From contig FMBT01000291.1 in the NCBI GenBank assembly GCA_900095095.1, forward strand, positions 248,001 through 312,000: a DNA stretch of 64,000 nt, given 5' to 3'. The stretch comes from Fragilariopsis cylindrus CCMP1102. Taxonomy: Eukaryota > Bacillariophyta > Bacillariophyceae > Bacillariales > Bacillariaceae. A program made the position numbers and the translations under genes. The notes beneath the pieces are model-generated. The model was not told the origin of the DNA. It made no database searches and saw only the letters and a program-made list of their open reading frames with translations. How positions within the stretch are numbered: the stretch's first letter is position 1; the number at the start of each line of letters is the position of its first letter. Positions 1 to 64,000 of this stretch are shown here, in pieces.

Positions 1-2
1 AC

Positions 3-2111
3 TTGAGTACGGAATACTCCGGTACAAGATCAACATCCATGATGTTCAAGTGGCCAAACGACAAAGGACTCGACGACTACTTCGAGGTTATCGAAGCAGG
101 CGACATAGTGGTGCTCGCTTCTATGCCGGCAGTAATGCCATATGCATTCGGAGCAAAACCAGTGGAAGGAAAGATTGAAGATAGCGCAACTACCTGCGCT
201 GAAATGGACAACAGTATGGGTGAGGGACTGAACTTGAAAGCAGTCTACAACGCAATCCTATTGCTGAAGGAGAACGGTGGTCATTCCTTCCACGTCACCG
301 CAGACGGTGATGATAAAGGAGGAGTGAACTTCACGCTTATCAACAGCGACTTCATCACGAGGATAGGAGGAAGATCGGCATTAAAGGACACCATCTTTGG
401 AAAGATTGACTACCTAGACCGTCGCTCGAGAGACGGGAAGAAGGTCAATTTAGGAGTAACTAAGTGGCAAGATGCATTTGCCATTAAGTGGATCGACGAA
501 AACCCTGAAGAAGCTAAAGCGTACGTGAAGATCAAACCGGTCGGCGGATCTGGGAAGGAAGCGACCACAAGAACAAAAAGGACATCATTCCGGTCGTCGG
601 ACTCTGAGGAGGAAGACTTAGCCAAAGAGACGCCCAAGCGTATCAAGAAAGGTATCTCAAAACCTAGGGCAATCGGCAAGATGGGCCTAGAACTGCTACT
701 TAGCAGCCATGACGATGATGAAACTCTCGTTCCAGGACAGGTCAACGATCTTTTGGAAGGAGGTTTTCAAGCAAAGGAGGATCTAACGAACCAGATGTAC
801 GAAGGTCACCGAGAGGCAAAGATCTTAATCCTTACGGACTACGATCAGAGCGCATATAGGAACTTAGTGCTACCACCCATGACAAAGGTGTTCATGGGAG
901 CATTGCTGAGCGGTCATTGGTCAACGGTCGACCCTTACGCCGACAAGAAAGGATCTCTATCGCTAGGTGCATACTTCCCGCTGGAAGATCAGGCTAGGAA
1001 GACCATCGAGGATAACATCGACGAAGCGCAGGCTGACATCGACGTGGAGCAAGCAACCCACAATCGTACGAAGATTCAAACCACTCTTCACAAATCATGG
1101 GCTTTCAAGAACATGTGGCAGCTAGTTACGGCGCTGAAAGGCTTCAATGCGGAGCTTCTCATCGCATCGAAAAAGTGCAAGATACGGAAGGATACAGCCT
1201 TGGACAGCACAACCAAACCTTTATTGTGTCTATATAACGAGGTTATCATCAGCACAATGGAAAGCAAAAAAGGGATTGATTGGTACAAAGGTTTCAAATC
1301 GGACCACAGTCACCTCGCAGTATCTATAGCACACAAGATCGGTGCCTGCCTCGCTAAAATATGCAACGGAGCATTCGACTACAGCACCAATTTAGCAGCT
1401 CAGAATGGTACGATGCCCGCAGAGGACTCGGAATTCATGAGAGGATTGGCGAACTATTCGCAATTCCATACCATGTTCCAGGAACTAGTACAAGGAGGTG
1501 ACGTGGGTGCATTTGGACATGCAACCACGCTCTACAAGATAGCTTTCCCCACACCACCACCAAGTAATGGAGGGGGAGGAGGCCGAAACCAAGGAGGAGG
1601 CAGCGGCAGAAACGGCAATGTCCAACAGCAACAAGCTGGTGGTCGGGGAAGAGGAGGAAGAGGAGGTGGTGGAGGCGGTAGAGGCCAAGGAGAGGCCACC
1701 ACTAACCTTCATAACAATCCATCGGGCCTTACAGCACCAAAGCTCTTTGTCAGGAGCAACACGGGAGGGGAACTCAGTTTCAGGGATATCAGATTCCCAT
1801 CCGTCAGATGCAACGGAAATGTGGGCTTCCTCTGCAGAGCAGCTCACATAGTAGGCATGAACTGCACCAGGCCACAGTGCAGATTCTTGCACCTTCCTGT
1901 AAATGGTTTAGAAGCACTGGACACGATAGGAAGGGAGAGGGTAAACCTCTGCATACGCAACTCGACCGCACTCGACCATGTCAGAGGGCAGCAAGCTCCT
2001 ACCGCAACAGGCGCAGGTACCGGAGGAACAGCAGCGAGTGGCGCAACTGTACCACCGGGAGGGGGAGCATCAGTAATCAGCAACATTACGGGTACGTCCA
2101 CTCCAAACTGA
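3..2111 (+). CDS. Retrotransposon ORF1, Gag-like nucleic-acid-binding protein (5'-partial)
   Basis: The frame is open from the left edge with no ATG at its start, so the true N-terminus lies upstream. Features in order (residues counted from base 3): a charged region with an RSSDSEEED acidic patch near residue 200; a largely alpha-helical-looking centre; a Gly/Arg/Gln-rich RGG segment around residues 520-565; and a C-terminal CCCH-like zinc finger, C-x9-C-x4-C-x3-H, starting at about residue 611. RGG boxes and a terminal zinc finger fit a Gag-type RNA-packaging role. The assignment rests on position before RT-RNase H and these motifs, not on a recognised Gag fold. Confidence 0.75.
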   Translation: MSTEYSGTRSTSMMFKWPNDKGLDDYFEVIEAGDIVVLASMPAVMPYAFGAKPVEGKIEDSATTCAEMDNSMGEGLNLKAVYNAILLLKENGGHSFHVTADGDDKGGVNFTLINSDFITRIGGRSALKDTIFGKIDYLDRRSRDGKKVNLGVTKWQDAFAIKWIDENPEEAKAYVKIKPVGGSGKEATTRTKRTSFRSSDSEEEDLAKETPKRIKKGISKPRAIGKMGLELLLSSHDDDETLVPGQVNDLLEGGFQAKEDLTNQMYEGHREAKILILTDYDQSAYRNLVLPPMTKVFMGALLSGHWSTVDPYADKKGSLSLGAYFPLEDQARKTIEDNIDEAQADIDVEQATHNRTKIQTTLHKSWAFKNMWQLVTALKGFNAELLIASKKCKIRKDTALDSTTKPLLCLYNEVIISTMESKKGIDWYKGFKSDHSHLAVSIAHKIGACLAKICNGAFDYSTNLAAQNGTMPAEDSEFMRGLANYSQFHTMFQELVQGGDVGAFGHATTLYKIAFPTPPPSNGGGGGRNQGGGSGRNGNVQQQQAGGRGRGGRGGGGGGRGQGEATTNLHNNPSGLTAPKLFVRSNTGGELSFRDIRFPSVRCNGNVGFLCRAAHIVGMNCTRPQCRFLHLPVNGLEALDTIGRERVNLCIRNSTALDHVRGQQAPTATGAGTGGTAASGATVPPGGGASVISNITGTSTPN

Positions 2112-2112
2112 G

Positions 2113-2201
2113 GTAGATAAAGAAGTACTACAACCACTCGAATAAGAGCTGTAGATAAAAATTGAATGACATGTTTTGTTCTTGAACAAAATGTAGATAA
2201 A
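2113..2201 (+). repeat. Three direct GTAGATAAA repeats between ORF1 and ORF2
   Basis: GTAGATAAA occurs at 2113, 2151 and 2193 in the short ORF1-ORF2 spacer. The third copy abuts the right edge of the palindromic inverted-repeat copy. Function is unknown; candidates are an internal promoter, translation re-initiation, or part of a structured replication signal. Confidence 0.7.
2159..2194 (+). repeat. Internal inverted repeat, copy A, with palindromic core
   Basis: This 36-base segment matches the reverse complement of 5401-5436 with two mismatches. Its core TTTTGTTC-TT-GAACAAAA has perfect 8-bp arms around a 2-bp centre, the symmetry expected of a tyrosine-recombinase site or an RNA hairpin. 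It lies in the ORF1-ORF2 spacer. Confidence 0.85.
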
Positions 2202-2290
2202 ATTGTTATTAAAAAAGAACGTATATATAAAAAGATCACTCACATACATATTTGTACTCATTATAAACACTGATTATAGACAATATTGTA

Positions 2291-5200
2291 GTGAGCATTA
2301 AGGAACGAGACGAAACTCTCGAAGACAAACATAAAAGGCACTCGAACTGGTCGAGTAGAACGAAAGGACTACACCGTCTACAACAGTTCGGAAGGGATAT
2401 GACAAGACAAGTCTCCACACTTGGCCACATCCCGAAGCACATAATCCAAGCTTTCCCAAGCAAACAGAAAAATGTGTCAACTAGCGCAAGTCTCGTATCG
2501 AGAATCTTAAGATCAGATACGGCCGTGTTACGAATGGGAATGGTATCGAAACATGTTTTAACGAAGAAACATAAAGCAACGTTCCGGCACCCAAAGAGGT
2601 TAGTGAAAGTAGCGACAATATTGGAAAAACAAGCAAGTCTGCAGAAAAAACAAGTATTGGCAGCACAAGTCGTACGAGCGGCCAGCATAGCGAATACACC
2701 GCCTTCTATTGCTAGAAAAATGGTAGAAAAATTATCACGAGGTATGAGATCAGACCACACCATGCTCAATTCCATCAAGAAGACGCTGGTAAAAGACAGA
2801 AAGGAAATATTCGCAGTGAAACAACTGCCTAAAGGTATTTCTCCAGAGAAAACATACCCGTCTCCTACGAACCTCCTAAAAAGGAGAGCATTCGGTAAGC
2901 CTATGTTGTCAAAATCGTACTGTGTGACCCCCTCGTTGTGGCATGTTGCAATAATTGTATGGAAAAATGTTTGTCCTTTGGTATCCCTAGAACTAGCAAT
3001 CGCACTAGGAAGACAAGGAACTGCTATGCTGAAGAGAATGAGGGAACTAAAACGAGTAGATTTCTCGGCCCTGCAAATCATACCACTGGATTGGAACTAC
3101 GAGGAAGATAACGAGGCAGACGCACTATTGATCAGAAGAAACAAAAGAACGCTGCACGATGCATGCTTACTTCACTATAGCATGGACACAGAGGCAGTAC
3201 AACGATTCTGTGGAGGCAGATGGCTGGGAGAGCACAGGCGTACGTTGGAAATGCTCAAAGTTATGACCCACATCCTTCCAGACGAAATGTTCTTGGGACT
3301 GGGAGCAGGTCTAATCGACGGCGTCCCGAACTGCATGTACGGCGACGTACCAAATGAAGAACTGATGGCTAATTTAGCGACAGAAAATCTACCAGGAGCA
3401 ATGAGAAAACCAGCTCTGATTAACAAAGCCATCAAGAAGGAGGAAGTAAATCATCTCTCAATGACATTCGATAGAAAATTTGCACTGTTTACGCCAGACA
3501 TTGGCATCATAAAACTCGGTATAATTGAAAAAGAGGGTAAGAAAAGCAGAATGTACCGACACGGCAGAAGAATTACAGAAGATATAATACAACCTATCAA
3601 CAAAATATGCGATGTTAAAAAAACAGAACCAAGAGTGAAATATGGCACTGTTTTGAAAGACCACTGCCAATATCTATGGAGCATAGCAGCTCACTACCCA
3701 GGCCAGGCCATTGACCTATACGATGACGATGTTTCGGGAGCATTCCCTCAACAGGTATTCTCGCCAGGGTTAGCAAAAGCCAACGTCAGTTTACACGAGG
3801 ATATAATGATACTCTCAGTGGCACTACATTTCGGAGGAAACTTCGGACCAGCAAGTTGGGAATCAATCAGCGACGGTAGATCATATCTAGCCACATGGTT
3901 GTACCGCCACTGTACATATCAGACAGAGTTGAACAAAGAATCCCTGGATATGATGGTATTCCCTAATGATACAGCGGGAACGCACGAGGCAGAACGGTGC
4001 ATCATCAGACCAACAATCGATGAGCACACATTAAAAGTGAGACAACACAATAAGTTCATCCCACAAGCACGTATGTTCGTCGACGACCTCTTAACAGCAG
4101 GTCCCCGAATCGAAACATCCGAAGTAACGAAAGATGGTTGCAACATGAAACAACTGGTCGCAGCAAGCATAGAAAGTGGCTACCTAATGATAGGCTGCCC
4201 GGGCCCAATACAAAAGCCGCTCTTGCCCCCAACAATGTCATGGGACAAGATGGTAGACAGAGCCATAGGCGTACAACGCATAGCACTGGGCATATTGTTT
4301 CTAACAACGACACTAGAACTAACGCTTGAAAACTACAAAGTGCTACGGCTTCTGCACATAATCCGCGACGTATGGGCACGAAAACGAAAAGGCTTTACAG
4401 CTATCGACGCGGCCAGGTTAATAGGCAACGTCATTGCCTGCGTACAAGTATGCCCATGGTTGCAGTGGTGTCTCCACCACCTCATGGAAGAACTGAAAAC
4501 GCTTCTTCGTACCAACGCAAAACGATTGCAAAGGAAAGTCCACTACCGGGACCTATTTGCAGAAAAAGACGAAAAATGGCTAGACCCAAAAGGTAAATCG
4601 TACGCAAGATACATTCTCCTGAATCGGTCTTACATGAACGAAATCTGGAACTGTGACAGCACCACGTTCTTTTCAATAGGAGTAAGGGAGGAGGTCGACT
4701 ACATCGAGACAGCGTGTACAGAACACTTATCGGGCGAATTCCCATGGAGGAAACCGATCAGCCATATAGTAGACAGAGCACCAGACGCAAAAATGCGACA
4801 GGATGCATCAACGAAATGGGGAGCAGGAGGTTACTGCGCAGAATTGAACTACTGGTGGCAAATACCGTGGTCAGACTTCGGAAAAGAAGTTGAGGAAGGA
4901 ATCAAGAATAAAACGATCCACATCAACGTCCTCGAATTGGTTGCCATAGTTATTAACTACTTCGCTGCAGCCTGTGCCTTCGAAGAGAAAACGATGGCCT
5001 TACAGCCAAGGGTACACTGCGGAGGAGATAACACCTCGTCAATCGCATGGTACATGAAATTCTCGAACCCAAACCCAAGAGCAAGAAGATTAACAAGAAT
5101 AATGGCAGAAGGCCACAAGCATACCACTTTGGGCATGGATTGCGAATACTGGGCAGGAAAAATGAACTACTTCGCAGATGCAATTAGCAGGGGACTGCCA

Positions 5201-5467
5201 AAGGACACCATGCACAGATTGTTCAAAAAGATATGCCCAACTAACGAAGAATGTCGTTCTTGTCTACAGGTGCCCTCGTCGGTGGAATATCTGCACTTAA
5301 AACGTTACCTATTAAAGCCAGAATTCATTTCGAGGCTCGTTTCAGCCCTATTGCTAAAAAATACGGTTACAGAACACAATCTCAACGGAGGAAGATCAGG
5401 ACATTTTGTTCAAGGACAAAACATTTCATTCAATTTCTCGAACGATTGGAAATGGACATCACCCTGA
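2291..5467 (+). CDS. Retrotransposon ORF2: reverse transcriptase and RNase H
   Basis: Copies element RNA into DNA and degrades the RNA strand. RT motif A reads YDDDVSGAFPQ (about residues 477-487 counted from 2291) and the catalytic box is FVDD with the Asp pair at about 598-599. RNase H follows with D838 (RQDAST), a Glu in NVLELVAIV, D913 (CGGDNTSS) and D963 (FADAISRG), so all acidic residues are present. After RNase H there is only a short Cys-containing tail and no methyltransferase domain. No ATG starts the frame near 2291; the first in-frame ATG is near 2399, so initiation may be non-AUG or downstream. The 3' end overlaps the recombinase ORF in another frame. Confidence 0.92.
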   Translation: MSIKERDETLEDKHKRHSNWSSRTKGLHRLQQFGRDMTRQVSTLGHIPKHIIQAFPSKQKNVSTSASLVSRILRSDTAVLRMGMVSKHVLTKKHKATFRHPKRLVKVATILEKQASLQKKQVLAAQVVRAASIANTPPSIARKMVEKLSRGMRSDHTMLNSIKKTLVKDRKEIFAVKQLPKGISPEKTYPSPTNLLKRRAFGKPMLSKSYCVTPSLWHVAIIVWKNVCPLVSLELAIALGRQGTAMLKRMRELKRVDFSALQIIPLDWNYEEDNEADALLIRRNKRTLHDACLLHYSMDTEAVQRFCGGRWLGEHRRTLEMLKVMTHILPDEMFLGLGAGLIDGVPNCMYGDVPNEELMANLATENLPGAMRKPALINKAIKKEEVNHLSMTFDRKFALFTPDIGIIKLGIIEKEGKKSRMYRHGRRITEDIIQPINKICDVKKTEPRVKYGTVLKDHCQYLWSIAAHYPGQAIDLYDDDVSGAFPQQVFSPGLAKANVSLHEDIMILSVALHFGGNFGPASWESISDGRSYLATWLYRHCTYQTELNKESLDMMVFPNDTAGTHEAERCIIRPTIDEHTLKVRQHNKFIPQARMFVDDLLTAGPRIETSEVTKDGCNMKQLVAASIESGYLMIGCPGPIQKPLLPPTMSWDKMVDRAIGVQRIALGILFLTTTLELTLENYKVLRLLHIIRDVWARKRKGFTAIDAARLIGNVIACVQVCPWLQWCLHHLMEELKTLLRTNAKRLQRKVHYRDLFAEKDEKWLDPKGKSYARYILLNRSYMNEIWNCDSTTFFSIGVREEVDYIETACTEHLSGEFPWRKPISHIVDRAPDAKMRQDASTKWGAGGYCAELNYWWQIPWSDFGKEVEEGIKNKTIHINVLELVAIVINYFAAACAFEEKTMALQPRVHCGGDNTSSIAWYMKFSNPNPRARRLTRIMAEGHKHTTLGMDCEYWAGKMNYFADAISRGLPKDTMHRLFKKICPTNEECRSCLQVPSSVEYLHLKRYLLKPEFISRLVSALLLKNTVTEHNLNGGRSGHFVQGQNISFNFSNDWKWTSP

Positions 5468-6528
5468 AGTCTTATGACGAAACGACACAGACGCTGATAG
5501 CAGTCATGTACTTGGCCGATCTAGCAGACGGAGATACATGTAATAACGTCAAGGTTATGAAAAGTACACTTGAAGGGTATATGAAAGCAATGGCACAATA
5601 CACCCAGTTACCAGAACACGCAGGAAGAGACATCCGGCGAGAACCACAGAATAACAAAGAACCGTACCAATGGGAAGAGCACCCACTGATCCGATCGATA
5701 TACCAAGACACAAAAAGGTGGCAAGGTAAAACGAATCGAAAAGATCCATTGACCAGAAAAATGGTCTCGTACATCAAGGATATAGGAAAGACAAAACACG
5801 AAGACAACTTCCACACGGCGTTAGCAGATTGGCTTATAGTCATACTATACGCGGGATACAGAGGGATAGAATGGATACAAGAAAAAGATCCGGTAAAACA
5901 CAAAGGTTTTAGAGTATACGAACAACCAGTTAAACACACAACTAATATGGTCTATGCAAAGTGCATAGAAGACTGGGATTTCGTGGACAAAGATGGAAGA
6001 ACCATCGGAAGTCCTCTGACGACGGATCCAAGCACAATAGCAGCATCAGGAGATACATTCCGATTCCAGAAGAATCCAAATCTTCATGGCACAAGAATAG
6101 AGTTCCTTTCGACACCAAACGATGCCGAATTTTGCCCAACGCTTGCTAAACTGAGAATATTAAAGAGACACGAACGTCTTGGCATGCGAGCAGAAGAGCC
6201 ACTCGCGGTCTATAGAAAATACGGAGGCAGTAAGAAAGGCACACACTTCATAAAAGCGGGTGTAGAAAAGAAACTAAACATAGCTGGTAGAGCTTGTTAC
6301 GCAGCAAAAGTTAAATGCAATAGATTCAGCTTGAAATGGACATGCCACAGCGGGCGCATAGGAGCCACAGCACTTCTATTCGCGCTGCATCGTGACCCTC
6401 TTCTAATTAAAAACAGACTGAGATGGGAGTCGGACAAATTCGAAGTATACATTCGACATACACCCATACTCGCAAGGTTGCATGCAGAAGCAGGTGCAAC
6501 TAACATCGATGCATACATCGAAGAATAA
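5251..6528 (+). CDS. Retrotransposon ORF3: tyrosine recombinase
   Basis: Catalyses integration of the circular DNA intermediate. The 425-residue protein begins with ATG inside ORF2. Catalytic residues are visible: R204 in AGYRGIEW, H366-x-x-R369 in TCHSGRIGATALL, and Y400 in EVYIRHTP. These match the R...HxxR...Y signature of phage-integrase-fold recombinases. The N-terminal 60 residues are encoded in the stretch that also encodes the ORF2 C-terminus and carries inverted repeat copy B. Length and position are as in DIRS elements. Confidence 0.92.
   Translation: MSFLSTGALVGGISALKTLPIKARIHFEARFSPIAKKYGYRTQSQRRKIRTFCSRTKHFIQFLERLEMDITLKSYDETTQTLIAVMYLADLADGDTCNNVKVMKSTLEGYMKAMAQYTQLPEHAGRDIRREPQNNKEPYQWEEHPLIRSIYQDTKRWQGKTNRKDPLTRKMVSYIKDIGKTKHEDNFHTALADWLIVILYAGYRGIEWIQEKDPVKHKGFRVYEQPVKHTTNMVYAKCIEDWDFVDKDGRTIGSPLTTDPSTIAASGDTFRFQKNPNLHGTRIEFLSTPNDAEFCPTLAKLRILKRHERLGMRAEEPLAVYRKYGGSKKGTHFIKAGVEKKLNIAGRACYAAKVKCNRFSLKWTCHSGRIGATALLFALHRDPLLIKNRLRWESDKFEVYIRHTPILARLHAEAGATNIDAYIEE
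5401..5436 (-). repeat. Internal inverted repeat, copy B, inside the ORF2/ORF3 overlap
   Basis: Reverse-complement match of 2159-2194. This copy is coding in two frames at once (ORF2 C-terminus and ORF3 N-terminus). Copy A, read on the minus strand, would encode almost the same peptide as ORF3 here (TFCSRTKHxIQFL), which shows common origin by inverted duplication. Confidence 0.85.
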
Positions 6529-6637
6529 AGAAAAAGATGCTCTTGGTATTTAGTTTAAAAGGTTAATTTATTATTATAAGACATAAGTTATACAACATTA
6601 ACATTGGATTGGTATAGATGGCATAAAAATGCACATC

Positions 6638-7204
6638 CTAGGCTTCCTCATTCATCTCGCCTTTAGTTGCGTTCATGATAGAATAAAATTTATCGTTAAA
6701 ATAATACTTTTCATCAGTATGAAGAACAAGCATCTTATGCTTCTCAGCCATAGCCAGCGCCGACGCAAAACTAGAGGTAGCGCGTGGGTTGATGCTGTAA
6801 CAACGCTTAAGCTGAGGACGTGTCACAGCACATAGATCCATGCAGACATCTACCACGAGATTAGCACAACTAGGGACAATATCACTGGTGACGTCCTCAT
6901 TGAAGCCGTCGGAAACCAGCAAGCGTGCAACGTTGCTAATATCCAACTTGTAGACACTTTCAGAAGATTCCTTGCAGATACCTTGTAAAGACGTCTCCTG
7001 GACGATCTCTCGGTTAAGAGTCGCTTCTTTACCAGCAGCGGCTTGAGCCAGAGTGAGATGAACATCAGCTTGTTCAACATGGCTTACCCGAGCGGCAGTC
7101 GCCGCGGCTTTCGCAGCTTTATCCTTTGCAATCTTCGCCTTACTTGCGATGCGATGGACAGAAGCAGGAGTACTGGGAGACTTGGGATTTTTAAAAGGAG
7201 ACAT
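6638..7204 (-). CDS. Uncharacterised 188-residue protein convergent with the retroelement
   Basis: ATG at 7204, TAG at 6638-6640; only 109 bases separate it from the recombinase stop. The N-terminal third is Ala/Lys-rich and probably helical, with AKDKAAKAAATAARV near residues 25-40. The C-terminal half is mixed alpha/beta in appearance and has scattered Cys. I recognise no domain. It could be an antisense accessory gene of the retroelement or a host gene next to the insertion. Base composition resembles the element's ORFs more than the AT-rich flank, an impression only. Confidence 0.55.
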   Translation of the reverse strand: MSPFKNPKSPSTPASVHRIASKAKIAKDKAAKAAATAARVSHVEQADVHLTLAQAAAGKEATLNREIVQETSLQGICKESSESVYKLDISNVARLLVSDGFNEDVTSDIVPSCANLVVDVCMDLCAVTRPQLKRCYSINPRATSSFASALAMAEKHKMLVLHTDEKYYFNDKFYSIMNATKGEMNEEA

Positions 7205-8340
7205 GGCAAAAATAAATAAAAGAATAAGATTATAATAATAATAAGCGACAATGGTTTCAACAAGTTCGAAACAAAGTTTTATGAGCTATTGTAAAGAAAA
7301 AAAGAAAAAAAGAATTTCGTATATCACGCTATAACAGCGTATCAACACAAAACTTGAATTAAAAATATTCATTGTTACAAATCGTGGAAGAACACGATAT
7401 GATAAAAAAGTTTAACGGTTACTCCTATTCCGATCACGCGACAAGTTAGTCACACATCGAAATTGGACACCGAATCAAATAATATTTTCAACCGTACAGC
7501 TGCTTTATTTTTTTCTGTACATTGTTTGTTCAGACAGCATGAATGGTTTGGAGAGGATTTCATCCTGGTGGAACAGTGAACTATTCCACAGGGCATTTGT
7601 CATCGAACTGCACATCTGCGCCACCAGGTATTTGGATGGACTTGGAGCCAGGAAGCAAGCCCAGAACCAATCAAGAATTGGAGTTCTGATCTGGCTAACC
7701 TGGACACACTAGTAGGTCCATAGTTTTTGCATTCACTTATACTTTCTTATAGCTAGCATTTGTAGAATACAAATATATATTGGACCAGTGGATCAGTGTG
7801 CATTCAATGACCATTCTTCTTCTCCTAACAATTCAACTGTCTAAACAACAGGGCGAGCTAAGTTAGTCCTCAAGATCCCACGGACAAGGGACTAGGTTGC
7901 ATAAGACCTTTTTCCAACGACAGCCTGCCTGCCGACCATGGATTCCTATAGTATGAGCATAGGACGGCCAGATACCAATCAGATGTTCAAATCTTGTTTC
8001 ACATCCTCTTCTCTCACTTTTCCTTTCTTCATCAACTTGAAACATCAAGATGACGAAGAACGTAGTTTGTAGTTTAGAAAATAAAAATAAGCAGACTCTC
8101 AACTCCAAGTACTATTAATAGCTGTAAAGCAAATTGAATACATTCAACATGAATACCGGCGATACTCTAGGTCGCGTCATTCACTAATAACTCGTGACTT
8201 GTGGCGCGCCAATTTAGAAAGCAAAAATCTGTTGAACCACACAAAAAAATCAAAAAAGTGGGACGACATCGAATCGAAAGAAATAATAATTACAAATAAA
8301 AGCAATCAATCAAAGTAGATTGCTAAAAGAGCCAGATACC
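7205..8340. other. Intergenic, no gene seen
   Basis: A-rich start (poly-A/AAG tracts at 7297-7313), then mixed sequence with no credible ORF. The downstream part should hold the promoter of the RsmB-like gene. No terminal repeat of the retroelement could be recognised. Confidence 0.5.
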
Positions 8341-9969
8341 ATGCCGTCGCAAATGAACCGACATACCTTATTTTCATTACCATCACTATTATGTCTTTTG
8401 TTTGCGGTTTTTGCCTGCATTCTGGAAGAATGCGATGGATTGACGACTAATACTATCACACATCGAGCTGTAGCAGTATTTGCTTTGATGGAAAGTATGA
8501 AACGGAATCAAAAGTTTGCAATACGTGTTCTTGAACAGGACCCAGCATATTTGAATCTAGATCAACGAGATCGTGCCTTTGCTAGAAATTTATTATCGAC
8601 TACAGAACGTAGAATGGGACAAATTGATCAAGTTATAAAAAGTTTTGCTCACAAAAAAGAAGACAAGAAAAAGAATACAAAAATTCGCCCACATGATATT
8701 CTTTGTGAAGCAGCGCTACGGATAGGTGCGACTCAGATTTTATTCCTAGATGTTCCTACATATGCAGCAGTTTCTGAAACAGTAGAAGCATTAAAAAATC
8801 ATCCGAAAGTTAAGGTATCGAAGGCGCAGATAAGTTATGTTAACGCTGTTTTAAGAAATATTGATAGAGAAGGAAAATCTAGACTGGATGCGACCTCAAC
8901 ACTTGCCAACGTAGACACATGGCTTGCTGATCAGTGGATTCAAACGTACGGTAAGGAAACAACAGAGAAAATGGTTGGAGCAGCCATGTCTCAATCTCCG
9001 GTGTTCATCACAGTCAATCATAATCATCAAGACAATTCAGAAACGAAACAGCAGGATACAATTCTTGATAGATCGGAAAGCATTAGGGATGTGTTTACGT
9101 CGATTGCCGGCGAAGAGGAAGACGACGACGACGATATCGAACAAGTAGAAGTAGAAGCAGAACTGCTTCCAATTGGATCTATTAGAATACCCGCCAATGT
9201 TGGTGGAAGTGTATCAAAGTGGCCACTTTATGATGATGGTGCCTGGTGGGTTCAAGATGTTAGCGCAACACTACCAGCAATAGCACTATTCAATAGTTTA
9301 TGCATAAACGGGGGAAAACAGCCAAAAGATATTCACGTTGTAGATCTATGCAGTGCTCCTGGTGGAAAGACAGCACAATTGTGTTCGATGGGTTTTGGTA
9401 AGGTTGATGCCGTAGAAATTAGTAAACGCCGGAGTCGATCACTACATCAAAATCTAAAAAGACTCGGGATGGAAAAGTTGTGCAATGTCTGCGTCGAGGA
9501 TGGGACAAAGTTTCAGCCATACATATCAGAGAACGACGACGGAGTCCAAGGAGTATTGGTGGACGCTCCTTGTAGCGCTACTGGTCTTGGAAGTCGACGT
9601 CCCGATGTCCTTCGAAAGTCAATTAATCTCGATGAACTTATATCAATACAACGAGAACTAGTTGTCCATGCAGCAAATAATATTCTAGATGTTGGAGGTG
9701 TTTTGGTGTACGCAACATGTTCATTATTGAAACAAGAAGGGGAGGATCAAGTCGATTGGTTACTCTCTCAAGATGTGACAGGGAAAGATGAAAATACGGA
9801 ACTATTATCCAGCACATTAGAGACTATACCTTTTGAAGTCGGAGAAATACCTGGATTCGATGATTGTATTGATGAAAAGGGTTGGCTTCGGGTTATACCA
9901 GGCGTTCTTCCTGGGTCACTGCAATTTTGTGACGGTTTTTTTGTAGCTAGAATGAGGAAAATAGCATAA
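8341..9969 (+). CDS. rsmB: 16S rRNA (cytosine-C5) methyltransferase, RsmB/NSUN type, probably plastid
   Basis: Methylates a cytosine C5 in small-subunit rRNA using AdoMet. After an N-terminal hydrophobic stretch (LFSLPSLLCLLFAVFACIL) comes a NusB-like helical domain (about residues 30-185; RPHDILCEAALRIGATQI, YVNAVLRNI) and then the Rossmann methyltransferase. The AdoMet loop DLCSAPGGKTAQL is followed by the two family cysteines, C411 in DAPCSATGLGSRRPDV and C460 in YATCSLL. NusB plus methyltransferase is the RsmB architecture. An acidic insertion (EEEDDDDDIEQ) interrupts the linker. ATG 8341 is preceded by ACC; a second ATG is at 8353. The signal-peptide-like start fits secretory-route plastid import, although no clear AF motif is present. 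Confidence 0.9.
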   Translation: MPSQMNRHTLFSLPSLLCLLFAVFACILEECDGLTTNTITHRAVAVFALMESMKRNQKFAIRVLEQDPAYLNLDQRDRAFARNLLSTTERRMGQIDQVIKSFAHKKEDKKKNTKIRPHDILCEAALRIGATQILFLDVPTYAAVSETVEALKNHPKVKVSKAQISYVNAVLRNIDREGKSRLDATSTLANVDTWLADQWIQTYGKETTEKMVGAAMSQSPVFITVNHNHQDNSETKQQDTILDRSESIRDVFTSIAGEEEDDDDDIEQVEVEAELLPIGSIRIPANVGGSVSKWPLYDDGAWWVQDVSATLPAIALFNSLCINGGKQPKDIHVVDLCSAPGGKTAQLCSMGFGKVDAVEISKRRSRSLHQNLKRLGMEKLCNVCVEDGTKFQPYISENDDGVQGVLVDAPCSATGLGSRRPDVLRKSINLDELISIQRELVVHAANNILDVGGVLVYATCSLLKQEGEDQVDWLLSQDVTGKDENTELLSSTLETIPFEVGEIPGFDDCIDEKGWLRVIPGVLPGSLQFCDGFFVARMRKIA

Positions 9970-12244
9970 TAGTTACTAGTTTCAGAAGTCTACGCACATC
10001 AAGTCTCTAGTCTAACTTACGTAAATACCTGTTGTGCTAATCGGAAATTTGTTGCTTTTGACAGCATGCAATGGTTAACTTAGACTTTCCAAGGTCCTTA
10101 ACTGATTATATCTCTATTTGTAGTGTTTATACAATAAGTACTGTGCACATCTATACCGCTGGGCTTAGTTATGTTATGTTGCCTTTCCTCTCACACTATT
10201 CTAATATGATCTGGGTTTTTTTCAGGAATTTACCAACTGATTGATTGATTGTTGATGACAAGATCTGTATGTAGTGAAGACTGAACAAATTATTGCAAAA
10301 AGCTGCAGGTGTGTCTATCTTTCACAAGATGGTCATACAACAACAGATTTCCAATAAGTGTCAGATTTGTGTCAGATAGGTGGTGGTAGGGGGGGGGGGG
10401 GGGGTTACAAGCTTCCCTCTCTTGAAATAAGAACCTGGAAAAGTTATACATCATTCCATTGCATAAAATACATACCAGATAGCACACATGTTCTGGGTAT
10501 GATGTACTTCTTGTACCCTATGCTGGACAACAGTAACTCAACAGTCACTGGTCAATACACCAGTCAACCTGTCTTTGTACTTAAAATAATAAACTGATAA
10601 CATCATAATAATGTGGTGAGGGGGGAGACAACATAAAAGGGGTGCTCCATCCAGCAACATGGATGTGCAGCAGGCAGTAGCAGCACTTATTAATTATTGT
10701 GGGACCTAATATTAATCAGTACTAACATACTCTGAACATGAAGAAGGCATATTAAATACAATTGTAAGATTAGGGTCCAATCCTGGGATTAAAGTATTTC
10801 CTCACTCCTCACGATTCCTCACGATTCCTCACAATCCCCCATGACAAGGATGAAAGTTCCTTTGGGGAAATTTCTATATAGGGTTATATAGCTAGCTGTT
10901 GAGGGAGAAATCTTATATCATCACAAGGGGTACATAGAGAGGTGTGTTTGTTACAATCAAACAATGGACTTAATAATAGATAAAGTAATAATAATAGTAT
11001 AAAAGTATTTATTAGTGTGATATTATCCAACTGACTTGTCAGTTTTTAATTTTATGAGAGCCTTGAAAGGGGACCCGTTATCAACGGGTATGTTTGACAT
11101 GCTATTTGGATGGAAAATAACATCAAGTCTCTTTGTAGAATCGAACCACATCACATGAGAGCAATAAAAGCCTCACCTCTATGCCATAGGGCAGACCATT
11201 ATATCCGTTTGTTTCACATTATTTTGATCTGTTTTGTGAACGCAGTACGGTATGTTGTCTTGTTTTGTGTCTCCTTGTTGCTTTGGTGATAATATAACTT
11301 TAGACTGTTGAGCTGCGGTGTAAAGTACTTTGATATTAAACTAATGTCTGAAGTTATTATGAGCTATCTATCCTAGCGTCTAACTGGGGCTATTCCCATT
11401 ACACTTGTCTATTCAATGGGTAGGCAATCTTCCTTACCAAATGGATGATCTGTGACTAGGTATGGCTCACCTGGTTGCAACTGTTGTACTGGTCTGTAGT
11501 CTTTATTGTACTGGCTAGTAACGGGGTAACAGTATTACTGTTAGTCCCGCTTGCTAGTGATTCCAGGATCTTATCAGTTGTTGTTGTTGTTGTTGTTGTA
11601 CAAATACAAGTACACTAGTAGTATAGATGTTACTGTGTAACTGCGCATTGTTTTCAAATCTGAGGTATGATTTTGTGCAAGCAGTCTCACCATGAAGAAA
11701 TGGGAATTCCAGCACACCACCTAGTTATTATAATTTGGAATTATTTATTATTTGAATTACCTGTATTAGAGCTTGCACAAAAAGCTATCAGTTTGTATCT
11801 CAGGGCAGCTTTTGCTTTGAGTCTTCAAAATGTCAACCTTGTGCATTAGCCTCCAAGTGTGTACAACTGGACCCTGTCAGAAGACAAAGGTGAATGCTGC
11901 TATACATTATCATCACCAGCGGATCATACTTGTGATGAATATTACTATGATGTCACTCATGCCCCATAGTCCTTTTTCACATTTATAAGGAGGCATTTTG
12001 TTTTAAAGAGTGCCTTTCAAACCAAAAAACAAGTAGCAGCAGCATGTAGTTATCAGTTAGAAGCTAAGTAAATAGAGCATACAGTGTGTTGCTGCTGATT
12101 TTTCAAAATAGGAGGATAAAGGTAGTACCAATGAAAACACAACATGCAGCAAAACATGAAATAAGAAATAACCCTGCTAAGCATTTATTTTTACTACTAG
12201 TACTGTAGAAAATATATAAAAGATACGCTCAACTTTTGAAGACT
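9970..12244. other. 2.3 kb noncoding stretch
   Basis: No supported gene. It holds a G16 run at 10389-10404, short CCTCACGATT repeats near 10807-10835, a small hairpin (7-bp arms ACCCGTT/AACGGGT, 11073-11089) and a GTT microsatellite near 11578-11597. Short ORFs here have no coding character. Confidence 0.55.
10389..10404 (+). repeat. G16 homopolymer
   Basis: Sixteen consecutive G. It may be hard to sequence, and its length should be treated as approximate. Confidence 0.9.
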
Positions 12245-12249
12245 AAAAA
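12245..12249 (-). terminator. RNA polymerase III terminator of the tRNA
   Basis: Reads as TTTTT one base past the 3' end of tRNA-Ala on the minus strand. Confidence 0.8.
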
Positions 12250-12250
12250 G

Positions 12251-12322
12251 TGGAGGAGGCAGGAATCGAACCTGCGACTTGTCGCATGCAAAGCGACCAC
12301 TCTACCCCTGAGTTACACCCCC
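12251..12322 (-). tRNA. tRNA-Ala (anticodon TGC)
   Basis: A complete 72-nt cloverleaf reads on the minus strand: acceptor GGGGGTG with CTCCTCC; D stem ACTC/GAGT with loop AGGGGTA; anticodon stem GTCGC/GCGAC with loop TTTGCAT (TGC); five-base variable loop; T stem GCAGG/CCTGC with loop TTCGATT; discriminator A. The acceptor carries the G3:U70 wobble pair that identifies alanine tRNAs. One U-U mismatch is present at pair 6-67. There is no intron and no encoded CCA. Confidence 0.95.
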
Positions 12323-12713
12323 TTTTTAAAGCTGCCAATATCTCATAATTTTAGGTATAATAAATATAAGAATGAAAATTCTCACACTTTTTTCGACAAA
12401 CTTTAGAAAATGGATTTCTAACTAACTTAATAAAGTAGGAAGAAAATAATTCACACACCACAGTACTTGTACTTAGTTACTTGCGTTTATAATATGCCTA
12501 TAACTAAAATACCAACGTTTAGCTATGACTTGACCGCCTAAGGTAATAGTGTGATTGTTGCATGACATTTTCCTAGAAAAGAGAATGCCGTATGACGTAA
12601 ACAGGCTTATATTAGACTATGATTCTTTATTCATGCATCAATATTAGTTAGTTATACCAACGTTTCTATTATCCACCTGCCTCATCATTAATTGTTATGA
12701 TGCCTATTTTCTC

Positions 12714-14231
12714 CTACTTCCTCTTCAGTATCAACTCGTATGTAGATTCTCCAACGTTGTCGAACTTAGCTTCAAAATTCGTTAATGCTACAGATTTATC
12801 GATCCGTTCTATTGGTCCCACTTTGGCCGATGAAAGATAGGGTAGAGCTAGATTATTACTGCTACTACTACTACTACTACTACTACTTGTACGGCCTTGC
12901 CAGGAAGAAACATCACTGTCATTCCCAACAAAGTTGGTGCTATTATTGTGGTCGTAGAAATCATTTGCCATCTCGATCGCTGCTGCAAATTCATCCAAAT
13001 ATACTTCCCAATTTGAACGAATAACCATCGTTTCAACATTCAGCTTTAGAATGAGAGGAAAGCAAGGATGAGCGTACCATCGTTGCATGAGTCGTTTTTT
13101 GGTCGGATACGGATTTGGATAAAGCATGTAGTGATGTGTAATTTTTAAACTGGTTTCGTTGACTTTGTTGTCAGGCTCGTCTTTCTGGCGGTTGTCACTG
13201 TTATTGTTTTCGTCGTCCGTGTCTGTACAGTCGTCAGAGATGGACGTCGTCCAACCGTGATCTATACAACATTCCCAGAATTCAACCAGTTCAGCTCGAA
13301 CGAGGTACGCATTTTCAGATATTTGTTGACAGTACGTTTCGTCGCCTGCTGATGTGGTATCATCCACATCTCCACAACTATTACCATTACTATCACCAAC
13401 AACATCACCATCAACATCACCATCACCATCAACATTACCATCAACATCGATATCAGCTCCCAACGACTGACGATTGTCTTTTGTTTTAGTCAAACGAGAA
13501 AAGGATCGATCGACACCAATCACCAAATGATGAGGATATATATCTCTGGCTAGGATCTTTGTACTCCTCCCCGTACCACAACCACTATCTAGAACGATGC
13601 CATCGTAAACAGTTGTTATACTACTACTATTATTATTATTACTATTATTATCGTTGTTCATTTCAATCATTTCTAGTAAAACTTTGAAGGCATCTCGTGT
13701 GTGAGGAAGAGAGGGTTTTTTGTCCAGGTAAATATCTAACGATCGACACGCTTTATGAACAGACGTTTTTAATGTTATCCCCTTTGTTGGCAAACAAATA
13801 CTATCGTCTATTGTGTACTGGGTGATTTTTCTTCCCAACCTCGTAGATATTGTTGAAGACGAAGAGCAAGATGATGATGACGAGAAAAGTGATGTCGCCG
13901 TTTTTGTTCCTTTAGAAAAGAAGGGTAAAAAAATTGGTACTGGTATTGGCGGCGTCGTAAACGACGTCGACGTCGATGCTGATGAAGATAAAAACGATGA
14001 TAATATTGACGATTGTCGTCGTTGTTGTGTCGTGGTGATCATAGTTCCAATATTATTTTCTCTTGTTTGTCTTGTTGTTGTTGGTGGTGGTATCCGCAAC
14101 GAATTAAAGGCAGCAACATGATATCGATGATGATCACTCCAAAATAGATAGACGAGAAAAGAAAATAAGCGCTTGTTCCGGGGCGGTCGCACGATAATAT
14201 CCATATGTTTGACAAGAGAAATTCGTGCCAT
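12714..14231 (-). CDS. TrmB-like AdoMet-dependent methyltransferase (probable tRNA m7G46 type)
   Basis: The AdoMet motif is VLDSGCGTGRSTKIL. Downstream, HHYMLYPNPYPTKKRLMQRW corresponds to the TrmB-family PNPWPK box, followed by LKLNVETMVIRSNWEVYLDEF, also typical of that family. TrmB methylates N7 of G46 in tRNA. At 505 residues it is about twice the bacterial length because of Asn/Ser/Asp-rich insertions, including an acidic NVDGDGDVDGD stretch between the AdoMet domain and the catalytic part. The N-terminus has a hydrophobic run (RLFSFLVYLFW) followed by HVAAFNSL, which resembles a plastid AF motif; initiation at the in-frame ATG 14204 would fit a signal peptide better than ATG 14231. Substrate specificity is inferred. 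Confidence 0.75.
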   Translation of the reverse strand: MARISLVKHMDIIVRPPRNKRLFSFLVYLFWSDHHRYHVAAFNSLRIPPPTTTRQTRENNIGTMITTTQQRRQSSILSSFLSSSASTSTSFTTPPIPVPIFLPFFSKGTKTATSLFSSSSSCSSSSTISTRLGRKITQYTIDDSICLPTKGITLKTSVHKACRSLDIYLDKKPSLPHTRDAFKVLLEMIEMNNDNNSNNNNSSSITTVYDGIVLDSGCGTGRSTKILARDIYPHHLVIGVDRSFSRLTKTKDNRQSLGADIDVDGNVDGDGDVDGDVVGDSNGNSCGDVDDTTSAGDETYCQQISENAYLVRAELVEFWECCIDHGWTTSISDDCTDTDDENNNSDNRQKDEPDNKVNETSLKITHHYMLYPNPYPTKKRLMQRWYAHPCFPLILKLNVETMVIRSNWEVYLDEFAAAIEMANDFYDHNNSTNFVGNDSDVSSWQGRTSSSSSSSSSSNNLALPYLSSAKVGPIERIDKSVALTNFEAKFDNVGESTYELILKRK

Positions 14232-14877
14232 AATATCTATTTGTCGGGATGGTATTAGTATTTATTATTCAGTTCAGTATCCAAAGGAAGAGTGATACAG
14301 TAGGTCTTACAGTATGGCGATACCGACAATCATTCCGCTGTTCCTACGTAGATCAAACCGTCGTATCAACCTTATCCCCCCTCTTCGTCAATGCTTGTAC
14401 GATGTTTTTGTTATTGTCGCAATTTATTATTATATTTTTAGAGTGGTGAGTGTTTTCCAACTTCCAAGTAAAAAAATAAAAATTTACTATTTTGAATATT
14501 CTGCGGTGTACACTCGCTTCTTTTCACGATGAACGTTAAATAAAAATTAATTAACGAAAGTCAAAATATTTTTATTTTATGCGCTGTTTCCTAATAATAC
14601 GGACAACGGTACACGTAGAACGTGCACCTCGATAACCATACAATCTTTCTCACAATTTGAACGTCGAAACATTTCGATTTTCATTCACCGAAACACGCTG
14701 GGGTGAACAGGTCAGTAGTAAAAATCCCATGTGAGTGATATTAAATCCTACGGCGCGGTAGCATTTGTTTTGCGTATCGCTGTATTTCAGTCGTATTCAT
14801 GTTATTACATAATATTATCTTGTTCCCACCGCAAACGAGTCATATACAATTCCTAATACAGCAATAACAATCATAAT
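14232..14877. other. Divergent intergenic region
   Basis: Lies between the TrmB-like gene and the GST gene, which are transcribed away from each other, so it should hold both promoters. No gene or conserved repeat seen. Confidence 0.5.
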
Positions 14878-15761
14878 ATGTCAGGTGACGCAACAGCAAC
14901 ATTCTTCGCAGCCACAAAGGCAGCAGGGACGACAGTCGAAGTAGACTTTGGTGATAAGACCACTGCAAAGCATGCTATTGGATATTGGTCTATCCGTGGG
15001 CTCGGAGCACCACTAGCAATGATGATGTGTGCATCTAAGACACCTTTCACTTTATTTTTATATGATATTGTAGAAAAGGGAGAAGCCGGATGGAATAGTG
15101 ATTACTTTTCTGCCAAAGGGAATATATTAAGGAATATAAGCAACCGTTATGGAATCTTCCATTTTGTGTCGATCGGGAAAATAAAGAAATTATTGTCCAG
15201 ACCAATGCAATTTTTGCACACCTTGGTCGTGCATGTGGTATGTTCGGTGATAATGCTATTGCAGCATCTAAATGCGAACAACTACTTGGTGAAATATACG
15301 ATTTACGTTGTGTAATGTCCGGGTATGCATACGGTGGAGGGGAAGTTGAAGCTGTTATTTCTGCCGGTAAGAAACATTTCCGTAAACTCGAACAATGGAT
15401 GGAAATTCAAGCGGAAAATAGTGACGATGATGTTGTTGTACACTTGGTTGATGGAAAGTATTCTGCACCGGATTTTCATTTATATCAGATGTTAGATCAT
15501 TTCGAAGCTCTTGCAAAAGCGAACGATTCAGATTTATATGCCAACAATGACATGAAGCGGATGAAGGCATTTAAAGAAGGATTTCAATCATTACCAGAAA
15601 ATCAATCCTATCTAAAGTCATGGTTACATACGGAATTACCATTTAATAATTGTATGGCCGGATTTGGTAGCTTACCAGGACCGAAGACCTATATTCATGG
15701 AGAGAGTGCTAAAGATGCTACTTGGAGAGCAAAGGGAGTAGTCGACCTTGTATTCCCTTAA
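14878..15761 (+). CDS. Glutathione S-transferase, Mu/Sigma-like, with one apparent -1 frameshift
   Basis: Conjugates glutathione to electrophiles. The N-terminal thioredoxin-like part begins at HAIGYWSIRGLGAPL, like Mu-class YWDIRGL. After SDYFSAK at 15117 the frame breaks; the other frame continues with NLPFCVD (the cis-Pro loop), NKEIIVQTNAIFAHLGRACG and the all-helical C-terminal domain, ending at TAA 15759-15761. One base is missing near 15115-15117 (A3 where A4 would keep frame). Joined, the protein would be 294 residues, slightly longer than cytosolic GSTs because of an N-terminal extension. No other stop or damage is visible, so a sequencing deletion is as likely as a real mutation. 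Confidence 0.8.
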
Positions 15762-16030
15762 CTATATTATAAACAAATAATAAATATAAATATATAATCA
15801 TAATCAATACAACCGCTGCATGCATATGTTCGAAGTAGGTATAAATATTATTTTTAGTTTCTTACTACTACTACTACTACTACCACTACTACCTTTGGTA
15901 GAAATTTTGACTGTACAGTATTCAATGAATTCGTATGATGTACCACCATCGTCATAGTAAAAAGATGCACTTCTTTAAACTTCGCACCACCATAAAATGC
16001 ATCTAGGATAGAACGAATTTTCAGGTGTAG

Positions 16031-17296
16031 CTAAAATGGATTGAAGAATCTGCCTATTTGTATCATAAAATGTGGGCACAATCTATCATTCATTATCGGA
16101 TCATCCGGCCAGATCAGGTTTGAAGAGTCTGTCCAATTCTTGACATCATTGAATAGATCTCTATGCAACCTGTGGTCTGCGTCCATCGGCCCTTCTAAAA
16201 TTGGATCTGTATGGCTCCAACCAGAATAGCTAACAAACGAAACATAGTTCTCACCTGTCATATGATTTGATAGCTCTTGATGGAACGTTTCCGACACTTC
16301 GTATGGAACTGTCTTGTCATCTGTACCATGATATATGTGAATTGGAGGGAGCTCATTAGACAATATTGGACTTGCTCTTCCCTTAGTATCTCTTGTAGAG
16401 CTAAAAATGGATCATATTTGTCCTTTTCAAATCCAAACATGCGATCCATCGTATCATCGTTGAATCCATGTCGTCGAAAGCCTTCTGTCATTGCTCTTAG
16501 ATTGAGTGGAGATGAAATTACCGCAAAGCCTTTCAAATCGGATGGCATCCATTTTCCGGTCAAATTGTCATCTTCCAGACCCCTTCTTTCCGCCCCAATG
16601 ACTCTTGTGTTGCCGAAGCGATATTGTTTTCTACTTGTATTCTCCGAATCTTTTTCAAAACAGCCATCATTGCAACGTGACCACCAGCAGATTGGCCAAC
16701 AAGAACGATATTGGTTGGATCACCTCCGTATTCTGCTATGTTCTTGAATGTCCAATCAATTGCCAAATCCACATCATTTACCATGTCCGGTATATATACC
16801 GACGGATAATTTTGCATATCCGGAATGACAACGACCACCCCAGTGGCTGTTAGAGCTCTTGCCAATAGAGTTCCCCACATTTTATATCCTATTAGCCAAG
16901 CTCCACCCGTACAGAATATAAGGACAGGTGCATTAGATCGACACGTCATTTCTCCACCACGACCAATACCTTCCCTATCCAGGAGTGGTTCTCGTTGTCC
17001 TTCATGTTGTATATCTCGTTGACATGATCATACACGTCGATTTGCTGTCGGATACTATCATCGGCATACCGAACAGAAACTCGATCGGAAACAACAAAGT
17101 AATACCAAGCAAACCTGAAAAATCCGGGAGACAGGCTCACAACGAAGAGAAAAAGACGGAAACAATTGAATAATGATAATGGTAGGGTCCAACATATAAG
17201 TCGGGAGATATAGGACATAATGGAAAGGCATCTACTACATGCGTATCGAAATTTATTTAATGCACTATGCGGCTGCTCAGTTGCTGTGTTGCTCAT
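16031..17296 (-). CDS. ICME: Isoprenylcysteine alpha-carbonyl methylesterase (ICME)-like alpha/beta hydrolase, three apparent -1 frameshifts
   Basis: ICME removes the carboxyl methyl ester from prenylated proteins at ER/Golgi membranes. The order matches plant ICME: an N-terminal membrane segment with GFFRFAWYYFVVSDRVSVRY, the oxyanion motif CTGGAWLIGYKMWG, nucleophile Ser in VGQSAGGH, acid in HGTDDKTVP and His in GWSHTDP. These fall in four successive frames; the breaks map to runs at 16999-17000 (GG), 16580-16583 (GGGG) and 16380-16382 (GGG) on the coding strand. Each needs one added base; the joined length would be 422 residues. The catalytic triad is intact and there is no in-frame nonsense mutation. 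Either the assembly lost homopolymer bases or this is a very recent pseudogene. Confidence 0.82.
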
Positions 17297-19623
17297 TGCT
17301 TGTCGGAAGTCGGAAGTCGGAAGAACAAAGAACGAAGAATACCGTGATGTGTCGTCGAATTATTTTGCGTATTGTACTGACAGTAGACCCTTGCTTCACC
17401 GGACTTTGTCTCTATTATAGATTTATATCGTCTGTAAAGTTTATTAAATGGACCTATATTGATGGAGCTTCGATTTATTACATTCCTATTGTCATGTACA
17501 GTATCGATTTTCTATTTCAATTCTTAATGCACATAACACGATTCAAATACAATTGAAAAATGCCTTTCCAGGGCCAGGCAGAAACAAATACTGTTGCGAC
17601 TTGCTAGTGACATGTTAGCTAACAAAGTCACTAACAAGTCACTATACGCGATTGGGGTGCAAGGTAAATCTAAATTTTAATTGCCAATTTATTTTTTGCG
17701 CCTGCATTCAAGAATTCGCGCAGAATAAGATTCGATTTTTTATTTTTTTGTTTTTATCCACGTATGAACGGAAGATGGTCCAATTGAAAGCAATTGGCAG
17801 GACAATTGTCAAAAAATTAAGATGAAGGCTCTTGGAAAGGTCCAGGAAATTAGTGTCAGCAAAGGCATAGTTCATACAGTCCACTTTGATAATTTGGGAT
17901 CCAACAAAGGGGCACACATGTCATAAATAGTGTCATCTAACATAGCGTAATACAGTAGTAGGTGGGATAATCATTTGCCAACAATAAGAAAATAAGGGCA
18001 CAACAGCTTTTAAAGTTCTTCAGGATTTCATTCTTCTTCTTGCCAAGATGGCAGCTATATGAGGACCTGTATGACTCCCTATAGCTAGTGAAAAATATGT
18101 GCTTACTTTACAAGACACACACTTACTAAATACACTTTCTAGTCAACCAAAGAGCTTGCACTGTTGTGGAAAGTGCTTCAAATAAATTTGATTATATAAT
18201 GTCCATGCCTTTTTGTGTACAAGATTTTTCCAACAATGTAAGGACATTAGACATATTGATTCAGCAACCATGTAGAAAGGAAAAAAGTGGTCAAATACCA
18301 TTGCTGTTTTTGTTACAACAAGTTAAGTAGTGCTGCATTGATGTGATGGCGGTATTTTACTGCTAGTTGAATACTGGTACACAGAGAAAAATTGATGCAT
18401 ACACACCAAGAAAAACACAGAGGTTTGTTCGTGTTGCACCGAAAACGGACATACATGACTTGTCCTCCATCAATGGTTCTCCCTGTAGAGCTATGTTACA
18501 CGGTTTGTGCTTGATTTGAATGCGATCTAAGTCAATCATGCATAGAAATGGAGCTGTGTATTGATTTGTTTGTCTTGTGTATGTGATACTGTTGAACTGG
18601 TTGGCCACTGTATGTACCAGCTGCAGTAATATTCTTTCTCCCATATTCCTCCATCTCATTTTGTAGCAATAAGGGGATGTATGTGGTAGCTGTTCTCTTT
18701 CGGGGTGAAACAATTAAGAACAAAAGAAGAAATACAACTCGAATCTTGGTTTCACATTTTCCAGCAAGTACGTTCTTCTTGTGTTGACACGTTCGAACGT
18801 TAGACCTCTCCTCGATCGACGTGTGTGTGAGAGAATTCACAAACGTATGCTTTTTTCTTTTTTTCTCAACCGAGATCTTTCTGCCTTTGCTTGAACTTTT
18901 AAAATGGACGGTCAGGCTGCCTCAGTGAGAAAAGAAAATCAGAGGCTTTCCATTTTTTTGAATTCAACGGGCTTTTACCGTTATATATACGTTCAGATAC
19001 GTAAGTATATTTAGGAACTATTGAATGCGACACTCAAAGCGACATTTAAATTGCTACGTACGCGGGTTTTTTCGGTTGTCTGACTGACACTCGTCCAAGA
19101 AAGTAAAACGTTTTTCGACGCGTACGTACTCTTTTTCCAACTTTTTTTCTTTTTTCTTGTGGAAGACCAATTATCGCGTATATTACCGCACAAAGATCCA
19201 CCTGTCAATGAAAATACTTCAGTTGTCTTGATTTCGATCCATTTGGCGCCACACTAACTCATCATCATAAATTCTTTATTAGAAACTATCAAATAAATTT
19301 AATAAATCAAACAAAGTAAGCAATCAGAATTCGAATATTATCGAGCATCGTTTGAGATCGAGATCGAGCATGGTCGATTTACACTATCATTCATCATCAT
19401 CGTTCGATGATTGGTCTGCCGACACATTAATCAGTTGACGTTGTTATTTGCTTTCGACGAGAATCTTGACGTTGTCGTTTGTCGTTAACTTTTAAAAATG
19501 TCTTTCGACATCAATCTTATACTGATATATTATACTAACTTATCTTGTATCTATCATTTTCTCTCCCTTTCAATATATCCTGTACTCCTATTTGCTAAAC
19601 GAACGACAAAACTTTTTTAACAG
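17297..19623. other. 2.3 kb noncoding stretch
   Basis: No supported gene. Minus-strand ORFs of up to about 115 codons at 18363-18840 have no recognisable domain and overlap one another. The last kilobase is AT-rich and pyrimidine-rich and leads into the small plastid-protein gene. Confidence 0.5.
19600..19623 (+). promoter_or_regulatory. Possible 3' splice site directly before the start codon
   Basis: A T-rich tract followed by AACAG abuts ATG 19624. This looks like the acceptor of a 5'UTR intron, with the donor somewhere upstream. Confidence 0.4.
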
Positions 19624-20004
19624 ATGCAACTTACTATCTTCGCCCTTACCATCGCATCTGCTGCCGCATTTGCCCCTGTCATGACTCCTAGTGTGTCTAC
19701 ATCACTTTCACTTTCATACGGTGAATACGATGGACAAATGTGGGACAATGATGCCAAGAAGATCATTTACGGAAAATTCGACCCTATGTCCCCTCGTGGA
19801 GTCATGAACTTCAACCCTTTCGAAACATTCGAAGGAAACTCACCTGATGCATCCGGATACTACCCTGGTGAGTCTGGTTACAAAGATCCTGCCAGAGGTG
19901 ATGTTTCATTCGCATCAATGATGGTCGAACGTGCCGAAATCGAAGATCGTCTTGCCAACCCTAAGGCCGGTGAAGCCCCTGGATGTGCTGGATGCAAGAA
20001 CTAA
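19624..20004 (+). CDS. Small plastid-targeted protein, function unknown
   Basis: 126 residues. The N-terminus is a short signal peptide ending SAAAFAPV, a clear match to the diatom ASAFAP motif in which the Phe becomes the first residue of the transit peptide. The mature part is rich in Gly, Pro and aromatic residues (FDPMSPRGVMNFNPFETFEG; SGYYPGESGYKDPARGD), has one short helix (MMVERAEIEDRLANP) and ends with a CAGC motif that could bind metal or form a disulfide. Codon choice is strongly C-ending compared with neighbours, suggesting high expression. I do not recognise the family. A small photosystem- or thylakoid-associated protein is a reasonable guess. Confidence 0.8.
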   Translation: MQLTIFALTIASAAAFAPVMTPSVSTSLSLSYGEYDGQMWDNDAKKIIYGKFDPMSPRGVMNFNPFETFEGNSPDASGYYPGESGYKDPARGDVSFASMMVERAEIEDRLANPKAGEAPGCAGCKN

Positions 20005-20970
20005 AAAGCTTCTTATTTTTCTTTTCATTTAATAAATAATACATAAAAACATATAGAAAGTTATTTATCAAGATCAAACTACTCATTTTTTCTAGACAAT
20101 ACCAGTACAATCATTTCATAATACCGTTCTTGTTAGAAGCTTCTCTCGTATTGGATGGTGTGATGTTCTCGTCGGTCTCATGTTTTTTCCAATGGACGTT
20201 CAGATCAGTAAAAATTCTATTTGAATTTAATCTGGATGCCGACTAGAAATTAAATACCGAGTACATATAAAATTTTAAATGAAGTACAGTACTGATTGAC
20301 AGAGAACACAACATCAGCAAGAGATGCCATAACGATGGCACCATCACATTCAGCATTAGCACAACAAACAGTATATCAAAAACTCAACACAACAACAAAA
20401 AGACTACCGATATGCTGAAATGGCTGCACGGCGTTTTACAAAACTAAAAAAAAACTTGAAGTAGACTAGAAAAATTAAAGATATCGACCTATTCAATAAC
20501 ATTAAACCATGTACATGATAAGGCGGTACAGCTTAATACTATAACAACTAAAAATTCACTAATATCGTTAACCGCCATCGCCATCGTCATCGTCGTCTTC
20601 ATCTAGCATCGAGTTCCAATCTTCATCGCTGACAAAAGCAATTGGTTTCTCATGACTTTTTTTGTTCTCATAATTGCTTGATGCTTATGACGTTTAGTTT
20701 ATCTGTGCGCACGCACAATCAAGGATCCGTACTTTCGCGCTAATTCAGGACTGAATGGATCTCAGTCACGGGACTTCTCGACTTGTCATTCTTTTTAAGC
20801 CAACTTTTCTACTGTACATTCCTTCCTCTCGATCTCTTATTGTTTTATGTACTTCTGTAGATCCCTTATGGCAAGGCAGAGAGAACGAGACAGATAGATA
20901 GAGAGATAGAGAGCAACTTTTTATTAAGTTCTACCCACCTGGCCGTCTAAAAAGAAAGAAGAAGACGAAG
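20005..20970. other. Intergenic
   Basis: No gene seen. It contains a CGTCATCGTCATCGTCG-like trinucleotide tract near 20575-20605 and a GATA/GAGA tract near 20895-20915 just before the CaMKMT start. Confidence 0.45.
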
Positions 20971-22902
20971 ATGACAACCGAAGAAAACGACTCAATGGAA
21001 CAAGAATCACGGCGACGAATCGTCAAAGCTCGATGGGCCATCCTTCGCAATGCTCTGTTAAATCGTGACGGTGATGGTTCGTCTTCAACAATAATAAACT
21101 CGTCATCACAAAGTAGTGAACAAACAGAGCAACACTCCATCCATCGCTTTAAGGGGTACAATCTTTTGAATGGAAAACCAGTAGTCGTCGATTCACAACT
21201 ACTAAGTCCAATCGAATCGTCGTTGTGTAAATATCAATGGAATTCATATCAAAGTTTGGAAGAAAATATAAACAGATTAGAAATTTCTATTTTAGCATTG
21301 TCGGCTTGTTTCCCAAAGGGAAAATGTATTCGAGTTATTATCTCGTCGTCAGAAGTAAAAGTAGATAATAATTCAGCATCTTGGTTGACATCATTACAAA
21401 AAAGATGCCAACCTTCTGTTCGTATTTTGAATATCAATGAAGAAGAAGAAGATGCTAAAGAGCAAAAATCGGACGACTCGTTATCGTCAACAAATAATGA
21501 TACTATTAAATCTACCTCGACGAGAACAACGACGACGACGACGACAACAACTCTACTCATCCAGGAAACCTCAACTTCGACCAACTACAAGACGCTTATG
21601 TATGACTTGCATTCGAACGACGACGACAAAACCAAAACCAACAACAATAACAATAAGAACTGCGACAATCCTTCATCGCTCATAAATACACAACAGGATG
21701 GCTACCTTCCTTCTTCGTGTTTTCGCTTTATTTGGACTAGAGAGCCCAAAGAAAAACGACTCACCCTTGATGATTTGGTTAGTCATCGCAAAAACAAAGG
21801 TGTCGACAATACAGGCAATATTTGCGTATGGGATTCGGAAAAGACATTAGCATATCTATTGTACAATCATTTCGATGATTTCTTTACTATGACTACTACT
21901 ACTACAGGAGCAATAATATGTAATAATAATTATGATAATCTGAACACCATTGTTTGCTCCTGTCACGATGACAACGACAACGATGATTATGACGATACGG
22001 AATATGACTATAACAAAGATGAAAAAGTCGAGACATCTCTGGAGAACAATGATCGTCATCGCCACTCGGAGGTTCGAATTATGGAGCTTGGAACTGGCAT
22101 GGCCGGCCTTTCTGCGGTAGCGCTTGGATTCCGTATAGAAATACGACAACAACAACAACAATATAGTCAGCCAGATAATGAATGCGGTGACGACGACGAA
22201 ACCAACAAAGACAATCACGAGAACAAGAAAACTAAGAAGCCAGTGCAAATTCTGTTGACGGATGGCAATCCGGACGGAGTTAAGAACAATACGATCAATC
22301 AATATCTGACGAGATTGAATTCAAATCATAATCTTAATATAAAATGCGATATCCTCTTGTGGACAACAGATTGTAGTAGTAACGATAGTAATGGCGATGA
22401 TGGGGACCAAGACGTGATATTGGTTTCTGACTGCGTTCACTTTCAAAAATTTCACGCTGCTCTCGCAATTACTACATTTAGATGCCTACGTGTAGGAGGA
22501 ACTGCCATATTTTGTCAACCAACTCGAGGACCGTCCCTTGATAATTTTTTAAAACTATTGTCAACAGCAACGGAGCAACCGGAACAACAAAAAATCTCTA
22601 TGTCGTCACCTATTATCCAATCGAACAATAATAATAATAATGATAATAGCACTACTAAAAAGAAGAGAAAGAATTCTCCGTTGATGCGTATTTCCTGGTT
22701 GTCACATCCGATCATAGAACAAAAACACCAAGAAGCGTGTTCAAAACACAAAGACGTCTATGAAGAGAACCTGCACAAGCCCAAAATATTGGTGATAACC
22801 AAGTTACGTGACATGATAGAAGAAGATCGATTACTATTTATTGCTTATCAACAACGGTACAGTCCCGACAAACCAACCGTCGTGCATGCAGTAGAAGGTT
22901 AA
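20971..22902 (+). CDS. CAMKMT: Calmodulin-lysine N-methyltransferase
   Basis: Trimethylates a calmodulin lysine using AdoMet. The family core is clear though spread out: FRFIWTREPKEKRLTLDDL, DNTGNICVWDSEKTLAYLL, the AdoMet motif IMELGTGMAGLSAVALG, LLTDGNPDGVKNN, VILVSDCVHFQKFHAAL, and the C-terminal DVYEENLHKPKILVITK, which is diagnostic of CaMKMT. At 643 residues it is about twice the animal length because of Thr-, Asn- and Asp-rich insertions, for example around residues 180-230 and 320-350. The frame is intact with no intron. ATG 20971 is the first in-frame Met. Confidence 0.9.
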   Translation: MTTEENDSMEQESRRRIVKARWAILRNALLNRDGDGSSSTIINSSSQSSEQTEQHSIHRFKGYNLLNGKPVVVDSQLLSPIESSLCKYQWNSYQSLEENINRLEISILALSACFPKGKCIRVIISSSEVKVDNNSASWLTSLQKRCQPSVRILNINEEEEDAKEQKSDDSLSSTNNDTIKSTSTRTTTTTTTTTLLIQETSTSTNYKTLMYDLHSNDDDKTKTNNNNNKNCDNPSSLINTQQDGYLPSSCFRFIWTREPKEKRLTLDDLVSHRKNKGVDNTGNICVWDSEKTLAYLLYNHFDDFFTMTTTTTGAIICNNNYDNLNTIVCSCHDDNDNDDYDDTEYDYNKDEKVETSLENNDRHRHSEVRIMELGTGMAGLSAVALGFRIEIRQQQQQYSQPDNECGDDDETNKDNHENKKTKKPVQILLTDGNPDGVKNNTINQYLTRLNSNHNLNIKCDILLWTTDCSSNDSNGDDGDQDVILVSDCVHFQKFHAALAITTFRCLRVGGTAIFCQPTRGPSLDNFLKLLSTATEQPEQQKISMSSPIIQSNNNNNNDNSTTKKKRKNSPLMRISWLSHPIIEQKHQEACSKHKDVYEENLHKPKILVITKLRDMIEEDRLLFIAYQQRYSPDKPTVVHAVEG

Positions 22903-23311
22903 GAACATATAGTTCGTATGTTATGACTTATTCCGCTCTTCTCTAGCTATCTAGTTTTAGTGTTTACTAGGAGCTCTCAATCTGTCTACAACATATCTCT
23001 CGGTAGAGACTCTCGGTAGAGAATCTATTAGCTAGTATTACTATCATTTTAGGAAAAGTATCAGATTTCGATTTGAAGATAGAAGTAAACAAAGTCAAAG
23101 TAGACAAACACATGTATATTTATAGTACCGGTATGAATATCAAATAAAAAGGTAAGTACTATAGTATCCTGTATAAGTCAAAGTGAAATTTCACATCCTT
23201 TGGTTTTTGTTTTATAATATTCTTGCATAAATTATTAGTATGTATCTATGATATTTTTTGTTGATAACGAACACGAGAGCGTCATCATAGCACTATATTA
23301 TTTCGATTAAT
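22903..23311. other. Convergent 3' intergenic region
   Basis: Lies between the convergent CaMKMT and phosphodiesterase genes. AT-rich with no ORF; holds both 3' ends. Confidence 0.5.
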
Positions 23312-25070
23312 TTAATCGTCGTCTTTGTCTGGGTACTGCTTATTTCCCTCCATGATGACTTTCATCGTTACGCCTATTCCTTCTCTAGTCCAACGTTTGC
23401 GGTTCCTTTCAACCATTGCTGCAAAAACTCCACCCCTTGTATCACCAAAGGCGCCAGTATCATCCAACATACGGGCCAATGGTAAGAGATAAAAATCTAA
23501 GAATCCGATTTGATTGTTGAACCAACCATTCATTGGGTCGTCACCTTTCTCTTCGATGAAAGCCTTCCGTAACTCCAAGTATAAGCAATCACTCCATTTG
23601 GCCATTTGCTCGAAGCCCTGAAGATTATGTGCCACGTCTGCTGATTTGATAATCGTTTCCATAATGACGGATTCACGCATATCATCAATCTCCTCGGGAG
23701 GAGGGAGTTCATACATTGATAGAATACTAACATCATCGGATGACGCAGAGCACCTTTTGTTTGCATCGTACGTTTCGATAGATGCTCCAGACAAGTCCAT
23801 AGTCCTACGAAAACCAAGTCGTTTATTCCGAGGAGGAGTTATTGCTGAGGTGTTTGTTCCGACCTGTGAAAGTCGACGATGAAACTTCAAAGCTTTTCCT
23901 GACAAGTTGGCTTCAGGATCCTCTGATGATGTGTCACTCCCGTTCTCTTTTTTCTTCATCCTATGTGACTCCCTTTTTCGACCGTTGCTATCATCTTCAT
24001 CTTGGGACGCAAGGGACTCAAGGGATACACTTGAATCGTCTTGTTGTTCAGATTTAATTTTCATTTCATCAAGAATTACCTCAGCGCTATCAGAGTTCGA
24101 TTTACGCTTTTGAACTTCCTTCATCACCTTCCGCTCAACTGTTTCGTAGGGGTCACCAAATGCCTCCTTCCATTTCGTCTTACCCAATTGTGTCCGCTCT
24201 GGAGATGCAATATCTGTGGTCAAAACCTTCGTTCGTTTGTTCGGTTGTGAGTGTAATTGTATTCGAAAAGATTAATAGATTCAAGTTTAGAGGATACGAA
24301 TTCAATACAATAAGATGCAAAAAATATCCGCATATGAAATCTGCGGTAGTCGGACCGTTCAGAGAAAATAAAAGGTAACGTACCATATTCACACAGGCCA
24401 TACGAAATCTGCGGTAGTCGGACCGTTCAGGGAAAATAATACTACGAAACTTGCCATATTTCTTATTGAGTAGTTTAGAAAATCCAATAAATAGTGATTC
24501 ATTCTCCGCAATAGATTGATCATTATACTTAATGGCAAGCTCTTCATCTTCCAATGCTAACTGACGATTAGGAATACCACGATGATCAACATCATGGATT
24601 AATGCCGAAAATAGCATAGCAAATTGCATCAATGGGTCATCACGAAACCCATAGGTATGAACAGGCTTTTCATCGGGGTACACGTGGACAATCATATCAA
24701 CTAATTTGTTCGCTGAGATAGTAACATGATAACAATGTTTGAAGTTATGGTAGGGAACATCATTGTACCCCACAAGGATCGTTGTAACATACTCCTTAAT
24801 CTCATTAATTGCCTCATCGTCTAATTGTTCAGGCCATAAATCATTATTGATCAACATCGACCGACAAATCGTAGTCGTACTAAGGTCGGGAAACATCCCC
24901 CGAGGTTGGATCCATGCAACAATCCGAATCAATAGTAAAGCCGTAATCCTAGTTGCAGTCTCATCGACATCATCTGATGGAGCCGTTGCTGGGTCATTCG
25001 ACAAGCCAGTATCACGCCAATCTTGACTTGTTATTCCCAAGGCAATCCCAATATAACGATTTATAGGCAT
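23312..25070 (-). CDS. 3',5'-cyclic nucleotide phosphodiesterase, class I (one intron)
   Basis: Hydrolyses cAMP/cGMP. Exons 25070-24384 and 24226-23312 join in frame (533 residues) through a 157-nt intron, ATG|GTACGT...GAAG|GTTTTG. Metal-binding residues are present: H108 in YHNFKHCYHV, H159-D160 and H163 in LIHDVDHRGIPN, and D234 in LTTDIASPERTQ just after the junction. The nucleotide-binding glutamine is Q468 in NNQIGFLDFYLLPLARML. About 130 Ser/Asp/Lys-rich residues interrupt the catalytic domain after D234, before SADVAHNLQGFEQMAKWSDC. No transmembrane or cyclase domain is seen upstream of ATG 25070, although diatom PDEs can be fused to cyclases, so an upstream exon cannot be excluded. 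The intron contains a copy of the exon end. Confidence 0.9.
24331..24370 (-). repeat. 40-bp direct repeat, intronic copy
   Basis: Matches 24399-24438 at 38 of 40 bases, 68 bases away. It lies in the 5' half of the PDE intron. Confidence 0.9.
24399..24438 (-). repeat. 40-bp direct repeat, exonic copy
   Basis: Encodes the exon-1 end (IIFPERSDYRRF) of the phosphodiesterase. Weaker similarity continues past the repeat: ATATGGCAAG upstream of the exonic copy corresponds to ATATGGTACG at the actual donor, so the duplicated unit includes the splice site. Confidence 0.85.
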
Positions 25071-25352
25071 TATAATATTAACAAGTAGCTATTCCTTTTA
25101 TATTCAATATATGGTACTAATGATTTCGAAGTATTCTATCAAAAATCTTTCCTTGCGGCATGTATCGACAGAAAATCAAGTCAACTATGAAATGGGAAAA
25201 TACTATGGAGTAACAAAACTTATCTTTTTACCTTCCACTCTTTTTGCAGTGTATTAGAAATGAAAAGCGAACTTCTCTTAGTCTTCGGTTGGTATTACTG
25301 CTTTTGAGCAAGTAACTTATATCATTTCACAAGTACGCTCGCAATAACGACA

Positions 25353-25364
25353 TACAGTACTGTA
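25353..25364. repeat. Palindrome TACAGTACTGTA
   Basis: Perfect 12-bp palindrome in the intergenic region upstream of the pyrophosphatase and PDE genes. Confidence 0.7.
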
Positions 25365-25534
25365 CGCGGAGCGAAGTGGAAGCAGGACCATCGAAGAACA
25401 CCATAAGAAAAGGCTGAAGATGCAGTGACATTTAAGAAGTTTTGATGAGAAGGTCATTTTACATGTCCGTGACGGCGGTCACTACTAACTTTAGTACTAG
25501 TAGGGCCTAGTAGAACAACAGACGATATTATTAT

Positions 25535-25548
25535 GTACAGTACTGTAC
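25535..25548. repeat. Palindrome GTACAGTACTGTAC
   Basis: Perfect 14-bp palindrome 182 bases from a 12-bp version of itself. Related TGTACAGTA sequences recur in other intergenic parts of the window. Confidence 0.7.
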
Positions 25549-26569
25549 TTGATTCGTGATTGATCATCGTGACTGATTATATATGTACAGTAAAGCAGAA
25601 TGGAAATACTGTATACACACTTTTTCAAAGTTGTTCTTTTTCTTTTTTACAACAGAAATACATAATAGTATCAACACATGAACATTCCATGGCTAAATGA
25701 GACATAACTTATCACTACTAAGTAGTTGAAAAAGGTACTAGAAGCACAAATACAAGTATGAAAGTAATTTCCCTCGTGTATCTGATCTGTGATTTGCTTC
25801 CACATGATCGAACAATACTATGCATCACAGTCAAAGAATCACAATGAATGGTTGAGTTATGGACCTTCTTTTGTAGTCAATGTGTTGAACTTGAACCCTT
25901 GTCTCAATGTGTCTCATCATATCACTAGTTATTCAAAATTGGAATTTTCTGTGGAGGTGTTGCAGATAAATTTTGTATAACTACAACAACAACAACAGCA
26001 GCATCAGATAAACTCTGATTGGATATTATAGTATGTTGATAGATAGTATTGTTGGTTTTGTTACCAGAACAGTTGAAGGTTTCCGCTGCCCCACTACTGT
26101 TATCAATGATGTGTATACTGCACTGTAAGTAGCGTTTGTTAGACGTCGTATTCCTCGGGGGGGGGAAAGAGAAATATATGACATTTTTGCGAATTTTGCT
26201 TAACTTTCATGAATTTAGCAGAATCTCCCCCGAATTAGTAAGGAAGATCTCTGCTTTCACCTGAAATGCACGAAATCCGTCGTCTTCGTTCAAGTTAGTT
26301 GTTGATGTGTGATAGTCCGCGGACAAAGTTGTCTGTATTCTTTTTCCGGAACAAGTATCAGATGTATGATGTATATCGTTGACAGCGAAAAGACCCACTG
26401 GGTGCATCAGAATAATACGAGCTGTTCTAATTCCTTCTCGTTGCATGTATTTCAATCTACGAGTACGATGTATAAATAAGACGACACTAACGAAACAAAC
26501 CTAAGAAGAAGGGACAGGCTGCCGCTGTAATTCGCTGAATGAAACTTTGTTTACATCCCGACGATCAAG

Positions 26570-27943
26570 ATGAGTGAAGACAATGAAGAAGATTCGGGTG
26601 ATTTTGGCAAGAGGAAAAGGAGAGATTCTTACCTGGCATCGTATAAGAATGATTTCAATACCAAATTTGGTAAGTATACCTCAGGGGCGCACCGAATGTA
26701 TACGGATCTAGAGAAGGAGGTAATGGGTATGGTTGATAAAGCACAGGCTGTCCTTAAGGATATACCAGATGAGGTGAGCACCGATGACGAGGAGGAAAAA
26801 CTTCCCGAGATTGAGATTTTTACGCCACATAATATCAAAGATGCAGTATTTTGTGGTCATCTTGTAACAGATCTAGACTCCATTAGTGGAGCAATCGGAG
26901 CGGCAAAACTATACGGTGGAATACCAGCCTCAGCCAGTGAATTAAATTCCGAAACCAAGTATGTATTGGAACTATTCGACGTTCCAGTACCACGAAGAAT
27001 CGAAGATATTTTAGCCGAAGATCCTGATGCAAAGATTTGTCTTGTAGATCATCAACAAACAAGTCAGATGAATCCATCAATCCAAGCAAATAATGTTGTC
27101 GGTATCATAGATCATCACGCTCTACAGAACAAGACTTTGTGTACGGAGAAAGCAATTTTTGTAGACATTCGACCATGGGGCAGTATGTCAACTATTATTG
27201 CCCACTCCTTTCTTGTGAAGAAGAAATGTCCATCCAAATCGATTGCAGGGATCTTGCTTTGTGCGATTCTTTCTGATACATTAAATTTGAAAAGTCCCAC
27301 AACAACAGATTGGGACAAACTAATTGTTACGGTTCTTGCAGAACTTGCAGGGATAGATGATATCAACGAATTAGCGAAGAAACAGTTCCATGCAAAGTCA
27401 AAGGAATTGAAAAACCTCAGTGCCTATTCCTTAGTACACGGAGATCAAAAAACATTTTCCTTTGACCAACCGGGTGGGTTCAATGGTGAATTGGGTTTTG
27501 CTGTCATCGAGACTACCGATGATGAGGCCATCTTATCACGGGTCAACGAGCTTGTAGAAGAAATGATCGCTAGCAAAAAGGAAGGCCCTCTTAAGCTTCT
27601 GTTCCTTGCTATTGTTAATATTGTCGATCTTCACAGCAGCTTAGTCCTATGCGGACCAGCAGAGACTGCAATTGCCATAGAGGCCTTTGGAGGAAAGATT
27701 TCGGGAGATGCAAAGACGTTATTGGATTTGGGAGAAAGGGTGTCACGAAAAAAGGAGTTCATCCCTGCACTTGCCTCGAGCATCCAAGAAGGTTGGATGC
27801 ACGATCAAATTATTTTAGAGGGAGATAATGATGAAAAACCAGGAGAACTAAAAATCCTACAAAGTGATCCATTTGGACAAATTATACGTGCTGGTTCTAT
27901 ACGTAAACTTTTGGATATTTCAGAATATGATTACGAAATGTAG
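26570..27943 (+). CDS. Manganese-dependent (family II, DHH) inorganic pyrophosphatase
   Basis: Hydrolyses pyrophosphate to phosphate. Family II motifs appear in order: FCGHLVTDLDSISGAIGAA (usually GHxNPDTDS), CLVDHQQTSQ, the DHH motif GIIDHHAL, ILSDTLNLKSPTTT, and VSRKKEFIPAL near the C-terminus, which matches the SRKKQ substrate-binding motif of the DHHA2 domain. The first glycine-rich motif has V-T where bacterial enzymes have N-P/D. About 80 charged residues precede the catalytic domain; there is no signal peptide, so it is probably cytosolic. The 457-residue frame has no intron, and ATG 26570 follows a purine at -3. Confidence 0.92.
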   Translation: MSEDNEEDSGDFGKRKRRDSYLASYKNDFNTKFGKYTSGAHRMYTDLEKEVMGMVDKAQAVLKDIPDEVSTDDEEEKLPEIEIFTPHNIKDAVFCGHLVTDLDSISGAIGAAKLYGGIPASASELNSETKYVLELFDVPVPRRIEDILAEDPDAKICLVDHQQTSQMNPSIQANNVVGIIDHHALQNKTLCTEKAIFVDIRPWGSMSTIIAHSFLVKKKCPSKSIAGILLCAILSDTLNLKSPTTTDWDKLIVTVLAELAGIDDINELAKKQFHAKSKELKNLSAYSLVHGDQKTFSFDQPGGFNGELGFAVIETTDDEAILSRVNELVEEMIASKKEGPLKLLFLAIVNIVDLHSSLVLCGPAETAIAIEAFGGKISGDAKTLLDLGERVSRKKEFIPALASSIQEGWMHDQIILEGDNDEKPGELKILQSDPFGQIIRAGSIRKLLDISEYDYEM

Positions 27944-28798
27944 ATTAATGATTTCCACTATATAATTATCAACGCAGGATGCTTGTTTTATGACTAAGAT
28001 CTACAAAGTTAATGCATGACAATCATTATTAACAATACTTTAGATCACGACTTAAATTTACCATAACATCTAATTGTCTATCTATCTATATCTATTTCTA
28101 TATCTAGAGTAGTGTAGCACACTAATTTGGGCGCTTAATAAGTCAATTTCCAGTCTTATTTCTAGCTACAAAGCCCACCATAGTTGTCAATGATGATGCT
28201 AGAAATACTACCAAATGGAAAGAAAGGAACCAAATTGGTCAGCTCTAGCCAAAGAAAGGCCAATATAGAGGGTAACAGCTATTGCTTGTTGATTTGATCA
28301 TGTGAGTATAGTAATCACCTTGAACAAACAACTATGGTAGAAAATGTTTAATAATACGTACCAGTCTATTATTTGGTGAATTCTCTGTCCTGTAATGGAA
28401 GAGGTTTGCCTGGTCAGGCTCTGCATTGTAGGTACAGTAGACTAAAGAGTGTGTTTCGTCCTTTTGGAATAGCTAGCATAATTAAGAATTATCGTCTAGA
28501 TAGATGATGTATGTGTGTATGTGTAAATGATTTAGCGCGCCATGACTCGACTCGACTCATTGTTACTTGCTTCACTCGCGACCAACTTTCCGTTCACCTA
28601 AAAATATGAAGTAAATAATGTTTTTCTGATATGCGCAATGAAATAATTTGAAAACGTGCCCGGTATTGTGCAGCCTTTAGACCTAACGCAATGGCAATCG
28701 AAATTTGACGAGTTATGGTACTTAATATATTGTTATTCAAGACACAAAGTCTGCACGGTAGGTAAGAATATAATGCATTGTTCAATTCTTCTCTCTTT
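27944..28798. other. Intergenic
   Basis: No gene seen. A TCTATCTATATCTA microsatellite lies near 28078-28107, with GACTCGACTCGACTC near 28544. Confidence 0.45.
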
Positions 28799-29524
28799 AT
28801 GAAAAATCACACTACTATGGCTATTCAACGTTTCTATGCTGATGATTCACCTTTTGATGAGCGTGTAGAGGATTTACCGCCGATGCCTTACTATGATGTT
28901 GATGACAAACCTTTTGATGAGCGATCACTGTGCTCAAAGGGGGATGAGCGATCGCTGTGCTCAAAGAGGGATGAGCGATCGCTGTGCTCAACCAGACTGA
29001 TTTCTGAAAATAATATTGATGCATACGAAGAAGATGACAACAGTACTACGTATCTACATGGCACTCAATATGATGATGAATTTTCATTTTCATTATACGA
29101 CCAATCGACGATTCAAACCGAGGAATCTTTCGATAATCCAACAATTTTAGAGCGCATACATTCAAGGAAATCGCGTTGGCGTAGGTACGACTACTTTACA
29201 TCACGTCAGACATCTCCACGATGTGGTTCTCGTATACTCTATAACCACGACAACGACAATGATAGCGACAGTAACGGATCGGAACAAAGTGAATTTTCAT
29301 ACTCAGACATTTCATCTTTGTTTATGTGCACCCGCCTAGGCAAGGGATCATTCATAGAAGACGGATCGAATGTATTTTGTATGATCATGAAAGATCTCAA
29401 GGCCGTCTTCTACCTACCACCTTGCAGCTTTCGCAGTAAGCCTTTCCCAAAGCCAGAAGATTGGAAAGAGTATACATCACTACATGCCTGCCTTGATGCT
29501 TCCGCTGCAATATCCTGCAATTAA
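28799..29524 (+). CDS. Hypothetical acidic protein with DERSLCSK repeats
   Basis: About 241 residues from ATG 28799; ATG 28817 is an alternative with a better context. The N-terminal half is acidic and carries PFDER twice and then three tandem nine-residue units (DERSLCSKG, DERSLCSKR, DERSLCSTR). The centre is Ser/Asp-rich. The C-terminal 60 residues look more ordered and have Cys and aromatic residues (LKAVFYLPPCSF; DWKEYTSLHACLDASAAI). I recognise no domain. The uninterrupted frame and conservation of the repeat unit at protein level support a real gene. Confidence 0.6.
   Translation: MKNHTTMAIQRFYADDSPFDERVEDLPPMPYYDVDDKPFDERSLCSKGDERSLCSKRDERSLCSTRLISENNIDAYEEDDNSTTYLHGTQYDDEFSFSLYDQSTIQTEESFDNPTILERIHSRKSRWRRYDYFTSRQTSPRCGSRILYNHDNDNDSDSNGSEQSEFSYSDISSLFMCTRLGKGSFIEDGSNVFCMIMKDLKAVFYLPPCSFRSKPFPKPEDWKEYTSLHACLDASAAISCN
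28916..28996 (+). repeat. Three tandem 27-bp coding repeats
   Basis: Units start at 28916, 28943 and 28970, keep the reading frame, and contain the GCGATCGC palindrome in units 2 and 3. Confidence 0.9.
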
Positions 29525-29943
29525 AAAGCATTACACTTTACTATATTTTGAATTATAATAACATTACATAGAATCTTTACATACATAAATCATACTGATA
29601 TCAGTTACTCCATCTTGACATAGTCTGTCGTTGACTTTCGTTGGCGATATTCACTTACGAAACTCATAATTAGTGACTTCTCCCAAACAAAGTTTTCTCA
29701 CTGTTTAGCATCTCTTGCCTGCCTGCTAATACACGCATTACGAGCAAATATTAAACAACGAGAGAAAATCACTAGCAATGTCAAGGTAAAGCAGTAAAAT
29801 CAACTATGAGGTAACGATTCTTAACAAATAAATTATTGTTCGACTTTATACAAGAAGAAATATAACAATCGTTAAGTGTGCAATTTATGGCGTTCTATCC
29901 GACCAGAAATAAAGCTATCCGTTCTGTGACATCGAAGCTAAAT

Positions 29944-31912
29944 TTACTTAGCACCATCTGCATCCAACGCCCCAGCATCTTTTAGAGCATAGAATGCTTT
30001 ATCCGCCAGCGACATGGATTCAAGATCTCTATCTTCCGCGACTGGCTCTGCAACGGGTGTTTCTTCTTCAACTTCTTTCTCTTCTGTCGCAGAGGCCTCT
30101 ACCACAGGGGAGGATTCATCTGCTACTTCGCTTTCCTCGGTAGTTTCTACTTCAAAGCTTTCTTCTCTAGCCTGTGATTCCTCTGCAAGTTTCTCCATGA
30201 GTGATTCATCGAATTCTCCCTCACCATCAACAAATTTCACCTCAAGATCTGCCTTTTCTGCTAAGAAGTCCATCACTGCCTGACGTAGTAGTGTTGCTTC
30301 AACCCTACTGCGAATTTGTGTTTCATCAAAATCCTCCTTTGAATTTTCCGCGTCTTGTTTGATCGACTCCATTTGTTCTTCAATCTGGTAATCTTCTACC
30401 TCAATATTTTCAAGTCTTGCAATTTCATCAGTGGCCATGGAAACTTTGAAGTCCTTAATAATATCGTCCTTGACGATATTCTTATATTTCAAAAAGTTAT
30501 CTGAGTTAATTTGGTTTTTAATTTCGTCGTCATTTACTCCGTTGTTTCGCATATCTGCCATCATCATTGCAAACTTTTCTCGTGCTTGATTAGTCACAAG
30601 CGTATCCGGAACTTCCACATCCATAACTAGTGCTAAAGACTTTGCGAGGGCAGCATTACGTGCAGGTGTATATTCCTTGGCATCTTCGGTATCGACAGCC
30701 GTTTGGAGTTCCTTTTTTAGGGTTTCAGCAGTTAATCCTGCACGAACCTCGTTGGCAAATTCGTCTGTTACTTCCGGTAGAGTACGTTTCGATGCTTCTA
30801 AAACCGTAACATCGAATATTGCTGTCTTTCCTGCCAATGTCTTATCTTTAAGGGCCTATTATTAATGCAAGGGAAGATGTTGTCGGAAAGGAAAATGGCA
30901 AAATTGTGGTGAGATATCGATCGATCGATCAGTAATGAGATGATGATTGAAAAGAGAGAGAAAAAAGGAGGCTATATTGAAAGAAAGAAAAAATTCATTG
31001 ACAAGCTGCGATTTGCTTTGTCGACGACTTTGAACTTACTTCTGGAAAGGTTACTTTTACTTCTTTCGTTTCTTCTACCTTGGCATTGACTAAACCTTCA
31101 ACGAGACCTGTCATGTACCGTCCATCTCCCAAGACAACATCAACTCGATCACCACTGGCTGCTTCAGGTAATTTTTCACCTTTTTGGCCATCATCTGTTG
31201 CCATATATCCCTCCATATTGACAACGCAAGCATCTCCCATTTGTAATGCATAATCTTTATCTTCGATGGGTTCCAACGTAACATATCGTTCTCTCAAATC
31301 ACCAAGAGCTTTGTTGAATTTTACTTCGTCAAAAGGTTTGCGTGTGTACTCTCCCTTCATACCCATGTAGGGTTTGTCTGAGCCCTCTACCGCCGTCCAT
31401 TGAATTTCAGGCCAAACATCACATTTGACAAACATGTCAAAGTCATCACCAGGTTTAAAGTTGTCGGCTAATTCTTCGGCGGCTGTTTCTAATGCTGGTT
31501 GACCGATTGGTTCTAGTCCATGTTCTTCCTTAATAGCAGACTCAATAAGTTCGGATAGTAGTGTATTGATGGCTTGTACTCTCAATGCGTTGCGTCCTCC
31601 CTTGGCGGCCATAGCATTTTCTAATACGGCGGGTGGAATTTTACTACCCTTACGAAAGCCAGGAAGTGTAATTGTTTTTGAAAGTTCGGTACAGACCTTA
31701 TCGTATGCAGCCTTAGTTGCCGAACCGGGGACACCGATTTTGATTCTTACTGCACTGTCTGGAAGACGTTCCAAAGTGGAAGCCTGTAGAGATGTAGAGT
31801 ATCCATCGTATGACAAACGATTGGAAGTGAAGGCCAAATTTAGAGGGACAAACGCTTGTGTTGTTGTGGCAGCCAAAAGCAGACCAGCTATGATGCTTTG
31901 ATGGATTTTCAT
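29944..31912 (-). CDS. tig: Plastid trigger factor (peptidyl-prolyl isomerase chaperone), one intron
   Basis: Ribosome-associated chaperone for nascent chains. Exons 31912-31040 and 30855-29944 join in phase through a 184-nt intron (GAA|GTAAGT...AATAG|GCC), giving 594 residues. The N-terminal signal peptide ends TTTQAFVPLNL, a plastid AF-type motif. The ribosome-binding domain has LPGFRKGSKIPPAVLE, close to the bacterial GFRxGKxP signature. The FKBP domain has LQMGDACVVNMEGYM and TGLVEGLVNAKVEETKEV. The junction falls in KVTFPE/ALKDKTLAGKTAIFDV. The helical C-terminal chaperone domain (NNGVNDDEIKNQI, RSRVEATLLRQAVMDFLAEK) is followed by an extra acidic tail of about 90 residues. Confidence 0.93.
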
Positions 31913-32438
31913 GATGACACTGTATGATGATGATTCTATCGAAGACTATATTATGGAAGTTATTTATTGAGAATGGATTCTGTTTCGATCGAAAAGACGA
32001 TACAATTATTTAAACTACTGGTACAATAAAAAAGAAATTAACAAGATGTTTTCGAGTTTCAGACACCACACATCACAAGGAACAAGCTGCCTTCCACAGA
32101 CAGACTTGTTTCACAAAATTACCTACTAGTAGACAGTAACGTTATCGTGATGGAATTCTTCTTTTTGCTGTTGTGTGGTACGCACTACACAAACTGATAT
32201 CCACGAATGAGAAAAAAGTATGAAGTCAGCCCTTCCGTCCGATAATATTTTGCCACAAAAAATCGATCACATTTGATGAATTTTCTTTTTTTTCAAGTTT
32301 TCTTCACTTGACACAATTTTTTTTTTTGTAAATACACGCTTCTTACATTTCAATTTCATCTCAAAAATTACATTGTACTTGTACTCTAATAGTTTTTGCT
32401 AGCCAGTCTATCGGAATTTAACAAGGCAAATAATCATC
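31913..32438. other. Divergent intergenic region
   Basis: Lies between the divergently transcribed trigger factor and SET-JmjC genes and should hold both promoters. Contains a T9 run near 32318 and no ORF. Confidence 0.5.
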
Positions 32439-35400
32439 ATGTCCCATCCACAACAACCCCTCTTTCAATACCTACGACATGCTACAGATGAAAAAAGGGG
32501 ACGATGTCTTGTCGCCACTGATGAAATACAAAAGGCTCAATTGATATTTCTGGAGCGACCCGTAATTGCCATGCAGTCCATCGGAAATTCTCATGAGGGT
32601 GTCTTGGTGTGTAGCTACTGTATGGCCTTTTGTGGAAGACCTAAACAGGCACTCGATGTGGCTTCGGATCCTACTCTCTTAATGGAAATCGCGACAACGA
32701 ACGGCGATAGCGATGGCGATAGCGATGGCAATGGCGATGACGGTCTCAACAATAATGCAATTGAAGATAAACACACTATACATTGCTGTAGTCACAAATG
32801 CGGTCACATCTATTGCAGTCGTGAATGTCAACAAGATGACTGGGAATGGGGTGGGCATCAAGAATTGTGTACAGGAACGATCCCGGAGCAGGAAATGGAT
32901 ACTAACAGCATCGGCAAAGAAGACGAGATCCCTTCGATGCATCCCCTCTTACAGTTTAAAATGCATGCACGAGAAACTAATGAAATCTTCCTATTGGTTG
33001 CCACCTGGCTGGTTCGGATACTCAAACAAAACTTGCCGTATTATGACGATGACAGTATGCACGATCATCCGTATACTGACTTTCAAATGAATGCATGGTG
33101 GGACGTCAAGACGACAGAATTATTGGCTCAACCCGGTGACAGAACAAGTAGCATCGCTGAAGCGAAGTCATTAGAATTAATCTTAAAAGAACTATGTAGC
33201 GAATCTCACTCGTTTCTATCACAGGCATTACTATTGAATCAACAAAATGATGAGGTAGTTTGTTCTTTTAGTAACTCACTGTGGCTTACACCGCTGGGAA
33301 TGGCAAGATTGGTCGGTTCACTGGAACAAAATTGCTTAGGAATACGAAGAAAGCATGCGCTTCAACACGGCATAATGAATGATACCGACTTGAGACACGG
33401 GCTACATACAGAATTGATTCAGTGTCTAGAAGAAGCTGGATTAATTGGAGACGAAGAAGATGAATCCGAAGCCGACGATGACGACAAATGCGGTGACGAT
33501 GAATGCCATGACGACGAATGCAATGACACCAAATGCGATGACGCAAAATACGACGATAACAATGATGTTCATACCGATAACCGTAACCATAACCGCAACA
33601 ATAAAGACGATGTTGATGACGACGTTGACAATAACGATAATGATAACAACGACGATGGTGTTGATGATGATTCGGGGATGAAAAAAGGTGTTGTATCGGA
33701 ATATTCTCATGATGAAATTGCGGACTTTTTTGCAGGCTTGACAACAGATGACGAATGGTACGATTTCATTCGGCCACTAGATGGGATCTCACATTATTCG
33801 ACTGCTACCAAGATGAATCACTCTTGTGATCCGAATGTTATCTTAGTGTACGAGACGCGAGGTTGGGGAAGAGATCATCCCTTAGTTGCATACTGTATCG
33901 CACTCAGAGATATTGCTCAAGGTGAAGAATTGACAATTAGCTACATTACTTCCGAGGATCCATACGAGAAGCGACAAGCTGATTTGGCGAATTATGGATT
34001 TATTTGTACATGTTCTAAATGTAGTCGAGAAAACGACGATACCATTGAAGGAGAGAAATATTGTGTAGAATGCACAAACTCCCTAGATGAAGACGACCTA
34101 TTCGGAGACGACGACGACGACGACGACGGTGGTCAGAATGTCAAAGAAGCAAATAACCATATGGAGTTCCACAAAAAGAAAGGATCGGTGACGAAGAAAG
34201 AGAAGATTATGATGACAATCAACTCGAACCGATTCTAAACAATTTAAATCAGGCTTCAATACCAATCGCTTACTTGGCACCAGCTTTGAACTACGTTATA
34301 AAAGAAGCTTCTTCTCTTTTGCAAGCTTTGCGAAGTACAAAAGGAGCAGAGAACGAAACGATCATCGAAGATTTGCTAGAGCAGAATATACATGCATTGA
34401 GAGACCGGGATTTCGCATCTTGTCGTATTGTTGGATCCGGCTTAGAACTAATTCTTTACAATCAACTTGAGTCCAATGGATCGTGGTCAAGTTCATTATA
34501 TAGATCATCTTATTGGTTTGCATCAATCACAGCGTCAATTGGCTACGCTAATGAGGGAAGCTTCCTGGTTTCAATGAAATATTTAGACAAGGCAACTATA
34601 TTGGGACTAGACCGGAAAAAATTAGAGTTCTATTTTGGATATGTGGAGCTATTCGCGTCACAAATGGCAGTTGGCCCATGTCCGATAGCTGTCGACTGTA
34701 AGATCTCTGACTTTCAAAGTCCCGAACTCAAAGAGTTAGTTGCTACCAATGCTCTTTCAAAGCCGATACAATTTCCGGTCAATGAGATGATTATTACTTC
34801 ATTCGATCAATCCATTGCATGTGTTATCCGAGACGTAGCATCTGAATGGCCAGCATTGAGAAAGTGGAGAGCTATGGATGTTTTGGCAAGGGAGTTCGGG
34901 CACCGTTTGGTACCCATCGAAATCGGTTCTATGACAAATGGAATGGAAGAAGCTGTTGTTACATTTCGACAATTTGTATCAAAATATCTCTCTACAAGTT
35001 CTACGAAAGATTGCTGGAGTCTAGACGATGCTTAATGGATAGAAAATCCGTTGCTTACATTGCGCAGCATCCCTTGCTTGATCAAATACCAGCTCTTTGC
35101 TCAGACATCGATATGAATCCTTGTGGAGTTCAACCAACAAATATCAATATTTGGATGGGAACAGGTGGAACCCGTACTCCCTTGCATTTTGATAGTTACG
35201 ATAACTTACTTGTACAGCTTGTGGGTGCGAAGTATGTTCGACTTTACGATAGGGAATGTTCGCCACAACTTTATGTAGCAAAGACACTTCTTATGGTGGA
35301 CAAGGAAACATGAGTGTATTGGATTGTGAACGGGAAGACTATGCAAGGCATCCATTAGCTAAGATACTAACTACAAAGAAGTATTGCTATATCCAGGCGA

Positions 35401-35478
35401 TTGCTTATTCATCCCAGCCCGGCATTGGCATTATATCCGGTCACTAGTACAAGCGTAAGCGTCAATTATTGGTTCTGA
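32439..35478 (+). CDS. MYND-SET (SMYD-like) methyltransferase continuing into a JmjC domain; five apparent -1 frameshifts
   Basis: Part 1 (32439-34180) has a MYND-like zinc region ([33 protein letters not shown]) nested in a SET domain with [22 protein letters not shown] and post-[15 protein letters not shown]; an Asp-rich insertion precedes the SET core. After A5 at 34173-34177 the frame changes and continues without any ATG through a helical, TPR-like region into a JMJD5/KDM8-like JmjC fold: [20 protein letters not shown], iron ligands H and D in PLHFDSYDN (35184-35192), GAKYVRLYD, and the distal His in RHWHYIRSL (35429-35431), ending VSVNYWF. Breaks at 34173-34177, 35032-35033, 35280-35282, 35375-35377 and about 35454 each need one added base; the joined length would be 1014 residues. 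Either one fusion protein with assembly errors or a decaying gene. Confidence 0.75.
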
Positions 35479-35961
35479 AGATTCCATTTCGGTTGGTTGA
35501 TTCAAAACATTTCCAAGTAGCATTAAAAGAAGCGATTGCTGAGTTTTGGGTTGTTTGGGAAGTTTTACAAAACTATATGCAAATATAGATATTGAACATA
35601 CTTTAATAATAACAATTTGCTTGTATTCGGGTAATTTCATTACTACTGTAGTATATCATCTAAAACAGTTGCCTCCAAGAGCTATTTGGATAGAATACTA
35701 ATCTGGAAATTAACGGTAAAATCCTACTGTTGTAGCATTTCCCGTACTGAGTAAGGACGCCCCTTTGAGTCGTGTTCATAGTTCATTTTTCATTAATTAC
35801 CACGAGCATATATAATATTGAAATACGGCCTAAAAGTTTCATGTTCAAATGTGGGTGTGTAAAATGCAAACGATCCAAATTACATCGATGCACTGAGAAT
35901 CGAGATTAAGAATTAACTCTATTATTGTATACGAGTAGCCAATCGCAAAAACTCAAAAAAC

Positions 35962-37370
35962 ATGAGTGCTTCATCTCCTTTTCGGTCTCATTTACTACAG
36001 CAATGGACCAAAGGTGCTGGTCGTTCGCCAATCGGCGTAGCCACATGGCTAAAGAAAGCAATCGACGAAGATACGGAAGAGGATAACAGTAATCCTCGCC
36101 GGTCACAAACACAAAGTTCGAATCTATATCGATCCACACAAACCTTGTCTTCGAAGGATGTATCACTGTCTTCAATGCATGCTTTGTGGTCAGCTTCTGT
36201 GAAGCGTAAGAAAAATGAAGTAAAGAACCGTGATGTGCTCTCTTCGACTGGATTATCATCTGCAGCAGTTGCCACCGAGAACCACGACGAAGAAAAAAAT
36301 GATATCCCGCTCGGATCCCTTACGGTCGACCGAAATTACATAACGAGGAAACTGTATTCGGATGCGATCAATAGCATGATGACACCAAAAGGAGGAGCCG
36401 CAGCCTCGAATGCAACAGACGACGATGAACGACGAGAACTACTTAAAACGGCGATCGATCGAGCAGTGAGAGTGGCACAAATCAACTGCAGTAGTAGTCA
36501 AAACGGGGAGGTAGTAGTAGTACCATTTGCATTCCGTCGATTTTTCTCGAATTCTCAATCTTCAGAACGTCTCACCGAAATAGGTTGTAGGGTCAACAAC
36601 AAGTTGGCTCAAACAAAAAATAATGACGACGAACATAATAAGGCGATGAATAATAGTAAGGTAAAGGAGTGGTCGAATAATAATGTACCAGCATTCATCG
36701 TCGCACTTGTTCACAACAATCAAAGAGCTACAAATGAGAAGGAGGAGGAGGAGTTAAACGACAATGATCCCTTCGAAGCGATGGAATATTCTCCGCCTGA
36801 AACCGAACAAAATCTTGAAGACGTAAGTTCCTTGTCTACCACTATCCACGATTACTACATCTATACTGTTGGGAGATTAGTGATAGTGACATAAGATTGT
36901 AGATGTCACTGCGTATGAATACATGAATGAATCATGAAATCACAACTAATAAGAGCATACTTAACTGAATATTCACACCGTCAATTTCTTGTGCTATCCT
37001 TCCTCTCTTTACTTTCTTCTTCTTTCTTTCAGTACGCGACCACTTGTGCTGCTGTACAAAATGTGATTACTTCTCTTCACACGGATGGATTTTGCACTAC
37101 TATGGTAAGGACGTAATTTTTTCTTTGTAAATGAAATAAATGTTATATTATTCACAACACCTCAAACTTTTTCTCTTAATTATCCCTCGCACATTATGGT
37201 AGTGTGCAGCGGAACCCATCATTAAAACATCCGCTTTTCGAAAATTAGTGAAGGCTGACTCTACCGACAGAATAGTCGCACTCATAATGGTAAACGAAAC
37301 GATAAATAATCAACCTAAAGAAGAGGAAATTGGATCTACAACGAGAGATCTTTTGATAGATCTACCGTAA
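35962..37370 (+). CDS. Nitroreductase-like flavoprotein (three exons)
   Basis: Exons 35962-36822, 37033-37104 and 37203-37370 join in frame (366 residues) through introns of 210 nt (GTAAGT...TTTCAG) and 98 nt (GTAAGG...GGTAG). The C-terminal half follows the nitroreductase fold: VVPFAFRRFF, VPAFIVALVH, the helix EDYATTCAAVQNVITSLH, GFCTTM and RIVALIMVNE. Nitroreductases reduce nitro, quinone or similar substrates with NAD(P)H and FMN. The usual N-terminal RRSxR FMN-phosphate motif is not visible; a Ser/Asn-rich N-terminus and linker replace it, so FMN binding and activity are uncertain. No signal peptide is seen. Confidence 0.68.
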
Positions 37371-37494
37371 ATATTCATATTCAGTAGTAACACGAAGTCA
37401 GTATATAACACAATTAAAAAATATTTCTATATGAAGTTTCCTGTGAATGCGTTCTATATTTACTGAAAAAGTAGTCCCCCTCCCCCTCTCTCTC

Positions 37495-39132
37495 TCATTG
37501 TCCTTTCGTTTTGTCCATTAGCGGGATGCCAACATGATGCAAAACTTTATCTCGATAATTATCGTTTTCCGCCATGTCTTTGAGGACATTCCATGCTTGT
37601 CGAAAATCAACATCGTCATCGGTTCGTTGTAACAAGATAGCAGCATCTATCGATGGCAAGGGTAAAGGACGATCGTCTCCTGAGGCATCGTACTGTGACG
37701 TATCGTAAGGTTGTCCCTCAATTAGTTCAGGAAGATTTCCTTCCTTAAACAAATCCATAAATGATCTATCTATCGCATTCTTAAGTTGAAAAACCCATCG
37801 TCCATAAATGGGTATACCAAAACGAAAGCCTAAAGCTTTGCCATCACCACAAGCTAACAACTTTAGAAAGTCACCCTGTGGTACATATGCCTTTAAGAAG
37901 GAAGCGTTTTTGTCTACTGCTCCGCCAATTTTGTGATCGTTATTGCTGCTACTCAAAAAGCGAGTGAGATTTTCAATAAGAATTGGACCAGCTCGTACTG
38001 CATACACTCCCGCCTTTGGTGGTGACGAGCGACTACCCGGAATCTCCATAGTACAACAATCTCCCGCAGCAAAGACATACTCATGGCTTATACTCTGAAA
38101 ATATTCGTTCACTTTAATCCAACCAGCTTTAGAAACAGCCAGTCCATTTGTTTGGAGCGACGACGACAATGTATGACTTCTCGCACCCGTCGCCCAAAGA
38201 CAATGCGTAAATTCAATACTTTCACCTGATTCTAATTTCAAAGAATTTTGATCTACACGATCAACCTTCGCATTGTTAACGATACATATACCGCGTTCAT
38301 CCATTCGGTGAATTAATGCTTCTCGATTGACTGGTGTTTCATCTGGAAATAGTCCGTCATACGAATTGAGCAGTGTAACTTTGATATTTTCTTCTCCCAC
38401 GATGGGTTTCCATCGTCCTACTATACTCATGGACAATTCAATACCAGCGGCTCCTCCTCCTACAACAATAACATTCACGGGTCGTTTATAGGAATTTTCT
38501 TCTAATGCAATTGTCGCTAACTCTACACGTCGAACCAATTCGGAAATTGGTCTCGTTGGTAGACAGAATTTTTTTGCACCAGGTATATCAATCAGACCAC
38601 GACTTGTAGAACCGATATCTATCGATATGGCGTCAAATGATATTCGTTGTTTTCCTGCTGTTATCACAATTTTATTATCAATATCAATGTCTATCACGCG
38701 ATCTCGAATAAACTGAATTCCGGACCACGAAGCTAGCGGCTGTAACTCAATAAGAGTTTCTTCGGGTGAATAAATACCACTTAATAATGAAGGAACCATA
38801 CCAGAATAACATGGATGATCAGTTAAGTCAATTAGTATAACATCTAAATTCTGTGGTCTACTAGCATGATTGAGTCCCTTGATAACTTGTACGTGTGCAT
38901 GTCCTCCTCCTATTAGAACAAGTGTTTTCTTCGTTTCCTTAGAAGAATTCGAAATAGAAGGATCAACGGTAGACTTTGATACCATCGTCATGGCGGTTGT
39001 GCTGATTATTCTTGTCTTGGTGGTAGAAAATGCAGATGTACATGCAATTAACATGAAAGCTAATTGAAACAGTAGGGTGCAAGAACAATGTCGATTGTTG
39101 TGCTTGCGAATCACTCCGGCGATATAGAACAT
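37495..39132 (-). CDS. Plastid-targeted type II NAD(P)H dehydrogenase-like flavoprotein (SelD N-terminal type)
   Basis: A two-dinucleotide-binding flavoprotein. The FAD motif is LVLIGGGHAHVQVIKGL; the GGGHAHV variant is typical of the oxidoreductase that is fused N-terminal to selenophosphate synthetase (SelD) in many bacteria and also occurs alone. The NAD(P)H motif is VNVIVVGGGAAGIELSMS, and the second FAD contact is YVFAAGDCCTME. An NDH2-like C-terminal region follows (DFLKLLACGDGKALGFRFG). No SelD domain is present. The N-terminus has a signal-peptide-like run (LLFQLAFMLIACTSAFST) with a SAF motif, suggesting plastid import. ATG 39132 is the first Met. Substrate (quinone or other) is not determined by sequence. 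Confidence 0.85.
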   Translation of the reverse strand: MFYIAGVIRKHNNRHCSCTLLFQLAFMLIACTSAFSTTKTRIISTTAMTMVSKSTVDPSISNSSKETKKTLVLIGGGHAHVQVIKGLNHASRPQNLDVILIDLTDHPCYSGMVPSLLSGIYSPEETLIELQPLASWSGIQFIRDRVIDIDIDNKIVITAGKQRISFDAISIDIGSTSRGLIDIPGAKKFCLPTRPISELVRRVELATIALEENSYKRPVNVIVVGGGAAGIELSMSIVGRWKPIVGEENIKVTLLNSYDGLFPDETPVNREALIHRMDERGICIVNNAKVDRVDQNSLKLESGESIEFTHCLWATGARSHTLSSSLQTNGLAVSKAGWIKVNEYFQSISHEYVFAAGDCCTMEIPGSRSSPPKAGVYAVRAGPILIENLTRFLSSSNNDHKIGGAVDKNASFLKAYVPQGDFLKLLACGDGKALGFRFGIPIYGRWVFQLKNAIDRSFMDLFKEGNLPELIEGQPYDTSQYDASGDDRPLPLPSIDAAILLQRTDDDVDFRQAWNVLKDMAENDNYRDKVLHHVGIPLMDKTKGQ

Positions 39133-39957
39133 CAAGAATCGATAAAGTATGAGAAGAAGGTCAACTAAATGGTCTTCGCTGACTTAATTGGAGTTTTAAT
39201 GCGAATATAATGAGATGGTACTGTACATATTAACAATTCTCAGTGTGTGTCGTGTTTAATCGAATTTCAGAAATTCATCGTAATCCCGAGCCCATCATCA
39301 ATTCAATTACACGTCATCAACGCACACACAGCGTCAAATCGAATTTCAAATAGAAGCTAATTAAGTCGTCAAAGTCACAGGGCCCTTTTCGACGAGCGAA
39401 AAAAAACAAACACAATAATACAACTAATAATGAAAAGGCGTCACGAAAGTTTTAGCGTGGTGGAAATGATATTTAGACTCTATAGGATTATAATTGCCAC
39501 TTGCAATCGATGCATTAGTACAGCAAACGCCCGCAAACGGTTTTCTATTTCCCATGGCAGGTTGTTTCAATCCCTCAATATAACAATTCAATTGCTTCAT
39601 TGGTGTTTCTATATCTTTCTTTTATATATTAAAGTAACAGTAATTTCTCATCCTACATCGTTCCTATATTATACAATATATTACTATTGCACTAGGCAAT
39701 CATCGAACCATCTTGATAAAGTATTGTATCTCCTTCTTATATCCCATACGGTATATTATCCATTCCATGGGTGGAAGTGCTTGTGACATGGGATTCGCAA
39801 ATAAAGATTAACAATAGAAGAAGCTAGTGCTATCCTACTGGTACACAAACCCTCTCTGTTTCTGATTCTGCTTCTTCTTTGACATACTGTATAATTCACC
39901 TTCGCGTTTAATTTAAGCCAGTATCATCTATAGTTATCGTACCTAATACTACCCCCG
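39133..39957. other. Intergenic
   Basis: A 118-codon plus-strand ORF (39430-39786) starts with ATG but looks like AT-rich noncoding sequence with random hydrophobic runs; I do not call it. The 5' part should contain the promoter of the flavoprotein gene. Confidence 0.45.
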
Positions 39958-41584
39958 TCATTGTCCTCTATCGCTCCAATGTGTGATACACTCAGCAAAT
40001 ACTTCCGGGTTTTCTGTTGCTGATTCCCAAAATGCATCGCAGAGACGTTGTGATGTCTCCTTCCACTTTTTATGAGCCGTTACGTACATAATGGCTGGTA
40101 CTCCAACGGTAACAGCGGCGTAACATGCTAATCCTGGTATAGCCATGGGATGTAAACTTAACCAGCTTACAGATTGCGTTGTAGTCATACCAAACCAGCC
40201 CCATATTCCGGCAGCTGGAACAGTTACATTGGCGGTCGTACCAGCTGCTGTCGCTGCTATCGTCGCAGTTGATTTCATTTGGCTTCGGAGTAATATTGTT
40301 GATGAATTAATTATTGTTGGGGTGGATTTAGGTCGTTTAACGTTAGTCCTCATTTGGTTATTAGCTTCTATTAGCTTATTAGCGAATGACAGAAAGGAAC
40401 AAAGTACGAGTACTCAAGAAACTTACCCCGCCGCTGTAAGCTCCAGAAAAGAGCTTTGTTTACCATATATAAGGCAACGCAAGTTTGTGCAGTTTTGTTT
40501 TGGTGAAATCCACATATAAGTACGACGTAGCGAAAACAATCGAACAAACGCATAGAAAATAAAACAGAACAAAACAAACATAATTAAACATAACAATCTT
40601 AGTATAATATAATATAATATAATATAATATAATATAATATAGCCTAGTATAATAAGGCCCCATACATACATACCTTGCTTGTAGGGTGGACCATTTCCCG
40701 GTCTTACACCAAAAGGCCACGCATTCGCAGTTTGCATGTACAACATGGTAGTCGGGGAGCAGTTCCGGATGTTGCATGATAAAACTGACTCTTGCCAATA
40801 CCATACCCACTGGATCAGATTTGAAATTGGTAGCGGTACCGGACCGATAGACCTGACATTTCCACCAGGAAGCTTGGTATTGTACCTTGTGCCATTTATC
40901 AGTATCGGTATATACACTTAATATTCCTTCTTGTTCGAGACTTAATAATGACGACGACGACGGCGATCGTGATGATAATTGTCTTCTCTGTATTATTTTT
41001 TCGTCTTGTTGCTGTTGCTGCCGTAATAAAGGATTATCTACCAGTACCGTTGTTTCTATTTCTGTTGATGATTTTATTCGTGTAGATTCTTCGATTGATT
41101 GCTTGGAATCTTGATGTTGGATCTTTTGTTGTTTTTGTTGCTTCTTCTGGTTTTTAGTTTCTACGTTGGAGAAATCTGCAATTGTTAATCGGACCGGTTT
41201 CCCTTCCTCATCATCGATGATATCCATCACAATTCCATGATGTTGGAAAGCATAAGGAAGTCCGCATAAACTTCTCCATTGATATACATGATCACCAACT
41301 TGAAGCTCTTCGCTTTCTAATTCGGGTATCACCTCTGGTGCTAGTGCTGCCACCGTTACATCTGTACAGTAAGTAGTGTCAGGAATCGTCATGGGAACAT
41401 CTTGGAGTGATTCTATTGATTGATCGACCAGTAAATTGATGTCGTTGTTACTTGATTTTCTATTTGTGTTGGCATTGTCATTGTTTTTGATGCTATTATT
41501 ATTATTATTATTATTATTATCACAAATGAATTGACATGTCAGTTCGGCTCCTGGCATTTCTCTACAATCGGAAGAGTAAGGCAT
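39958..41584 (-). CDS. LRAT-domain (NlpC/P60-like) protein, two exons
   Basis: Exons 41584-40674 and 40282-39958 join in phase across a 391-nt intron (GCAAG|GTATGT...CGAAG|CC), giving 411 residues. The LRAT fold is seen as GDHVYQWRSLCGLPYAFQ and HHGIVMDI (catalytic and supporting His) and the nucleophile motif HANCECVAFWCKTGKW. Such enzymes form thioester intermediates and act as acyltransferases or thiol hydrolases. A Gln/Lys/Ser-rich insertion separates the His and Cys halves. Exon 2 supplies a Gly/Ala-rich C-terminus with a membrane segment (IPGLACYAAVTVGVPAIMYV) and TAHKKWKETSQRLCDAFW. Splice sites were inferred by reading; the match of phase and the continuing C-terminus support them. 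Substrate unknown. Confidence 0.82.
40613..40641 (+). repeat. TATAA pentanucleotide microsatellite in the LRAT intron
   Basis: About six tandem TATAA units in the 5' half of the intron. Confidence 0.85.
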
Positions 41585-41995
41585 CTTCGGTAATGTATGA
41601 TATTGAGTTTGTACGGTGTAAAGATTTAGCTTGTTTGGTTAGTTGATTCATTGTTTCCCTTCTCAGTTCAGTTTGATGTTCCAACCGTTCCATCATAATT
41701 GTTATGTGTTTATTTTTTGTTCATGTCTTCAGTTCGATTTGAATTTTCTCTGCTTTCTGAATCGTGCATAGGAATCGTTCCCGCGGGACAGATTATTTTT
41801 TTGAGCCAAATAAAATATTCATAAGAATGAAAAATCAATCAATCCGATAATCTGAAATTCGACGATCTATCTCGCAATCACATCTCTTTTTATGTACAGT
41901 ACTTGAAATAGACACGGGTACATTGTAACGTAGCTATTGCTGTTCCGCTGCTAAAGGATAATAATCGATAATAAGCAAACGAAGAAGAAATAACA

Positions 41996-42937
41996 ATGTC
42001 GGTATCTAGTATTCCATTCTCTAATTATGGTGTTCTAACTGGTCAATTGTTTCTCTACGCTGGTGGTAGAGCGGCGTTTGAATCTCCATCGCCACCAATA
42101 AGCTCGACAGAGAAACTGTCAGAGAAAAAATTAATACTTTTAGGTGGATTATCTGATGGATTACTTCCTTGTCCGTATACCGATATGTTAGAAAAAGCAT
42201 GTCAGGATCAATCATGGTCCTTAGTTCAGCCTATCATATCAAGTTCCTATACTGGTTTTGGGAATGGATCATTGGAACGTGACTGTAATGAACTTCAAGA
42301 ACTTATGAGGTATTTAATAGAATTTCGAAATGGAAAAGAATTCGCAATCGTCGGTCATTCTACTGGTTGTCAAGATGCAGTGTATTTCTTAGAAAATGTA
42401 GAAAGTTCCTTAGTTTCAAGATTAAAAATGGTGGCACTACAGGCACCTGTTTCGGACCGAGAAGGAGCAATGCAACAAGAAGGTTACACTGAGAATATTG
42501 CTTCTGCGGAGAAAATGGTACAGGACGGGAAGGGACAAGAAATGGTACCTCGATCGTATTTTTGGGCACCAATAACAGCAAAACGATTTGTAGATTTATT
42601 TTCTATAGGTGGAGTCGATGATTACTTTTCAAGTGATTATACAGACGATGAATTAGCTCAACGGCTCCAACACGTAGGAACGCATCCTAATTTACATACA
42701 GCACTTGTTGCATTTTCTGGATCAGATGAATATATTCCTTCTCATGTTGATAGAAAATTACTTTCGAAAAGACTGGTTGATGCTATGAACACCTTGTGTA
42801 TCAAAGACGGTAACAATAGTAAAAATGTAGCAGAATTGCTCTACCTCGAATCTGGTAATCATAACCTTTCGAAAGGACCTACAGATGCAAAAATATTTGT
42901 CGATCGTATATCCGAAATTTTAAACCAAATCAATTAA
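41996..42937 (+). CDS. DUF1749-family alpha/beta hydrolase
   Basis: 313 residues, intact, no intron. The family start ILLGGLSDGLLPCPYTDML is followed by WSLVQPIISSSYTGFGNGSL and the nucleophile elbow IVGHSTGCQDAVYFLE, all characteristic of DUF1749 (UPF0613) serine hydrolases. The acid probably lies in AFSGSDEYIPSHVD, and the catalytic His in LESGNHNLSKGP. DUF1749 members relate to fungal siderophore esterases, but the substrate here cannot be read from sequence. No signal peptide is visible. The gene is divergent from the LRAT gene, and the 411 bases between them should hold both promoters. Confidence 0.85.
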   Translation: MSVSSIPFSNYGVLTGQLFLYAGGRAAFESPSPPISSTEKLSEKKLILLGGLSDGLLPCPYTDMLEKACQDQSWSLVQPIISSSYTGFGNGSLERDCNELQELMRYLIEFRNGKEFAIVGHSTGCQDAVYFLENVESSLVSRLKMVALQAPVSDREGAMQQEGYTENIASAEKMVQDGKGQEMVPRSYFWAPITAKRFVDLFSIGGVDDYFSSDYTDDELAQRLQHVGTHPNLHTALVAFSGSDEYIPSHVDRKLLSKRLVDAMNTLCIKDGNNSKNVAELLYLESGNHNLSKGPTDAKIFVDRISEILNQIN

Positions 42938-43381
42938 AGTAATAACAAAAGTGCAATTAAAATTCAATTCGTCTTTTTGATGCCATTTTTTCTAATTTTT
43001 AATATTCGATGGCATTTTGCTACACCAATCAATCAACCACGATTAACAGCGGCAAAAAAGTATACATATTAAAAAATTAATATGATTCAAAGCAATATAA
43101 ATATGACGACGATATATTATGATACCGGTAAAAGTTATATCAAAGTAAATTATTTCGTTTAGATTTCTTCATACCGCTAGGAACAGTACAGTAGAAATTG
43201 TTTGTGATAGAAAGCGAATTTATTAATGATGAATAGATAACATATTTTATTTTATATATGTATGTTATAATGCATACTATTTCGTTTGACAAGACACCCC
43301 TCTTTCATTCCACAATTCCAATAAAATGGAATGTATTTTTTTAAATAAAAAGATTGAACAAACTAACAATTTAACTTTCTT

Positions 43382-45804
43382 CTATGACTCCCTGAAAGTA
43401 TCGTGTGCAGTCCACTGTTCTGCAACAGGTTCTTCAGAAAGGTCAATTTGTTTTGGATTCTCGCATTCCTTGGAACCTTCCACGTTTGAGCAGCTAGAGT
43501 TCACTTCATATCTAATAATTGGTCGAGAGAGTTTTGATTGTTCCACAGCTTGACGAGCATTGGATCTTGCAATTGAAATGGTCTTCTTCACGTCATATTT
43601 TTGGGAAGCTACGGTCGATTTGGAGTAAGACGCCATGGTAGCGGCATCAAAAAGTTCTAACGAGGGTTGTCCCAACCGATAATGTACTATTCGATTCCTT
43701 AACTTGATATCTGTCTCAGCTATGTTCGTGTTCCAATTTCTAGATGTGTCTGTATCCTTAAAGGCGACGACGTATGATCTAGTTTCGGGAAAACCGATTT
43801 TATACTCGTCATACTCAAATGATTCAACAAAACCAAGATCTTTCAATTCTTGAGCAAAACCAGTTTGAAGATGTTTACGAGTTGGTGTTATACTTCTCTT
43901 TGTCATTGATTCAACTACCTTCGTAGATCCAGCAATATTCACGGAGACAACTCCATTATATGATAGTGTATTGTATAATTTGTCGAGGATTGATTGGCGA
44001 TTTGACATCATCTCAATCGCGAATTCTTCTTCCATATCACTGTAATATACGGTTGAATATTAGGGAAGATGTACAATAACTATTTCGGTGAGGTTTCGTG
44101 GACTTAAGAATGTGCATAATATGATCGAATAATAATACTCTATCCAAAACAAAATAAACAAACAGAACTGATTTTTTACTTACAACAAATCAATCAACGC
44201 CACGTCGAAGGGTGTACCGTCATAGTTCGAAATCCATTCCGAAGGAGTTTGATCATAAACAAAGTTCACACGACGATCGTCAAAGCAACTACTAATAATA
44301 TCCTTTTTGCCGTTTGTGTATGAACAATCGTTCCATTCGGAAAGATGTTTTCGTGCAAATTCTGTCATATCCTTATCGGCCCCAACAACAGTCACATGTT
44401 CAACACCCTTGTGTTTTAGGACTTCACGAGTTGAAGCTCCTAACCCGGCTCCAAAAATAAGAACACGTTTCGGATCGTCGTGTGAAATCATTGGAGGATG
44501 GACGAAACTTTCATGAGCGGCCGCTTGTCCAAAGGAATTACTTTTCAACACACCATCTAAATAGAATTGTTTGCTAATAGAAGGAAGATTTTGTTCTTGC
44601 ATCTCATAAACTCGTGCTATTTTTCCCGTGCTAGTCTCCATGGATGCAATCTATATATTATACAGTAAGGAGAGAAAATCAGAAATATTGTAACGTGAGA
44701 ATAAGGAGAGATAAGTGGATCGCATAACGTCTAACGCATAACAAGGAAATTTGAGGTGGTTGTATACATTCCAAGGTAGAAGAACACACAATGCAGTACA
44801 GCATATCTTTGTTTATATATGATTATATTTCGTACCTCCTTCTTATAATCCATACCGAGGAGTCCTAATGGGTATGCAAATGTATCACGTCCACCAACAG
44901 AAGACGATTGTTCATTGAAACCACGTCTCTTGTATGCCCAAATAACGGCAGGATCGACATTCTCATCACGTGGAATAATAAAAAGATTTTCAATTAATAC
45001 CATTGAATCTAATAATGATGTGGAACCACACGTGAATAAATCTAATGTAATAACACCCTCTGCTGGCCATGTATGGAATGCAACATGACTTTCTAATAGC
45101 ACACCTGCACAACTAACACCCTCTGGGTATAATCCATGACAATGATAGGAAAGTAGTGTTAGGCCACTATTATCGACTAATGAAATCATTGCAGTAGCAA
45201 GTCGTGCCTCTGAATTTAAGAAAGATGAATCAAGACCATCAATATCTACCAATAAATGTTGTCCAGCAGGTAGATGTTGTTCTTCATCCATATCGTATTG
45301 TGCTTCGTTGTCATTGTTTTCATCAAAACTTAATTTTCCATTCAGTGGATCAGGAACATTAATGTTGTCGTTTGTGGGTGAGGCATTGGGACTACTACCG
45401 TCTTCATGATTATTACTATTATTATTGTTGTTGTTTTCTTCTTCTTGGTCTTCGTCAGCTGGTTGTAACCATTGTGATGCAATCACTGCGGATAAACGAG
45501 TATCAAAATTCTTCGTTGTGTAGATAGTATTAGGAATAATCTTCCCAATTTGTGCCTTTGGAGTTGGAAGTAATCCACTACCGCCACCACCACCACCATC
45601 TTTTCCTCTTTGTGAGGATTGTAATTTGGACTGTATTTGTTGTAATTTGGAAATTTCTATTGCGTTATTATCGAAATCAGGAATGAGATAGAATCGTGTT
45701 ATCCTTCCTATAGTAAAAGTAACGAAACTACATGATAGTAGACATGTTATTAGAAACCGTAATGATACAGTAGCTTTTTGCTGATGCTTGATGTTGTTCG
45801 CCAT
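43382..45804 (-). CDS. Bifunctional S-adenosylmethionine decarboxylase / aminopropyltransferase, membrane anchored, three exons
   Basis: Exons 45804-44836, 44650-44184 and 44039-43382 join in frame (697 residues); introns are 185 nt (GTACGA...TATAG) and 144 nt (GTAAGT...TACAG). Residues 1-40 carry one membrane span (SLRFLITCLLSCSFVTFTIG). A Gly/Asn-rich linker leads to a bacterial-type SpeH decarboxylase: GQHLLVDIDGL, then VLLESHVAFHTWPAEGV, with predicted autocleavage between E238 and S239 giving the pyruvoyl group, and LDLFTCG. Residues from about 324 form an aminopropyltransferase (SKQFYLDG, RVLIFGAGLGASTREVLKH, VALIDLFD). The usual spermidine-synthase GGGDGG is GAGLGA, so the acceptor may not be putrescine. 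Making and using decarboxylated AdoMet in one secretory-route protein suits long-chain polyamine synthesis for silica. Confidence 0.88.
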
Positions 45805-46570
45805 GGTGGTTGTATTATTTTCTGGTACGTTATTTTGAACTGAGTTTTGATTGTTCTGTTTTCAAGTTAGATATAATTTCGAGATGTGAATTCTTGATGT
45901 GAATTGATTTCTATCTACAGTAGTAGTTGTCACTGACGTGCACACCGGTTCAGATTAAGTACATCAAACAAGAAGTAGATACAAGAGAAGTGCATCTAAA
46001 GAAAGCACGATCGATTACTTACTACGTAAATGTTGTAGGTCGATACTACAGTACATGCCGCGTGCATTCAATATTGTGAGGATAATTATGCACGTGCTAT
46101 TTGATCCCCTTCCTCGTTTTATCGGCGTTGAGAATAACAAGCGAAAAAAATCGTACTTGAAAAATGAATGTAACGCTTCTTGTTATGGACGTATTTGTTT
46201 AAATGGCAGCGTGACGAGCTGAAAAAAATCATACACATACAAACCTTTACTTTTTTTAATTCCAATTCGCATTGCTCACACAAAAGGCGCTAGAGAAACT
46301 AAAGAATGTCGATCTGCTAAATAAAAAGATCTACAATCGCTGCAATATCAAATGTTGTGGAATTTCATTTCATCACAAGTACACATGTAGCAAAGACAGA
46401 CCAGTGCTCGAAGATCTTAACAGTTTCCATTAGCAAGAAGAATTATGTGCTGGCAATTCATTCATTCAAGTTATTTTATAGGTACCTGGGCTGGACCCTC
46501 TTTCATCCTCTCCTGCTACACTTCATTACTATACTCTCATCATTATTGTTATTATGCTGTTGCAGGTCTG

Positions 46571-46675
46571 TTGATTTGATTTGATTTGATTTGATTTGAT
46601 TTGATTTGATTTGATTTGATTTCATTTCATTTCATTTCATTTCATTTCATTTCATTTCATTTCATTTCATTTCAT
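46571..46675 (+). repeat. Compound pentanucleotide array (TTGAT)10(TTCAT)11
   Basis: Ten perfect TTGAT units (46571-46620) switch at one point to eleven perfect TTCAT units (46621-46675). Confidence 0.95.
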
Positions 46676-46758
46676 TATCCTGTCCCACAGGAACAAAACA
46701 GATCCATTCAATTGTTGTTGTTGTAATAAGGTGTAATATATGTTGACTAACTGGTGGA

Positions 46759-46771
46759 GGGGGGGGGGGGG
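46759..46771 (+). repeat. G13 homopolymer
   Basis: Thirteen consecutive G; length approximate. Confidence 0.85.
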
Positions 46772-46954
46772 TTGTGCGATTTTTTATTTCGTATAAAATT
46801 TTTATCCATCATCCTCGAATCGAATGAATCGAATGAATCGAATCTTTAATCAATCAATCAATCAATCAGTCAATCAAAAAAAATCTTCATTGTAACAAAA
46901 CAAAGAAACAAAAAAAATAGTCACATATTTTTCAATTAGAGAATTAATTCAATC

Positions 46955-48544
46955 ATGAGCCTTCTACTTCAAACTACCTCCCGTTGCTTTGGCAGACGGG
47001 GCATCCGACATGCTGTGCGATCTTCTGTTAGTGGTTCAGTTGCAAGTACGAGCAGTAGAGGATTCGCTGGATATGCAGAAAATGTCTGCGATCTAATTGG
47101 TCACACGCCTATGGTAAAACTCAATCGAGTCGTCCCTGAAAATAGTGTTGCTGCGAAAGTTTTACTGAAATTAGAGATGCAGAATCCGGGAGGATCCATC
47201 AAAGACCGTATCGCACTAAGTATGATTCAAGAAGCGGAGAAAAGGGGTGAAATTACGCCAGGGAAAACGACCATCGTAGAAGCTACATCGGGAAATACAG
47301 GTACGGGTATCCAACATTTATAATGAATTCAAAAATACGCTATCATAAATAGACGTCGCTCACGATTTTCAATGCTGTCGTTTCGTTTTCTCTACTATAA
47401 TAGGAATTGGCCTCGCGATGGTAGCTGCTGCACGAGGATATAAATGTATCATCGTCATGCCGCAAGTACCGGCGATGTATGAGCGATATCTCATCGATAG
47501 GAAGTTTGGTGCCGAGGTCCACCTAACGAGTGTAAATCAAAATGATATGGAAAAGACATTTGAAAACTTAGTCGGATATGCAGAGGATCTTGTTGCTGCA
47601 AATCCTGATACGCATTGGATGCCATCTCAATTTATTAATCTTGACAATCCAAAGAGTCATTACGAACAAACAGGTCCAGAAATTTGGGAACAAACTGGAA
47701 AGAATTGTGATATCTTCGTCGCAGGAGCAGGAACAGGCGGGACACTTGCAGGAGCAGGAAAATACATATTTGAACAAAACCCCGAAGCACAAATCGTTTG
47801 TGTTGAACCAACCGAAGCGTGAGTTACAATGGTCCTTTTTGTTTTTGTTCTCTTTTTTATCGTACGATAATTGAGTTTTCATTATTATTATTTTTAAATT
47901 TGTTTTGCTCATCGATAAAACCTTAAAAACGCTTCTTCGTCACACAATTATACTACAGAAATGTACTAAGCGGAGGCCATGCATCCATCCATGGCGTTGT
48001 CGGGATTGGCGCAAATATCAAACTTCCTTTGCTAGAAGAGCTTGCTCCAGGGCAACCATGGCAAGCGGGTCCGAGGGGATTTATCTCAGAATTTTGTTCG
48101 GCTCTTACACCTGAAGCCGTTGCTTGGGCCAACCGTCTTGCAAGTGAGGAGTAAGTTCTGCTACCAGTATTATTTATTGATTATCGTGTCTATACATACA
48201 TACCTATTCTTTTCGTTACAGAACGAACAACTTTCTATCACATCTCTAATTCTTTTACCTTTCGAACAAAACATTTGTTACCAAAAATTAACAGAGGACT
48301 TTTAGTTGGTCCTACATCAGGGGCGGTTGTTAAGGTATGCTGTGACATTGCGTGCCGACCTGAGTCTGAAGGCAAAACAATCGTTGGTATCGTTGCTAGT
48401 TCTGGAATTCGATATGTCAAGCACCCTATGTGGGAAGCACAGCGTACAGAAGCAGATTCAGCGCTACCCATACCTCCAGATATCGAAAACGAATTCCCAA
48501 TTCTTCGCTGGAAGTCTGAAGACTACGTTCGACCTGAAAAATAA
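46955..48544 (+). CDS. Cysteine synthase (O-acetylserine sulfhydrylase family), four exons
   Basis: PLP-dependent beta-replacement enzyme that makes cysteine; cystathionine beta-synthase activity cannot be excluded. Exons 46955-47300, 47404-47818, 47959-48150 and 48295-48544 join in frame (400 residues); introns are 103, 140 and 144 nt. The PLP lysine is K83 in [15 protein letters not shown]. The substrate loop [12 protein letters not shown] spans the first junction. The phosphate-binding loop is [15 protein letters not shown], and the C-terminal serine motif VGPTSGAV follows. No C-terminal CBS regulatory domains are present. The Arg/Ser-rich, acid-free N-terminus ([17 protein letters not shown]) looks like a mitochondrial presequence. 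Confidence 0.9.
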
Positions 48545-49188
48545 TGTGGGGAATGAGAACTGTAGTTCGGCATATTTGAAACAAGCTCAAAACAACTTTT
48601 TAAGCACTTTAGATTTACAATATCATTCGATAGTAGAAATGTCCAACGAACTCGGACTCTACCGCATATGTTCCACAGATTATTGAATCGTGTAAGGTTA
48701 CATTCTAAATATAGTAAATAATTTATGGATTTACCGAAGTGATGTTTTCCTGTAGAGCCACTTCAAGAATGCGATTGAACACAAATATTAATTGTAGAAT
48801 ACATTGTACGACGCATTACTTGTTTATGTTTACAAGAGAATTAATTGAGCATTCTAGTCGTTCTGTTTCGCCTTTTATCAAGAAAAATTACCTTTTTGAA
48901 AACTTAAATATATTATTTATTATTTCATGATTTCATATTTCTAATTTCATGCAACAGGGCCAGGCTCATCTTAGCGCGCAATCAGTGCGTGTTGCGATGT
49001 GCGATTCATTGGCAACTTGACTCAACGAAACGTCATTAATCACATTTTATTTTATGCTATTTCAATTTTTTTTTGTGATTTTGTCATCAAGACATCATCA
49101 TCATAACATCATCATCCTCCGTCGTTGTTGATACACTACTCCTGCTACTGTACTTCAGGTATTCGACTAGAAGCTTGAAACTTACCTG
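48545..49188. other. Intergenic
   Basis: No gene seen. The last 150 bases contain ATC/CAT-rich tracts and form the upstream region of ctpA. Confidence 0.45.
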
Positions 49189-50941
49189 ATGAAGTTTTTC
49201 CAAGGGAAGAAGGCTGACCTGAGCAACGGCTATACATGTACTGCTAGTATGGATAATACAAGCACTTTAAGTTATTGGAGACGGTACTCTGTGCTCGCGC
49301 TGGTCCTACTTGCATTATCTTCTCCTGTCAATTACGGTCATGCATTTGTCGCACCTTACCAACCTATACTAAATGGCGGTACTTGTAAAACGACAACAAG
49401 GCAAATGGCAAATATACAACAATTCAACAATAACGAAAGAGAAACAAAGGATGATGTATCGAGGACAGTAGTGAGAGTGGTCAGCAAAAACGACGACAAC
49501 GACAACAAAATCATAAAAAACCAACAAACAAATAACAATATGGTGACTCGCATAACCACCATAGGTAGTCTAGCTCTTGCAATGAGTTTGTGTTTTTGTC
49601 CATCCCCACCAGCAGCACATGCATCTGGATACACCTCCCTAACGCCGGAACAAAAGATGGCAGCGGAAGCATGGAGGACGGTCGATTCAACTTTCTTAGA
49701 TCGTACCTTTAACGGACAAGATTGGTTTAAGTTACGACAAAACCTTGTTAAAGCAAAGTACGAATCTATGGAAGATGCACAAGATTCCGTAACGAATATG
49801 ATGTCAAAATTAGGAGATAAATATACAAAGTATTTACCACCAGCTAAGTACCAGTCATTAGTTGATACCGCCACAGGAACACTTGCCGGTGTAGGAGTTG
49901 AAATTGCAACAAATTCGGATCTCATACCATGTGTATCGGACGTTGAACCGAACAGTCCCGCTATGAAGGCAGGACTTCTACCAAAAGATGTCTTTCTGGA
50001 AGGTGATGGTGCTAAATTCGATAAAACCTCTACGCCTGTCGATGTTGCACTACGATTAAGAGGTCCGGTTGGCAGTAAGGTAGGGGTGACAGTACTACGA
50101 GACGGAACTAAAATTGATTTTATCATCGAAAGACAGACCATTAAAGTCGAAAGCGTCCGAAGTTACATTGCAAAAGAGAATAAACAGGTAGGTGTAATTC
50201 GGATTAAATCATTTTCGGGAACAACAACTTCTTCCGTTAAGGATGCTGTTTTAGAATTGAAGAAAAAGGGTGCCACATCGATTCTCTTTGATCTGAGGAG
50301 TAATCCTGGTGGATTACTCCCAGGAGGAACCGAAACAGCATCGTTGTTCCTCGAAGCAAATAAACCTACTTTGTTTGTTGTAAGTAACAAAGGTGTTATT
50401 GATGCACAAGAAACATTTGTAGATGGTTTCGATACAGAAACGAATTTAGTGATACTTGTGGATCATAATACCGCTTCAGCGGCAGAAGTCTTTACTGCGG
50501 CATTGAAGGAGAATGGAAGAGCGAAGGTTGTTGGGGAACAGGTAAGTGGTATTCTTTAAAAGAGAGAGAGAGAGAGAGAGATGCGAGAGTCATCAACAAA
50601 CAATGAGGATGTCATTGTGGCATTTTACCAATATAAGTAATATCACACAACTAACGATTGTTTATCTTTCGTTACCGTCTTTTTCTTCCTTTACTTCTTT
50701 TTCTGTGCGGCGTGTGCACATATCATAATCTACTCTTGTTATAAAGACGTTCGGAAAGGGTATTATACAAACAATTCGAGAATTGTCCGAAAACAACGGC
50801 GGCGTAGCTGTCACTGTAGCTCGTTATGAAACTCCAAAACATAATGACATCAATAAGTCTGGTATTGCGGTAGACACGTCAACAGATGTTGAATGTCCTA
50901 AGGATGATGCGCTAGCATGTCTACCATCCGATTTGCTATGA
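49189..50941 (+). CDS. ctpA: Photosystem II D1 C-terminal processing protease CtpA, thylakoid lumen, two exons
   Basis: Cleaves the D1 precursor C-terminus so the Mn cluster can assemble. Exons 49189-50541 and 50747-50941 join in phase (515 residues) through a 205-nt intron (CAG|GTAAGT...AAAG|ACG). Targeting is tripartite: signal peptide ending YGHAFVAPYQ (AF motif), a transit region, then a lumen signal, LALAMSLCFCPSPPAAHASG. The PDZ domain follows (GTLAGVGVEI, EPNSPAMKAGL, RLRGPVGSKVGVTV). The protease core has LRSNPGGLLPGG, catalytic S430 in NTASAAEVF and K455 in TFGKGII, the Lys lying just past the intron. Their 25-residue spacing equals that of Ser372/Lys397 in the Scenedesmus enzyme. 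Confidence 0.94.
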
Positions 50942-51080
50942 TTATGAATTTATAGATATATAATACAAAGTTAAAATTGTTGTGATACAACATTATCCGA
51001 TCAAATAGATAAAAAATAGGAAAGTATTATATTTATTTTTATATAGCCAATGTAATCTATATTACTTTTCAACTTTTTGC

Positions 51081-52390
51081 TTAGGTTGCATCGCACCCGT
51101 AAGACTTTCGACATTCGTATGAACATGCATGACTGTGTTGGTAAAAAATAACAAGCGAAAGAAGGAAAGTACATCCACACGTAAGTTCACATCATGGTTT
51201 TTAATTTTTCGTATCAGCAAGATTTCAAAAGTGTATCTCATCTCATCTCTCCGAGTCAGTTAGCAAACACTCAACATATTGTATTTCAGCCCTATCGATC
51301 CGGTTGTAACTTGTATGATATCATCATCCTCAGATAGAGTGAGAGAGAGTTGGGGAGTAGCAGCACATGCACGGTCACACATAATTTACTTACCACTCTT
51401 CTAAATTTTCTTTCGGGGTTTTATCGGAACCGTAAACTTGCTACAGTTTTATACATTCATGACTGTTTGTAAAAAAGAAGAAACAGACACAAAAAAATGA
51501 GTTTACATACATCATCGTTTTTCGTATCAGCAAGATTTCAAGATTTCAAAAGTTCATCTCATCTCATCTCTCCGAGTCAGTTAGCAAACACTCAACACAT
51601 TTTATTTCAGCCCTATCGATCCGGTTGTAACTTGTATGATATCGTCATCCTCAGAGAGAGAGAGAGATGGGGAGTGGCAGCACATGCACGGTCGCAAATA
51701 ATATACTTACGGGAACAGACATTAAATAATCCCTAACTTTTCTATACCTTTCAATAGTTGTATATACATTCATGACTATGTTCGTAGAAGGAAAGAATGT
51801 ACACACAAGTAAGTTCACATCACGGTTTTTTTTCGTATCAACAAGATTTAAATTCATCTCATCTCTCCGAGTCGTATGCAAACACTCAACATATTGTATT
51901 TCAGCCCTATCGATCCGGTTGTAACTTGTATGATATCATCATTCTCAGAGAGAGTTGGGCGGGAAGAGGCAGCACATACATGGTCACACATAATATACTT
52001 ACAGTACAGGAACATGTATATATTATCCCTCACTCTTCTACTTTTTGTTCAGATGGTGTATCTGTTACAGTTTCTGTATCGTAACCGTAGACCTTTCGAC
52101 AGTCGTATATGCATTCATGACTGTGTTGGTAAAAAAGAAGAAGAAGCGGAAGAAAGCACACAAAAGTAAGTTTATATCATCGTTTTTTCTTTCTTCATAT
52201 CAGCGAGATTTCAAAAGTTAATCTCATTTCTCCGAGTCAGTTAGCAAACACTCAACACATTGTATTTCAGCCCTATCGATCCGGTTGTAACTTGTATGAT
52301 ATCGTCATCCTCAGAGAGAGAGAGTGGCAGCACACGCACGGTCACACATATAATATTTATCATAAATATTTCTTAGAAGATACATAACAT
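51081..52390 (-). repeat. Tandem array of four intron plus terminal-exon units behind the PUS gene
   Basis: A core containing CAGCCCTATCGATCCGG recurs at 51287, 51608, 51902 and 52268 (spacing 321, 294 and 366). On the minus strand each unit has a GTAAGT donor-like site, the core, a GAACTTACTT-like box (weaker in the gene-proximal copy), a pyrimidine tract, and an acceptor-like AG followed by TCATG. Acceptors precede bases 52120, 51775, 51462 and 51132. The 91-base exon at 52120-52030 completes the PUS frame; the others are shorter potential terminal exons. The array fills the space between the convergent ctpA and PUS genes. Confidence 0.8.
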
Positions 52391-54362
52391 ACTTACCGGA
52401 ACAGGTACTGAATAAAGTTCATTTCATTCTTTTCTTCCTGAACAATATGATCACGTACAACATCCCGAAATTGTATCCATCGGTCTTTTACTGGTCCGTC
52501 AACAGTCCAATTTAAATCTAACAGATCATGATTACTTTGTGAATTCTTTCGTCGATTATATCCATCAAAGTAACTCATTTCTAAAAATAATCCTTGTGCT
52601 GGTGCAACATGCAATGCAAGATTTTCTTTATTTGATAATGCTTTATCTATAAATTCAATCGGTACAGCACCTCGTGCGATATCAACAGCGACACAAACCA
52701 TTTTTCGGATCTGATGTAACAGAAATGATTGTCCCAAAACTTCAGTTGGAATCCATTCCATACCATCAACAATGACAGGGTCTGAAACTTCAAATGATTC
52801 AATGAACCGCTGTCCTTGCGGCTGTCCAGGTTTTATATTTTTAGTAAAATTATGAAATGGATGGGTCCCTTCATACTTTTTCAGTGCACTCTGTAGTAGA
52901 TTTCGATTATCTTCAGTCGATCTATATTCACGAAGAATAAGCTGTATCTTTGTGGCCATTTCAACGCTTAGTGGCATTTTCGAATAATTCTCACGTGCTT
53001 CACGTCCCGAGTTGATGTCAACACCTTGTTCCGTCATGATAGTTCTCCAATCGGGATGTAACAGAAAGGATGGGATCATATATTGATATCGGACACGATC
53101 ACGTTGTGTCTTAGCACAAAAGTTGCGTGTAGTTCGGTTCATAGAAATGACACATATATCATCTGGAAGATTTTTTTGTAGTCGTTGTCGTGCTCCAACT
53201 AACCGTTCTTCTACGGTATTATTATCAGTATGAGCTTCCCAATCATTTTCGGGTAATTCTAATTTGAGTGAACAAACTTGTGCACAAGCGTGTACACCTT
53301 TTGTCGTAGTGGAAGGGGAATCAACAAGGAATAAGGAAGAGTAATATTAGTGACATGATGTAAAGAAATTAAAGAACTGACTAACTAACTAACTAATATA
53401 CACGATGATTTTATCATAACGAGCACAACAACAACAACAACAACAACAACCATACGATCCGTGCTGCACTCTATTCCGCTCTGCTTACCTTTGTCGGTCC
53501 GAGCTGAATTACTCCATGAATACTTATGTTGTGTACCAAAATTATCTTTAGATATCATACCTGATCGATATAAAGCCAATTCCATTTCTGCCTGTATTGT
53601 CTTTTGTTCAGGATTAATTTGAAATCCACCGTATTTAGTTCCTAAAAATCCTAACAATAGTGCAACTTTCCTTTTAACGGTATCCTTTTTTTCTGTTTCT
53701 AAATTTTTATCATCGTTAGTATCAGTAGCAGAAGTAGTAGCAGCAGTTGTTTCTTCCAAGTCCAAGGTAACACCGTACATTTCTCTCATTGCTGGATTGG
53801 CATAGGAACCAAGTTGAGGAGGATCGTCACGTTTATCACGTACACCATCACCATAATCCTTAATACCTCCTTTATATTTGGACTTATTATTGTCTTTCTT
53901 CCCCTTTTTCCAAGATCGCTTGCTGCTGCTGCTGCTGCTGCTTTCGTTATTAGTATTGTCACCACCTTGTTTTTGTTGTGATGATGACGATGACGCTGGC
54001 GTTGAGGATGTTGATGTTTCCGTTGCCACCACTGCTATTTTTGTTGAGTCGTTATTATCTGTTTTTTCATCCAGCGATGACGATGGCCGTTTACGAGATG
54101 CATCATCATTCTTATTATTATTGGCATTATCGTCTACTTCAGGTGGTGTTGTAGTAGAACTCATTGTTTTTCTTATTACTTCTACGAATGATCTTTGGTG
54201 ATGTTGATGGTAATACAAACTCGTCGTTGTGGCTGTTGCTTTTATTGGTTGTGGTGGTGACGTCCTTGCCAATGTCCAAAAGAAAGAAATTAATCGTTTG
54301 TTGTTGTTTACTCCGTACCTGTTAACTAGTTTACAAGTCGGTACCTTTATTACTGACAGCAT
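52030..54362 (-). CDS. tRNA pseudouridine synthase, TruA/PUS1 family, three exons proposed
   Basis: Converts uridines of tRNA to pseudouridine. Exons 54362-53489 and 53297-52397 join in phase (191-nt intron, AAAG|GTAAGC...AAAAG|GTG). The first ends exactly in the catalytic motif SARTDKG, completed by VHA from exon 2. Other family signatures are VALLLGFLGTKYGGFQ, THPFHNFTK, SFLLHQIRKMVCVAV and LHVAPAQGLFLEMSYFDGY. The apparent stop of exon 2 lies inside a GTAAGT donor (CCG|GTAAGT); a third exon, 52120-52030, fits the phase and ends with TPSEQKVEE, giving 621 residues. If unspliced there, the protein would end at 52393. The N-terminus and a Ser/Asn/Lys-rich linker are low complexity; nuclear or mitochondrial location is not resolved. 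Confidence 0.85.
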
Positions 54363-55274
54363 ACCGGTACCGTATTAAGAGTTCTCTCTTTCAGTCTTTT
54401 TGTTTACGCAAAAAGGAAAAAAATTCAAAAAACAATGATATGATTATACCATTAGTGTTCAATCATGTTTAATAAAGATCCAAAAAATAAATGGTCAAGA
54501 GAAAAATGAAATAAACGAGTGAATGACAGACGTCAACACATAGGAAGAAATCGACTTCCCCCAAACTAAAAACAAGGGGTCATGATTTTTCGAAATTTTA
54601 TCAACGAAGCTCATGAATTCCCAAATATAGCCCTCTATCATTAATCCCCTCATTTTTTTTGTACTATCAAGACTTCAAAATGACTTGGCTGTTGTATTCG
54701 TTGTTCGTTTTGCTAGACAGTATAACCTAATAAATCTTACTTAACGAACTTTTAAACATTTAGAACTTGAAGTCTCATTTTTTTAAACAATTAACAAGAG
54801 TAAAAGACTGATAAAGACTTGATTCAATTAACGAAAATAGAAACGTTTAGGGGATCATGGGAGTTAATTACTTTTGAAAGTGTGTATAAGAGAACAACAA
54901 TTATTCTGCATACAGGAAATCCAACAGTTTCAGTATAAAAGTAGCATCACACATCATGGTGACGAAGACAAATACTTGTGAAGTAATAGCCGTAGATTAA
55001 TTGTACTAAGCAAGGAGAAGTATATATACAGCCTAACATAATAGTAAGATTTCCCACACAACAATTATAGTAAATGGGCATCTGAAATTTGTTCACAGCA
55101 TACGTACACATTAGATTGTACCTGATCTTGTGTTGTTTTTTCATAATACAGTGTTTCATAAGCGGAAAAGAAGGTAAGACCAACGTCCCAACGACAACGA
55201 CACTCCACACTCACTCTTTGATAGAAAAAGAAAAAAAAGCACCAACAACAACAACAACAGGCGATAATAATATA
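54363..55274. other. Divergent intergenic region
   Basis: AT-rich and gene-free. The frame of the next gene is open from 55089, but the first ATG is at 55275. Confidence 0.45.
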
Positions 55275-56717
55275 ATGCTAACAACAACAGCATCAAACAT
55301 CTCACCTTCGATTCAACAGCAACAACAAGACCAACGATTGCTATCGTCGGGAGAATCATCATCATCAGAATCATCATCAGAATCAGAAATTAACGACGAC
55401 GATATCTCGTTGTCGTCATCAACATCATTAAATCTGAGCCAGAGACAGAATCAGGGCGGTGGCGATCCTAAAAAAACCCTTGACCCTCCTCATGCTCCCT
55501 TTTCTTCAGTGTCTCCACGATCTACGTTAGATTTCCCCGATCAAAAAAATATTAACCCTGTCATGATTGCACTTAGTAGTTGTACTAAGTGTGATAACGA
55601 CAATAACTGTAAACATGACGAGAATGATGGTAACAATAACAGTAACAATAATCATGACGAGAATACTGCGGACAACAACAACAACAAGAGCAGCAGCAAA
55701 TGCAAATTTCAACCACCCAAGGCGCCTATAAATAATGTAATAAGAAGAGTATCGTTTTCAACGTTTCCGAATGAGCATGTTCATATAGATCTTGGTACTG
55801 ATTGTATTGAAACTACTGGTATTGTAGTAAACAGCAACGACGACTCATTTACAACGCTGATGACAACAACATCAACGATAATAGAAGAGGAGGAAGAATT
55901 TGAAGGAGAAGATGATGAGGATGATGATGATGAATACGATCATGAAGAAGAAGATGATGATGATGATGATGATGAATACAATCATGACGATGACGATGAC
56001 GATGACGATGAATACAATTATGAGGATGAGGATAAGTTTGATATAGAGGCGAGGGAGATCAACAAGATAATCACAGCAACAAGAATGATTGAAAATACTG
56101 CTGCTAAAACAGATTCTCGTCACACATCTACTACAGCTACTGCTACTAGGACTGATCCTTCTCCTCCAGCTCCTATTACTGCTACAACTAGAACTACTAC
56201 AAGTCCTACTACTACAAAAGAAACAAGAAGAAAGAAAATACGTTGGTCGGGACGCGTGCGTGTCCATGAGATACGACATATAAATAACATACCAGATGAT
56301 GAAAGGGAATTGATTTGGATGTCACCAATTGATTACACAATGATAAAAGTTATGGCAAAAACAACAGTATATAAAATGATGTCTGGAGAACATATAAATG
56401 ATGACAATCCTGATTTTTGTACACGAGGATTAGAATTTAGAACAAGATCTGGATCTAGAATACGCAATGCAAATAAAATGAGAAATCGTTCAGCTGTCTT
56501 GAATGAACAAGATTTACAACATGAGGAAGGTTTTTATGATCCTGAATTTATTGCGATGGCATCAATGGATGAATCATTTATTTGTAGAGAAGCAGCAAGA
56601 AATCGTGCAGAAAATGATACAAAATCTATACAATCTTATATTGATGATGTCCGTGATATTGTTTGGGGTTTACGACCATTATCAGGTAGAAACAGCAAGT
56701 ACTACTTGTACGAGTGA
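55275..56717 (+). CDS. Orphan protein of a diatom-type family (RG[LV]E family), paralogue of the gene at 58965
   Basis: 480 residues from ATG 55275. The N-terminal 300 residues are low complexity: Ser/Asn-rich, then a long Asp/Glu tract (residues about 215-255). The ordered C-terminal part reads KIRWSGRVRVHEIRHINN, ERELIWMSPIDYTMIKV, CTRGLEFRTRSG, NRSAVLNEQ and DPEFIAMASMDESFICREA. The same series of motifs occurs in the gene at 58965-59834. From memory, proteins with this [WY]xSxxDY...RG[LV]E pattern are numerous in diatoms and lack assigned function. No signal peptide or membrane span is present when starting at this ATG. Confidence 0.7.
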   Translation: MLTTTASNISPSIQQQQQDQRLLSSGESSSSESSSESEINDDDISLSSSTSLNLSQRQNQGGGDPKKTLDPPHAPFSSVSPRSTLDFPDQKNINPVMIALSSCTKCDNDNNCKHDENDGNNNSNNNHDENTADNNNNKSSSKCKFQPPKAPINNVIRRVSFSTFPNEHVHIDLGTDCIETTGIVVNSNDDSFTTLMTTTSTIIEEEEEFEGEDDEDDDDEYDHEEEDDDDDDDEYNHDDDDDDDDEYNYEDEDKFDIEAREINKIITATRMIENTAAKTDSRHTSTTATATRTDPSPPAPITATTRTTTSPTTTKETRRKKIRWSGRVRVHEIRHINNIPDDERELIWMSPIDYTMIKVMAKTTVYKMMSGEHINDDNPDFCTRGLEFRTRSGSRIRNANKMRNRSAVLNEQDLQHEEGFYDPEFIAMASMDESFICREAARNRAENDTKSIQSYIDDVRDIVWGLRPLSGRNSKYYLYE

Positions 56718-57019
56718 GTAGTAGTAATATTAGTGAAAAAGCTACTACTGTACAACAGCTACATTGCACTATTAGGACAATGGAAAATATACTATGATAT
56801 AATGATATAGACCACAAAACACAAAAAAACGGAATCATTAACTATTTGTATATACCAACTAATGAATGGTACGATTGTTTCATTGTAAATTTCATTGTAA
56901 ATGTTTGTATAGCATTATTGAAGAATTTTTTTAATTTGTATAAAACGTAGGTTGACTTTGGATTCCGTATTCATTCCATGAATAAATATTTTAACCACAC
57001 CTTAGTCCTTGATTGTTTT

Positions 57020-57329
57020 CTCATTCGCGTCCAATACCACGACGACGAAGACGAAGATTCGCAGATCGTAACATCCATACGAGATCTCCCTTTCGTGTTG
57101 GTTCCTACAGTCATTCCATTTCCTTTTACAGTACCTTAAGCAAATAATTACACATGCCCCTGTGGAGAATCAATTCATTATTTATTTTCGTCAACTTGGT
57201 CATTAGGTACGAATGTTGAAGCTTAAAAGTACGTTTAATAAGACGCGAAAACCAGCGACTAACACGATGTCGTCGAAGTCGACGTGTACTTCTGGGGTTG
57301 GGGTTACAGCTGCCCCTTAAAGAATCCAT
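57020..57329 (-). CDS. Possible small basic protein, bL34-like (tentative, structure unresolved)
   Basis: ATG 57329 opens a basic frame (TRRLRRHRVSRWFSRL, then IKRTFKLQHS); IKRTF resembles the start of ribosomal protein bL34. About 170 bases on, another frame reads TRKGDLVWMLRSANLRLRRR and GIGRE before a stop near 57030, resembling the basic C-terminus of bL34. An acceptor-like TGTAG precedes that segment, but I found no donor that keeps phase. It may be a two-exon organellar ribosomal protein with a lost base, or a chance resemblance. Confidence 0.25.
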
Positions 57330-58964
57330 TTTATTTAGTCATTAAGTTCTGCGAGTACCACTAAGTATTAATACGGAGGACGCGAATAACTCGTCTCTTT
57401 CTCCCTTCTCAAGGAGAACACAACTTTTTATACCTAAATTCTAAATTGGCTCTGTTGAATTTGAATGAATCTAAAGATATTTTTTGATTGATATTCCCAT
57501 TACACAAACACCTTCCGGAGGTTACAATAAGAACAAATAAATGATAATGGCACACTGGCAATGATGTCGTTTGTACTATTAGTATCATATTAATAATAAT
57601 AATAGTAATAATAATAATAATAAGCATTTCTTATTGTTGTTGCGTCGTTGCGTCGTTGCGTCACAAGAAGAGGAATCAGAATCAGAATCAAAAGGAAAAT
57701 ACTATGTTTGTTTCCGATAAGAAGAAGAGAGGACCAAATGCCACCAAATTGTGATAGGACTAACACATCGTTTTTTCGGCAGATTATTCCACACGAAAAT
57801 AGTACTGTATCAAATTTAGATTGCCAGAGCAGAAAATGTGGTCTTTTGACAATCTGTTGTTCTGGATGTCAGATTTGTTATATAGAATTAGAATATTTTT
57901 GTTAAAGGATGCGATCAACTTGTAGACCACTCTTCTCAACAGCAGCAATTATTCTCATTGATGTAAAGTTACCTGCAAATCATTTGTTGGTGATGTTTTC
58001 TATGAGGCACAAAATGGTGTGCAAAGACCCATTATCAGCAAAAAGTATAGAGTGAATCTTATTTTCTGAGAGGGAAAGGATATATGACATGTTTCTCCCT
58101 GTATAATCTTGCAACACACAATTTCATTCAGTTTAGGATTGTGCAGAAGTAATACATTCTTCTACAGCATCTTTTTTATGACAGCCTTGCCACGCACTGA
58201 AGTCACTAATGAATGGCACTCACAGTAATGAGAGGATGACTGTGGTACTAATTTTTCCTATACACAAATACACCTATTAGAGAGATAACTATGAATGATC
58301 TGTGTCTTGGCCAGTTTGTATAAGTGAATGTACAAGAGTCAAACAAATCTAGTGGTTCAATCTAGCTGTCAAAACATGCATGTACCTCTCTACTTTAATT
58401 GCTAATGGCTAATGTTCAGTGATGCATCTACACAAACACACAACAAAGCCAATGAACACTAACAATCAGTACACGTGTTTTGCTCCTTATTACTTAAAAC
58501 AACAGTATTAACTGGAAGTTACTTGCAACACTACTCTATTCTCGACTTAACTAGTACAAAGTTCACAGATTAATTGTGTGACATTATTACTTGGATCGTG
58601 ACAACTCCATTTCAACACGACTCGCGCCAGCACGACCGCGGAATTGCAAAGGAATTTGATAAATTTTAATACTGGTCACAATCGCCGATCGAGAATTTTA
58701 ATGAGATCGTGGAGTCTTTTTCAAATTTTCAACCATAATATGTAAAAATTGTACGACTAAAGCTGAAGTGACGGCAACTCTTACGTAAATAATATATGAT
58801 TGTACGGTAGAATAATCAATGCTTCGCGAAGACAAGTCTGATTTTTCATTTTTTCACTATTCACATTAATATTCGCCAATCGAGAATTTTAATGGTTTGT
58901 ACCAACTCAAGACATAATATATTTTCTCTCAATCACCACCCACCCACCCAACCACCGCACCATT
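57330..58964. other. 1.6 kb noncoding stretch
   Basis: An 85-codon Cys-containing ORF at 57648-57905 has no recognisable domain. An AAT microsatellite lies at 57594-57622 and GCGTCGTT repeats near 57640-57660. GAGAATTTTAATG, preceded by CGATC or CAATC, occurs at 58690 and 58881. No supported gene. Confidence 0.45.
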
Positions 58965-59834
58965 ATGCCTCCCTTAAATGCATTCATCGATGCCGAAGTT
59001 TCAGTTACCATAGAATCTCCTGATAATATTGAGGGTAGCAAAGAAAGTTCTTTCAGAAGCAGTTCCAGTACGAGTAGCTTTGATCGGGAGCTGAACGAAC
59101 TTGACGATCCTGCGTGGAAATTCGCTTTGGCTCCTCCAACAACAACAACAATATCAAGAAGAAGAAAAAGAAGTCGCAATAACAATAAGTTAGTAGTGAC
59201 TTTCAATCCACAGGTTCAATTGGAATATCTTCCTAATCGTTACGATTGGCCAGTGGAAGAGAAGGCATCACGATGGATTTCCGCCAACGAGTACATTATC
59301 TTTCAACTTGATATATCGAACACAGTATTTTTGTTAAGGAATGATCCACAATCGATTGATGATGACTCATATTCCTCTAGAGGAGTTGAATGTAAAGACC
59401 CAATAGCTACGCGGCGTCGACGGAACACAAGAAAGGAAGCAAGGACTGTCGTACTTGAAAGGCAAAAGATACGAAAACAACAACAACAAATGATTGATGA
59501 ACAAAAACAAGATGATGATGATGTTGATGTTGATGATTCTATATATTTGATTGCGAGTATGTACAGTCACATTGCAAAGAATTCAATGATACAGGCGTTG
59601 GACTTTGCTGCGCAGGATGAATTGGACGTTAAAAACAATCTTGACAGTGTAGACGATTGCTTCTTTGATAATAATTGGATTAGCTCAGTCTCAGTCTCAT
59701 CATCATCAAATAGTACAAGTAGTGGAAATTCATCCTCGACCAGTTCGGTGGATCTTCTTTCGCCACCCGATGACGATGACGGACGACGACGACAAGTTTG
59801 GTTTTTGTATTTTGGGAGATACGCTTGGGTTTGA
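58965..59834 (+). CDS. Orphan protein of the same RG[LV]E family
   Basis: 289 residues. Ordered segments parallel the gene at 55275: KLVVTFNPQVQLEYLPNR, EEKASRWISANEYIIFQLD, YSSRGVECKD, a basic helix with KEARTVVLERQKIRKQQQQ, and YLIASMYSHIAKNSMIQAL, followed by an acidic then Ser-rich tail. This copy lacks the long acidic N-terminus. It was probably generated by duplication, followed by strong divergence, since the sequence outside the motifs does not match. Function unknown. Confidence 0.7.
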   Translation: MPPLNAFIDAEVSVTIESPDNIEGSKESSFRSSSSTSSFDRELNELDDPAWKFALAPPTTTTISRRRKRSRNNNKLVVTFNPQVQLEYLPNRYDWPVEEKASRWISANEYIIFQLDISNTVFLLRNDPQSIDDDSYSSRGVECKDPIATRRRRNTRKEARTVVLERQKIRKQQQQMIDEQKQDDDDVDVDDSIYLIASMYSHIAKNSMIQALDFAAQDELDVKNNLDSVDDCFFDNNWISSVSVSSSSNSTSSGNSSSTSSVDLLSPPDDDDGRRRQVWFLYFGRYAWV

Positions 59835-60260
59835 TAATTCTTGGTTGAGGGGGGATGCTGATGTTTGATTTTGTTCTATTTAAGATTTTGTGAATATATT
59901 ATGTATATTAATTTTGTCACCACACATATCTCAGTAGAAACGATCGCGGGAGAATATATTATTTTTCAAAGGGAGCAAACAACACACGTGGGAATCAACT
60001 GTCAACAATAGTACCGAAAGAATGTATTGTAACTTGGTTAGAGGCTCTAATTTATAATTTATGACTGTGATAATAACTGCGAAACTTTATGACATAGTCA
60101 CATCTAAGCGTAGGTTGATAATAAGTTCTTTAAATATCTCGACTATTTATACGCCCCGAAATAAAAAAGAATTCACTTACTACTATTGGTTGCATCATTA
60201 TTATTATTATTTACTGCTGGGTCTCTTTTTTCGCTGCCATTGACACCTTAATAACAACAT

Positions 60261-60840
60261 GATATTTATTAACCATTGACGTATTCGGGATTGGAGACCT
60301 GACGAATATTTAAATTCGTCAGGTCTTCAAGATAGATCATCCTAAAGTTTACTATTTACATGATATTATTTATTAACCATCGACGTATTTGGGATTGGTG
60401 ATAATAGCTTTTATGACGCGCGCGACATTAAATATTCTTCTGGTCTTCACGATTATCCTAAAGTTTACTATTTTCCATGATATTATTTATTAACCATTGA
60501 CGTATTTGGGATTGGTGATAATACTTGTAGCTTTTGCTTACGACGCGACATTACTTATTCTTCTGTTCTTATATCTTCAAGATTATCCTAAAGTTTACTA
60601 TTTTCCATGATATTATTTATTAACCATTGAAGTATTTGGGATTGGTGATATTAGCTTTTGCTTGCGACGCGATATTACATATTCTTCTGTTCTTATATCT
60701 TCAAGATTATCCTAAAGTTTATTATTATACATCATGATATTATTTATTAACCATTGAAGTATTTGGGATTGGTGTAATAGCTTTTGCTTGCGACGCGACA
60801 TTACATTATTCTTCTCGTCTTCATGACGTGATACAGAATA
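60261..60840 (+). repeat. Tandem array of about 104-130-bp units, five copies
   Basis: TTATTAACCAT(T/C)GA(C/A)GTATTYGGGATTGG recurs with AACCAT at 60271, 60375, 60492, 60622 and about 60749. Units also share CCTAAAGTTTA, GACGCGA and TATTCTTCT blocks. Copies 3-5 are the most alike, which suggests recent growth from that side. Confidence 0.88.
60296..60325. repeat. Perfect 12-bp inverted repeat, 6-base loop
   Basis: Arms GACCTGACGAAT and ATTCGTCAGGTC around ATTTAA, inside unit 1 of the array only. Confidence 0.9.
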
Positions 60841-61408
60841 TTATGTGATTATGTGACACACCATATATATGTTCTTTCCGTAATAGCGCGTAATTGTGGG
60901 AGGGATTGCTAGTTCTTGTGTTACGACTATGACTGCTAAAATCTCCAGATCCAATGAACTGCGGCCGTTAAGTGATCTTACATATAGCAAGTCATTCACA
61001 AAAATCTGCTCTTGCAGCTCACACTCAAAAGTTCTTCGCAGCAGTAGCACCTCGGCGACACTTCAATGTCCGCTAGCGGTATTAACCAAATTTAGATCGT
61101 TCCAAAACATAGCAGCGTACTTCGTACTGAGTGAATTTCTTCGCAATTATTCAATCACAGCTTTAAGTATATTTCATTTCATCAAAGAATAAACAAAGCA
61201 GTAACAACGTCTCTATACTACGCACTTACTATCAACAATCAACTAATACCAAAAGTCTATATCAACAGTCAACTAATACCAAAAGTCTGAAGAAATCAAG
61301 CATCATTCATCATCGCAGCAAAGTAGTATTTCAAAGAGAAGAGTAGTAGAAAGGTCTCTATAAATACGCACTTATTATTACTCTAAGTAGCAATCAACTA
61401 ATCATCTA

Positions 61409-62791
61409 ATGTTGTCAGCATCGAATCTACCATCATTACCACCCCGTGCTATTGAAGGTTCTATAGGAAGTCGAATTCGAGTCGTCCTTGGCAATACAAG
61501 TCAGAATTGGCTCTTATTATTGAATCATGATGATGGCAATCGGAAATGGCAAGAACAATACTGGAATAATATTCCTAACGGGTTAGAAAGAGAAATTGAA
61601 AAATGTATTGCAAAAGGAGGGAATACAAAAGAAGTAGATTTTGGGCCAGGTGGGGAATACTATCATAAAAGTATTGAACGAGATTGTATCGAGCATTCAT
61701 GGTCGGATAATACTGATGCAAAGTCGACAATCAAGCAGAAATTTGCAGATCAAACAGAACAATCTGTACTGCATCCATCATCAATATCGCCTGCAGTAAA
61801 AGTTTCCTTTGGTTCTTCTGATTCCACAGCTGAGGCATATGTTGTATTAGCAGGTGACAACGATCCCTGTACTTCCATGTTAAATCATCAACTGCTATCT
61901 AGAATTAAAGATATGAAATTGAAAGGAAAAGATATCAATTTTATTCGGCTCTTCATTTGTTGTGGATATTACATAGACGATGAAGAAGGTACCCAATGGG
62001 ACTTTTTAGGGACTGATTGTAACCAAGAGCTCAACAAGAAGGAAACTGTAAACGACATTGCTGTATCAGGAGATGGTAGCTGGCTCGTCATTCGGCCAAA
62101 TCACTATGCTGGAAGTAATGGAGGGAGCCATCCCATGTTACACCGACTTAATCAGTTCTATAATGATCAAGGACAAAGAAATGATAGACGGAACCATGAG
62201 ATTCAACAATACCCTGACCAGATTAGACGTCGCGAACGTGAAGGAAGGGAAAGCGCAGAGGGAATCGCTAAAGAAACGAGAGAGCGTAAAGCAACAGAGC
62301 GTGGAGAAATGGGAGAAGGGGGAAATGAACAGGATAATGAAATTGCAGCAGTTCTCGAGGAACTTCCATCAGAGTTCGAGGACCGTATCATGGAGGAATT
62401 AAAAGATATAACAGAGCAAGAAGGACGTTTACGTGAGAAGAGAAACTCCCTGCAGGCATCTCTTGATAATAGAGGTCGAATTGATGCAGAGAATATCAAT
62501 AATAATGATAGTAATAATACCAATAACGACAACGATAACGACAATTCAAGAGATGCTTCGTCATCATATCAAAATAGAGGACGAATTGATGCCGAGAATA
62601 ACAATGATAACAATACCAATAACGACAACGATAATACAACAAATACTTCGTCGCCGTCATCTGGTACCTCTGCCTATTGTGTAATATGTCAGACGGGACC
62701 TGCATCAGCAGCAATTACGCCTGTATCAAGCAGACTGTGTTCGTTGTGTCGTGGTGAAATGATAAGTTCATTGGAAATGAAAATGTATTAA
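61409..62791 (+). CDS. Orphan protein with coiled coil, duplicated NRGRIDAEN cassette and C-terminal four-Cys motif
   Basis: 460 residues, intact. The N-terminal 240 residues look folded (IGSRIRVVLGNTSQNWLLLL; AYVVLAGDNDP; INFIRLFICCGYY; DGSWLVIRPNHYAG). Then comes a charged helical region likely to form a coiled coil (RRREREGRESAEGIAKETRE; MEELKDITEQEGRLREK), a 35-residue unit beginning NRGRIDAEN that is repeated once with an Asn/Asp tail, and a C-terminal C-x2-C...C-x2-C cluster (YCVICQTGPA; LCSLCRGEM) resembling a half RING or zinc ribbon. I do not recognise the family. Confidence 0.65.
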   Translation: MLSASNLPSLPPRAIEGSIGSRIRVVLGNTSQNWLLLLNHDDGNRKWQEQYWNNIPNGLEREIEKCIAKGGNTKEVDFGPGGEYYHKSIERDCIEHSWSDNTDAKSTIKQKFADQTEQSVLHPSSISPAVKVSFGSSDSTAEAYVVLAGDNDPCTSMLNHQLLSRIKDMKLKGKDINFIRLFICCGYYIDDEEGTQWDFLGTDCNQELNKKETVNDIAVSGDGSWLVIRPNHYAGSNGGSHPMLHRLNQFYNDQGQRNDRRNHEIQQYPDQIRRREREGRESAEGIAKETRERKATERGEMGEGGNEQDNEIAAVLEELPSEFEDRIMEELKDITEQEGRLREKRNSLQASLDNRGRIDAENINNNDSNNTNNDNDNDNSRDASSSYQNRGRIDAENNNDNNTNNDNDNTTNTSSPSSGTSAYCVICQTGPASAAITPVSSRLCSLCRGEMISSLEMKMY

Positions 62792-63108
62792 TCTACGATA
62801 TAAACCAATTTTGAATATTTCGGTCAGATGACATTAAAATTATATGCTGGCAACAAATCAATGATTACCTATGAATAATACTATTGAACCATTACAGTAA
62901 CGTATTAGTTTGAAGTTAAAATTAACTCGTATATTTATACTATAGCATCTATTAGTCTAGTAAAAATGCACTAGTAGAATTATTATCGCCATCGTCATCG
63001 TTCATAAGGACGGCATAAGAAGCATTCACGAAATAAAGATAAGATCTTTCCTTTGTGGGTTCTAAGTGTGGTCGCATTCCCTGAAGAAATGAATACTACT
63101 AAGTATAG
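62792..63108. other. Convergent 3' intergenic region
   Basis: Short AT-rich spacer between the convergent orphan gene and the DEPDC5-like gene; no gene seen. Confidence 0.5.
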
Positions 63109-63533
63109 TTAAGATTGTTGATCTCCGCCAAGATTCACGCCCCTCGACGGTAGTGATTCTACCATATCGAACACTTCCTTCATGATTGATTTTGCGATGT
63201 CTCTAAACATATTTTCATCGCTAGCATGCCGATGGTTCTCAACTCCAGCCAAAATCACTTTTCCTTGACGATCAGTCATTTTGCGAATGAAAAGAGCACC
63301 GGAACGATGTACAAATTGTGGAGAGGAAATGGCTTTAACTCTTCCGGACCGATAGTGCGGAAATCTATAGTCATCACTATTATTGATGCATTCGAGAAAT
63401 TGTGGACTTGTAATGGTAATACCATCGTATACGAAGTCCAGTTCGGAGAGAGCGTCTTCGACCGCTTCAGCCTTCTTCGTATCTCTGATTGTAATGAACG
63501 TTGGTACCGAAAGCTGACAGATGGCAAATACAG

Positions 63534-63568
<35 letters not shown>

Positions 63569-63980
63569 CACAGCGAAACGGAAAAGAGTGAGAGTTTGTA
63601 TCAGACAAATAACACAGCAAAGAGAGGAGGATCTAACTTATAGGACTTACAGCGTGGATAAAGAGATCCCAAGAAACCGTTGTCTGTGGAAAGCTGATGA
63701 AGTTTAACCCGAATTGTGTAAAGCGTCGTTGTAGAAGCTGCACCTGAGTTTCAACTTTAGCGGAACTGGCAACTAGCCAGTTAAACATGATTCTATACGT
63801 CGTCGATGTATCGAAAGTAGCACTAATCGCAATCTCTATCCATTCGAAGGGATCCTTTTTTCCTCTTAATAGCTGGACTGGAAAGCGTATCATAGTGTCT
63901 GTCATATCATGTCGAGCTTTCGTAAAATTGTCTTCGGTTTCTTCGTTTTTCATACTTGACTTAACAATTTTCACATTCAA
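63109..63980 (-). CDS. DEPDC5: DEPDC5/IML1 homologue, C-terminal end (partial; gene continues past the right edge)
   Basis: DEPDC5/Iml1 is a GATOR1 subunit that restrains TORC1 when amino acids are scarce. Visible exons 63980-63651 and 63513-63109 join in phase through a 137-nt intron (GCT|GTAAGT...GTCAG|CTT). The first holds PFEWIEIAISATFDTSTTYR, FNWLVASSAKVETQVQLLQR and FGLNFISFPQ, aligning by eye with the WVxLxxDTxFxPxxxYRxxxxWLVAxxxKV block of the human C-terminal domain. The second has SPQFLECINN, SPQFVHRSGALFIR and a short end after NLGGDQQS. The frame at 63980 may extend upstream; the DEP and SHEN/NPRL-binding domains would lie outside the window. Confidence 0.75.
63537..63566 (+). repeat. 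(AT)15 microsatellite next to the DEPDC5 intron acceptor
   Basis: Fifteen AT units inside the intron, about 22 bases upstream (in transcript sense) of the acceptor AG. Confidence 0.9.
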
Positions 63981-64000
63981 CTTCGAATCCGAAGTGTCTT

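What the first reader, a model, noticed from the sequence alone, without database searches (positions are those of the whole stretch)
32439..35478. Lysine methyltransferase (MYND-SET) apparently fused to a JMJD5-like JmjC hydroxylase/demethylase
The SET reading frame runs to 34180 and, with one base added at an A5 run, continues directly into a helical region and a full JmjC domain with HxD...H iron ligands. The JmjC frame has an in-frame stop near 34157 and no ATG before its conserved region, so it cannot easily be a separate gene. Five one-base corrections give exactly 3045 bases, a whole number of codons. A writer and a 2-oxoglutarate oxygenase in one chain would be an unusual architecture.
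Basis: partly seen in the sequence, partly recalled or inferred. Interest (0 to 1): 0.8.

Follow-up and report, generated by a model that had tools for sequence, protein, structure and literature searches.

The report
Diatom SMYD-like/JMJD5-like fusion gene
A diatom gene seems to join a protein-methylating enzyme and an oxygen-using (JMJD5-like) enzyme in one protein; its reading frame is broken here, probably by sequencing errors, and a methylase-plus-JmjC protein was already reported from another diatom in 2011.

Summary
A SMYD-like SET frame runs 32439-34235. A JMJD5-like 2-oxoglutarate oxygenase follows on the same strand without a gap, in overlapping frames to 35478. Joined with X at five frame steps, the chain matches SET (E 3e-11) and Cupin_8/JmjC (E 9e-37); JMJD5 is the best solved relative of the second half (E 1.6e-34), with HxD...H aligned. 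zf-MYND is not recognised. Codon usage shows coding on one strand with few frame steps. A second, near-identical contig (C597) reads through the last two steps in one frame to the conserved end, so those two are contig-specific, most likely errors. The other three steps, the joint of the two halves included, are shared by both contigs and are not proven errors. The architecture is not new: a SET+JmjC protein, also listed as SMYD, with cDNA PCR (data not shown), was reported from Phaeodactylum tricornutum in 2011 (PMC3145265). Added here: the JMJD5-type identity of the second half, which hints at hydroxylase rather than demethylase chemistry. The genome also holds a separate Cupin_8 gene, without SET match, whose best solved relative is JMJD5.

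The parts
32439..34238 (+). SMYD-like SET-domain half, frame 0, ATG to the frame-0 stop
32610..32870 (+). MYND-like Cys/His cluster, split by an acidic insertion; no Pfam zf-MYND match
   Evidence: sequence
33476..33680 (+). Asp/Asn-rich low-complexity insertion between the MYND-like part and the SET core (tandem array called at 33476-33547; rest by eye)
33771..34043 (+). SET core ([15 protein letters not shown]) and post-SET CTCSKC, aligned with SMYD3
34157..34235 (+). stretch where frames 0 and 2 are both open: first frame step, the fusion joint; A-rich, holds the A5 run; identical in both contigs
34181..34819 (+). helical-looking region before the JmjC domain, frame 2; no Pfam match for 34160-34780
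34820..35478 (+). JMJD5-like JmjC (Cupin_8) domain over frames 2, 1, 0, 2, 1 to TGA; HxD at 35185-35193, distal His at 35429-35431
34888..35947 (+). stretch where contigs C90 and C597 differ: 20 columns, 15 gaps and 5 substitutions; frame steps 2-5 lie in it

Best explanation
A single diatom gene encodes one chain of about 1014 residues: an N-terminal SMYD-like lysine methyltransferase and a C-terminal JMJD5-like Fe(II)/2-oxoglutarate oxygenase. The breaks in its frame are most likely missing bases in the assembly. Most likely mechanism (inferred, not shown): the SET half methylates a lysine with AdoMet, the JmjC half hydroxylates (less likely demethylates) a residue using oxygen and 2-oxoglutarate, and the fusion brings both to the same target or complex. 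Shown here: domain homology, ligand residues, continuous coding on one strand, the same arrangement on two contigs. Not shown: transcript, protein, either activity, substrate.
For: Pieces and X-joined chain match SET and Cupin_8; SMYD3 E 5.5e-7; JMJD5 E 1.6e-34 over 221 residues to the C-terminus. Coding signal runs through the joint with an abrupt change of frame and no gap. Frame 2 has no ATG before 34574. In 28,158 bases of 22 long window ORFs, which also trained it, the decoder took 4 steps at penalty 6 and none at 7 or 8 (penalty 5 not tried there). Frame steps 2-5 lie in the 1.06-kb stretch where the contigs differ (20 columns, 15 of them gaps); from 27.0 kb to 34,887 they do not differ. 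C597 reads [37 protein letters not shown] and stop in one frame, across the last two steps of the window, and this fits the end of JMJD5. Published precedent: P. tricornutum bd1647.
Against: Three of the five steps (joint, after SLDD, after VDKE) are present in both contigs; the contigs are identical around them, so they may not be independent evidence, but neither do they show error. C597 has breaks of its own. The genome holds another Cupin_8 gene nearest to JMJD5 (1.6e-20), so loss of this JmjC half would be tolerable. No reads, cDNA or other diatom sequences could be consulted.
Confidence: 0.66

Rival explanations
1. The breaks are real: the JMJD5-like half is a decaying pseudogene, and only a SET protein ending at 34238 is made.
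For: The SET half is intact while the breaks lie at or after the joint; three of five steps are in both contigs; both contigs are broken in the JmjC half; another JMJD5-nearest gene exists.
Against: Ligands, conserved residues and coding signal persist almost to the end (the last 120 bases score weakly); the indel-rich difference between contigs continues past the gene to 35947, as errors would; C597 lacks two of the breaks.
Confidence: 0.15
2. The halves are joined by splicing: a short intron removes the frame-0 stop. The protein is still a fusion, but the joint is not an error.
For: 24 frame-compatible GT-AG pairs exist around the joint, among them 34140-34252 (113 nt).
Against: None of the 24 has a donor matching GTAAGT at more than 4 of 6 places; 34140-34252 is A-rich and scores as coding in frame 0, then frame 2, unlike the inferred trigger-factor intron nearby (GTAAGT, T-rich). 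Only that one intron served for comparison.
Confidence: 0.12
3. Two adjacent genes, SET and JMJD5-like, with their own transcripts.
For: In the solved human relatives they are separate proteins; the assembled sequence has a stop between them.
Against: The open frames overlap, with no ATG in frame before 34574, and a SET+JmjC protein is published for a diatom.
Confidence: 0.06

Closest known systems
Phaeodactylum tricornutum bd1647 (SET+JmjC, also listed under SMYD), PMC3145265
   Same: Diatom; SMYD-type SET plus JmjC in one gene model; SET first (the paper calls the Neurospora order opposite); PCR on cDNA said to confirm it (data not shown)
   Different: Its sequence was not seen here; whether its JmjC is JMJD5-like and whether it is the ortholog are untested; 'jmjd5' was not among the terms looked up in the paper
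Filamentous-fungal JmjC-SET proteins, PMC2474616
   Same: SET and JmjC in one chain
   Different: Named JmjC-SET, SET related to SET3/4 and of doubtful activity by that paper; not SMYD
JMJD5/KDM8
   Same: Best solved relative over the catalytic domain, ligands aligned
   Different: The solved chains are catalytic-domain constructs of 235-271 residues; no SET half
SMYD3
   Same: SET core and post-SET cysteines align
   Different: MYND here is interrupted and not recognised; acidic insertion; a JmjC part follows

Membership tests
SMYD lysine methyltransferases | SET catalytic core with NHSC and GEEL..Y motifs | tested here: met
   Pfam SET 9.3e-11, SMYD3 alignment
SMYD lysine methyltransferases | Post-SET CxCxxC | tested here: met
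   CTCSKC aligns with SMYD3 CDCFRC
SMYD lysine methyltransferases | MYND zinc finger | tested here: inconclusive
   No zf-MYND match; SMYD3 alignment of residues 111-144 scores -4.4, not significant; Cys/His pattern by eye
JMJD5/KDM8 oxygenases | JmjC/Cupin_8 domain nearest JMJD5 | tested here: met
   E 1.6e-34 against 7.5e-11 for JMJD7, the next family, on the X-joined chain; by best solved relative only, no tree
JMJD5/KDM8 oxygenases | HxD...H iron ligands | tested here: met
   PLHFD and HWHY align with JMJD5 PLHQD and YWHY
JMJD5/KDM8 oxygenases | N-terminal helical domain | tested here: inconclusive
   No Pfam match for 34160-34780; likeness to the human N-terminus is recalled only; structure jobs were not accepted
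JMJD5/KDM8 oxygenases | Arginyl hydroxylase or demethylase activity | not testable with these tools
   needs an assay
Diatom SET+JmjC protein (bd1647 kind) | SET then JmjC in one transcript | tested here: inconclusive
   Continuous coding and homology, but no transcript and an unproven joint

The most novel reading that the evidence does not exclude
A diatom enzyme kind pairs a SMYD methyltransferase with a JMJD5-type arginyl hydroxylase, not a writer with an eraser: one chain that puts methyl-lysine and hydroxy-arginine on the same target, tying AdoMet, oxygen and 2-oxoglutarate levels together.
Probability: 0.22. Interest if true: 0.58.

Novelty: new member of a known kind. Interest (0 to 1): 0.32.

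Why it matters
It supports the 2011 report of a diatom SET+JmjC protein with a second case (species not identified here), narrows the JmjC half to the JMJD5 type, and so argues against the simple picture of methylase and demethylase opposed in one chain. It also shows how indels in a draft assembly can hide such a gene.

Tried and rejected
Viral contigs were scanned with window:34846-35310 (no pattern match) and bacterial and archaeal genome contigs with the X-joined second half (15 pattern matches, none confirmed): neither collection is meant for eukaryotes, so these nulls say nothing about diatoms.

'The only JMJD5 of the genome' was considered and rejected on re-check. Searches with pieces of the second half found only C90, C597 and a weak 57-residue match on C265 (E 1.2e-5). 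But of 31 Cupin_8 matches, 3 belong to this gene's two copies; of the other 28, four were compared with solved structures: C229 is nearest JMJD5 (1.6e-20), C158 nearest FIH, C756 and C265 nearest JMJD7. 24 were not classified. C229 and its near twin C311 show no SET match in their open frames. My confidence in the fused intact gene was lowered (0.72 to 0.66) and that of the pseudogene rival raised (0.10 to 0.15), because of this and because three steps, not one, are shared by both contigs; the novel case went from 0.25 to 0.22.

The other SET loci (two on C265, one on C164) do not coincide with the Cupin_8 places, a list that is a lower bound. Programmed -1 frameshifting at the A-rich joint was set aside: it would explain one of five steps, and the heptamer is not canonical (rule recalled). 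Structure prediction could not be run: the machine was busy.

Full report
Setting. The window is bases 248001-312000 of contig C90 of a 67.9-Mb, 818-contig genome. The species was not identified.

The two halves. The frame from the ATG at 32439 is open to 34235. It matches Pfam SET at 9.3e-11 and SMYD3 at 5.5e-7 over the SET core and post-SET. The next frame, open 34157-35032, and those after it hold a helical-looking stretch and a JmjC domain. The piece 34846-35310 alone matches Cupin_8 at 2.7e-15 and JMJD5 structures at 5.7e-15. Joined with X at the frame steps, the chain matches Cupin_8 at 9.3e-37 and its second half JMJD5 at 1.6e-34, against 7.5e-11 for JMJD7; the HxD and the distal His align.

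One coding strand. Codon scores trained on 22 other long ORFs of the window place the coding frame at 0, then 2, 1, 0 in blocks; a few windows inside the SET half favour another frame, and the last 120 bases of the gene score weakly and are placed by the JMJD5 alignment instead. A frame-switching decoder found 5 missing bases at penalty 5, and 3 missing plus 1 extra at penalties 6-9; in 50 shuffles at each of penalties 6, 7 and 8 the fewest events were 28, 19 and 17. At the joint, coding signal is continuous: frame 0 leads to about 34190, frame 2 from about 34160. There is no room for an intergenic region.

Errors or real breaks. A second contig, C597, of which 70,000 bases were compared, is 98.4-99.4% identical in five long pieces; 119 of 168 gap openings there are of one base. 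From 27.0 kb to 34,887 the contigs do not differ; from 34,888 to 35,947 they differ at 20 columns, 15 gaps and 5 substitutions, inside and beyond the gene. Frame steps 2 to 5 fall in that stretch. C597 reads through the places of steps 4 and 5 in one frame to ...[18 protein letters not shown] and stop, as the JMJD5 alignment asks, though it lacks other bases just upstream. Steps 1, 2 and 3 are in both contigs. So two steps are contig-specific and most likely errors; two more lie in the noisy stretch but are shared; the joint lies in a difference-free stretch and may be a shared error, an intron or real. All 24 frame-compatible GT-AG pairs tested there (donors 34041-34236, acceptors to 34329, introns of 41 bases or more) have donors with at most 4 of 6 matches to GTAAGT, whereas the inferred trigger-factor intron on the other strand begins GTAAGT. 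An intron would still leave a fusion.

Context in the genome. Protein searches with pieces of the second half found this locus, its twin on C597 and a weak match on C265. However, a Cupin_8 gene on C229, with a near twin on C311, has JMJD5 as its best solved relative (1.6e-20, FIH 4.9e-13) and no SET match in its open frame. So the genome probably has an unfused JMJD5-like protein too; 24 of the 28 other Cupin_8 places were not classified.

Literature. PMC3145265 (2011; passages seen) reports a P. tricornutum gene model with SET and JmjC domains, says PCR on cDNA confirmed it (data not shown), lists bd1647 under both SMYD and SET+JmjC, gives 'not found' for the two other species of its table, and notes the opposite order in Neurospora. 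PMC2474616 (2008; passages) describes JmjC-SET in filamentous fungi and says the combination was unknown elsewhere. PMC9692433 (2022; passages) set such fungal genes aside as ungrouped. A diatom transcriptome paper lists a 'putative lysine-specific demethylase JMJD5' (PMC7017206, one passage), without architecture. PMC2579438 (passages) added nothing. Nine searches of the held, partial library showed no paper that by its title or the start of its abstract treats a SMYD-JMJD5 pairing; one search listed 20 of 430 papers.

Verdict. A real and somewhat unusual gene, most likely one fused chain, of a kind already reported. What could surprise is the JMJD5 identity of the second half, which suggests hydroxylase chemistry; that is an inference from homology.

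Noticed in passing
29947-31945 (-): A trigger-factor gene (Trigger_N, FKBP_C, then Trigger_C) in two ORFs, parted by an inferred 184-nt GTAAGT...TAG intron.
   Followed up: partly
23315-25088 (-): A cyclic-nucleotide phosphodiesterase domain (PDEase_I) split over two overlapping ORFs: an intron or a frame error.
   Followed up: no
44183-45861 (-): AdoMet decarboxylase and spermine/spermidine synthase domains in neighbouring ORFs on the same strand; possibly one bifunctional polyamine gene.
   Followed up: no
8231-64000, against C597:25000-91559: Near-identical second contig with difference-free blocks (18-25 kb, 27-34.9 kb, 48-54 kb) and sharp clusters of indels; likely a haplotig.
   Followed up: partly
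L019 (C229) 1165-2493 and L020 (C311) 1162-2484: A separate Cupin_8 gene whose best solved relative is JMJD5, with no SET match (only L019 was compared with structures).
   Followed up: partly
60334-60815: Tandem array of a 124-base unit, about 3.9 copies.
   Followed up: no
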